Assembly (NCBI RefSeq): GCF_001913705.1 | Contig: NZ_MKQD01000032.1 | Location: forward strand, 1 to 36,054 | Direction of reading: 5' to 3' | Length of the DNA stretch: 36,054 nucleotides | Source: Thalassotalea sp. PP2-459 | GTDB taxonomy: Bacteria; Pseudomonadota; Gammaproteobacteria; Enterobacterales; Alteromonadaceae | Part shown: piece after piece, positions 1 to 36,054 of the stretch | Layout: each line of letters starts with the position of its first letter | Position numbering within the stretch: position 1 is the first letter of the stretch | Notes under the pieces: generated by a model | Seen by the model: only the letters and a program-made list of their open reading frames with translations | What the model was told of the DNA's origin: nothing | Database searches by the model: none | Program-made: the position numbers and the translations under genes

Positions 1-32
1 TCAAAACCGCTTCTTGGCTTGTCCCCGAGAAG

Positions 33-85
33 TGGAGCGCATTGTAGAGAACTTCAGAAATGGATCAAGTACTTTTTTCATTATT
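33..85 (-). promoter_or_regulatory. rRNA-type P1 promoter reading out of the window
   Basis: Read on the minus strand there is a -35 TTGATC (63-68), a 16-bp spacer and a -10 TACAAT (41-46). A GCGC discriminator (37-40) follows, then CTCCACTT. The 16-bp spacer, GC-rich discriminator and the run from -10 to start closely resemble E. coli rrn P1 promoters (TATAATGCGCCACCACTG). An A/T-rich stretch at about 69-85 sits where an UP element would be. The start is probably near position 33. An rRNA operon is therefore expected just left of the window, which fits the known purHD-rrn neighbourhood of enteric bacteria. The rRNA itself is not visible. Confidence 0.75.
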
Positions 86-88
86 TTG

Positions 89-102
89 TTTGTTCGAACA
101 AA
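89..102. repeat. 14-bp perfect palindrome TTTGTTCGAACAAA
   Basis: A perfect inverted repeat lies upstream of the A/T-rich UP-like segment of the rrn-type promoter, roughly 55-70 bp before its inferred start. This is the zone where activators such as Fis bind in E. coli rrn operons, but the sequence does not obviously match the degenerate Fis consensus. It could equally be an operator for the rightward gene at 247. Confidence 0.4.
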
Positions 103-215
103 TATTGAACTTAATGCTGTATATGTGAACTAAACTATGGCATAAGTAGTAAGTTTCGCGGAATTTAAACGCTGTGATTCACATTTAATCTATCAAAACG
201 TTAAAAATAATAATA

Positions 216-232
216 AGAAACGTTACGTTTCT
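216..232. promoter_or_regulatory. inverted repeat AGAAACGTTACGTTTCT before the start codon
   Basis: Two 8-bp arms match perfectly around a central T, ending 14 bp before the ATG at 247. It is either an operator for a dimeric repressor or a hairpin limiting ribosome access. The ribosome site here is weak (GAG at 235-237), so a translational role is possible. Confidence 0.4.
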
Positions 233-246
233 AATGAGTACAATCT

Positions 247-993
247 ATGAATAAAGTAATAGCATTATTACTTTGTTGTTTATCTATGATTGCTGATGCG
301 AAGGATTTTGCAAAAGAAAAACAGGAACGTTTAATTGGCAGTTTACTTAAACAACAAGTAAAGCAACAAATATCAATTGAAAACAGTGTTCAGTCACTAT
401 TAACCCGATATCCAGAAAAAGTGGATTTAGTCGTAACAACTGCTATTAAGTTATATCCCAATGATTATAAAAGTATTATGAAGGGGGCAATGGAAGCTGA
501 GCCTGTTTTATCTTGTAGTGTACTAGAAGCTATGATGGCGTCTAATGTTGCTACAACTGAACAATTGCTAGCACAAGCTATCACTCTAGAACCAGCATAT
601 ACTCATGAATTAATGGTTACCGCTGCTAAGGTACAGCCAGATAACTTTGATAATATTTTACGTGTAACGCTAAAAACAGAACCATTATTATCTGATAGCA
701 TCGTCGATAAAACCATGGAAGCATATCCAGAAAAGTTATTTTCGATTTTACTCAGTGCCATTCGTGAATTACCCGATGATATCTCAAGCTTTATGAAAGC
801 GGCATTTAATCTGTCAACTTCGACAACTGAACAACCAGCAGCTAATACATTCACCTTAAAAGAACAAGAACACTTAGAAGATGTATTTAATGCAGCAATG
901 TCAGCAGGCATGACAAAAAAAGATGCGATGAGTGTTGCGCTAAGCAGTGGTATAAATCAGGACACATTGGATAAGCTTAATTTGGAAAACTGA
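247..993 (+). CDS. secreted helical-repeat protein of unknown function
   Basis: I do not recognise this 248-residue protein. It starts with a probable signal peptide (about residues 1-18, cut after ADA). Residues 45-190 are made of repeating helical units of about 33-35 residues, each centred on a Pro or Tyr-Pro with small residues around it (TRYPEKV, KLYPNDY, EAEPVLS, TLEPAYT, KVQPDNF, KTEPLLS, EAYPEKL). The pattern suggests a periplasmic alpha-solenoid, perhaps a binding scaffold. A separate acidic helical tail (about 205-248) follows. The single Cys in the mature part is near residue 90. The gene stands alone, converges on purD and shares a two-way terminator with it. An inverted repeat sits directly before the start. 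Coding status is secure; function is unknown. Confidence 0.8.
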   Translation: MNKVIALLLCCLSMIADAKDFAKEKQERLIGSLLKQQVKQQISIENSVQSLLTRYPEKVDLVVTTAIKLYPNDYKSIMKGAMEAEPVLSCSVLEAMMASNVATTEQLLAQAITLEPAYTHELMVTAAKVQPDNFDNILRVTLKTEPLLSDSIVDKTMEAYPEKLFSILLSAIRELPDDISSFMKAAFNLSTSTTEQPAANTFTLKEQEHLEDVFNAAMSAGMTKKDAMSVALSSGINQDTLDKLNLEN

Positions 994-1022
994 ACCGTGC
1001 TATTATGCTCAATAACTAACAT

Positions 1023-1049
1023 AAAAAAGGAGCTTTACGCTCCTTTTTT
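1023..1049. terminator. bidirectional rho-independent terminator
   Basis: GGAGC (1029-1033) pairs with GCTCC (1039-1043) around a 5-nt loop, flanked by six A on the left and six T on the right. It works on both strands and ends both the secreted protein gene (993) and the convergent purD (1057). Confidence 0.9.
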
Positions 1050-1056
1050 ATTAACT

Positions 1057-2340
1057 TTATCTTTCTCGTGCAATAGCGCGATGAGCAATATCCGTTCTAA
1101 ACTCTACACCTTGCCAAGTAATTTGGTGTAGTAGTTCATATGCAGCTTTTTGTGCAGACGTTACATTTTCTCCAAGCGCAGTAGCACATAACACTCTGCC
1201 ACCAGCAGTAACAACATGGCCATCTTTCAATGCCGTACCTGCATGGAAAGTCTTACGATCTTCAGCTCTGTTTGTATCCAAGCCAGAAATAACATCACCT
1301 TTTGGATATGTTCCTGGATAACCCGCTGAAGCGAGTACAACACCTACCGCTGCACGAGGGTCAAAACTAATGTCTTGAGTGTCAAGCTTACCATCACAAG
1401 CAGCTAAACATAAATCGACAAGGTTGGACTGTAAACGCATCATTATAGGTTGAGTTTCAGGATCGCCAAAACGACAATTATATTCAATCACTTTAGGGGT
1501 GCCGTCTTCAGCAATCATTAAACCTGCATATAAAAAGCCAGTGTAAGGGGCATCTTCCTTCGCCATGCCCTTAACTGTCGGTATAATAACTTCTTCCATT
1601 GCTCGTTTATGTATTTCTGGTGTTACAACGGGTGCAGGTGAATAAGCTCCCATGCCTCCAGTATTAGGCCCTTTATCGCCATCGTATGCACGCTTATGAT
1701 CTTGGCTTGTAGCAAAAGGTAAAATATTTTTTCCATCAACCATCACGATGAAGCTTGCTTCTTCACCGGCTAAAAATTCTTCGATAACCACACGGTGGCC
1801 AGCGTCACCGAACGCATTACCAGCGAGCATATCTTTAATCGCGTCTTCTGCCTCTTCAAGTGTCATCGCAACAATCACTCCTTTACCTGCTGCTAAGCCA
1901 TCAGCCTTAACAACAATAGGTGCCCCCTGTTCACGTACGTATGCTAATGCCGGTTCAATTTCGGTAAAGTTAGCGTAACTCCCTGTTGGGATATTATGAC
2001 GAGCAAGAAAATCTTTTGTGAACGCTTTTGAGCCTTCCAGTTGAGCAGCTTTGGCGCTTGGGCCAAAAATAGCTAACCCTGCTTGTTGAAAGACATCAAC
2101 AATACCGTCGACCAATGGTTGCTCTGGGCCAACAATAGTTAAACTGACGTTATTGGTTTTAGCAAAACTAACTAGAGCATCGATGTTTCCCACCGAAATA
2201 TCGATATTTTCTAATTTAGGTTCGATTGCTGTGCCCGCGTTACCTGGTGCAACAAATACCCTTTCAACTTGATTTGCTTGAGCGGCTTTCCATGCTAATG
2301 CATGCTCACGTCCACCACTGCCAATAACTAATACATTCAT
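1057..2340 (-). CDS. purD: phosphoribosylamine-glycine ligase (GARS)
   Basis: Second step of de novo purine synthesis: it joins glycine to 5-phosphoribosylamine with ATP, in the cytosol. The 427-residue protein starts MNVLVIGSGGREHALAW, the classic PurD N-terminus. It carries the ATP-grasp region with EEFLAGEEASF and the GGMGAYSPAP segment, the metal-binding EYNCRFGDPETQ motif and the C-terminal GARS domain. I place the start at 2340, 15 codons inside the longest open frame. There it matches the family N-terminus and has AGGAAA about 8 bp upstream. purH usually lies directly upstream of purD. Here a secreted methyltransferase and its terminator (2362-2392) lie between them, so purD needs readthrough or a promoter of its own. 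Confidence 0.97.
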   Translation of the reverse strand: MNVLVIGSGGREHALAWKAAQANQVERVFVAPGNAGTAIEPKLENIDISVGNIDALVSFAKTNNVSLTIVGPEQPLVDGIVDVFQQAGLAIFGPSAKAAQLEGSKAFTKDFLARHNIPTGSYANFTEIEPALAYVREQGAPIVVKADGLAAGKGVIVAMTLEEAEDAIKDMLAGNAFGDAGHRVVIEEFLAGEEASFIVMVDGKNILPFATSQDHKRAYDGDKGPNTGGMGAYSPAPVVTPEIHKRAMEEVIIPTVKGMAKEDAPYTGFLYAGLMIAEDGTPKVIEYNCRFGDPETQPIMMRLQSNLVDLCLAACDGKLDTQDISFDPRAAVGVVLASAGYPGTYPKGDVISGLDTNRAEDRKTFHAGTALKDGHVVTAGGRVLCATALGENVTSAQKAAYELLHQITWQGVEFRTDIAHRAIARER

Positions 2341-2361
2341 TGATAAATTTCCTAAAATGGT

Positions 2362-2392
2362 TAAAAAGAAAGAGCGACAAGTCACTCTTTCT
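2362..2392 (-). terminator. terminator between methyltransferase gene and purD
   Basis: On the minus strand a 12-bp stem (2367-2378 with 2381-2392, one T-G pair) with a very short loop is followed by TTTTT (2366-2362). It lies after the methyltransferase gene and 22 bp before the purD start, so it could also act as a partial attenuator for purD. Confidence 0.8.
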
Positions 2393-2411
2393 GATTACTA
2401 AAAGTGTGCAA

Positions 2412-3263
2412 TTAAGGCTTTACAAATTTAAGTGTCATACGATCACTTTCACCTATTGCTAAATATTTTTCTTTGTCTTCTTCACCTAATCGTAGTGATG
2501 GCGGTAATGTCCATACACCTTTAGGGTGATCTGCGGTGTCTTTTTCATTCGCGTTAATTTCACTCTTCTCAGCTAATGTAAAGCCCGCTTCGTTTGCTAA
2601 TTTTACTGTCAATTGTTCAGGAAAATAGCCGCTTCGCTTATCTTCTGGCCATGACTGAGTATCTGGCATTCTATGCTCTACCACTCCTAACACACCGCCT
2701 GATTTTAACGCGGTAAATGCATCTTTGAATATTTGCGCAACACCTTCTTCACCCCAGTTGTGTAGGTTACGGAAAGTTAACACTAAGTCGGCCGTTCCTG
2801 CTGGCGCTAGCTCACTTGGTTGTTTTGGTGTGAAATTAGTCAGCTTCACTTTACTAAAAACTTCATTACCTGATAATTTTTTTTCTAAGCTACGACGAGA
2901 TTTACTGTAATAATCATCACCGCCTGTATCTGGGTAATGTGCACCGTAAAGTGTACCCTTTTCTTTTAGCGCTGGTGCTAATATCTCTGTATACCAACCA
3001 CCGCCTGGCGCAATTTCCACCACAGTCATGTTTGGTTCAAAACCAAAGAAGTTCAGTGTTTCAATCGGGTTACGGTACTCATCACGCGCTTTGTTTTTAT
3101 CGCTTCGGTGTTTCGCCATTACCGCACGTTCAAGTGCTGAAGCTTCTTTTGCTTTCATTAACATCAACTCAGCAGATGTTTCTTCTGCGATAGCAGTTGT
3201 GCCACCAAAAAGCGTTGCTGAACCTATTACAGCACTGATTAATTTATTTCTTAATGCTTTCAT
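2412..3263 (-). CDS. exported class I SAM-dependent methyltransferase-like protein
   Basis: A 283-residue protein with a probable Sec signal peptide (MKALRNKLISAVIGSATLFGG, cut after AIA). It is followed by a Rossmann methyltransferase fold: motif I VEIAPGGGWYTEILAPAL (near residue 82), then DLVLTFRNLHNW in the motif IV area and a GGVLGVVEHRM strand. It resembles the predicted exported methyltransferases of COG4798; the substrate is unknown. SAM is not expected in the periplasm, so either a ligand or cofactor is supplied there, or the fold is used for something else. RBS GGAAG precedes the ATG. The gene sits between purH and purD but has a terminator on each side and a possible promoter upstream (TTGTTT-16-TATATT on the minus strand, about 3300-3330). 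It is probably an insertion with no metabolic link to purine synthesis. Confidence 0.85.
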   Translation of the reverse strand: MKALRNKLISAVIGSATLFGGTTAIAEETSAELMLMKAKEASALERAVMAKHRSDKNKARDEYRNPIETLNFFGFEPNMTVVEIAPGGGWYTEILAPALKEKGTLYGAHYPDTGGDDYYSKSRRSLEKKLSGNEVFSKVKLTNFTPKQPSELAPAGTADLVLTFRNLHNWGEEGVAQIFKDAFTALKSGGVLGVVEHRMPDTQSWPEDKRSGYFPEQLTVKLANEAGFTLAEKSEINANEKDTADHPKGVWTLPPSLRLGEEDKEKYLAIGESDRMTLKFVKP

Positions 3264-3353
3264 ATTTTTCTTCCTTTGAATGACCTGTTGTAGTTATATC
3301 AAAATATAAGAACAAAATATGCGAAAACAATATTCAAAACCGATAAAAAAATT

Positions 3354-3388
3354 AAAAAAAAGCGCGAAAACAAGTTTCAACGCTTTTT
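3354..3388 (-). terminator. purH terminator
   Basis: On the minus strand AAAAAGCG (3388-3381) pairs with CGCTTTTT (3361 side), with an inner GAAAC/GTTTT pairing, and is followed by T-rich sequence. It separates purH (ends 3425) from the methyltransferase gene. Confidence 0.7.
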
Positions 3389-3424
3389 AAACTTAAATTC
3401 GACTAAAGCTCACACGCTCTACTC

Positions 3425-5026
3425 TTAATGGCGGAAATGACGCATACCAGTAAAGACCATCGCAATACCATGCTCATCTGCCGCAGCAATAACTTCTTCG
3501 TCACGCATCGAACCACCAGGCTGAATGACTGCAGTAATACCAGCTTCTGCAGCTGCATCTAAACCATCACGAAAAGGGAAAAATGCATCAGATGCCATCA
3601 CAGAGCCTTTCACTTCTAAGTTTTCATCTGCGGCTTTAATACCAGCAACTTTCGCAGAATACACTCGACTCATTTGACCCGCACCAACACCTATTGTCAT
3701 ACTATTTTTGACATAAACAATAGCGTTTGATTTAACAAATTTGGCAACTTTCCAACAAAATTTAAGATCACGCATCTCATCTTCTGTCGGTTGACGCTTT
3801 GTCACTACTTTAAGATCTTCATCACTTACACGACCTTGATCACGATCTTGCAGTAACAAACCACCATTTACGCGTTTGTAATCAAGGCCATTAGTTTGGC
3901 TATTCCATTGGCCACACTCAAGCAGTCGCACATTAGGTTTCGCGGCAACAATTTGTGCCGCAGCTTCTGAGATAGAAGGCGCGATAATAACTTCTACAAA
4001 CTGACGAGAAACGATAGCTTCCGCAGTGTCTGCGTCTAGCTCACGGTTAAAAGCAATAATACCACCGAATGCAGAAGTTGGATCTGTTTTAAACGCCAAA
4101 TCATATGCCGTTAAAATATTATCACCAATAGCAACACCACAAGGGTTTGCATGCTTTACGATTACGCAAGCGGGTTCTTCAAACTCTTTAACACATTCTA
4201 GTGCAGCATCGGTATCAGCAATGTTATTGTACGAAAGCGCCTTACCTTGTATTTGTGTAGCCGTTGATACCGACGCTTCTTCAGGATTTGCTTCAACATA
4301 AAAAGCAGCATCTTGGTGTGAGTTTTCACCATAGCGTAGATCTTGCTTTTTAATGAATTGACTATTAAAAGTGCGTGGGAATTTGTTTTTCTCTTCGAAA
4401 TTTACTTCTTGGTTTTCGGCGCCATGTGCAGATAACATTTGACCAAAATAATTCGCAATCATGCCATCATACGATGCTGTATGCTCATAAGCTGCAATAG
4501 CAAGATCAAAACGTGTTTTGTAAGCTAATGAACCATTGTTTACGTCCATTTCAGCTAGCACACGGTCATAATCACTAGCATTAACAATAATCGTTACATC
4601 TTTATGGTTTTTTGCTGCAGCACGCACCATTGTAGGGCCACCAATATCGATGTTTTCAATAGCGTCTTCTAACGAACAATTTTCTTTAGCAACAGTCTTT
4701 GCAAATGGGTACAAATTAACCACGACCATGTCAATTGCAGCGATATTATTATCAGCCATCACGGTTTCATCCGTACCACGACGAGCTAAGATACCACCGT
4801 GAATCTTTGGATGAAGTGTTTTTACTCGTCCGTCCATTATTTCTGGGTGGCCGGTGTGATCAGACACTTCTGTCACCTTAATACCATTATCTGCTAACAA
4901 TTTCGCAGTACCGCCAGTTGAAAGAATATCAACACCTTTTTGCGCTAAACTACGGGCAAAATCGACAATACCGGTTTTATCAGACACACTTAATAGTGCA
5001 CGTTTAATTGGGCGTGGGGTATCCAT
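3425..5026 (-). CDS. purH: bifunctional AICAR transformylase / IMP cyclohydrolase
   Basis: Catalyses the last two steps to IMP: formyl transfer from 10-formyl-THF to AICAR, then ring closure. The protein is 533 residues (E. coli 529). The N-terminal MGS-like cyclohydrolase domain opens with [15 protein letters not shown] and has the [13 protein letters not shown] segment. The transformylase domain carries LRYGENSHQ and the [11 protein letters not shown] motif. The open frame extends 29 codons further upstream, but the start at 5026 matches the family N-terminus (E. coli [17 protein letters not shown]). The ribosome site is distant: AAGG about 14 bp upstream. A near-perfect palindrome lies about 95 bp upstream (5119-5136). 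Confidence 0.97.
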
Positions 5027-5118
5027 TGTTGTTTCTGTTACCTTAATGTAAATATTGTTTTGTCTGGCCTTTGACACATGTCCTTGGCGATTCATCCATC
5101 TTGTTTTCATCAATGAAA

Positions 5119-5136
5119 GTTTTCGTTAACGTAAAC
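5119..5136. promoter_or_regulatory. palindrome upstream of purH, possible operator
   Basis: GTTTTCGTTAACGTAAAC is symmetrical about GTTAAC with one mismatched pair per arm. It lies between the fis terminator and purH, where a purine repressor operator would be expected. The centre (TTAA) is not the CG centre of the E. coli PurR box, so it is not a standard PurR site. Confidence 0.35.
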
Positions 5137-5156
5137 ATTGTTCATTGGCTATAAGT

Positions 5157-5182
5157 AAAAAAGCACCCTAGGGTGCTTTTTT
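5157..5182 (-). terminator. fis operon terminator
   Basis: AAAAAAGCACCC, a TA centre, then GGGTGCTTTTTT form a perfect palindrome. On the minus strand it ends the dusB-fis transcript 24 bp after the fis stop codon. It separates fis from purH. Confidence 0.9.
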
Positions 5183-5205
5183 GTTGCAGGCTAGCCTGCA
5201 TGTTC

Positions 5206-5493
5206 TTAGTTCATACCGTACTTTTTCAATTTCTTACGTAAAGTACCACGGTTAATGCCAAGTAAATTAGCAGCACGTGTTTGGTTTCCGCGTGTATACT
5301 TCATCACTTCCTCCAGCATAGGTGCTTCAATTTCTGACAGTACCAATTCGTACATATCATCAACGTCATTGCCGTTTAATTGAGATAAGTAGTTGCTGAT
5401 AGCAATTTTAGCTTGTGTACGTAATGGAGAAGCTTCAGCTTGTGTTTGTACGTTACCGGTAACAAACGGAGATGAAATATTTTGTTCAAACAT
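5206..5493 (-). CDS. fis: nucleoid protein Fis
   Basis: Fis bends DNA, activates rRNA promoters and helps site-specific recombination. The 95-residue protein (E. coli 98) ends in the strongly conserved helix-turn-helix [19 protein letters not shown], almost identical across gammaproteobacteria. The [14 protein letters not shown] dimer helix is also present. It follows dusB by 18 bp, the invariant dusB-fis operon. A perfect terminator follows. The rrn-type promoter at the left edge is a plausible Fis target. Confidence 0.98.
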
Positions 5494-5511
5494 ATAGTTC
5501 AGACTCTTAAG

Positions 5512-6477
5512 TTAATTTAAATGATCAAAATACTTATTCAACGCATCGAGTTGCTCTTCGCAACTTTCTAATACATTAAATATAGAACGAAACTGTTTTC
5601 CTTGGTGTAACAATTGTGTATACCAAGAGGTGTGTTTACGCGCAAATCTAACGCCCATAAACTCACCATAAAACGTGTGTAAATCCTTTACATGCCCAAT
5701 CACAATTGAGCGAATTTCTGTTATTAACGGTGGTGCTAAATGTTGACCCGTTTCAAGAAAGTGATTTACTTCTCTAAAAATCCACGGTCGACCTTGAGCT
5801 CCTCGGCCAATCATTATGGCGTCAGCACCTGTATAAGTAAGCACTTGCGCTGCTTTTTCTGCATCAGTAATGTCTCCATTAGCGACAACAGGAATGCTTA
5901 CCGACTCTTTAACAGATTTAATGGTGTCGTATTCGGCATCACCTTTATAGAAGTCATTGCGTGTACGGCCATGAACCACTAAAGATTGAATACCATTATG
6001 CTCAGCGATTTTTGCAATTTCGACAGCATTTTTACTACTTTCACACCAACCAGTGCGAATTTTTAACGTGACAGGTACAGACACGGCATCAACAACAGAT
6101 TTTACAATTTGCTCGACTAATGCAGGTTCTTTCAGCAAAGCTGAACCAGCCAATTTTTTATTCACTTTTTTTGCTGGGCACCCCATGTTGATATCGATGA
6201 TTTGTGCACCGTTATCAACATTGACTTTCGCAGCAAAAGCTAACTCTTCAGGTTCAGAACCTGCAATTTGAACAGAGCGAATACCTGAATCAGCAGAATG
6301 AATCAAACGTCGTTTTGACTTTTCGGTATTCCAAACTTTTGGGTTGGCAGACACCATTTCTGATACTGCTAACCCAGCCCCCATTCGACAGCATATCTGA
6401 CGCATTGGTTGATCAGTAATACCGGCCATAGGGGCAAGCATAGTTTGACTATTTAATCGATAAGAACCAATATTCAC
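5512..6477 (-). CDS. dusB: tRNA-dihydrouridine synthase B
   Basis: An FMN enzyme that reduces uridine to dihydrouridine in the tRNA D-loop, using NADPH. It is 321 residues, as in E. coli. The TIM barrel starts [13 protein letters not shown]; the catalytic Cys lies in [13 protein letters not shown] (near residue 100). FMN/phosphate motifs VVHGRTR and VVANGDI follow, then [14 protein letters not shown]. It is first in the dusB-fis operon and its mRNA leader region (6478-6677) is AT-rich with no clear terminator after prmA, so prmA readthrough is possible. Confidence 0.97.
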
Positions 6478-6677
6478 GTTGCTGTTTTTTTGAGCTACCT
6501 TTCAAAAGGGCGCTAAGTTTACGCGTTTTTAGTAAGATTGAAAAGCATATAAATTGAACAAATGTGAGTTTTTTTCAATCTTTTTATATTGACTTTTGGC
6601 AAAACAATATTGCAGATGATTTTGATTTAAAATGTATAACGATACTGTTCAAATTTTAACTCAATTATTACAAAATG

Positions 6678-7559
6678 TTAGCGGCTAGTTCCCGATAGTC
6701 TTACCCACTCTTCTTGCACAGCAATTGGATCCATTTCGCACCATTGACTATAAATTTCTTGTAATGATTTTGCTTGCGCTTCTAAAACGCCTGATAATGC
6801 AAGCTTGCTACTGCTCGCTAAAAACGCGGTAATGGTTGGTGCTAGCTCACGTAAAGGGCCGGCTAAAATATTAGCAACAACAATGTCAGCCTTAAGTGTC
6901 GGCTGGTCTTGAGGAAGATATAATGAGAGTCTCTTTTCGACACCGTTTCTCTTCGCATTTTCTTTACTTGCTTGTAGTGCTTGTGGATCGATATCGATCC
7001 CGATAACTTCTTTTGCTCCTAGTTTTAATGCCGCTAAAGACAAAATACCTGAACCACAGCCGAAATCGACAACAGTTTTACCCGTCAAATCAAGGCTATC
7101 TAACCACGTTAAACACAATGCAGTTGTTGGATGTGTTCCTGTCCCAAAAGCTAGGCCAGGATCTAACATAACATTGACGGCATCTGGCTCTGGTACTTCT
7201 CGCCAACTTGGGCAAATCCAAAGTTTTTCACCAAACTTCATGGGATGGAAATTATCCATCCACTCTCTTTCCCAGTCTTTGTCTTCAAGTTGCTCAAGTT
7301 TAAACTTCATATTCTTCTTATCAGGGTGAATGCCTTGTAAATAATTGACTACAGCATCCATGTCATGGGAAGCGTCATAAAGCCCCATCACAACCGTATT
7401 TGCCCAATAAAGCACTTCGTCACCAGGAAGGGGTTCATATATAGGTGTATCTTTTGCATCTATAAAAGTAACGGCTTGAGCACCGCAAGCCATTAGCCAA
7501 TCGCTGTACTTCTCTGCCGTTTCTTCATTGGCACTTAATCTAAGTTGTATCCAAGGCAT
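6678..7559 (-). CDS. prmA: ribosomal protein L11 methyltransferase
   Basis: Trimethylates ribosomal protein L11. The 293-residue product equals E. coli PrmA in length. The L11-recognition domain starts MPWIQLRL. The linker is followed by the diagnostic [16 protein letters not shown] and SAM motif [31 protein letters not shown] carries the catalytic-site Asn. Start 7559 is chosen for the family N-terminus and AAGAGAAT just upstream; the open frame runs 13 codons further up. It heads the usual prmA-dusB-fis series and is divergent from the gene at 7681. Confidence 0.97.
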
Positions 7560-7680
7560 ACTTATTCTCTTTATCTTAATTTGTCGATATTTTAACATTA
7601 TTGAGAAGAAAAACTGATTGCTATTTGTTCACTTGAGAGTCAATAATACTCATAGAATATCATGATAAGGTTATAGTGAT

Positions 7681-8430
7681 GTGTGCAAAATATTAATCAA
7701 ATGCTTATTTATCGCAACATGCTTGATTAGCACCATGTCATCAGCAAATAAAATAACCTTTGTAACTGAAGATTTACCGCCGTTGCAGATAGAAAACCCT
7801 CACACGGCACATTCAGGCGCTATGGTTCAACTAGTTAATGAGTTGATAAAAGAGCTCAAGTTAGATGCCGACATTGTCTTTATGCCTTGGGCGCGTGCTT
7901 ATAATATTGCCCAAAATACTGAAAACATATTTATTTTTTCTATGTTGCGCAGTAATGATCGAGAATCACTTTTTCAATGGGTTGGAAAAATATATACCAT
8001 ACGCGCACATCTTGCTTCGTTAGCAAAAAAAGAGATAACGATTAACTCAATCGACGATGCCAAACCATACAAAGTAGGCGTAATCCGCAATGCACTTGCA
8101 CAAAGTTATTTACAACAACTTGGCTTTAAAGCTAACAAAAATATTTATGCTAACCCTTCCTATAAAGCGCTATGGAGCAATTTATTGAATGGCAATACAG
8201 ACTTGGTCTTTACTAATAATATTATTTGGGGGCCACAAGTCGCGGAAGCGGGTATTGACCCTAAAGACATAAAACTTATTTTTGAAATTAAAGACTATGC
8301 CTCAGATATGTATTTAGCCGCAAGTAAAACGACAGATCCTATACTGGTTAAAAAAGTGACGTTAGCATTAGAAAAAATTAAAGCTGACGGACGTTATGAT
8401 AAAATTATTAAACAATGGCAATTATTATAA
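7681..8430 (+). CDS. periplasmic solute-binding protein, family 3 type
   Basis: A 249-residue secreted protein, probably binding an amino acid or similar small solute. It uses a GTG start with AAGG 10 bp upstream. The signal peptide is MCKILIKCLFIATCLISTMS, and the mature part opens ITFVTEDLPPLQIE, typical of SBP_bac_3 proteins. The AMVQLVNELIKEL helix and MPWARAY follow, then the second lobe (KVGVIRNALAQSYLQQLGF) and a closing helix ending YDKIIKQWQ. No permease or ATPase is nearby, so it may be an orphan receptor of the kind common in Shewanella and relatives. It lies 6 bp before the siroheme gene and is probably cotranscribed with it. Confidence 0.85.
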   Translation: MCKILIKCLFIATCLISTMSSANKITFVTEDLPPLQIENPHTAHSGAMVQLVNELIKELKLDADIVFMPWARAYNIAQNTENIFIFSMLRSNDRESLFQWVGKIYTIRAHLASLAKKEITINSIDDAKPYKVGVIRNALAQSYLQQLGFKANKNIYANPSYKALWSNLLNGNTDLVFTNNIIWGPQVAEAGIDPKDIKLIFEIKDYASDMYLAASKTTDPILVKKVTLALEKIKADGRYDKIIKQWQLL

Positions 8431-8436
8431 AGACCA

Positions 8437-9402
8437 ATGAAATATTTTCCTATCTTTCTAACCGCAGATCGAATTAATGCATTAATAATAGGCGGCGGTG
8501 ACGTTGCAGCGCGAAAAATTGAATTGCTGCTAAAAGCTAATTGTAAGATTACAGTGATGAGTGAAGATTGCAACATGGCTGTAGAGCGTTTAATTAACAC
8601 CGCATCACTTACCTATCTAGCGCATCAATATCAAGCAGATACTCTTGAGCAATACAATTTAGTGATTGCTGCGACTGATAATGAAACGGTTAATCAACAG
8701 GTTGCAGAGCGCGCTCATCAGCTTGATATTCTCGTCAATGTTGTTGATCAGCCCGCACTGTGTAGTTGGATAACGCCAAGTATTATTGATAGAGATCCGA
8801 TGCTTATTGCCTTATCGAGCTCAGGTTCAGCCCCAATTCTTTTACGTATGTTGCGTGAACAAATTGAAAAAACGCTGCCTGATGGTTACGGTAAACTTGC
8901 TGAGTTTAGTTATAAATTTAGAGATCACGTTAAAGCCCGTATTAAAGGTGTGAGAAATCGCCGTGCATTCTGGGAAGATATATTACGCGGGCGTATCGGA
9001 CAACGAGTACTCGATGGTGATATCGAACAAGCTGAAACACAACTTATTCAACAACTTAAGCGGGAAATTTCTTTGCCAGAAGGGGAAATTATTTTCATCC
9101 ATACCTTGCTAGGTAATCCTGATAATTTAACGTTGGCCGCTCACAGAGAAATGCAGTTTGCCGATGCGGTATTTTATGATGAACAAGTAAACCCAGCCTT
9201 TATTGAGTATATTCGAAGAGACGCAGATAAGTACCCTCAACAAATCAACGCTGATGTATTAATAAATGCACAACATGCATTAGAGCTTGCAGAAGAAGGA
9301 CAGAAAATCATTTATTTGTTAGCCGGTCATCAAACGATACCACATAATTCAGCACTATCGCTCAGCCAAGTAACAGTAAAAGAGCTTGTGTGTGGCACTT
9401 AA
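8437..9402 (+). CDS. precorrin-2 dehydrogenase / sirohydrochlorin ferrochelatase with decayed SUMT tail
   Basis: Residues 1-210 match the N-terminal half of CysG, which oxidises precorrin-2 with NAD and inserts iron to give sirohaem. The NAD-binding loop is ALIIGGGDVAARK, and WITPSIIDRDPMLIALSSSG aligns with the CysG active-site/phosphoserine region. Residues 215-300 look like the first half of a uroporphyrinogen III methyltransferase: LGNPDNLTLAAHREMQFADAV, then VNPAFIEYIRRDADKY. The SAM-binding GGDPF region has become LLAGHQTIP, and the second half is missing (321 residues versus 457 in E. coli CysG). The methyltransferase step must therefore come from a separate enzyme elsewhere. Confidence 0.9.
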   Translation: MKYFPIFLTADRINALIIGGGDVAARKIELLLKANCKITVMSEDCNMAVERLINTASLTYLAHQYQADTLEQYNLVIAATDNETVNQQVAERAHQLDILVNVVDQPALCSWITPSIIDRDPMLIALSSSGSAPILLRMLREQIEKTLPDGYGKLAEFSYKFRDHVKARIKGVRNRRAFWEDILRGRIGQRVLDGDIEQAETQLIQQLKREISLPEGEIIFIHTLLGNPDNLTLAAHREMQFADAVFYDEQVNPAFIEYIRRDADKYPQQINADVLINAQHALELAEEGQKIIYLLAGHQTIPHNSALSLSQVTVKELVCGT

Positions 9403-9429
9403 CGTTTAGCACGAGCATGAACAACCACT

Positions 9430-9459
9430 AAAAAAAGCCCCACTCTCACGAGCGGGGCT
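9430..9459 (-). terminator. terminator of the candidate small RNA
   Basis: AGCCCC (9436-9441) pairs with GGGGCT (9454-9459), with an inner CTC/GAG pairing. On the minus strand it is followed by seven T (9436-9430); on the plus strand no T run follows. It therefore ends leftward transcription and not the siroheme gene. Confidence 0.8.
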
Positions 9460-9657
9460 AACAATACGTTTACGTAGTAAGAGCAATTCTACGCACGTAC
9501 TCCCGGAAAGAAGTACCCATGCAGGTACATCAACCATTAAAGACTCAAAACACATAAGTAAGGGCAAATATTTGCTTTGACTTTAATGTAAACACTTGCT
9601 GTTAATACCTTTACTCTGGCTATATGAGTAAAAATACTTAAGGGTTAACATCAAGTT
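9430..9657 (-). ncRNA. candidate Fur-controlled small RNA
   Basis: A complete minus-strand transcription unit without a convincing gene: a Fur box (9697-9715), a -35 TTGACT and -10 TAGTAT 17 bp apart, about 228 nt of transcript, and a terminator hairpin with seven U (9430-9459). The transcript could form a GTACC/GGTAC hairpin (near 9511-9526) or an alternative GTACT/AGTAC pairing just after it, plus a CGTAG/CTACG hairpin (near 9475-9495). The segment AGAATTGCTCTTAC shares ATTGCTC with the RyhB core as I remember it, too short to prove homology. By position and regulation it is a candidate RyhB-type iron-sparing RNA. Confidence 0.45.
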
Positions 9658-9663
9658 GTTTGT

Positions 9664-9692
9664 ATACTAGCAATGCATTCCCTCACAGTCAA
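9664..9692 (-). promoter_or_regulatory. sigma70 promoter of the candidate small RNA
   Basis: On the minus strand TTGACT (9687-9692) is separated by 17 bp from TAGTAT (9664-9669). It sits just downstream of the Fur box, as expected for iron repression. Confidence 0.6.
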
Positions 9693-9696
9693 TACA

Positions 9697-9715
9697 AATG
9701 AGAATTATTTTTATT
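9697..9715. promoter_or_regulatory. Fur box in intergenic region
   Basis: AATGAGAATTATTTTTATT matches 15 of 18 symmetrical positions of AATGATAAT-N-ATTATCATT. The upstream flank of any annotated gene is not near: the TonB receptor gene ends, not starts, beside it. The Fur box therefore most likely serves the minus-strand small RNA. Confidence 0.7.
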
Positions 9716-9731
9716 AACATTTTATTTATTA

Positions 9732-9762
9732 AAAAGGTTTGATAATAAATACCAAACCTTTT
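9732..9762 (-). terminator. terminator of the FecA-like receptor gene
   Basis: AAAAGGTTTG (9732-9741) pairs with CAAACCTTTT (9753-9762) around an 11-nt loop, 22 bp after the receptor stop codon. On the minus strand TT then AT-rich sequence follows, a modest T run. Confidence 0.7.
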
Positions 9763-9783
9763 CGTTATTCTGATTGACGCAAC

Positions 9784-11952
9784 TTAGAAGCTGTATTGGT
9801 AACTCGCAGATAACGTACGCGGTTTGCCAACCATTATTGAACCATGTGTACGCGACACCATATAGTCTTCATCTAACAAATTATCAACGCTAAGCTTAAC
9901 TGTCTGATTATTATCAAGCTCATAGCTCGTTGATAAATCAACCACAGTGCGACTTGCAATTTTTTCATCCGCAGGAATACCACTTTGGCCTGCATTGGTG
10001 CGCATTTCTGCTAAATAACGAATAAGCAAGTCAGTACGCCAGTTGTCTCCAACAATACCTGCGGTTAATTGCAATTGTTGTTCGGGTAAGTAAGGAAGTT
10101 CATCACCTTTTACTACACTTCCCCAAAAATCAGAATCGAAACTGTTATCAAATTCGGTATTGGTTAACGTATAAGTGATGTCGAAAGGTATAGTTAGAGA
10201 AGAAGTCACAAATTCGTACCCTGCTTTTACTTCTAAACCAGAAACAGATACTTCGCCGGCGTTGTATTGATTACCGATGTTTTCGTCATCACAATTTTGG
10301 CTTGCAGTACAATTTCCATGCATGTTTTCATAATCTGAAATAAACGCTATCGCTTCACCATTAAAGGCATTATCTTGATAACGAAGACCAAACTCGTAAT
10401 TCATGCTTTCTTCATTTTCACTATCGGTATTACCTGGTGCTGGTGGCGCAAAACCTTTTTGTACACCGCCTAGTAGTAATAACTCATTATTCACTCGATA
10501 ACTTAAAGCAAGTGACGGTAACCAAACATCAACATCATTCTTCTTATGCGCTGGCGATGCTGTACGAGCAACGTCAGATTTACCCCAATCATGACGCTCA
10601 ATCGTCATATCTTCATAGCGTAATCCTGCATTAATAATAAAGTCACCTACGGTGTATTCGTCATGAACATAAACCGCGAGTGCTTTAGCGCTGTCTATTC
10701 GATTTGAGTCAGTACCTGGAACACCTGCGCTAGTGAGTATCATTTCATAAGCACTATCTAAATTATATTTATCAACCCACTGGTAACGATCCATTTCATC
10801 TTCATGGTATCGTACGCCAAACTTTACTTGGTGATCATCAAAATCTGCATCTAAAACCGTTTGAATGCCTTGCGCTAAATAATCACGATTATTTGCTTTT
10901 ACATCTACAGAAATACTGTTATCTACATTCTCTTGCGCATCAAACGCTGCGGCAACTTCAACGCCACCACTACCTAAACTTTTACCTGCAATCTTACTCG
11001 TTTTGTACCAGTTACGGCTAAAATCGTTATGATAAGCTGAAGTACCAAGCACAAATCGTGGCGACAACTGAATGAGATGATTTAATTGTAATTGTTTATG
11101 CTCAGTAGACATGTTGTCGAGTTGAGAAGCAGAATAACGTTGGTATGGATCTGAACTGAAATCTTCCGCAGTTAAGCCGATATAAGTTTCATCTGAATCT
11201 TCATCTGCATATTTCAATTTAAACTCTAACTCTTGGTAATATGCGGCACTAGCATCTGAACGAAGTAAGACTTTCGTCATGATGTCATTTTTTACAAAAC
11301 CAGTCCCTTTATCCGTGTGATTAATGTCTTTAAAGCCGTCAGCTTGATAACGGTGAACTTCGAACACTGAAGCGATATTTTTACCTGACCCTCCAACAAA
11401 ACCATGCACTTTATTATAACCGTCTTGTCCTAGGCTCAAGCTTAACTTACCTGCAAGATCTTCTTGTGGTATCTGACGAGATAGAAGGTTAATCACACCT
11501 CCCGTAGTACGAGGACCGTACATCGCACTCGAAGTACCCTTTAACACTTCAATTGATTGCATTCGACTAGCTGTAGGAAAGTAATAAGCAGAAGGTGATG
11601 CGTAAGGTGCTGGAGCAGCTAATACACCATCTTCCATGATTGTTACTTTTTCACTTCTGTTTTGTCCCGTACCACGCATACCAATATTAGGACGAAGACC
11701 ATAGCCATCTTCCTCTAATACATAAACACCAGGAACTGATGTTAACGTTCGCATGATGTCACTGTAATCAAACTTTTCTAACTCTTTTTCAGATAATACA
11801 TGAGCGCTACCGGGTGCATTATTGACATTGTGTTCATTACCAAAAATAGTCAAATGCTCCATATCTGTCTTTTCGGTTGCTTGAACGTTTGTTGAAATAG
11901 CGACTGAAATTGCTAATGCAATACATGCTGGCTTTAAGGCTAAATGAATCAC
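9784..11952 (-). CDS. FecA-like TonB-dependent outer-membrane receptor
   Basis: A 722-residue receptor for energy-driven uptake across the outer membrane, probably of a ferric complex. It uses a GTG start with AAGGG upstream and a signal peptide ending VQA. The plug domain (about 30-160) has PNIGMRGTGQNRSEKVTIMED, then APAPYASPSAYYFP and the MYGPRTTGGVINLLSR segment. That combination fits the FecA subgroup (E. coli FecA has DG...APYGQP and GGVVNFVTR). A 22-strand barrel follows and ends in ASYQYSF, with a C-terminal Phe. A Fur box lies about 60 bp upstream. No fecR/fecI pair or ABC genes are nearby, so the ligand (citrate or a siderophore) is not settled. Confidence 0.9.
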   Translation of the reverse strand: MIHLALKPACIALAISVAISTNVQATEKTDMEHLTIFGNEHNVNNAPGSAHVLSEKELEKFDYSDIMRTLTSVPGVYVLEEDGYGLRPNIGMRGTGQNRSEKVTIMEDGVLAAPAPYASPSAYYFPTASRMQSIEVLKGTSSAMYGPRTTGGVINLLSRQIPQEDLAGKLSLSLGQDGYNKVHGFVGGSGKNIASVFEVHRYQADGFKDINHTDKGTGFVKNDIMTKVLLRSDASAAYYQELEFKLKYADEDSDETYIGLTAEDFSSDPYQRYSASQLDNMSTEHKQLQLNHLIQLSPRFVLGTSAYHNDFSRNWYKTSKIAGKSLGSGGVEVAAAFDAQENVDNSISVDVKANNRDYLAQGIQTVLDADFDDHQVKFGVRYHEDEMDRYQWVDKYNLDSAYEMILTSAGVPGTDSNRIDSAKALAVYVHDEYTVGDFIINAGLRYEDMTIERHDWGKSDVARTASPAHKKNDVDVWLPSLALSYRVNNELLLLGGVQKGFAPPAPGNTDSENEESMNYEFGLRYQDNAFNGEAIAFISDYENMHGNCTASQNCDDENIGNQYNAGEVSVSGLEVKAGYEFVTSSLTIPFDITYTLTNTEFDNSFDSDFWGSVVKGDELPYLPEQQLQLTAGIVGDNWRTDLLIRYLAEMRTNAGQSGIPADEKIASRTVVDLSTSYELDNNQTVKLSVDNLLDEDYMVSRTHGSIMVGKPRTLSASYQYSF

Positions 11953-12011
11953 GAATTGAAACCCTTATATAAACGATAAAATTAAATTGGCGCAATTAGA
12001 ACACTCAATAA

Positions 12012-12030
12012 AATAAGAATCAATATCATT
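12012..12030. promoter_or_regulatory. Fur box upstream of the FecA-like receptor
   Basis: AATAAGAATCAATATCATT matches 15 of 18 symmetrical positions of the Fur consensus and lies 60-78 bp before the receptor start. It predicts iron repression. Confidence 0.7.
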
Positions 12031-12104
12031 TGTATTTATTTAACCAATGTAAGCGCTTCCGCACCAATTATTGTGTATTGTCAGTATTAACCTTGTGATG
12101 AACA

Positions 12105-12812
12105 TTAATCAGGTGAATGTGAATGCACAATGACCTCTCTTTCTTTGAAACCTTGATGGATCATTTTAGTAAGAAGTGGATCCGCTTCATTATCACCAAT
12201 ATCGGCATAATCAATCGTTTGAAAGGTTAAAATGTTATTGACATAATTTTGCACATCTTCCAATTCATGGTTGATGCTCGTTAATTGCCAGCTTGTCAGT
12301 AAATTTTCTTCCGTTTTAATGACTAATTTTTCAACTAAACGCAGTGTTGGCAACCAATATAAGGTGTACTCAATCTGATTAACTTTTGAGGTTAATACCT
12401 CAACGCGATAACACCCTTTACTTTGAATTTCTATGCGTTCCATATTCGCAACAAATTGATCTGTTAATAGTTGCCACTGTTGCTGCCAAGTGGCTGTATA
12501 TGAGCGCACTGGTATTTCATCAGTTTGATATTCAATCGCTTTTTGATAATCAGGAAAATAACGTGTCAGTAACAAATGCTGTTCAGATGGCTTACTCCAC
12601 AAGTCGCCATAGCTTTTGCCATGATAATATTGACCTACCTGATTATTTAATCGTGCTAAGGTTAATGTATCACGAGTAATGCTACCTTTGACATTTTGAT
12701 GATTAACTTGATAGTTAGCAATAAGTTGAGCAGGGTTTTCTTTGCAAATACTCGCGGCAAAAATTGTATGACACGTAAAGGTGAATACTAATGAAAATAG
12801 CGCTAATCTCAT
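12105..12812 (-). CDS. secreted protein of unknown function
   Basis: I do not recognise this 235-residue protein. The start at 12812 is preferred over an ATG four codons upstream because GAGAGA stands 5-10 bp before it and the signal peptide then begins directly (MRLALFSLVFTFTCHTIFA). The mature part is rich in Gln, Tyr and Leu with predicted beta strands (YRVEVLTSKVNQIEYTLYWL, LVEKLVIKTEENLLTSWQL), which suggests a small periplasmic beta domain, loosely like lipoprotein-carrier or RseB folds. It follows the phosphatase genes on the same strand, but a strong terminator lies only 12 bp before its start. Expression would need readthrough or a promoter overlapping that hairpin. A Pho or outer-membrane link is only a guess. 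Confidence 0.75.
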   Translation of the reverse strand: MRLALFSLVFTFTCHTIFAASICKENPAQLIANYQVNHQNVKGSITRDTLTLARLNNQVGQYYHGKSYGDLWSKPSEQHLLLTRYFPDYQKAIEYQTDEIPVRSYTATWQQQWQLLTDQFVANMERIEIQSKGCYRVEVLTSKVNQIEYTLYWLPTLRLVEKLVIKTEENLLTSWQLTSINHELEDVQNYVNNILTFQTIDYADIGDNEADPLLTKMIHQGFKEREVIVHSHSPD

Positions 12813-12824
12813 GGTATCTCTCAT

Positions 12825-12871
12825 AAAAAACGTTGGTACAAATATCTAAATGACACTTATACCAACGTTTT
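12825..12871 (-). terminator. terminator after the alkaline phosphatase pair
   Basis: AAAACGTTGGTA (12827-12838) and TACCAACGTTTT (12860-12871) form a perfect 12-bp stem around a 21-nt loop. On the minus strand a six-T run (12830-12825) follows. It lies between the phosphatase stop and the start of the secreted protein at 12812. Confidence 0.8.
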
Positions 12872-12891
12872 ATGACAAGATATTTACAGGG

Positions 12892-14724
12892 TTAATTTAA
12901 AGCTGCTTCAGCTTGATTAACCAAGTCTGAGGCATGATTAATAACATGATAAATCAGGCTTTGTTCATTTGTTCCAGTAATGAGGTGAGCACCGGGACCT
13001 TTTGCATAAACACCAACATCTTCACCTGCATGTGTTTCCGACCCCATAGGTACTAGCGCTTCTTGATGGAAGCCAGGAGCTGTTGTGTCAATTTCAGTTA
13101 GGTTTTGACGTGTATTAACATAAGGATGCGCATAACCAGCATCAGCATCTGTTTCAGCACCTAAATCTTTAAAACCCAGGCCATTAGTATAACCTAACGT
13201 AGTATAAGGCATGCCATCGGCTGCTAACGCAGGTTCAATACTGCCGATACTGACAACTTTACCTAAAATAGGGTTACCACGTTTTGGGTAACCAGCCATG
13301 GTAAATACGTGGCTGTGATCTGCGGTTACAATAATCAAGGTTTCATCTGGATCTGTTGAATCTACCGCCGCTTGCACCGCTTCTGCAAACTCAATCGTAT
13401 CTTCAAGAGCGTTAAAAGCATTGCCCGCGTGATGACCATGATCAATACGACCAGATTCCACCATCAAAAAGTACCCTTGTTGATTGTTATCTAAAATATC
13501 AATCGCCTTTTCGGTCATTTCAGTTAAGCTCGGCTCACCAGCAATATCGTTAGCTCTATCGGCTTCATAATGCATATGTGATTCATTAAATAAGCCAAAA
13601 ACTCTTTCTGTTGTTTCAGCATTCAACGCATTGAAGCTATTACGGTCGATTACGTAATGACCTGTGGGGTAGCTTGCTTGCCATTCAGCAGTTAAGTCTC
13701 TACCATCGGTACGATCCCCTTCAATGGCACTCGAAGCATCTGTACTATTAAAAGCAGCATCCTTCGGTAGAAAGTGACGACGACCACCGCCTAACATAAC
13801 TTCCACTCCATCTACATTTAAGCCCGCAAATCTTGCCTCTAAATTAGCCTCGAAGTTTACCAGTTGTGACGCAATATCTTCACATCCTTTTGCAACCTCA
13901 TCTGCTGGCATATCAGAAACATCTTCCCAGTTGCGATCAGCTGATTTTGCATACGTTGCAGCAGGAGTGGCATGCGTAATACGAGCAGTTGAAATAACAC
14001 CTGTAGATTTGCCGGCAATCTCTGCTAACTCAAACGCTGTGACAAGTTCATTACCAGAGACTGAATCACAACTTCCTCTGCTTACACCTTCAGCAACCCC
14101 AATAACACCTACATCAGTTTTAACGCCTGACATCATCGCTGTCATCGTGCCTGCAGAGTCAGGTGTTTGAGCATCAACGTTATATGTTTTTGCATAACCT
14201 GAAAATGGAAACTTATCAAAGCTTAACTGGTGTTCTTCCCCCATTTTACCCATTTTTTGTCCTGCTAATATACGTGCAGCCGTCACAGTAGAGATCCCCA
14301 TACCATCACCAACAAAAAGAATAATATTTTTCGCTTTACCCGCAGTATTTGTGATTGCGGCATTATTAGCAACTGACTGTGTGATTTGTTCCTCGCCCGC
14401 ACTAAACCATGGGTTATTAGTCGTGGTATCAACACTCCCCCCTGCTACATTAGTAACCGACGGTGAACAAACATATTCACTTGCATCAACCTCAGCGTCA
14501 TCCAATGACCCATTTTCATTTACGTCAACGCCTGAATCAATTCTTACTCCTGAGTTGCGACATGTTTCATGACCAACGGGTACATAAGTTTGTTGTATCA
14601 AACTGTTTAATCCATTCTCTCCTGATACTCCATTAACCCCATTTGTACCGTCTTTCCCATCATCTCCGTCACAACCTACAAGTGCTATAGCAATAGATAA
14701 AGATATATATTTTAATGTTTTCAT
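12892..14724 (-). CDS. lipoprotein alkaline phosphatase with collagen-like N-terminus
   Basis: A PhoA-type phosphomonoesterase of 610 residues. A lipobox (IALVGC, Cys18) predicts membrane attachment. It is followed by a short Gly-X-Y collagen-like run (DGDDGKDGTNGVNGVSGENG, about 19-38). Next is a small Cys-containing module with an Asp/Asn-rich EF-hand-like loop (DSGVDVNENGSLDDAEVD, about 63-80). The phosphatase domain begins near 130: metal Asp in ILFVGDGMG, nucleophile Ser near 190 in QTPDSAGTMTAM, VESGRIDHGHHAG, VTADHSH and GSETHAGED, all key residues kept. It lies 11 bp after a closely similar paralogue and is evidently a tandem duplicate that gained the N-terminal modules. It should share that gene's Pho-box promoter. 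Confidence 0.93.
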   Translation of the reverse strand: MKTLKYISLSIAIALVGCDGDDGKDGTNGVNGVSGENGLNSLIQQTYVPVGHETCRNSGVRIDSGVDVNENGSLDDAEVDASEYVCSPSVTNVAGGSVDTTTNNPWFSAGEEQITQSVANNAAITNTAGKAKNIILFVGDGMGISTVTAARILAGQKMGKMGEEHQLSFDKFPFSGYAKTYNVDAQTPDSAGTMTAMMSGVKTDVGVIGVAEGVSRGSCDSVSGNELVTAFELAEIAGKSTGVISTARITHATPAATYAKSADRNWEDVSDMPADEVAKGCEDIASQLVNFEANLEARFAGLNVDGVEVMLGGGRRHFLPKDAAFNSTDASSAIEGDRTDGRDLTAEWQASYPTGHYVIDRNSFNALNAETTERVFGLFNESHMHYEADRANDIAGEPSLTEMTEKAIDILDNNQQGYFLMVESGRIDHGHHAGNAFNALEDTIEFAEAVQAAVDSTDPDETLIIVTADHSHVFTMAGYPKRGNPILGKVVSIGSIEPALAADGMPYTTLGYTNGLGFKDLGAETDADAGYAHPYVNTRQNLTEIDTTAPGFHQEALVPMGSETHAGEDVGVYAKGPGAHLITGTNEQSLIYHVINHASDLVNQAEAALN

Positions 14725-14735
14725 TTTGTTGTCCC

Positions 14736-16319
14736 CTAATTGCCAATCAAGCCGAGTGATTTATTGATAAGCTGGAATATTACACTTTGTTCGATAACGC
14801 CTTGTGCCAAGTGAGCACCTGGACCTTGCGCATGAAGTGAGATATCTTCACCGGCATGTGTTTCAGAACCCATAGGAATAGCGGCTTCTTGATGAAAGCC
14901 TGGTGTATTAGTATCAACAATGGTTAAATCTTGGCGTCCCGCAACGGCTGATTCGTTATAACTTTGGTCTGCATCTGTTTCCATTTGTAAATTACGAAAA
15001 CCAAGTCCATTGGTATAGCCTAGTGTGGTATAAGGCATACCATCGGCCGCTAATGCAGGTTCGGTAGCCCCCACATTAACCACTTTACCTAAAATAGGAT
15101 TGCCACGTTTTGGATATCCTGCAATGGTAAATACATGACTATGGTCAGCGGTGACCAGTATAAGTGTTTCTTCTGGGTTGGTAGCATCAATTGCTTTTTG
15201 CACTGCATTGGCAAATTCAATCGTATCAGTTAACGCGTTATAAGCACTACCTGCATGATGACCATGATCTATCCGACCCGACTCTACAACAAGCAAATAG
15301 CCTTTATCATTATTACTCAACACATCAATCGCTTTTTCAGTCATCTGGCTGAGGCTTGGCTCACCTGAAATATCATTTTCTCTATCAGCTTCATAGTTCA
15401 TATGCGATTCGTTAAATAAGCCAAAAACACGCTCAGTTTCCTCTGTATCAATCGCATCAAAACCCGCTTGATCGATCACAAAGGTGCCATTTGGATACAT
15501 TGTTTGCCATTCTGCCGTTAAGTCTCGATTATCAGTACGATCCCCTTCAACAGTACTTCTTGCATCAGCACTATTAAAGGCTTCATCTTTAGGTAAAAAA
15601 TGACGACGACCTCCCCCCATAACAACATCAATTCCATCGACATCAATTCCAGGAAACCTTTGCTCAAGGTTTTTCTCAAAGTTAATAAGCTGAGATGCTA
15701 TATCCTCACAACCCTGTTCAATAGCTGTATCAGGCATATCAGATACATCTTCCCAGTTGCGATCTGCAGATTTTGCATAAGCTGCTGCTGGTGTCGCGTG
15801 AGTTATACGTGCACTAGAAATAATTCCCGTAGAGAGACCTTTTATCTCAGCAATCTCTACAGCTGTAATTAATTCATTACCTTGAACACTCGCACATTCA
15901 CCACGTTCAATATTTTCATTAACACCAAGTACACCGGCATCAGTCTTAACACCTGACATCATCGCTGTCATCGTACCAGCAGAGTCAGGGGTTTGTGCAT
16001 CCGTATTATATGTTTTAACCTGTGCTGAATATGGAAACGTTTCAAAGCTCAAGTAACCTTCTTCTCCTGAGTTTCCTGCCATTTGCCCTTGTAAAATTCG
16101 TGCTGCAGTAAGCGTAGAAATACCCATGCCATCGCCGACAAATAAAATAACATTTTTCGCTTTTGTACGAGAGGCGACCTGTTGTTTATCTGAAAGTTTT
16201 GATTGCGCTTGCGTGTACCAGTTGCTTTCTTTTTGAATGCTCGGAATAACATCTGATAATGCTACTGAGCTTAAAAATAAAGACGGAATAACTGATAGTG
16301 AAACCCATCTAGTGTTCAT
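14736..16319 (-). CDS. phoA: secreted PhoA-type alkaline phosphatase
   Basis: Releases phosphate from organic monoesters outside the cytoplasm. It is 527 residues, with a cleavable-looking signal peptide (MNTRWVSLSVIPSLFLSSVA). The metal and catalytic set is complete: Asp63 in VILFVGDGMG, the nucleophile Ser113 in TPDSAGTMTAM, VESGRIDHGHHAG, VTADHSH and GSETHAGED. It has no collagen-like or lipobox part, unlike its downstream copy. RBS GAGGAAGG is strong. It is the first gene after a phased array of Pho half-sites (16466-16528) and a leader carrying a 13-bp inverted repeat. Both points predict phosphate-starvation control. Confidence 0.93.
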   Translation of the reverse strand: MNTRWVSLSVIPSLFLSSVALSDVIPSIQKESNWYTQAQSKLSDKQQVASRTKAKNVILFVGDGMGISTLTAARILQGQMAGNSGEEGYLSFETFPYSAQVKTYNTDAQTPDSAGTMTAMMSGVKTDAGVLGVNENIERGECASVQGNELITAVEIAEIKGLSTGIISSARITHATPAAAYAKSADRNWEDVSDMPDTAIEQGCEDIASQLINFEKNLEQRFPGIDVDGIDVVMGGGRRHFLPKDEAFNSADARSTVEGDRTDNRDLTAEWQTMYPNGTFVIDQAGFDAIDTEETERVFGLFNESHMNYEADRENDISGEPSLSQMTEKAIDVLSNNDKGYLLVVESGRIDHGHHAGSAYNALTDTIEFANAVQKAIDATNPEETLILVTADHSHVFTIAGYPKRGNPILGKVVNVGATEPALAADGMPYTTLGYTNGLGFRNLQMETDADQSYNESAVAGRQDLTIVDTNTPGFHQEAAIPMGSETHAGEDISLHAQGPGAHLAQGVIEQSVIFQLINKSLGLIGN

Positions 16320-16366
16320 ATTTCCTTCCTCGGATCATTGTAATTGTTTAAATAACTGACTAGGAG

Positions 16367-16419
16367 CTGTTGATCTTTCAAGATTAAATTTGTTCGAACT
16401 AAACGCGAAAGATCAACAG
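16367..16419. repeat. 13-bp inverted repeat in the phosphatase mRNA leader
   Basis: CTGTTGATCTTTC (16367-16379) and GAAAGATCAACAG (16407-16419) match perfectly around a 27-bp loop. No T run follows, so it is not a plain terminator. It would be a long hairpin in the phoA leader, either stabilising or regulatory, or the trace of a small inverted-repeat element inserted there. Confidence 0.55.
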
Positions 16420-16450
16420 GCCTTAATGCTCAACGACATTAATTTTTCAG

Positions 16451-16528
16451 ATACTAGCGATGAAAAATGACACTTAGATGGATTGAATATGACTAACCCA
16501 TTAATTTTGGGTAACAGTAATATGACAA
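16451..16528 (-). promoter_or_regulatory. phased Pho-box array and -10 of the phosphatase operon
   Basis: On the minus strand PhoB-like half-sites stand at exact 11-bp steps: TTGTCATA (16521-16528), CTGTTACC (16510-16517), TAGTCATA (16488-16495, three steps on) and GTGTCATT (16466-16473, five steps on). The E. coli half-site is CTGTCATA. A -10 TAGTAT (16451-16456) follows the last half-site after 9 bp, the usual geometry when PhoB replaces a -35. The start would be near 16444, giving a leader of about 125 nt. The rest of 16320-16695 shows no gene. Confidence 0.75.
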
Positions 16529-16695
16529 CTTGAAGACAAAAACGAAATGTAAGGGTTAATGACTAAGGAAAGGACAACAGCTTATTAACGATAATTAAAT
16601 GGATAAACCATAGTAAACCTGCCATCAGAACAATGACTATGTATTATTCAAATACCTACTCTCGTGCGCAAGCCTTCAAGCATTTTGAACGCACT

Positions 16696-17988
16696 TTAGC
16701 TAAAACAATAGACTTGATTTCGGCCATTGTTTTTCGCCATATATAACGCTTTATCGGCCCGAGAAAATAACATATCAAAAGTGCTATCATCATTAAGCAT
16801 AATGGCTACTCCTACACTCACTTGAACATTTAACTCACCTTGCCAATGACCTGTAAGTCTTATGCTATCTTGCTGTTGACGGATCCTTTCAGCGATATGC
16901 TTTGCTTGTTCTAAGTTAGTATCAGGTAGTACGATGGCAAACTCTTCACCGCCAATTCGAGCAAGTACGTCTTCACTACGCAAGTTAGGAAGTAAATGCT
17001 TACTTACGGTTATTAACACTTCATCGCCTGCTTGATGGCCATATTGATCATTAATATCCTTAAAGTGATCAATATCAATTGAAATCACAGTGAGGGGTTT
17101 ACCGTTACGTTGCGCTCGTTTAAATTCACGTTCAGCGTGTTCGACAAAATAACGTCGATTAAATAGGTTAGTTAACGAATCAGTATTTGCTTGTTTTCTA
17201 AACTGTTCTTTTAATTTATAAAGTTCTGTGACTTCTGTTGAGAAGCCAATTAAAACCGGTGCTTCACCTTCAGGGTAATATGGTATTTTCACACTCAGGT
17301 AATGATGCTCATTGCCGTCATCATCAATCACGGTTTCATCAATGGTTTGACGCTCACCGGTTTCGAACAATTTTTTATCCGATTGATAAAAATGTTCCGC
17401 TACTTCTTCAGGTAAAATGTCGGTTTCTTTTTTGCCAACAACCTCTTCAGCTGGCAAGCCAAATAAGGCAGCTACGCGACTATTGACATATTTGAACGTT
17501 CGTTGATTGTCTTTCATGTAAATGTGCGCATCAACGTTATCAAGTACAATATTGAGTAAATCTTTTTGCTTTTTAACAAGACCTTCTAATCGTTTTTGCT
17601 CGGTAATGTCGGTAGAAATACCACATAAACCAATAATATTTCTTTCTTCATCATATAAGGGTTTTTTCACTGAGTGATAAATACGAAATTCACCTCTCGA
17701 CTTAACATAGTTTGTTTCTTCTTGTTCTACAATAACACCTTCATTGAATACTTTTTTATCGTTTTTCTTTAATTGGTGAGAAATACTTAAATCAAAAAAG
17801 TGGCTATCATCTTTACCAACTACATTTTCTAATGTCGTGTCAAAAAGCTCTAGCACCATATCATTGGCGTAAAGATATTTGCCGTTAAGATCCTTGGCGA
17901 AAATACAAGCCCCAACATTGTTTAACACTTCTGATAACAACATTACTTGTTGGGCGATAGATGAGAGTGGTTTATTATTTTTTGTCAC
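16696..17988 (-). CDS. PAS-PAS-GGDEF diguanylate cyclase
   Basis: Makes the second messenger c-di-GMP from two GTP. The protein is 430 residues and soluble, with no membrane segment. PAS 1 is about 18-130 (ends ISTDITEQKRLE), PAS 2 about 143-258 (VGKKETDILPEE) and the GGDEF domain 262-430. The active site is GGEEF at 346-350, with an intact inhibitory RxxD site (RSED, 337-340) five residues before it, so product inhibition is expected. SLTNLFNRRYF and the VGVAI segment support an active enzyme; no EAL domain is present. It uses a GTG start. The signal sensed by the PAS domains cannot be read from sequence; haem or flavin is possible. Confidence 0.92.
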   Translation of the reverse strand: MTKNNKPLSSIAQQVMLLSEVLNNVGACIFAKDLNGKYLYANDMVLELFDTTLENVVGKDDSHFFDLSISHQLKKNDKKVFNEGVIVEQEETNYVKSRGEFRIYHSVKKPLYDEERNIIGLCGISTDITEQKRLEGLVKKQKDLLNIVLDNVDAHIYMKDNQRTFKYVNSRVAALFGLPAEEVVGKKETDILPEEVAEHFYQSDKKLFETGERQTIDETVIDDDGNEHHYLSVKIPYYPEGEAPVLIGFSTEVTELYKLKEQFRKQANTDSLTNLFNRRYFVEHAEREFKRAQRNGKPLTVISIDIDHFKDINDQYGHQAGDEVLITVSKHLLPNLRSEDVLARIGGEEFAIVLPDTNLEQAKHIAERIRQQQDSIRLTGHWQGELNVQVSVGVAIMLNDDSTFDMLFSRADKALYMAKNNGRNQVYCFS

Positions 17989-18095
17989 TATTTACTGCCT
18001 AAAACCGAACATAGCAAAATACAACGTTCTTTTTCAGTATAGCTAATTTTGACATTTAGGTAAGTAGATACCGCATTAAATACCGTGTAAAAAAT

Positions 18096-18125
18096 GAATT
18101 AATGGGGTCAGGTACATTAAAGATT
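18096..18125. repeat. possible remnant of a REP-type transposase element end
   Basis: GAATTAATGGGGTCAGGTAC and the ATTAAAG that follows resemble the short conserved stretch often seen at the ends of Y1 (REP-associated) transposase genes in gammaproteobacteria, as I recall it. No transposase frame is present within 17989-18241, so at most this is a scar. Confidence 0.25.
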
Positions 18126-18194
18126 AAAGAAAGTTAACCATGAATAGATATTTCAGCCACTCCCTTTTAATAATAACTATCCATTAACGAAAGT

Positions 18195-18219
18195 AAAAAA
18201 GGGAGCAATTCATGCTCCC
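18195..18219 (-). terminator. terminator of the chelatase operon
   Basis: GGGAGCA (18201-18207) pairs with TGCTCCC (18213-18219) around a 5-nt loop; on the minus strand six T follow. It lies 22 bp after the chelatase stop codon. Confidence 0.9.
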
Positions 18220-18241
18220 TCCATCGTGTTAATTGATAACA

Positions 18242-21200
18242 TTAAGCAGCTTTAGCAAGCGATTTATTTGCTATTTCAATCGTTATTTTTTTAGCTGACC
18301 AAATATAATTATGAGAAAAACCTGCTAAGAAGATCAACAATAGAATATAAAGTGCCGTGTAATCGTCTTCTATTTGTTCTGTTTTCACCTGCTCTTCTAA
18401 CTTTTGACCACTGACTTGTTGCGCTTGTGAAGCGGCTGCTACATCCGGTTTAGCTAAGGCTTCTGCCAATGCTTGCGATAGTGGTGTTAAGCCAAAACCA
18501 GCAGCTGTTGAATCCATATATTCGTTGAATTTGTCATTGTTTGTTGCAACATCAAATTCACTCGCAATTTCAGTATAGGTTTCCACCATTTTCTTAATCG
18601 TTGCTTGGTCGGCCTGCCAATACCCTTTTCGTACTGCTTCAAGCATACGCTCTATCATTTGTGCCAAACTTTCCGGGTTGGCTTGTTCAAAGAATTCACG
18701 CATGTCCATTTGATATTTATCTTCAACATAGACGTCAAAAAATTCCTGCCATTGATCATCTCTAATCGCTTCTGGCGTCATTACTTCCCAACCCCACATA
18801 TTATTCATGCGATCAAGAATCGCCGTAGCGCCAGCATAACCTGAATCTTGCATGGCTTTTATCCAACGAGGATGAAAATATCTACTACGCATTTCTTGGT
18901 TAACAAATTCATCAAGGGTTTGGCTTTTCAATTGATCTTTTTTACGTAAATTTGAAACAAACATTTCCGGTGTTTCACCATCAAGATGCCGTACCGCTAA
19001 CCCGATACCACCAAAATATTGGAACGGATCATCATTTGTCATCAAAGCGTATAAATTAGTTGAACGTGAGAAAATCACCCCATCGGTACCTGAAAGCACC
19101 TTGTTATATAAACCTTCACCATCACCGAAGACGTCCCCGACATTTTCTGACCAACGTTTTTCATCTTTACCAAAAGCATAACCCATACGGTCTAAATACA
19201 AACCAGCCAGCTTATCATCAGTTTCCCAAGTATCAGAAGCTAATGCACTGCCAGCTAAGCCAGTACCATAGTTGCCTGTTTCATTTGAAAAGATACGTAT
19301 TGATGACAAATAATCAGCATCTGCTTCCGATTTGCCTTGTGCTAACAATTCAGTTTTTAACGCATTTGCGTGGCGATAAACAAAGTTGTTTTCTTCTTTC
19401 ATTGTTGCAATTTTATCAATCGCTTTCGCCAACCAAAGCATAACGTTAGGGAACGCATCTCGATATAACCCCGTCGCTGAAATAACGACATCAATTCGTG
19501 GGCGCTTTAATTCACTCATCGGAATAACTTCAGTACCAACAACATTACCTTGGCGATTCCACTTAGGTTTAATGCCAAGTGCATGTAGCACTTGCGCTTC
19601 AAGTGCGCCTTGATGGCGCATTGTTTCTAATGACCATAATGAAAAAGCCAATTTTTCAGGAAAACGCCCATGCTTTTCTACGTAGGCATCAATCGTTTGA
19701 TTCATGAGGGTTACACCAGCATCATACGCTTCTTTCGAAGGCACTTTCGCAGGATTAAAGCCAATAATATTTCGCCCAGTAGGTGCCGCGTCAGGGTTAC
19801 GAATAGGATCATTACCATAAGTGACTGGAATATAATTGCCTTCAAGCGCTAACAGTAAGTTTTCCGTTTCAGCAATACCTTGAAAGTTGTTCCAATATTG
19901 TTGTGCGATTGTTAAGTCTTCTGATAACTGCGTATCAAGGTTCGCCAGTTTATTTGGCGTTTTCAAATAAGTATTAAGCAACTGATAACCTTCTAGTGCA
20001 GCTAAGTTCCTCACTTTTCGATGATCAAACTGTTCAGCAATGGTTAGGTTATTATCCGCTTCATACACGCCGGCACGTTGAGTAAAGTCATCACCTAACA
20101 TCTGTAATATCGTGGTATATAGATGCGCTTCTTTCGGTAATTCACCAAAAATGTGAATACCTAAAGGTTGGCTCATTTGCGCTAATGTCGTTAAATGATC
20201 TTGTACCTTCGGCAACAGCTTTGAAAAATTTAGTTCAAACTCAGTTTGTTCAATCGACAAGTCTTTTAACATATTTAATTTTTCAGCTGCGGTAATAATT
20301 TCAGTTTGTGTATTCGCTTTTGTCTGCCCTTCTTCGAGCATCATAAAATTAGCGATTTTTTCATTAAGTTCCGCCACTTCTGCATATAATCCTGCTTTTG
20401 CAAACCCAGGCGTTAAATGACTGATCATGGTGGCACGACCACGTCGTTTTGCTTGCATCGCTTCACCAACATTGTCGATAATATAAGGATAAAAAACCGG
20501 TAAATTTCCAATGGCAAGGTTTGGCGCATCATAGACTGAAAGGCCACGCTCTTTACCTGTTAACCATTCTTGTGAGCCATGCGTACCTAAATGAATAAAT
20601 GCATCGGCACCAAAGGTTTTACGTGCGAATAGGTATATAGCTAGATAACTATGATTAATCGGTGTTTTTGTACTGTGATATAAAGATGCATGTTCTTGAG
20701 CATTTTCACCTCTAACACCTTGCGGCAACACAATCATATTGCCTAAATTCATTCTGGGAATAACAAACGCTTTTGATTGTTCGCCATTGATCGTGGTATT
20801 GCGTAACATTCCGCTATCTTCAGGTTTCCCCCACCGTTCAACAATCGGAGCAGTAACTTTTTCAGGCAGATTATTAAACCACGATAAATACGTTGATAAT
20901 GGCATATATTCGGCTAAATTTTGTGCAACAAGTGCTTCTGCATCTTCCCCACGATAATACGGGCGTAACAGTTTTCCCGCAGATTCAATTAGATAATCAC
21001 TGTCTTTAGGTGTTACTTGATAGCCATTTTTCTTCATCGCTTTGGCTATATTGGCGATCGACGATGGAACATCTAAAAAGGCTGCGCCAATGTTTTTCTC
21101 ACCGGGAGGGTAATTCCAAATAAAGGTAGCGACCTTTTTCTCGTTATTGTTAGTAATTGCTAGATTTGCATGATTATAAGCTCGCTCAACCAACGCATTT

Positions 21201-22225
21201 AATTGATAGTCTATGACGACCTTTGCACCTTTTTCGTTTGCCGCGATAATAGTTGGATCTGTACTACCAGTATCTTCTGGCATCACCAAAAAGAAAGGTG
21301 TTAATGAAGGAGAAATACCAGCATGATCTTCAGAAAATGCGCTCTCATCACCTTCCGTATAATTTAGTGCATGCAATACCGGTACGCCTACTTTTTCAAA
21401 CTCTGCTCGGCGCTTTTCAACATAATGTAATGACCGGTAATTGATCAGTAAGTTAACACGCTGCTCACCGTTATCGTTAAGCAGCAAGTCCGTGTAGTTT
21501 AATGCCTCATCATTTCCTTCAAAAAAGTAACCAAATGCTTTTGCGCCTTTAGCTTCTAGTCCTTTAATTAGAGCATCTACGATTTGTTGCTGTTCATAAT
21601 CAACAACACTTCTATGCATACCAATGGCAATAACCGGTTGATGATCCGTTGGTGCTAAGAATTGATAAAATGCCGTTTCATCATTGGTAACTTGCGGCGT
21701 TAGGGCATAATGGTATAAACCAACATTAGGTACACGCTGTGGTGCTTCTGCCTCAACAGATGATAACGCTAACAATGAACCAGACAAATACAACATCAAA
21801 TTTCGATAATTATCTCGACCTGCATTATTGTAATAACTACCAATGCTTTGCTGCTGTTTTTCAGTAAGTCCCTGATTGGTTTTCGAATTAGTTAAATCCC
21901 CTAATGAAATAACCGGAACGTTTGGAAACTCCACAAGATAAGCATGATATTTAGCAAACATAAATTTTGATAATGCGGGATTGATACCGTCTAGCATAAT
22001 TAACGCTGCCTTTTGCCAATCTGCTTTAATTTCTTGTTCTGATTTACCTTTCGTTGAGTAATTGACCAATTCAAAAGGTTGATCTTTTGCTAGTGACTGC
22101 AATAAATCACCTTTTGGTTTTGATGCATGTGAAGACATCATCAACAACACTTTAGGTTTATCATTTGCATATAACGGCGTGACAATAAATAAAGTGAGCA
22201 ACACGACTAAGATTATTTTTTTCAT
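18242..22225 (-). CDS. exported, membrane-anchored CobN-family chelatase (HmuS-like)
   Basis: A 1327-residue homologue of CobN / Mg-chelatase H, which insert metal into tetrapyrroles. Family marks include FIHLGTHGSQEWLTGK (near 543-558), VVISATGLYRDAFPN, SNETGNYGTGLAG and MTNDDPFQYFGGIGLAVRHL. Unlike cytoplasmic CobN it opens with a signal peptide (MKKIILVVLLTLFIVTPLYA) and ends with one membrane helix (about 1291-1309) followed by Lys-rich sequence. This implies a large periplasmic body held in the inner membrane. No CobS/CobT-type ATPase is present. It overlaps the DUF2149 gene by 4 bp. With an ExbB-like gene upstream and a divergent haem-type receptor, it resembles Bacteroidetes HmuS, linked to removing iron from haem. 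Cobalt insertion remains an alternative. Confidence 0.88.
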   Translation of the reverse strand: MKKIILVVLLTLFIVTPLYANDKPKVLLMMSSHASKPKGDLLQSLAKDQPFELVNYSTKGKSEQEIKADWQKAALIMLDGINPALSKFMFAKYHAYLVEFPNVPVISLGDLTNSKTNQGLTEKQQQSIGSYYNNAGRDNYRNLMLYLSGSLLALSSVEAEAPQRVPNVGLYHYALTPQVTNDETAFYQFLAPTDHQPVIAIGMHRSVVDYEQQQIVDALIKGLEAKGAKAFGYFFEGNDEALNYTDLLLNDNGEQRVNLLINYRSLHYVEKRRAEFEKVGVPVLHALNYTEGDESAFSEDHAGISPSLTPFFLVMPEDTGSTDPTIIAANEKGAKVVIDYQLNALVERAYNHANLAITNNNEKKVATFIWNYPPGEKNIGAAFLDVPSSIANIAKAMKKNGYQVTPKDSDYLIESAGKLLRPYYRGEDAEALVAQNLAEYMPLSTYLSWFNNLPEKVTAPIVERWGKPEDSGMLRNTTINGEQSKAFVIPRMNLGNMIVLPQGVRGENAQEHASLYHSTKTPINHSYLAIYLFARKTFGADAFIHLGTHGSQEWLTGKERGLSVYDAPNLAIGNLPVFYPYIIDNVGEAMQAKRRGRATMISHLTPGFAKAGLYAEVAELNEKIANFMMLEEGQTKANTQTEIITAAEKLNMLKDLSIEQTEFELNFSKLLPKVQDHLTTLAQMSQPLGIHIFGELPKEAHLYTTILQMLGDDFTQRAGVYEADNNLTIAEQFDHRKVRNLAALEGYQLLNTYLKTPNKLANLDTQLSEDLTIAQQYWNNFQGIAETENLLLALEGNYIPVTYGNDPIRNPDAAPTGRNIIGFNPAKVPSKEAYDAGVTLMNQTIDAYVEKHGRFPEKLAFSLWSLETMRHQGALEAQVLHALGIKPKWNRQGNVVGTEVIPMSELKRPRIDVVISATGLYRDAFPNVMLWLAKAIDKIATMKEENNFVYRHANALKTELLAQGKSEADADYLSSIRIFSNETGNYGTGLAGSALASDTWETDDKLAGLYLDRMGYAFGKDEKRWSENVGDVFGDGEGLYNKVLSGTDGVIFSRSTNLYALMTNDDPFQYFGGIGLAVRHLDGETPEMFVSNLRKKDQLKSQTLDEFVNQEMRSRYFHPRWIKAMQDSGYAGATAILDRMNNMWGWEVMTPEAIRDDQWQEFFDVYVEDKYQMDMREFFEQANPESLAQMIERMLEAVRKGYWQADQATIKKMVETYTEIASEFDVATNNDKFNEYMDSTAAGFGLTPLSQALAEALAKPDVAAASQAQQVSGQKLEEQVKTEQIEDDYTALYILLLIFLAGFSHNYIWSAKKITIEIANKSLAKAA

Positions 22226-22566
22226 TCTTGATCACTCTTTGTCTTATTATTTTTTTCGTCGCCTTCTGGCACATACACGAAGCTGCCATCTGCCATTTTA
22301 TAAGCAACACCAGCTCGCATACCTTCACCTGAGCCAATATCACCAGTAGATTTATATTGTTTAATTTCTTTGCCTTTTTTCACGATCATTTCCATGTTTG
22401 GTTTCCCAGCATTTTTAATCACCGTTACATCATCAGCAGAAAAGACACTTAATGGGTTTTGCGCTAATGCAATTAATAACGCAGCAATAATCACTAAAAA
22501 TACATCAACGAGATTTACCGCACTAACAATTGGGTTTAATTCTTCATCGTCATCTAAAAAGCGCAT
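22222..22566 (-). CDS. DUF2149 family membrane protein
   Basis: A 114-residue protein with a charged, cytoplasmic N-terminus (MRFLDDDEELNPIVSAVNLV). One membrane helix (about 20-40) and a periplasmic Lys/Gly-rich domain follow. The layout is that of ExbD/TolR, and DUF2149 proteins are known neighbours of CobN-like and ExbB-like genes. The N-terminal helix has an Asp (VDVFLV) at the membrane edge, where ExbD keeps its proton-path Asp. I infer a partner for the upstream ExbB-like protein, together passing proton-motive energy to the chelatase. The genes are packed (5-bp gap upstream, 4-bp overlap downstream), so translation is probably coupled. Confidence 0.85.
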   Translation of the reverse strand: MRFLDDDEELNPIVSAVNLVDVFLVIIAALLIALAQNPLSVFSADDVTVIKNAGKPNMEMIVKKGKEIKQYKSTGDIGSGEGMRAGVAYKMADGSFVYVPEGDEKNNKTKSDQE

Positions 22567-22571
22567 GATAC

Positions 22572-23099
22572 TTACCTCAGTTTACGAACATTGATAAGCT
22601 CATCAGCACACCAACGTTTTTTCACAGAAGCAGGCCAAAAGGTTAACGTAGAAATAACTAAACCCCAAATAACTGCTGCGAAAGCGATAATTAGATTTTC
22701 ACTAATGCCTTGAATATTGCCATCGGCTAATGCTTGTAATGCAGGCCCCATTGGGATCATTGTCGCGATAAGCCCTAGCATTGGTGCTATTCTGGTAACA
22801 ATACGTAAGGTTTCCAGTTGCTTTAACGCAACGACTTCTAACTCATCATCACTGGCAAACGGATTTCTAATAAAATAATTATGAACAGGGAAACCTGGAA
22901 GGGTTGTCATTGAACCATCGTTATTGTGTATCTGTTTTACATAATTCAGTTTATGTTGTCGGCGTTGTAACCACTGAGAAGCAAATTTCCCTAATGCATA
23001 AATGGCATATACCACTAACAAGCAAATAACAATAATAACTGGCGTCATCAGTAACTCTGAAACTTGCGCCATGGTGATTTCTAATAATTGGATGTTCAC
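22572..23099 (-). CDS. MotA/TolQ/ExbB-family proton channel protein
   Basis: A 175-residue inner-membrane protein with three likely membrane helices (about 16-38, 100-122, 138-160). The ExbB/TolQ channel region is IAPMLGLIATMIPMGPALQAL, then the third helix IIAFAAVIWGLVISTLTFWP. ExbB proteins use proton-motive force with an ExbD-type partner, here the DUF2149 protein downstream. It uses a GTG start at 23099 with GGGGGAT upstream; an internal ATG nine codons on is an alternative. It is the first gene of the leftward operon, behind a promoter abutting a Fur box. Its position beside a chelatase, not a TonB gene, is the HmuTUV-like arrangement. Confidence 0.88.
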   Translation of the reverse strand: MNIQLLEITMAQVSELLMTPVIIVICLLVVYAIYALGKFASQWLQRRQHKLNYVKQIHNNDGSMTTLPGFPVHNYFIRNPFASDDELEVVALKQLETLRIVTRIAPMLGLIATMIPMGPALQALADGNIQGISENLIIAFAAVIWGLVISTLTFWPASVKKRWCADELINVRKLR

Positions 23100-23131
23100 T
23101 AAATTTTATCCCCCTAGGATTTAATGAAAAC

Positions 23132-23160
23132 ATTGTACATAACCCCAAAACCACAATCAA
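23132..23160 (-). promoter_or_regulatory. leftward promoter of the chelatase operon
   Basis: On the minus strand TTGATT (23155-23160), a 17-bp spacer and TACAAT (23132-23137) form a good sigma70 promoter. Its -35 touches the Fur box. Confidence 0.7.
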
Positions 23161-23178
23161 ATAATAATTATTCTCATT
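23160..23178. promoter_or_regulatory. Fur box shared by divergent haem receptor and chelatase operon
   Basis: AATAATAATTATTCTCATT matches 16 of 18 symmetrical positions of the Fur consensus. It lies between the -35 regions of two back-to-back promoters, so one Fur dimer set could repress both. Confidence 0.85.
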
Positions 23179-23182
23179 TGTG

Positions 23183-23209
23183 TTTACTTTAGCGTTTTGA
23201 TCCTATAGA
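23183..23209 (+). promoter_or_regulatory. rightward promoter of the haem-type receptor
   Basis: TTTACT (23183-23188) and TATAGA (23204-23209) are 15 bp apart, a short spacer; the -10 is convincing, the -35 less so. A start near 23216 leaves a leader of about 157 nt. Confidence 0.5.
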
Positions 23210-23239
23210 GTAAAAAACGATTGATTAGAAAGCCCAAGA

Positions 23240-23331
23240 AAATACCGGCCCGTAGTGGTTACTTGTTTTGACTTGCACAGAACATCCCCCCGTTCTCGCC
23301 AACCTAAAACAAGTATGCGGGTGCGGTATTT
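23240..23331 (+). ncRNA. structured leader RNA, riboswitch-like, unknown class
   Basis: Nested pairings in the receptor leader: AAATACCG (23240-23247) with CGGTATTT (23324-23331); CCCG (23249-23252) with CGGG (23318-23321); a 10-bp TACTTGTTTT (23260-23269) with AAAACAAGTA (23306-23315); and AGAAC (23279-23283) with GTTCT (23292-23296), closing a C-rich loop. The single strands between helices are G/C-rich (TAGTGGT, TGCACA, TCGCCAACC), as in ligand-binding RNAs. It ends about 30 bp before the RBS AGGA (23361-23364) and no T run follows, so it would act on translation or RNA stability. No B12-, TPP- or FMN-riboswitch signature is present. Confidence 0.5.
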
Positions 23332-23373
23332 ACATCATTGAACACATATTTTTAAGTAATAGGATTCATTGCA

Positions 23374-25566
23374 ATGTATTTGCATCAACAACCGTATAAA
23401 CGAACATTATTATCAACTGCTTTATTATTGGCAGTTTCTTCAACGCCTGCCTTTGCCTATGAAACGCCTGATTCAGATTTAGCCAATGACTTAGAAGTTA
23501 TCGTGATCAGTGGTTCCAAAACTGAAAAAGCGCTTAAAGACGTTGCTGGGAGTATTTCGGTTGTTACTTCAGAAGATATTGAGAAACAAGTCGTGACTGA
23601 CTTTAGTCAGTTATTCCAATATGACCCTAGTGTACAAGTAAGCGGCTCAGCAGGTAGTGCTCAGAATGTTATTGTTCGAGGCATGGGTGGTGACCGTGTT
23701 CTGATGATTAAAGATGGCATGCGTATGAACGAAGGGTACGGCGCAAATGGGTTAAATGATATTGTAGGTCGTGGTTTTATTGATACAGACACATTAAAAC
23801 AAGTAGAGGTTGCTAAAGGTGCAGCTTCTTCACTCTATGGCTCAGATGCGTTAGGCGGTATTGTTGTTTTTACCACCAAAGATGCTTCTGATTATTTAGA
23901 AAAAGGTGAAGCAATCGCAGGTAAAGTAAAGCTTGGTTACAATGAACTTGGCAAACAAACCAACCTCGGCGGCACCTTAGCCTTTAAAACCGGCGAAGTA
24001 GAACACTTATTAAATGCCAGTGCTCGTGATGGACAAGAAGTACAAAACTTCGACGGTACTAAACCTGATCTTGATATTGAATCAACGAGTTACCTATACA
24101 AAGCAAAACTAAATTTAAATAAAACTGACTTTCTGTCATTCTCTGCAGACATATGGCAACAAGACGTTATTGGCAATCACGCTCTCGGGCTTCTTGAATA
24201 CTTTCGTACTCTTGATGGCTACAATGTCGTTGCCGAAAAAAATACTAGCAAGCAAGATACCCAAGCATACAAACTTCGTTATTATAGTGAAACCCCTACC
24301 GCACTTTATGATTTACTTAATATCGCTATCTATACCAACAATTCAGAGCAAGAAGATATTGAATACGGTCAATTAGATATCAACGCCAATTTTGGTTTCC
24401 CGGTCGTTGAAATTCGCGATATGTGGAACACTTCACTGTATAAACAAAAAACCAAAGGGTTATTGTCTAACGCAAGCTTAACGCTGAATGATACTCATAC
24501 GATTGGTTATGGTCTTGATATAGAGCATTCAGAGTCATTGCGTACAGAGGTAAAACTTTACGAAGTAGAAGGCGTAGCCAAACCAGGTTATCCACAAGAG
24601 AATGAAAAATTCCCAACGACGGAAGTAAAACGAACCGGATTATTTATCAACGATGAAATAACGTTATTAAATAATCGCTTAACAATCACACCTGGAGTGC
24701 GATTTGATACCTATAAGATGGAAGCAAATAACGCGAAAAATGACGATGGCGTTGATTATAAATCCTATGATGAAGATCATGTTTCATTAAACCTTGGTGC
24801 ATTATATAAGTTTAGTGATGATATTGCGGTATTTGCCCAATATGGTCAGGGCTTTAAAGTACCTGCTTATGATCTTGCTTATATTAACCATGATAATTCT
24901 ATTTATGGCTATAAAGTGGTACCCAGTAATGATTTATCCCCCGAAAAAAGTGATACCTATGAACTTGGTTTACGTGGCACAGTTAACGATTTAACCTTTA
25001 GCGGTGCGATTTTTCACAGTAAATATGACGACTTTTTAGCCACTGAGTTAATTGATATCGAAAGTGTTATAAATCCATATACAGGCCAAGAATCATCCGT
25101 ATTAGTGTATCAATATCAAAACATAGATGCGGTCACCATCAAAGGTATTGAAGCGTCGATACACTATGATATCAATCACCATTTATCCATGTTCGCAAAT
25201 GCCGCCTATCAAGATGGTAAAGACGACGAAACAGGTGACTACCTAACGAGCATCAGCCCGCTATCAGGAAGTGCAGGGTTTAATATGCAGTATGGTGACT
25301 TTTCTTCCGACATTATTGTTAATTGGGCGAAGCGTATGACAAAAGTTAACAGTGGTAATGCTGAAATTGCCGGTCACGTGACTATCGATATGCTAGGGCA
25401 TTACGCAATTACAGATGATTTACGTGTTAACGTGGCAATTTCGAACCTATTCGATAAAGAATACGTACGTTATTTAAATGGTGCAGGACACGCAAGCGGT
25501 AATACCTTAAACAATGTTACTGAACCAGGTAGAAGTGTTTCAGCCGCGATTCATTACCAGTTTTAG
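23374..25566 (+). CDS. TonB-dependent receptor of the haem/haemoglobin group
   Basis: A 730-residue outer-membrane receptor with a signal peptide ending AFA. The TonB-box region near 38-46 is EVIVISG; the plug follows with NVIVRGMGGDRVLMIKDGMR, then SLYGSDALGGIVVFTTKD. In the barrel, QGFKVPAYDLAYINHDN is followed by VPSNDLSPEKSDTYELG. That corresponds to the FRAP...NP(D/N)L motif pair of haem receptors (HemR, HutA, HmuR), with a His between them as expected for haem binding. The barrel ends SAAIHYQF. It is divergent from the CobN-like operon and shares its Fur box. The leader holds a structured RNA element, and a terminator follows. Haem or haemoglobin is the likely cargo, but another tetrapyrrole is possible. 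Confidence 0.9.
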   Translation: MYLHQQPYKRTLLSTALLLAVSSTPAFAYETPDSDLANDLEVIVISGSKTEKALKDVAGSISVVTSEDIEKQVVTDFSQLFQYDPSVQVSGSAGSAQNVIVRGMGGDRVLMIKDGMRMNEGYGANGLNDIVGRGFIDTDTLKQVEVAKGAASSLYGSDALGGIVVFTTKDASDYLEKGEAIAGKVKLGYNELGKQTNLGGTLAFKTGEVEHLLNASARDGQEVQNFDGTKPDLDIESTSYLYKAKLNLNKTDFLSFSADIWQQDVIGNHALGLLEYFRTLDGYNVVAEKNTSKQDTQAYKLRYYSETPTALYDLLNIAIYTNNSEQEDIEYGQLDINANFGFPVVEIRDMWNTSLYKQKTKGLLSNASLTLNDTHTIGYGLDIEHSESLRTEVKLYEVEGVAKPGYPQENEKFPTTEVKRTGLFINDEITLLNNRLTITPGVRFDTYKMEANNAKNDDGVDYKSYDEDHVSLNLGALYKFSDDIAVFAQYGQGFKVPAYDLAYINHDNSIYGYKVVPSNDLSPEKSDTYELGLRGTVNDLTFSGAIFHSKYDDFLATELIDIESVINPYTGQESSVLVYQYQNIDAVTIKGIEASIHYDINHHLSMFANAAYQDGKDDETGDYLTSISPLSGSAGFNMQYGDFSSDIIVNWAKRMTKVNSGNAEIAGHVTIDMLGHYAITDDLRVNVAISNLFDKEYVRYLNGAGHASGNTLNNVTEPGRSVSAAIHYQF

Positions 25567-25592
25567 TAATGTAACGATTAATTACGCGACAT

Positions 25593-25618
25593 AAAAGCTC
25601 CTTTCATAGGAGCTTTTT
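25593..25618 (+). terminator. terminator of the haem-type receptor
   Basis: AAAAGCTCCT (25593-25602) pairs with AGGAGCTTTT (25608-25617) around TTCAT, followed by T. It lies 26 bp after the stop codon. Confidence 0.9.
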
Positions 25619-25725
25619 GTTTTACGAGGTAATCTTCATCTAAATATATCATAGCGTTTAACCGACTTTTTCCGTAAAATTCTCTTTGTTTCCATTCAAT
25701 TTATTAAGCAGCAGTCGCAAAGGTT

Positions 25726-27432
25726 ATGATCTCCAAGCACCCACCGGGGTTAGTCATTCCATTTTCAAACGAGCCCCAATTAGCTTTGTTACCAGAGACA
25801 TTTACTTACCCTTTCTGTTATCAGCCTGATCCTTGGGCAAAACAAGCTGCAATTGAGTTACAACAATGGCTAAGCTTGCATACACCCGATGCACAACAAC
25901 ATGAAGGAAAAATGTATGGCGTACTTGTTGTAAAAAGCCAACGCGGTGAACTTGGTTATTTATGCGCTTATTCAGGTGCGACTATCGCGTTATCTGATTT
26001 AAAAGAAACATTTAACAAACACTTCGTACCTAATATTTTTGAAGGGTTTTCACAAGACAGTGATTTTTCAACGCATCAAGCTATTATTAATCAGATTAAC
26101 GCTGAAATAGAGGCCTTAAGTAGCTGTCAAACACTTGTCGACTTGCAAGAAGAAGTTGCAACATTGAAACGCCAAGCTGAAAAAGCGATTAGCTTAAAAC
26201 AGCAAGCAATGGTTGAACAAAAAAAACAACGAAAAATAACCCGACATGCCATTTCAGAGCAGCTTTCCACTTGGACAGAGACGCATGACCCTGACACCTT
26301 TGCTCATGCGAAAGCGTTAAGTATATCGCTATCACGAGAAAGCGTGACACACAAAAAAGCGCTACAAGCACTAAAGACATACTGGCAACAAAAAATAGCC
26401 GCTCTCAGTGAACAAGTCACTGAGAAACTAGACGTGATCTCAGTATTAAAAAAGCGTAGAAAAAAACTATCGAATAAATTGCAAAAACAATTATTTCAAC
26501 AGTACCAGTTACGTAATATCAACGGTGAGGTTAAAGGGGTTCTTGAATTATTTGCCGAAAATAATCAAGGAAAACCACCGGCAGGAACGGGTGATTGCGC
26601 AGCGCCAAAGCTATTGCAATATGCCTTTAGCCAGCAATTAATACCGATTTGTTTTACCGAATTTTGGTGGGGAAAATCTCATCCCTCAGAAATTCGTAAA
26701 CATGGTTATTATTACCCTGCATGCCAAGGAAAGTGCGGGCCGATATTACCCCATATGCTTCAAGGTTTGGCGGTAGATATTAACCCATTGTTAACCAACC
26801 CTGCCGAACAATTATCATTAGAGATTGTATATCACGATCAACATCTTGTTGTAGTAAACAAGCCTGCGGGGTTATTGTCGGTGCCCGGCAAGAATATTGA
26901 AGATTCAGTTGAAACGAGAATTAAAACAAAATTTCCGCATGCACAAGGAAAATTAATAGTTCATCGGTTAGATATGGCGACATCTGGTTTGTTAGTGCTC
27001 GCTTTAAGTGAACGAGCACATAAATCAATACAACAGCAGTTTATTGAAAAAAAAGTAGAGAAGCGTTACATCGCCTTAGTTGATGGTGTTATTGCAGAAG
27101 AGTCGGGCAATATAAATTTACCACTAATACTTGATATTAATGATCGTCCTCGTCAAAAAGTATGTGTTGAACATGGAAAGTTCGCGAAAACTACATGGCA
27201 CGTCATTGAACGCTTGAATGATAAAACCCTTCTTCAGCTATACCCGATAACCGGCCGTACACATCAATTACGTGTACATTGTGCGCACCCCGACGGATTA
27301 AATACGCCGATTACCGGCGATGGTCTTTACGGCACACTCGCTGACAGGCTCCATTTACATGCCGAGACGCTTAGTTTCAACCACCCTATCACGAAAGAGC
27401 CATTATCATTCCACATACAGGTAAATTTTTGA
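25726..27432 (+). CDS. RluA-type pseudouridine synthase with a long N-terminal extension
   Basis: Converts uridine to pseudouridine in rRNA or tRNA. The catalytic domain is about 365-568: VVVNKPAGLLSVPG, then HRLDMATSGLLVL with catalytic Asp416, then the GRTHQLRVHC segment. No S4 domain is present. The first 360 residues are unusual. They have a short N-terminal domain (GVLVVKSQRGELGYLCAYSG), two charged coiled-coil stretches (about 113-175 and 210-262), and a Cys-containing block. That block holds GTGDCAAPKLL, ICFTEFWWGK and PACQGKCGP (Cys291, 309, 333, 337), possibly a metal site. Similar long proteins occur in Vibrio and Shewanella, as I recall. The RBS is close (AAAGG, 2 bp before ATG). 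The gene stands alone. Confidence 0.9.
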   Translation: MISKHPPGLVIPFSNEPQLALLPETFTYPFCYQPDPWAKQAAIELQQWLSLHTPDAQQHEGKMYGVLVVKSQRGELGYLCAYSGATIALSDLKETFNKHFVPNIFEGFSQDSDFSTHQAIINQINAEIEALSSCQTLVDLQEEVATLKRQAEKAISLKQQAMVEQKKQRKITRHAISEQLSTWTETHDPDTFAHAKALSISLSRESVTHKKALQALKTYWQQKIAALSEQVTEKLDVISVLKKRRKKLSNKLQKQLFQQYQLRNINGEVKGVLELFAENNQGKPPAGTGDCAAPKLLQYAFSQQLIPICFTEFWWGKSHPSEIRKHGYYYPACQGKCGPILPHMLQGLAVDINPLLTNPAEQLSLEIVYHDQHLVVVNKPAGLLSVPGKNIEDSVETRIKTKFPHAQGKLIVHRLDMATSGLLVLALSERAHKSIQQQFIEKKVEKRYIALVDGVIAEESGNINLPLILDINDRPRQKVCVEHGKFAKTTWHVIERLNDKTLLQLYPITGRTHQLRVHCAHPDGLNTPITGDGLYGTLADRLHLHAETLSFNHPITKEPLSFHIQVNF

Positions 27433-27442
27433 TTTTCTACTA

Positions 27443-27454
27443 ATACCAATTCGC
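27443..27454. repeat. dispersed motif ATACCAATTCGC, copy 1
   Basis: The same 12 bp recur at 35661-35672, in both cases in intergenic DNA. Flanks do not match beyond it. It may mark the end of a short dispersed element. Confidence 0.35.
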
Positions 27455-27614
27455 TTTTAAAAACCATCATTTAGTTAAGACTATTGATTAGCTGCTCTCG
27501 ATCGCCCGTTCATCCAGTGAATAGTGATATTTTTAAAAAAATGTATTTTGAGTGTAATAAACTTCAAGGTAAAACCACTAACAAGGCAAAGCATGTATAG
27601 GAACTTATTTTTCA

Positions 27615-28115
27615 ATGGGCAGTGATTTTTATCAATTATCGATACTTCCATATTCAGGGATCATAATCAAAATTTGTCGGGCGTATACCAATAGCCAAGA
27701 AGACTTTGAAGATTATTATCAAGAAGTATGCCTGCAAATTTGGCGTAGTAAAGATAATTTTAATCAGCAATCAAAGTGGTCAACGTGGATATACCGCATT
27801 TCTTTGAATGTTTGTCTAACGCATTTGAAAAAGAGTAAGTCAGGTATAACGGATATATCGTCCGATGCGTTACCCGAAGAAGTGATTGACGACAGTAAAG
27901 CCTTTATCAATGACGATATAAACCAACTTTACAATGCAATAAAGCACTTGTCAGAAATAGACCGAGCGTTGATTTTGCTTTATTTGGAAGAAAAAACCTA
28001 TGCGGAGATTGCCGAAATTACCGGTACAAATACGAATAATATTGGCGTCAGAATCAACCGAGTAAAAGAAAGATTGCACAGACACTTGAATCAACAAGGA
28101 GTAACAAATGAATAG
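27615..28115 (+). CDS. ECF-type RNA polymerase sigma factor
   Basis: A 166-residue sigma70-family protein with region 2 and region 4 only. Region 2 holds the polymerase-binding and -10 recognition helices (EDFEDYYQEVCLQIWRSKDN, then STWIYRISLNVCLTHL). Region 4 ends in a helix-turn-helix (LYLEEKTYAEIAEITGTNTN, then NIGVRINRVKERL). It overlaps the next gene by 8 bp, the classic arrangement for a sigma factor and its membrane anti-sigma. Its target promoters cannot be told from sequence. ECF factors often activate their own promoter, but I see no paired motif in 27433-27614. Confidence 0.9.
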   Translation: MGSDFYQLSILPYSGIIIKICRAYTNSQEDFEDYYQEVCLQIWRSKDNFNQQSKWSTWIYRISLNVCLTHLKKSKSGITDISSDALPEEVIDDSKAFINDDINQLYNAIKHLSEIDRALILLYLEEKTYAEIAEITGTNTNNIGVRINRVKERLHRHLNQQGVTNE

Positions 28116-28749
28116 ATCCATTGAAGCCATGTGGAAAGAAGGTTTTATCAATGAGCCTAATCTTGCCGCACCGAAAATTAATGCCTTATATAACCTAAAG
28201 TCTCAAAATATTGTAGATAAATTACAAAGCATGTTCGCACTCAATATTAAAGCGCTAATCATAGGTAGTATCATCATGATGATTATGATGTCACTTATAG
28301 GCGCGCCGTTTTTAGGTTTATATATTTGCTGTTTACTCATACCGCTGGTGATCATTGCCAAAAAAGAGTTAGCCAAAAGCACATCCTTATCGAAAGGCCA
28401 ATCGAGTTATGATTATTTACTCAATTTTGATCACTGGCTAAAAAGCTCGATTAACACCTATGCCAAGTATTACCGCTTGTTTTACCCTTTATTTTTTATT
28501 GGCATGGTGACTCAAGCGCTCGTTAGCAAAGCGGGTGGGAAAATTATCAGTTTAATCATGCAAAAGTTTCCAACAGATATAGTCCTGTTAGGCATTCCAT
28601 ATTATTTAATCATCATAATAACAATGCTATTGCTATTGGTTATAAAGTACTCTGATGCATTGTACCGTTTAGATCTCAATATCGTTTACGGACGTCAATT
28701 CAAGAAATTAGACGAATTGATTGCTGATATGAAAACACTGAAAAGCTAA
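28108..28749 (+). CDS. membrane protein, probable partner of the sigma factor
   Basis: A 213-residue protein with a soluble N-terminus (MNRSIEAMWKEGFINEPNLA) and about four membrane helices (near 47-63, 66-82, 120-140, 155-178). A cytoplasmic tail rich in Asp/Lys follows. RBS AAGGAG stands before the ATG and the start lies inside the sigma gene, so translation is coupled. No ZAS (His-Cys-Cys) anti-sigma motif is visible. An anti-sigma function is inferred from position alone. Confidence 0.75.
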   Translation: MNRSIEAMWKEGFINEPNLAAPKINALYNLKSQNIVDKLQSMFALNIKALIIGSIIMMIMMSLIGAPFLGLYICCLLIPLVIIAKKELAKSTSLSKGQSSYDYLLNFDHWLKSSINTYAKYYRLFYPLFFIGMVTQALVSKAGGKIISLIMQKFPTDIVLLGIPYYLIIIITMLLLLVIKYSDALYRLDLNIVYGRQFKKLDELIADMKTLKS

Positions 28750-28762
28750 TTTTGTTGTCACC

Positions 28763-28789
28763 AGAAGGTAGATTATTGATCTGCCTTCT
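28763..28789. terminator. hairpin between convergent genes
   Basis: AGAAGGTAGAT (28763-28773) pairs with ATCTGCCTTCT (28779-28789), 11 bp with one G-T pair. It lies between the membrane protein (ends 28749) and the regulator (ends 28819). No strong T run flanks it on either strand, so termination may be weak. Confidence 0.5.
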
Positions 28790-28818
28790 ACGATTTCACT
28801 ATTGTTCAAATCAACTCA

Positions 28819-30723
28819 CTATCTTTGTGTTTTTAATCGCTTTATCGATTTATCATCAAGCGCCAATGTTTTCAAGAGTGCGGAATACCTCGCATCGTTC
28901 TTAAGTGGAACTAGTCTAGGATCATTACGGGTAAATATAAGGCAATTAGATTGATAATTAATTGCTTTGTCAAACAGAGGAAAAGCGTTATTGGCATCAC
29001 CTAATAAAACATATACCACTGCGGTTTCATAAGGGCACATATATTGTTGACTTTGCTCTGCTTCATTTATTAACGCTAAGGCCTTTGAACGATTTCCTGC
29101 TGCTGCATATGATTGCGCTAGAATAATCAATGGAAATACACCTCGTTGACTTAATTTCACTCCTTGTTCAGCCAATTGAATACTTCTGTCATGGTTACCT
29201 TTTACATATTCTGCAACAGACAAGTTTAAGATCGGGTAGGGTAACGTATTATGCAGTTTTACTTTATCTTTTCCCCATACTATAGCCGCATCCACTTCAT
29301 TAACCATCAACAATGCCCATAACCCCCAATCAGCAATTTCTAAGTTCAGAGGGTCTAAATTCTCCGCGCGAAGTAACGCTTGTTTAACCTGTTTCGCGTC
29401 GCCTATCGCTGCGTAATATAGTGCAAAGCCTAGCTCTGTGAGCGCCAGATTCGGATCCTTCCTATGCGCTTTAGTTAACATTTTCCATGCATCTTCCCAC
29501 TGCCAAGTATGTACATAAGCAACGCCAAGTAATGACATGATTTTCGCCGACTCAGGGTTGATCTCTAAGACATCAATGGCAGATGAAATCACTTTAGGTA
29601 ATACTTTTTTCGGTTGTTCGTATAATACCATTAATATCCGATACGCATTTGCTTTGGCGATATAAGCCGCTTCAAAATTAGCATCGTTGGCAATAGCTTG
29701 AGAAAAAAACGCGATTGAAGATAAAACAGAATCATGTGTCATTAACGAAAGTTGATGCTGTCCTTGCACATATAAATCATAGGCTTGAACATTAGTGGTA
29801 GGTATTTCTCTAAGTACTTGTTTTTCTTCCTCAAGTATTATTACTTTAAGTGACTCTGATACTGATGAAGCTATTTCACTTTGGAAATTAAAACGATTAG
29901 GACTGTGTATTTGAATATCAAAATCTCCATCCCATAATAATTGATCATTTTGTAGATTCTCTAATTCAACGGTAACACGGATATTGCCATTGCTACCTTC
30001 ACTTACCACACCATCTAGCACATAATTTACCGCAGGTAGTTTTTCTTTAATATGTGAACGTACTTTATTGTTTTTAAAAATAAATGATGAAGGGGGTGGA
30101 ACTATTTTAATACCCGATACTTTTCTTAACCCTTGAATAAGCTCTCTGGTGATTTGATCCGCAAATGGTGCTAAATTCGCATCATGTAAACTCGACACAG
30201 AAAATGGTACAACGAGTAAATAAGGTGGTAATTCCTTAGGTGTTTTTGTTGTATTATAAAACCAAAGAGCACTGATAATCGCAGTCAATAATAGTATTAA
30301 CTTGCTCAAACTTAAGGGAAGTTTGTGTGCGTAATTCACGCTAGTAATATCACTCACGTCTATTGACGATTCATGAGTTAACACATTGTTAGTGATTTGA
30401 GACTCAGTGTTAGCACGCTCCTCAACGTCAGCAATAAACTGGTAACCTCTTGAGCGAACGGTTTTAATAATTTGTTGTAAATTTCCATTATCTCCCAGCA
30501 CTTTTCTTGCAGATTTTATGTGGTTACTTAACGTGGTGTCAGAAACCTCTCTGCCATGCCAGACCTTTTGGAAAAGCTCCTCTCTTGTGACTAACCTTTG
30601 CCGATGCTCAATTAAATACACAATTAAGTCGAATACTTTCGGTTCAATTTTCACCGAACAATCATCACAACGTATTTCAAATTGTACGACATCAACGTCG
30701 ATATTGTTCACCCGATAAATCAC
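28819..30723 (-). CDS. CadC-like membrane transcription regulator with TPR-like sensor region
   Basis: A 634-residue regulator. Residues 1-100 are an OmpR/PhoB-type winged helix (KIEPKVFDLIVYLIEHRQRL, then SNHIKSARKVLGDNG and TVRSRGYQFIA). One membrane helix follows (about 138-156). The periplasmic part has a TolB-like/adenylate-cyclase-associated strand region (LLVVPFS, YVLDGVVSEG), then helical repeats of TPR type (about 300-620). This is a one-component sensor that binds DNA from the membrane, as CadC does; its signal is unknown. It uses a GTG start with GGAGAG upstream. It is divergent from the hydroxylase at 30871 (147-bp gap) and may control it. Confidence 0.88.
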   Translation of the reverse strand: MIYRVNNIDVDVVQFEIRCDDCSVKIEPKVFDLIVYLIEHRQRLVTREELFQKVWHGREVSDTTLSNHIKSARKVLGDNGNLQQIIKTVRSRGYQFIADVEERANTESQITNNVLTHESSIDVSDITSVNYAHKLPLSLSKLILLLTAIISALWFYNTTKTPKELPPYLLVVPFSVSSLHDANLAPFADQITRELIQGLRKVSGIKIVPPPSSFIFKNNKVRSHIKEKLPAVNYVLDGVVSEGSNGNIRVTVELENLQNDQLLWDGDFDIQIHSPNRFNFQSEIASSVSESLKVIILEEEKQVLREIPTTNVQAYDLYVQGQHQLSLMTHDSVLSSIAFFSQAIANDANFEAAYIAKANAYRILMVLYEQPKKVLPKVISSAIDVLEINPESAKIMSLLGVAYVHTWQWEDAWKMLTKAHRKDPNLALTELGFALYYAAIGDAKQVKQALLRAENLDPLNLEIADWGLWALLMVNEVDAAIVWGKDKVKLHNTLPYPILNLSVAEYVKGNHDRSIQLAEQGVKLSQRGVFPLIILAQSYAAAGNRSKALALINEAEQSQQYMCPYETAVVYVLLGDANNAFPLFDKAINYQSNCLIFTRNDPRLVPLKNDARYSALLKTLALDDKSIKRLKTQR

Positions 30724-30870
30724 TATTTGCTCTCCGTTGCTTGGTTGATGCTTTTGGGTTTGTATTGGAGAAATATTACCTTTTGATTACCTAATCGTTA
30801 GCTAACCATCATGTTTTATTTTCTTGGTTGTCAATAATAAACGCCAGCTTAATCAAAAAGGAAATATATT

Positions 30871-31629
30871 ATGCCTACGCCTATAGAGATACTCATTGAC
30901 CCGCTTTCTCTTATGTTACTCTCAATTTACGCAACATTGATTGTTGTCGAAACAATACACCCAGGGCAACCACAAAAAAAAGTAAAAGGCTGGATCCCAA
31001 AAACCATGTTTGTTTTTATCATTTATTTTTATTTATCAACCTATTTACCTTTAATTTGGGATAAGTATTTGTTGCCATATCAACTGATGAATCTTCAAGA
31101 GCTTAATCCGTATATTAGTACCTTAATGGCCCTTTTAGTATTTGAATTGATGATTTATCTTTGGCATAGAGCAATGCATAGTAATAATTGGTTATGGAGA
31201 ACATTCCATCAAATGCATCATAGTGCGGAACGTTTAGATACATTTGGCGCCTTTTATTTTAGCCCGTTAGATATGATTGGCTTTACATTTATTGGGAGTT
31301 TAACGTTAAGTATTTTTGTTGGTTTATCGCCTCAAGCAATTTCATGGTTTTTATACATCACTATGTTTTTAGCGATCTTCCAACACACAAACATTAAAAC
31401 GCCACAATGGCTTGGCTATATAATTCAAAGACCGGAGAGTCATTCCGTTCATCATCAAAAAGGTATTCATAGATACAATTATTCAGACTTGCCTATTTTT
31501 GATATTTTATTCGGAACGTTTAACAACCCGAAAGAATTTTCACCCGAAATAGGGTTTTACAACGGTTGCTCAAGCAGAGTCAAAGACGCGTTGCTGTTTA
31601 AAGATATTAGCAAAGTTACCAATAGATGA
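30871..31629 (+). CDS. fatty acid hydroxylase / sterol desaturase family protein
   Basis: A 252-residue integral membrane di-iron oxygenase-family protein. Hydrophobic helices occupy about 10-130. The His clusters that bind the iron pair are present: HRAMH, HQMHH, and HTNIK further on with SHSVHH near the C-terminus. Substrates in this family are lipids, such as fatty acyl chains, sterols or carotenoids. RBS AAGGA is good. It is divergent from the CadC-like regulator and converges on the YjbR-family gene with an 11-bp gap. Confidence 0.88.
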   Translation: MPTPIEILIDPLSLMLLSIYATLIVVETIHPGQPQKKVKGWIPKTMFVFIIYFYLSTYLPLIWDKYLLPYQLMNLQELNPYISTLMALLVFELMIYLWHRAMHSNNWLWRTFHQMHHSAERLDTFGAFYFSPLDMIGFTFIGSLTLSIFVGLSPQAISWFLYITMFLAIFQHTNIKTPQWLGYIIQRPESHSVHHQKGIHRYNYSDLPIFDILFGTFNNPKEFSPEIGFYNGCSSRVKDALLFKDISKVTNR

Positions 31630-31640
31630 AACAGCACTTT

Positions 31641-32042
31641 CTAACGTGATTCTACATGTACCAAGATAGATGCTTGATCTTTCTTGGTCATTTTACTCAC
31701 CACCAAATTAAACGAATTATCGATCATGCGCTCAATTTCACCTTCAGGAACTGATCCATCTAAAATAACGGTGTTCCATTGAGCTTTATGCATATGGTAG
31801 CCAGGGATCACACTAGGAAATATATCCCGTAACATTATCGCCTCTTCAGGATCACATTTTAAATTAACACAATAATGCCCTTTCATTTTTCCGTGAGTAT
31901 CTTTTTCATTTCCAGTGCCTAACGATAAAAGCGCAAACATTTTGTTTTTCACTTTGAATACTTTTACATCAGCACCGAAGGGATAACCTATGGATACGTG
32001 TGGTTTACTCAATAAGTATTGTTCAACTATTTTACTGTCCAT
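31641..32042 (-). CDS. MmcQ/YjbR family DNA-binding-like protein
   Basis: A 133-residue protein of the YjbR (DUF419) fold: KPHVSIGYPFGADVKVFKVK, then KMFALLSLGTG, then VNLKCDPEEAIMLRDIFPSV, then GYHMHKAQWNTVILDG, all characteristic of the family. The function is not known; a double-wing DNA-binding fold has been suggested. It stands alone, convergent with the hydroxylase gene. Confidence 0.88.
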   Translation of the reverse strand: MDSKIVEQYLLSKPHVSIGYPFGADVKVFKVKNKMFALLSLGTGNEKDTHGKMKGHYCVNLKCDPEEAIMLRDIFPSVIPGYHMHKAQWNTVILDGSVPEGEIERMIDNSFNLVVSKMTKKDQASILVHVESR

Positions 32043-32308
32043 ATAAATTTCACTGATTTGCTAATTTCTCACATCATATTAAAAAGCAACATTAAGCCTA
32101 TAGCAACATTTGTACATTCTAAAAAAGCAACACTAGCTATTAACAATATGACACTACCAGTATGAACGTATGATTCAGAGCGCGTACTTTCTGTTACACC
32201 TAGTTAAACTTCTCAGAAAATATTGCGAGGATAATTGATGACAAATGAATTCATGGTGGCACAATACAATGAATGAACTATTTTTGAGCATTCACCATAG
32301 GATTTTGA

Positions 32309-33562
32309 ATGAAAGCTTTGTTAAGCATACTACTTGTTGGCCTTAGTAGTTTTGTATGCGCCACTGAGCAAGCCGAAGCCATTTTTAAACAACTCGCCCC
32401 CTCTTTATATCAAATTAGGATTATTGACAAAGCTAGCGGTGAAAAATCTTCCATTGGCTCAGGGTTCCAAATTAGTGCTGATGGTTTAATTGCCACCAAC
32501 TACCATGTAATTTCAAGTTATGCTCGTCACCCTAAAAAATATCGGATTGAATATCTAGATAATAAAGGAAATAGAGCCGAGTTAACGTTACAGAATATTG
32601 ATGTAATAAACGACCTTGCTATTGTAAAACGTGACGTTGAACAACCAATGGCTTTTTTCGATATTTCTGATGCGCCTCCAAAGAAAGGTGAAGAAATTTT
32701 TTCTTTAGGAAACCCGCATGATCTTGGCATGATAGTAGTGCCGGGCACATATAACGGCTTAAAGAAAGAATCTTTTAGTGATCGTATTCATTTTACTGGC
32801 TCGGTTAACTCTGGCATGAGCGGTGGTCCTGTGGTCAATAAAGCAACGAAAGTTGTAGGAATAAATGTCGCCACATCTGGCAATCAAATTGGCTTTTTAG
32901 TACCACATGACAAACTACAAATATTACTTGATAAGCATAATCAACAGGCTCCTGATGCAATTGCACAACAAATGCAAGAACAGCTTAATAACTATCAAGA
33001 ACAGTTAATTACCACGTTATTAAACAGCCCTTGGCAATTAAAAAACCTTGGTGAAGGGCTTGTACCCACCATTGACGTACCTTTTATTCGTTGCTGGGGC
33101 GAATCTAACGCTGACAAAAAGGATGCACTAATGTCAATGGCGGTGGCCAATTGTTCATTAGAAGAGAACGTATTTATTGCGAATAATTTTTATACTGGCT
33201 CAGTCGAAATGGAATTTCGCTATCTACACGCTAGAAAACTAAGTGATATAAAGTTTTATCAACTCTTTCAACGTCAAATAGCTCGTGTGATGCCAGGAAA
33301 CAAAGCAGGTAAAGAAGATATTACAGAATTTGAATGTCAGCACGATATCGTGATGCCAACTAACCAACAAATCAATAACAAGGCCATTTTCTGTACTCGC
33401 GCCTATAAAAAGTTTACCAACTTATATGATGTACTTTACCTCGCGATTTCTGTCGACCATCATCAGCAAGCCCTTATTAGCCACTTTACGTTGGCGGGTG
33501 TTTCTCAATCAAGCGCCCAAGGATTTACTAAGCAGTTTATGGAGTCGGTAACATGGAAATAA
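32309..33562 (+). CDS. secreted trypsin-like serine protease
   Basis: A 417-residue exported protease (signal peptide MKALLSILLVGLSSFVCA) of the chymotrypsin/DegP-like S1 fold. The triad is visible: His66 in ATNYHVIS, Asp102 in INDLAIVK and Ser171 in GSVNSGMSGGPVV. No PDZ domain follows. Residues 225-417 form a separate region with several Cys (CWGE, NCSLEE, FECQHD, IFCTRAYK), possibly disulfide-bonded, with no family I recognise. RBS AGGA is well placed. The next gene, an FHA membrane protein, starts 10 bp inside this one, so the two are probably translated together and act together. Confidence 0.88.
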   Translation: MKALLSILLVGLSSFVCATEQAEAIFKQLAPSLYQIRIIDKASGEKSSIGSGFQISADGLIATNYHVISSYARHPKKYRIEYLDNKGNRAELTLQNIDVINDLAIVKRDVEQPMAFFDISDAPPKKGEEIFSLGNPHDLGMIVVPGTYNGLKKESFSDRIHFTGSVNSGMSGGPVVNKATKVVGINVATSGNQIGFLVPHDKLQILLDKHNQQAPDAIAQQMQEQLNNYQEQLITTLLNSPWQLKNLGEGLVPTIDVPFIRCWGESNADKKDALMSMAVANCSLEENVFIANNFYTGSVEMEFRYLHARKLSDIKFYQLFQRQIARVMPGNKAGKEDITEFECQHDIVMPTNQQINNKAIFCTRAYKKFTNLYDVLYLAISVDHHQQALISHFTLAGVSQSSAQGFTKQFMESVTWK

Positions 33563-34518
33563 TTATTGAAGAAATCAGCCGAGGACATAAAGTGATAAGC
33601 CGACAGAAGTTCGGCCAGAACAAAGTCGACATTGGCCGAGGTTATCATAACGATGTAATGCTATCTGATCCTCACGTTTGCGCCGAACACATAACGATTT
33701 CTTTTGATGGTGAACATTGGCGGATACAAGATCTAGACAGCATTAATGGTAGTTTTCTTGGTGAAGGTAAAAAAACGGCCGACGGCCACATTGTTCATTC
33801 AGGCGATATTATTCGTGTAGGAAAAAGCCAAATTCGTATCTTGTTTCCTTTTCATCCGGTAGAAGAAAGCATCACCCTTAGCCCTTTTGAAAATTTAATT
33901 AACCTAACCAAATCTCCCGCGATATTAATCACCAACATAGTTGTTTTTGCCTTAATAACCGGCTGGTTATTTTTCCTTAATAACCCGACAGAAGTAAAAT
34001 TCACTCAGCTGTTAGTATCTGCTGCCGGCTTAACATTAATGTTTGCTGTTTGGCCTATTGGTGTTGCTATCGTGTCATTGTTAACCAAACATGATACTCG
34101 CATTTGGACCCAGCTTGGTATTTGTTTTGTTTTTTATAATATCTCTTGGGTCACAGACTTCCTAGAAACATTTATTAATTTTAATACGGCTAGTGGTTCG
34201 TTTTTAGTGCTGTTAGCTTCTTTTACACCTATAGCAATCGCTTTTTGTTTATTTTGGTTGAATATCTATGTTGGTTTTCATGTCAGTAATAAACGCCGCA
34301 TGGCAATTGCCAGTGGCTTAACAATTCTCTTAGTGGGGGGCAGCTTTTTAATACAAGTGAGTAAAAAGCCTGACTTTAGTATTAAGCCAGAATTCAATTC
34401 AACACTACTGACCCCAAGTTTCTTATTTACCAACAGCAGCAATGTAGACCAGTTTATTACTAACTCTAACGAGTTATTTAAAAAAGTAGATAAAAAAGCC
34501 AAGAAGAAAGACTCGTAA
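33553..34518 (+). CDS. FHA-domain membrane protein
   Basis: A 321-residue protein. An N-terminal FHA domain (about 23-95) has the phosphopeptide-binding motifs VDIGRGYHNDVMLSDPHVC, then AEHITISFD, then DSINGSFLG (the conserved GR, SxxH-type and NG positions). Four or five membrane helices follow (about 115-285, for example VVFALITGWLFFL) and a Lys-rich tail. FHA domains bind phosphothreonine, but no Ser/Thr kinase is in the window. By the positive-inside rule the Lys-rich tail is cytoplasmic. It overlaps the protease gene by 10 bp, hinting at a sensor or anchor partner of the protease. Confidence 0.85.
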   Translation: MEIIIEEISRGHKVISRQKFGQNKVDIGRGYHNDVMLSDPHVCAEHITISFDGEHWRIQDLDSINGSFLGEGKKTADGHIVHSGDIIRVGKSQIRILFPFHPVEESITLSPFENLINLTKSPAILITNIVVFALITGWLFFLNNPTEVKFTQLLVSAAGLTLMFAVWPIGVAIVSLLTKHDTRIWTQLGICFVFYNISWVTDFLETFINFNTASGSFLVLLASFTPIAIAFCLFWLNIYVGFHVSNKRRMAIASGLTILLVGGSFLIQVSKKPDFSIKPEFNSTLLTPSFLFTNSSNVDQFITNSNELFKKVDKKAKKKDS

Positions 34519-34623
34519 AAAAGTGTCGAGAATTTTTACAATCGTTATTTTTCATCAAGCTCCTCCATATGTAAAAATAAAATTAAACGATAAAATACAA
34601 CAAGTTAAAAATATTAATTCAAG

Positions 34624-34640
34624 TTGGCACAAGATTGGCA
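34624..34640 (+). promoter_or_regulatory. sigma54 (-24/-12) promoter of the PEP-CTERM gene
   Basis: TTGGCAC (34624-34630), AAGAT, TGGCA (34636-34640) match the sigma54 consensus TTGGCAC-N5-TTGCA with one mismatch. The GG and GC pairs are exactly 12 bp apart. The start would be near 34651, about 50 bp before the ATG. Confidence 0.75.
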
Positions 34641-34700
34641 TTATACTGTTCAGTCAAATCAATGATTACAAAATTTAAGATTTATAACAGGAGATACACT

Positions 34701-35426
34701 ATGAACATCAAAAAAGGACTAGCAATTGGCTTAGCAGCTTTAGGTTTATCACTTTCAGCACAAGCTTCAGATATCAACGTTGGTGGTGTAGTTTGGGATC
34801 CAGATTCAGTGAATGCTTTCCCAGCTGCAGAAGACTTTTTCAGCAGCGGTAACCTATTTGAAAACGTAGCTTTTCAACCAGGCGATATGGTCAACGGTTT
34901 TGGTATTTTTGACCAAATGAACAGCGACGTTAACAATGCAGCTTCATTCTGCCCAGGTTGTGAATTAACCTTTACTTTCTCTATGGAGTTAGTAGCGTTC
35001 ACACCAATTTCTGGCAATGTTAGTTCATTTGAATTTAAAGATTTAGCTATCAACATTTTTGTTGACCACAACCCTAACTATGCTGCTACATCAGCATCTT
35101 CTTCTGAAGGTAACTTATGGTTATCTTTAGTAGCAGACGGCAACTTAACAGGTTTAGGTACTGACTTAGGTACTGGTAGTGATACAGGTACTGGTTCAGC
35201 ATTATTAAACGTAACGGGTGGTTTAGCTGCAGGTAACTTCGATACTAACGGTGAATTGAACGGTACTGACATGGTACTTTCTTCTTCATTCCAACCTGGT
35301 GGCCCTAACGGTCTTCTTAAAGGTGGTTTCGAATTAACTGGTAACTCAATTCCAGAACCAGCTTCAATCGCTTTATTAGGTTTAGGTATGTTAGGTTTCG
35401 CTGCTTCACGCAAGCGCAAAGCATAA
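34701..35426 (+). CDS. PEP-CTERM sorting-domain surface protein
   Basis: A 241-residue exported protein. The start at 34701 (MNIKKGLAIGLAALGLSLSA) is chosen for AGGAG upstream and because a signal peptide begins there; 22 upstream codons lie in the promoter. The C-terminus is a textbook PEP-CTERM tag: IPEPASIALLGLGMLGF, then AASRKRKA. It is read by an exosortase (not in this window) for surface or biofilm-matrix export. The mature body is Gly/Asn/Asp-rich and beta-type, with a short Gly-Thr repeat (GLGTDLGTGSDTGTGS). It is strikingly rich in one set of codons (GGT, TTA, AAC, TTC), which suggests high expression. A sigma54 promoter and a strong terminator flank it. Confidence 0.92.
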   Translation: MNIKKGLAIGLAALGLSLSAQASDINVGGVVWDPDSVNAFPAAEDFFSSGNLFENVAFQPGDMVNGFGIFDQMNSDVNNAASFCPGCELTFTFSMELVAFTPISGNVSSFEFKDLAINIFVDHNPNYAATSASSSEGNLWLSLVADGNLTGLGTDLGTGSDTGTGSALLNVTGGLAAGNFDTNGELNGTDMVLSSSFQPGGPNGLLKGGFELTGNSIPEPASIALLGLGMLGFAASRKRKA

Positions 35427-35451
35427 TTACTTAATACTAAATAAGAAATTT

Positions 35452-35478
35452 AAAAGCCACTCATTGAGTGGCTTTTTT
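35452..35478 (+). terminator. terminator of the PEP-CTERM gene
   Basis: AAAAGCCACTC (35452-35462) pairs with GAGTGGCTTTT (35466-35476), a 3-nt loop, then more T. It begins 26 bp after the stop codon and could act on both strands. Confidence 0.9.
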
Positions 35479-35479
35479 A

Positions 35480-36054
35480 ATGCCTTAACTTTGACAACAC
35501 TCTTCTTAATCACTCCACACGATACTCACTCAATACAGCCTATCATCGGCGCACAGCAATAATAGTCGTTACTGCACGAATAATGAAGAATTATGCAGTG
35601 TAAAGAAAAAATCTGTAGTGAAACTTTAAAAACAAACTATACGCCTGCACTTTCGTACTTATACCAATTCGCATAAAGATTAAGTCAGTTCAGAGCGATG
35701 TCAGAGGTGGGAGAATAAGCGAAACGTGTGCAGGTATAGTTGTGTTCTAAATCAAACACGTTTTGCGCAATTATCGCGGCCCTAACACGCTCCCAAAGGG
35801 CTGACGGATCCCCACTTTTATATAACTGAACATATTTGATAATAAGCTAAAAAGTTTTCTCGACTTTTCTGTAGATAGTGATTTTTAATTTTGTGGAGTC
35901 TATGCCGAATTACTTGCTTCGCAAATGTAAGAAACGATAGAACTCTGCGGTGTTTGTAGTAGTGTGATTACCAAGGGATTGTGTCGGTCTAATTACCGAG
36001 CGACTTTGTCGTAAATAGCATATCAGCCAGTTGTTAAACTGGCTATGATTTATG
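35480..36054. other. 575 bp without a convincing gene, possible dispersed repeat
   Basis: No coding region with a start and ribosome site is seen. The motif ATACCAATTCGC recurs at 35661-35672 (also at 27443-27454). A patch at 35757-35818 is clearly more G/C-rich than its surroundings. A minus-strand open frame (35685-35846, about 53 sense codons) has no start codon. A hairpin AGCCAGT/ACTGGCT lies at 36025-36044. Together these suggest dispersed repeat or degenerate mobile DNA. Confidence 0.35.

Follow-up and report, generated by a model that had tools for sequence, protein, structure and literature searches.

Background

The cytoplasmic cobaltochelatase CobNST and the magnesium chelatase ChlIDH, concerned with the metals of B12 and chlorophyll, work with AAA+ partners, whereas HmuS, the exported and membrane-tethered CobN-like protein of the Bacteroidota hmuYRSTUV operons, is encoded together with an ExbB-like and a DUF2149 protein, HmuU and HmuV, the products of genes five and six. 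These two proteins have been assigned to receptor transport (PMC10100974, PMC12583661) and HmuV has been inferred to be diagnostic of haem transport (PMC10100974); a possible influence of the pair on HmuS activity is left open in a further report (PMC13227078). The HmuS enzyme of B. thetaiotaomicron needs NADH in vitro, and His538, in the motif HFG(T/A)HG, is essential for de-chelation; the definition of HmuS also includes the motif LSLDHxxEFMGG with His1209 and Glu1212, haem is liganded by His254 in the neck and Met79 in the head, and domain IV bears a methionine-rich insertion (PMC12583661). A second described system, PA1922-1925 of P. aeruginosa, consists of a receptor, a CobN-like protein, an ExbD-annotated protein and a DUF2149 protein, and is strongly induced under zinc shortage (PMC4542158, PMC9431628).

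We report the analysis of a related locus in Thalassotalea sp. PP2-459, contained in a stretch of 36,054 nucleotides (contig NZ_MKQD01000032.1), hereafter the window. We somewhat favour the reading that this locus is a Fur-controlled haem-iron acquisition module in which an ExbB-DUF2149 pair is the proton-fed partner of the chelatase.

Results

Organisation of the locus

The exbB-like, DUF2149 and exported CobN-like genes of the window are packed as an operon, and a 274-bp gap separates the exbB-like gene from a divergent gene for a haem-type TonB receptor (Table 1). The gene coordinates agree with the tight packing and the divergence described in the original prediction. The terminator-like hairpins in the table come from a scan whose site count does not exceed that of shuffles.

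Table 1. Coordinates of the features of the locus within the window
Feature	Position	Strand	Remarks
Terminator-like hairpin	18198..18222	-	hairpin scan; directly 3' of chelatase gene
CobN-like chelatase subunit, class I, exported and membrane-tethered	18242..22225	-	1327 aa; PF02514 1012 bits
Chelatase C-terminal hydrophobic helix	about 18302..18361		codons; from residue 1289
Asp1066 codon	19028..19030	-	alignment; in TNDDPFQYFGG, at place of HmuS His1209
His549 codon	20579..20581	-	alignment; in HLGTHG, counterpart of HmuS His538
DUF2149 protein (HmuV-type)	22222..22566	-	114 aa; 4-nt overlap with chelatase gene; PF09919 101 bits
MotA/TolQ/ExbB-like protein (HmuU-type)	22572..23099	-	175 aa; GTG start; 5-nt gap; PF01618 32 bits (cut-off 22.9)
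Fur-box-like site AATAATAATTATTCTCATT	23160..23178		17/19 against consensus; 60 nt before exbB, 195 nt before receptor gene
TonB-dependent receptor, haem/haemoglobin subfamily	23374..25566	+	730 aa; Pfam Plug and beta-barrel
Terminator-like hairpin	25593..25617	+	hairpin scan; directly 3' of receptor gene

The same four-gene arrangement occurs at 14 loci set in differing neighbourhoods and is therefore more than chance, the group being one chosen by arrangement, with L126 and L137 of the same tree clade arranged otherwise. Both of these place chelatases of the window's clade within HmuY-bearing operons, and HmuY, the haem-binding protein of Bacteroidota, was found in 12/12 sister operons tested, with a Pfam match for all 12 members of the gene family. 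The source genome has a single PF02514 gene by profile search and six MotA/ExbB matches besides the copy in the locus; it has no match to the CobS model, and none above cut-off to FeoB, ChuX/HutX or haem oxygenase. In Bacteroides, iron derived by HmuS passes through FeoAB.

The parallel with the hmu operons of Bacteroidota that was originally drawn is borne out by the ExbB-like and DUF2149 partners, equivalent to HmuU and HmuV, beside an exported, tethered CobN-like protein, and by the haem-type receptor, the Fur-like sites indicative of iron control, the HmuY of the sister operons and the retained counterpart of His538. The window differs from hmuYRSTUV in that its operon has neither an adjoining HmuY nor the fourth membrane gene, and in that its receptor is divergent.

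The chelatase is exported but is not HmuS

The chelatase begins with a signal-peptide-like N-terminus, MKKIILVVLLTLFIVTPLYA, and ends in a hydrophobic helix, as had been proposed from the sequence. At the cut-off applied, 46 of the 54 exported bacterial types had hydrophobic helices at both termini, against none of the 14 cytoplasmic rows, of which 12 are different. In short tree searches with SH-aLRT as the sole support, a branch with a value of 99 splits the 52 rows of exported types from bacteria and archaea from the 17 rows of plain CobN and BchH, with the window on the exported, membrane-tethered side, so that the predicted separation from cytoplasmic cobalt chelatases is upheld; near-duplicate rows were omitted, 10 from the first tree and 12 more from the second, and the archaeal rows near the window's group are long, their exact placement being unsure. 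The HmuS clade, which comprises L106, L110 and a partial B. thetaiotaomicron row, has a value of 100 and leaves the window's chelatase outside. Type D loci, with the order receptor-cobN-exb-DUF2149, join clades A and B. We know of no experiment on any member of the window's chelatase clade.

By fold the chelatase shares the H/N subunit with CobNST and ChlIDH, and Foldseek places CobN 7c6o first (TM 0.82) and HmuS 9d26 about level with it (TM 0.80). The NCBIfam model NF004644, 'CobN', is passed barely (1258 against a cut-off of 1248), and the chelatase lies far under the cut-offs of the remaining eight CobN and BchH models. The His of HxGxHG is invariant in 57/57 aligned rows, those of cytoplasmic enzymes included, and since it is superfamily-wide His549 does not discriminate HmuS. 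Compared with HFG(T/A)HG, the chelatase has L for F at the second letter, a position at which L106 differs too (HYGTHG). The motif LSLDHxxEFMGG is absent, MTNDDPFQYFGG standing there instead, and at the places of H1209 and E1212 the window has Asp and Gln, in common with all 11 clade-A rows; Asp at the former position is also the state of bacterial CobN rows, and the second metal site has the CobN form, Asp-Asp-x-x-Gln. His254, present in B. thetaiotaomicron HmuS, L106 and L110, is Ser in the window; among the 11 clade-A rows, 9 have Ser and 2 have Ala here. Taken together, H254, H1209, E1212 and W1202 are kept in 3/3 HmuS-clade rows and are different in 11/11 clade-A rows. Another His, two positions past the His254 site (INYRSLH), is common to the clade-A and clade-B rows compared. 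A crude count gave no sign of a methionine-rich insertion in the chelatase, with a maximum of 9 Met per 100 residues, in the C-terminal part; by the same count L106 and L110 reach at most 7 per 100, so that these HmuS-clade rows lack the insertion signal too. Gln1198 is retained in neither L106 nor L110 and so is no mark of HmuS.

Because it lies outside the HmuS clade and is without the HmuS residues, the chelatase is not an HmuS ortholog, and the suggestion that it is the local HmuS finds no support; HmuS-clade proteins occur separately, L106 in the window's genus and L110 in its family. A canonical cobalt chelatase, favoured by the NCBI model name and the Asp-Asp site, was rejected in view of the export features, the clade and the lack of a CobS match.

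The ExbB-DUF2149 pair accompanies exported chelatases in bacteria and archaea

The DUF2149 protein has one membrane helix, an invariant Asp21 and an ExbD-like layout; layout and membrane Asp are all that it shares with ExbD. Profile comparison (hhalign, with four ExbD/TolR rows only) gave a probability of 2.4% over 13 columns and so no support for DUF2149 as an ExbD homologue, and confidence in the predicted structure is low (mean pLDDT 61). The predicted co-occurrence of DUF2149 with CobN-like proteins and ExbB is seen in the surveys: PF02514 is present in 18/18 DUF2149 genomes of a class survey and in 59/59 of a family survey, and of 58 DUF2149 loci 56 share their stretch with both ExbB and a chelatase frame, the chelatase frames being only short or split in three of these.

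Among McrA-bearing archaea, ExbB adjoins DUF2149 in 19/19 stretches and an exported CobN-like gene accompanies the pair in 9 of these, from Methanosarcina, Methanimicrococcus, Methanolobus, Methanococcoides and Methanobrevibacter. These trios resemble that of the window in their signal peptide and C-terminal helix and, in 7/9, in the order exbB-DUF2149-cobN, and differ in that the complete proteins are longer, about 1515-2114 aa, and that a TonB receptor was found in none of the 20 McrA-bearing archaeal stretches searched. Methanosarcina, Methanobrevibacter and their kin have no outer membrane, and since they carry the same trio the pair likely belongs to the chelatase. This suggests that the two small proton-channel-type proteins serve the chelatase rather than a receptor, and the archaeal trios raise the probability that ExbB-DUF2149 is the chelatase's proton-driven partner, which we regard as likely. 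In the other 10 archaeal stretches the pair is without CobN in the stretch, at least L262 ending just past DUF2149, and 3 of 22 archaeal DUF2149 genomes are without any PF02514 match; the pair may thus serve other purposes too. The genome of Methanosarcina acetivorans, taken as a control, has matches to PF09919, PF02514 and PF01618.

These data bear directly on the reading, unlikely in our view, in which the pair powers the outer-membrane receptor by way of TonB, on the model suggested for HmuU/HmuV of Bacteroides, and the chelatase is undriven. It is the published reading of HmuU/HmuV (PMC10100974, PMC12583661) and of the exbD-annotated gene of P. aeruginosa (PMC4542158), and a receptor gene lies beside the operon both in the window and at the 13 further loci of its arrangement. 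Against it stand not only the archaea, where the pair and an exported CobN occur without an outer membrane, but also L092, where a TonB-ExbB-ExbD set (TonB and ExbB assigned by Pfam, ExbD by eye) adjoins a separate ExbB-DUF2149-CobN trio, and the fact that the pair remains associated with CobN at loci of several gene orders and with several types of receptor.

Receptor type and regulation

The receptor exceeds the NCBIfam cut-offs for TIGR01786 (389.9 against 323.75) and TIGR01785 (370.8 against 316.85), and that of L114 is likewise above the haem-receptor cut-offs. The haem type and the divergence of the receptor thus stand as predicted, with the correction that its FRAP and NPDL boxes read FKVP and SNDL; His506, between the two degenerate boxes, is kept in 13/13 receptors (the split receptor of L117 excluded). 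The receptors of L085 and L132, from HmuY-bearing operons, match a haem model best but under cut-off.

The Fur-like score of 17/19 is reached once in the window, and a Fur-like site lies in the divergent promoter of 14/14 loci of this arrangement, unique at that score in its own stretch for 13 of them; the loci are related, L105 and L107 being near-copies of the window, and so are not 14 independent cases, and the shuffles for the Fur-site comparison are single-base. Fur-like sites are found at the receptor in 8/13 type-B loci.

Cobalamin control of the window was rejected after an Rfam search of it gave no match. Of the 21 type-C stretches in the set 7 were searched, and 5 of these carry a cobalamin riboswitch; none was found in 21 other stretches (types A, B, D and HmuS). 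The existence of this riboswitch branch, the Asp-Asp-x-x-Gln site and the first rank of 7c6o by fold would be in keeping with a chelatase that inserts or exchanges metal in an imported periplasmic tetrapyrrole, in porphyrin or corrinoid salvage rather than iron supply. We consider this still less probable than TonB-receptor drive, given that neither the window nor 7 further clade-A stretches have such a riboswitch, that Fur-like sites are found throughout the window's arrangement, that HmuY occurs in sister operons and that there is no CobS.

Zur control of the window was likewise rejected for want of a good site, the best Zur-like score, 10/16, being attained at 138 places; a Zur-like site does occur at the HmuS-clade locus L106. 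Judged by published gene lists, PA1922-1925 has the same protein kinds as the window, TonB receptor included, and differs in its order, receptor-cobN-exb-DUF2149, and in its association with Zur and zinc. That the window's locus serves another metal such as zinc or cobalt in the manner of this operon (PMC4542158, PMC9431628) is improbable, for although type D loci with its gene order join clades A and B and L106 has its Zur-like site, the window has a better Fur-like site and a receptor of the haem subfamily, whereas the type D receptors of L089 and L143 match CirA best.

Discussion

For the favoured reading, a haem-iron module, we infer that haem is the substrate, that the metal is removed rather than inserted and that proton-driven action is exerted on the chelatase. 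Under iron shortage the receptor would import haem, or a closely related metalloporphyrin, to the periplasm, where the exported, tethered CobN-like protein would bind it in its central cleft and act on the central metal. The action would most likely be iron removal through His549 and the Asp-Asp pair (Asp-His in HmuS), and the ExbB-like and DUF2149 proteins would form an inner-membrane, proton-fed partner with a role like that of the AAA+ ATPase subunits of cytoplasmic CobN and ChlH.

Several observations point against the module: the missing HmuS residues, the NCBI model name, CobN standing level with HmuS in Foldseek and the lack of FeoB; the receptors from HmuY-bearing operons that fall under the haem cut-off and the incomplete occurrence of Fur-like sites at type-B loci; and the want of DUF2149-ExbD profile support and the archaeal pairs without CobN.

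New here are the Fur-box-like sites in all loci of the arrangement, the HmuY sister operons, the co-occurrence in the family survey and, as the strongest new point, the archaeal trios. The occurrence of DUF2149 in cobalamin-riboswitch operons, in the zinc operon PA1922-1925 and in archaea speaks against the earlier view of HmuV as diagnostic of haem transport (PMC10100974). More broadly, we see the case as evenly balanced that exported class I chelatases of bacteria and archaea have in ExbB-DUF2149 a dedicated motor powered by the proton-motive force, one not tied to an outer-membrane setting, which replaces the AAA+ motors CobST and ChlID outside the cytoplasm, one module being tuned to haem iron (the window's type and HmuS), to zinc (the PA1922-1925 type), to corrinoids (the riboswitch type) and to some tetrapyrrole in methanogens. 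The archaeal trios bear on how HmuS-type enzymes are powered; if the pair belongs to the chelatase, these systems would be a proton-driven counterpart, outside the cytoplasm, of the ATP-driven chelatases.

The chelatase locus of the window and its genome

ORF calling bore out the reading frames, overlaps and gaps originally predicted for the locus, and Pfam and NCBIfam confirmed the protein families assigned to it, whilst the signal peptide and C-terminal membrane helix foreseen for the CobN-like chelatase were seen as a start that resembles a signal peptide and a hydrophobic helix at the C-terminus. The chelatase is the sole PF02514 gene of its genome (4.08 Mb, 85 contigs) and CobS, which had been read as lacking, gave no model match across that genome. 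Profile searches of the same genome found no ChuX/HutX, no haem oxygenase and no FeoB above its cut-off; no Rfam family reached its gathering score within the window.

Features located in the window and in the stretches (L) and genomes (G) of its relatives; "pair" denotes the adjoining ExbB-like and DUF2149 genes. Among the four methanogen loci the longest frames are about 2100 aa.
Source	Position (strand)	Feature
Window	23160-23178	Fur-box-like site AATAATAATTATTCTCATT
Window	9784-11952 (-)	Second TonB-dependent receptor, 722 aa, scoring under cut-off with each NCBIfam receptor model matched
Window	12892-16319 (-)	Two neighbouring ORFs of 610 and 527 aa resembling alkaline phosphatases, as judged by eye from the sequence; ORF 1, which contains a Gly-rich stretch, starts like a lipoprotein
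Window	27615-28749 (+)	ORF of 166 aa resembling a sigma factor, which overlaps a 213-aa membrane ORF, by eye; perhaps an ECF sigma/anti-sigma pair
L106	1698-10262	HmuS-clade operon
L137	10483-19051	Tandem chelatases of branches A and B behind a single pair plus an HmuY gene, as though one partner served two substrates or steps
G357:C25	33303-41027	Also two chelatase genes in a row
L138	10828-15282	Apparently broken: chelatase in two ORFs
G445:C70		Apparently broken: chelatase frame with a stop
L117	11394-13583	Apparently broken: receptor in two ORFs
L087	11102-12346	Apparently broken: shortened chelatase
G576:C8	214467-227647	Methanogen: 2-3 CobN-like genes in a row near one pair
G572:C213	1306-16199	Methanogen: as G576:C8
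L250, L264		Methanogens: as G576:C8

Co-occurrence and locus types

The original prediction had proposed that co-occurrence of the chelatase with DUF2149 be tested, and PF02514 was found in every DUF2149 genome of two surveys of kinship groups around the window's genome: the class (274 genomes; PF02514 in 35, DUF2149 in 18, both in 18) and the family (295 genomes; 61, 59 and 59, respectively). The family genomes with PF02514 but not DUF2149 are a fragmentary draft (G348) and one whose gene contains a stop (G445). Stretches were fetched from all 17 remaining DUF2149 genomes of the class survey, and from 31 of the 58 others of the family survey (40 loci), giving, with the window, 58 bacterial DUF2149 loci. 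ExbB and a chelatase frame share the stretch in 56 of these, the chelatase frames being only short or split in three (L087, L088 and L138); in L108 and L111 the chelatase sits elsewhere in the genome.

We sorted these loci by gene arrangement. Type A, which includes the window, has exbB-DUF2149-cobN with a divergent haem-type receptor and otherwise varying neighbours. Type B reads receptor, hmuY, exbB, DUF2149, cobN; in 12 loci the gene that follows the receptor and precedes exbB belongs to a single family, all 12 members of which match HmuY (PF14064) above cut-off. Two of these HmuY operons, L126 and L137, carry chelatases of clade A, the type-A branch of the chelatase tree, and so link HmuY with the type to which the window belongs. 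The HmuY-operon receptors tested (L085 and L132) have TIGR01785 as best model, under its cut-off; L092, filed with type B, is without HmuY and its receptor lies above the haem cut-offs. In type C the chelatases are long and carry HLGRHS; a cobalamin riboswitch occurs in 5 of the 7 stretches searched, and L095 has a BtuB-like receptor (512 bits, under the 599.7 cut-off). Type D (L089, L143 and L144) is receptor-cobN-exbB-DUF2149, a gene list equal to that of PA1922-1925 as published (PMC4542158, PMC9431628); CirA is the best model, under its cut-off, for the receptors tested (L089 and L143), and L090 and L091, filed here, differ in gene order. Proteins of the HmuS clade in L106 and L110 carry ALSLDHVYEFMGG, and the L106 operon has the motif LSLDHVYEFMGG and a haem-type receptor above cut-off.

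Phylogeny and active site of the chelatase

A CobN/ChlH/HmuS tree, also proposed originally, places the window chelatase apart from canonical CobN and BchH and not with the cytoplasmic types. Across 59 rows the exported types (45 rows) are separated from canonical CobN and BchH by a branch with a support of 98 (SH-aLRT, quick search, here and below), the HmuS clade, type C and types A, B and D together each receiving 100; with archaea included (69 rows), 52 exported rows, bacterial and archaeal, split from 17 plain ones at 99. In the PDB, sequence search with the window chelatase favours HmuS (9d26, 428 bits) over CobN (7c6o, 362 bits), and fold search with its model (mean pLDDT 89.6) scores the two about equally (TM 0.80 and 0.82, respectively).

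HmuS is described as a haem de-chelatase, and its active-site residues, including the essential His538, were taken from that work (PMC12583661; B. theta numbering). The counterpart of His538 is kept in 57/57 bacterial rows, and likewise in every row in which the other residues were compared. All 11 clade-A rows replace His1209 by Asp, Glu1212 by Gln and Trp1202 by Tyr, and have Ser (9) or Ala (2) at the place of His254. Bacterial CobN rows likewise have Asp at 1209 (5/5) and Gln at 1212 (4/5), and by this match the window joins a haem-type setting to a CobN-type second metal site. In the neck region a His two positions past the lost His254 (INYRSLH / NFRNIH) is common to the rows displayed for clades A and B, and clade A has a common MFAK-type Met in its head; these are possible replacement haem ligands.

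Fur-like and Zur-like sites

The Fur-box-like site of the window lies inside the 274-bp divergent region, 60 nt upstream of exbB and 195 nt upstream of the receptor gene. It matches 17 of the 19 positions of a Fur consensus, by which all such sites were scored, and has no equal elsewhere in the 36-kb window. Every type-A divergent region (14/14) has a site scoring between 14 and 18 of 19, which for 13 of the loci is the sole place of its score within the stretch. When each region was shuffled by single bases 300 times, the score was never reached for 11 loci, and in 1, 4 and 7 shuffles for L114, L122 and L121, respectively; Zur-like scores in these regions are poor. In 8 of 13 type-B loci (L115, L124, L126, L128, L136, L137, L139 and L092) the receptor gene is closely preceded by a Fur-like site scoring 0.79 or more, and in L132 by one of 0.74; L134, L085, L086 and L087 have none there among the three best per stretch.

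In L106 a Zur-like site, TTGTTATGATATAACAT, matching 14/16 of a Zur consensus, begins 48 nt before the receptor, and another elsewhere in the stretch is nearly as good; this HmuS is possibly zinc-controlled. Its genome, G371, of the window's genus, also holds a window-type locus (L107) with a Fur-like site.

Archaeal pairs and trios

Organisms that lack an outer membrane were examined next. Thirty McrA-bearing archaeal genomes, from 30 of 80 McrA loci, contain DUF2149 in 22 and PF02514 in 26, with both in 19 of the 22 (G573, G580 and G586 have DUF2149 alone of the two). For 20 of the 35 rows matching DUF2149 the stretch was fetched. Nineteen contain a DUF2149 ORF, always adjoined by ExbB, and a TonB receptor was found in none of the 20. 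Nine of the 19 pairs have a CobN-like gene within the stretch, forming trios in Methanosarcina sp. KYL-1, Methanimicrococcus blatticola, Methanolobus bombayensis, Methanolobus vulcani, Methanococcoides vulcani, Methanobrevibacter curvatus, a Methanobrevibacter millerae MAG and two further MAGs, in the order exbB-DUF2149-cobN in seven and with cobN first in L254 and L258. The 11 CobN-like proteins of these trios all have an N-terminal hydrophobic segment and nine a C-terminal one, the remaining two being truncated where the stretch ends; of the plain archaeal CobN, 0/7 have either segment.

The other 10 pairs lie near an S-layer protein, DUF2162, the binding protein of an ABC importer and others, or, in L262, where the contig ends, so that in archaea the pair may be tied to more than CobN. 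In two Methanobrevibacter stretches (L253 and L261) the pair is near a protein of 6-7 TM helices and an ABC importer, whose binding protein in L261 is Peripla_BP_2; the pair may serve a second purpose here.

Discussion

The counterparts of the pair, HmuU and HmuV, have been assigned to TonB-driven haem import, HmuV being called diagnostic of haem transport (PMC10100974), and a cobN-exbB-exbD-tonB cluster of Geobacter lovleyi was interpreted as transport (PMC3403914). We consider the exported chelatase the more likely partner of the pair, over the receptor. The archaeal trios are without a TonB receptor in their stretches, and in bacterial L092 a TonB-ExbB-ExbD set adjoins the special pair. In DUF2149 proteins the residues P12, N18 and Asp21, the last of them in the membrane, are unchanged in 42/42 bacterial sequences and in 27/27 of a bacterial and archaeal set. 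Membership of the ExbB family suggests that the pair would be proton-driven. For P. gingivalis HmuS, an effect of HmuT, HmuU and HmuV on its activity could not be excluded by the authors (PMC13227078).

Related systems are reported as induced by iron shortage (hmu; PMC10434189), as zinc-controlled (PA1922-1925; PMC4542158, PMC8531726, PMC13083405, PMC9431628), as BtuS1/2 in B. fragilis (PMC6460266) and as hmu-like operons with a riboswitch in the same species, alongside HmuV hits in Methanomicrobia (PMC10100974). In the open-licence PMC literature we found no description of archaeal trios, of the chelatase-motor reading, of such HmuY operons outside Bacteroidota or of a Fur-controlled type like the window's. 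The locus is a genuine variant of the Hmu/BtuS kind, one that recurs and has been little described, and the substrate of its chelatase is probably haem, as judged from the receptor type, the Fur-like sites and the HmuY neighbours, and not from the active site, which is CobN-like.
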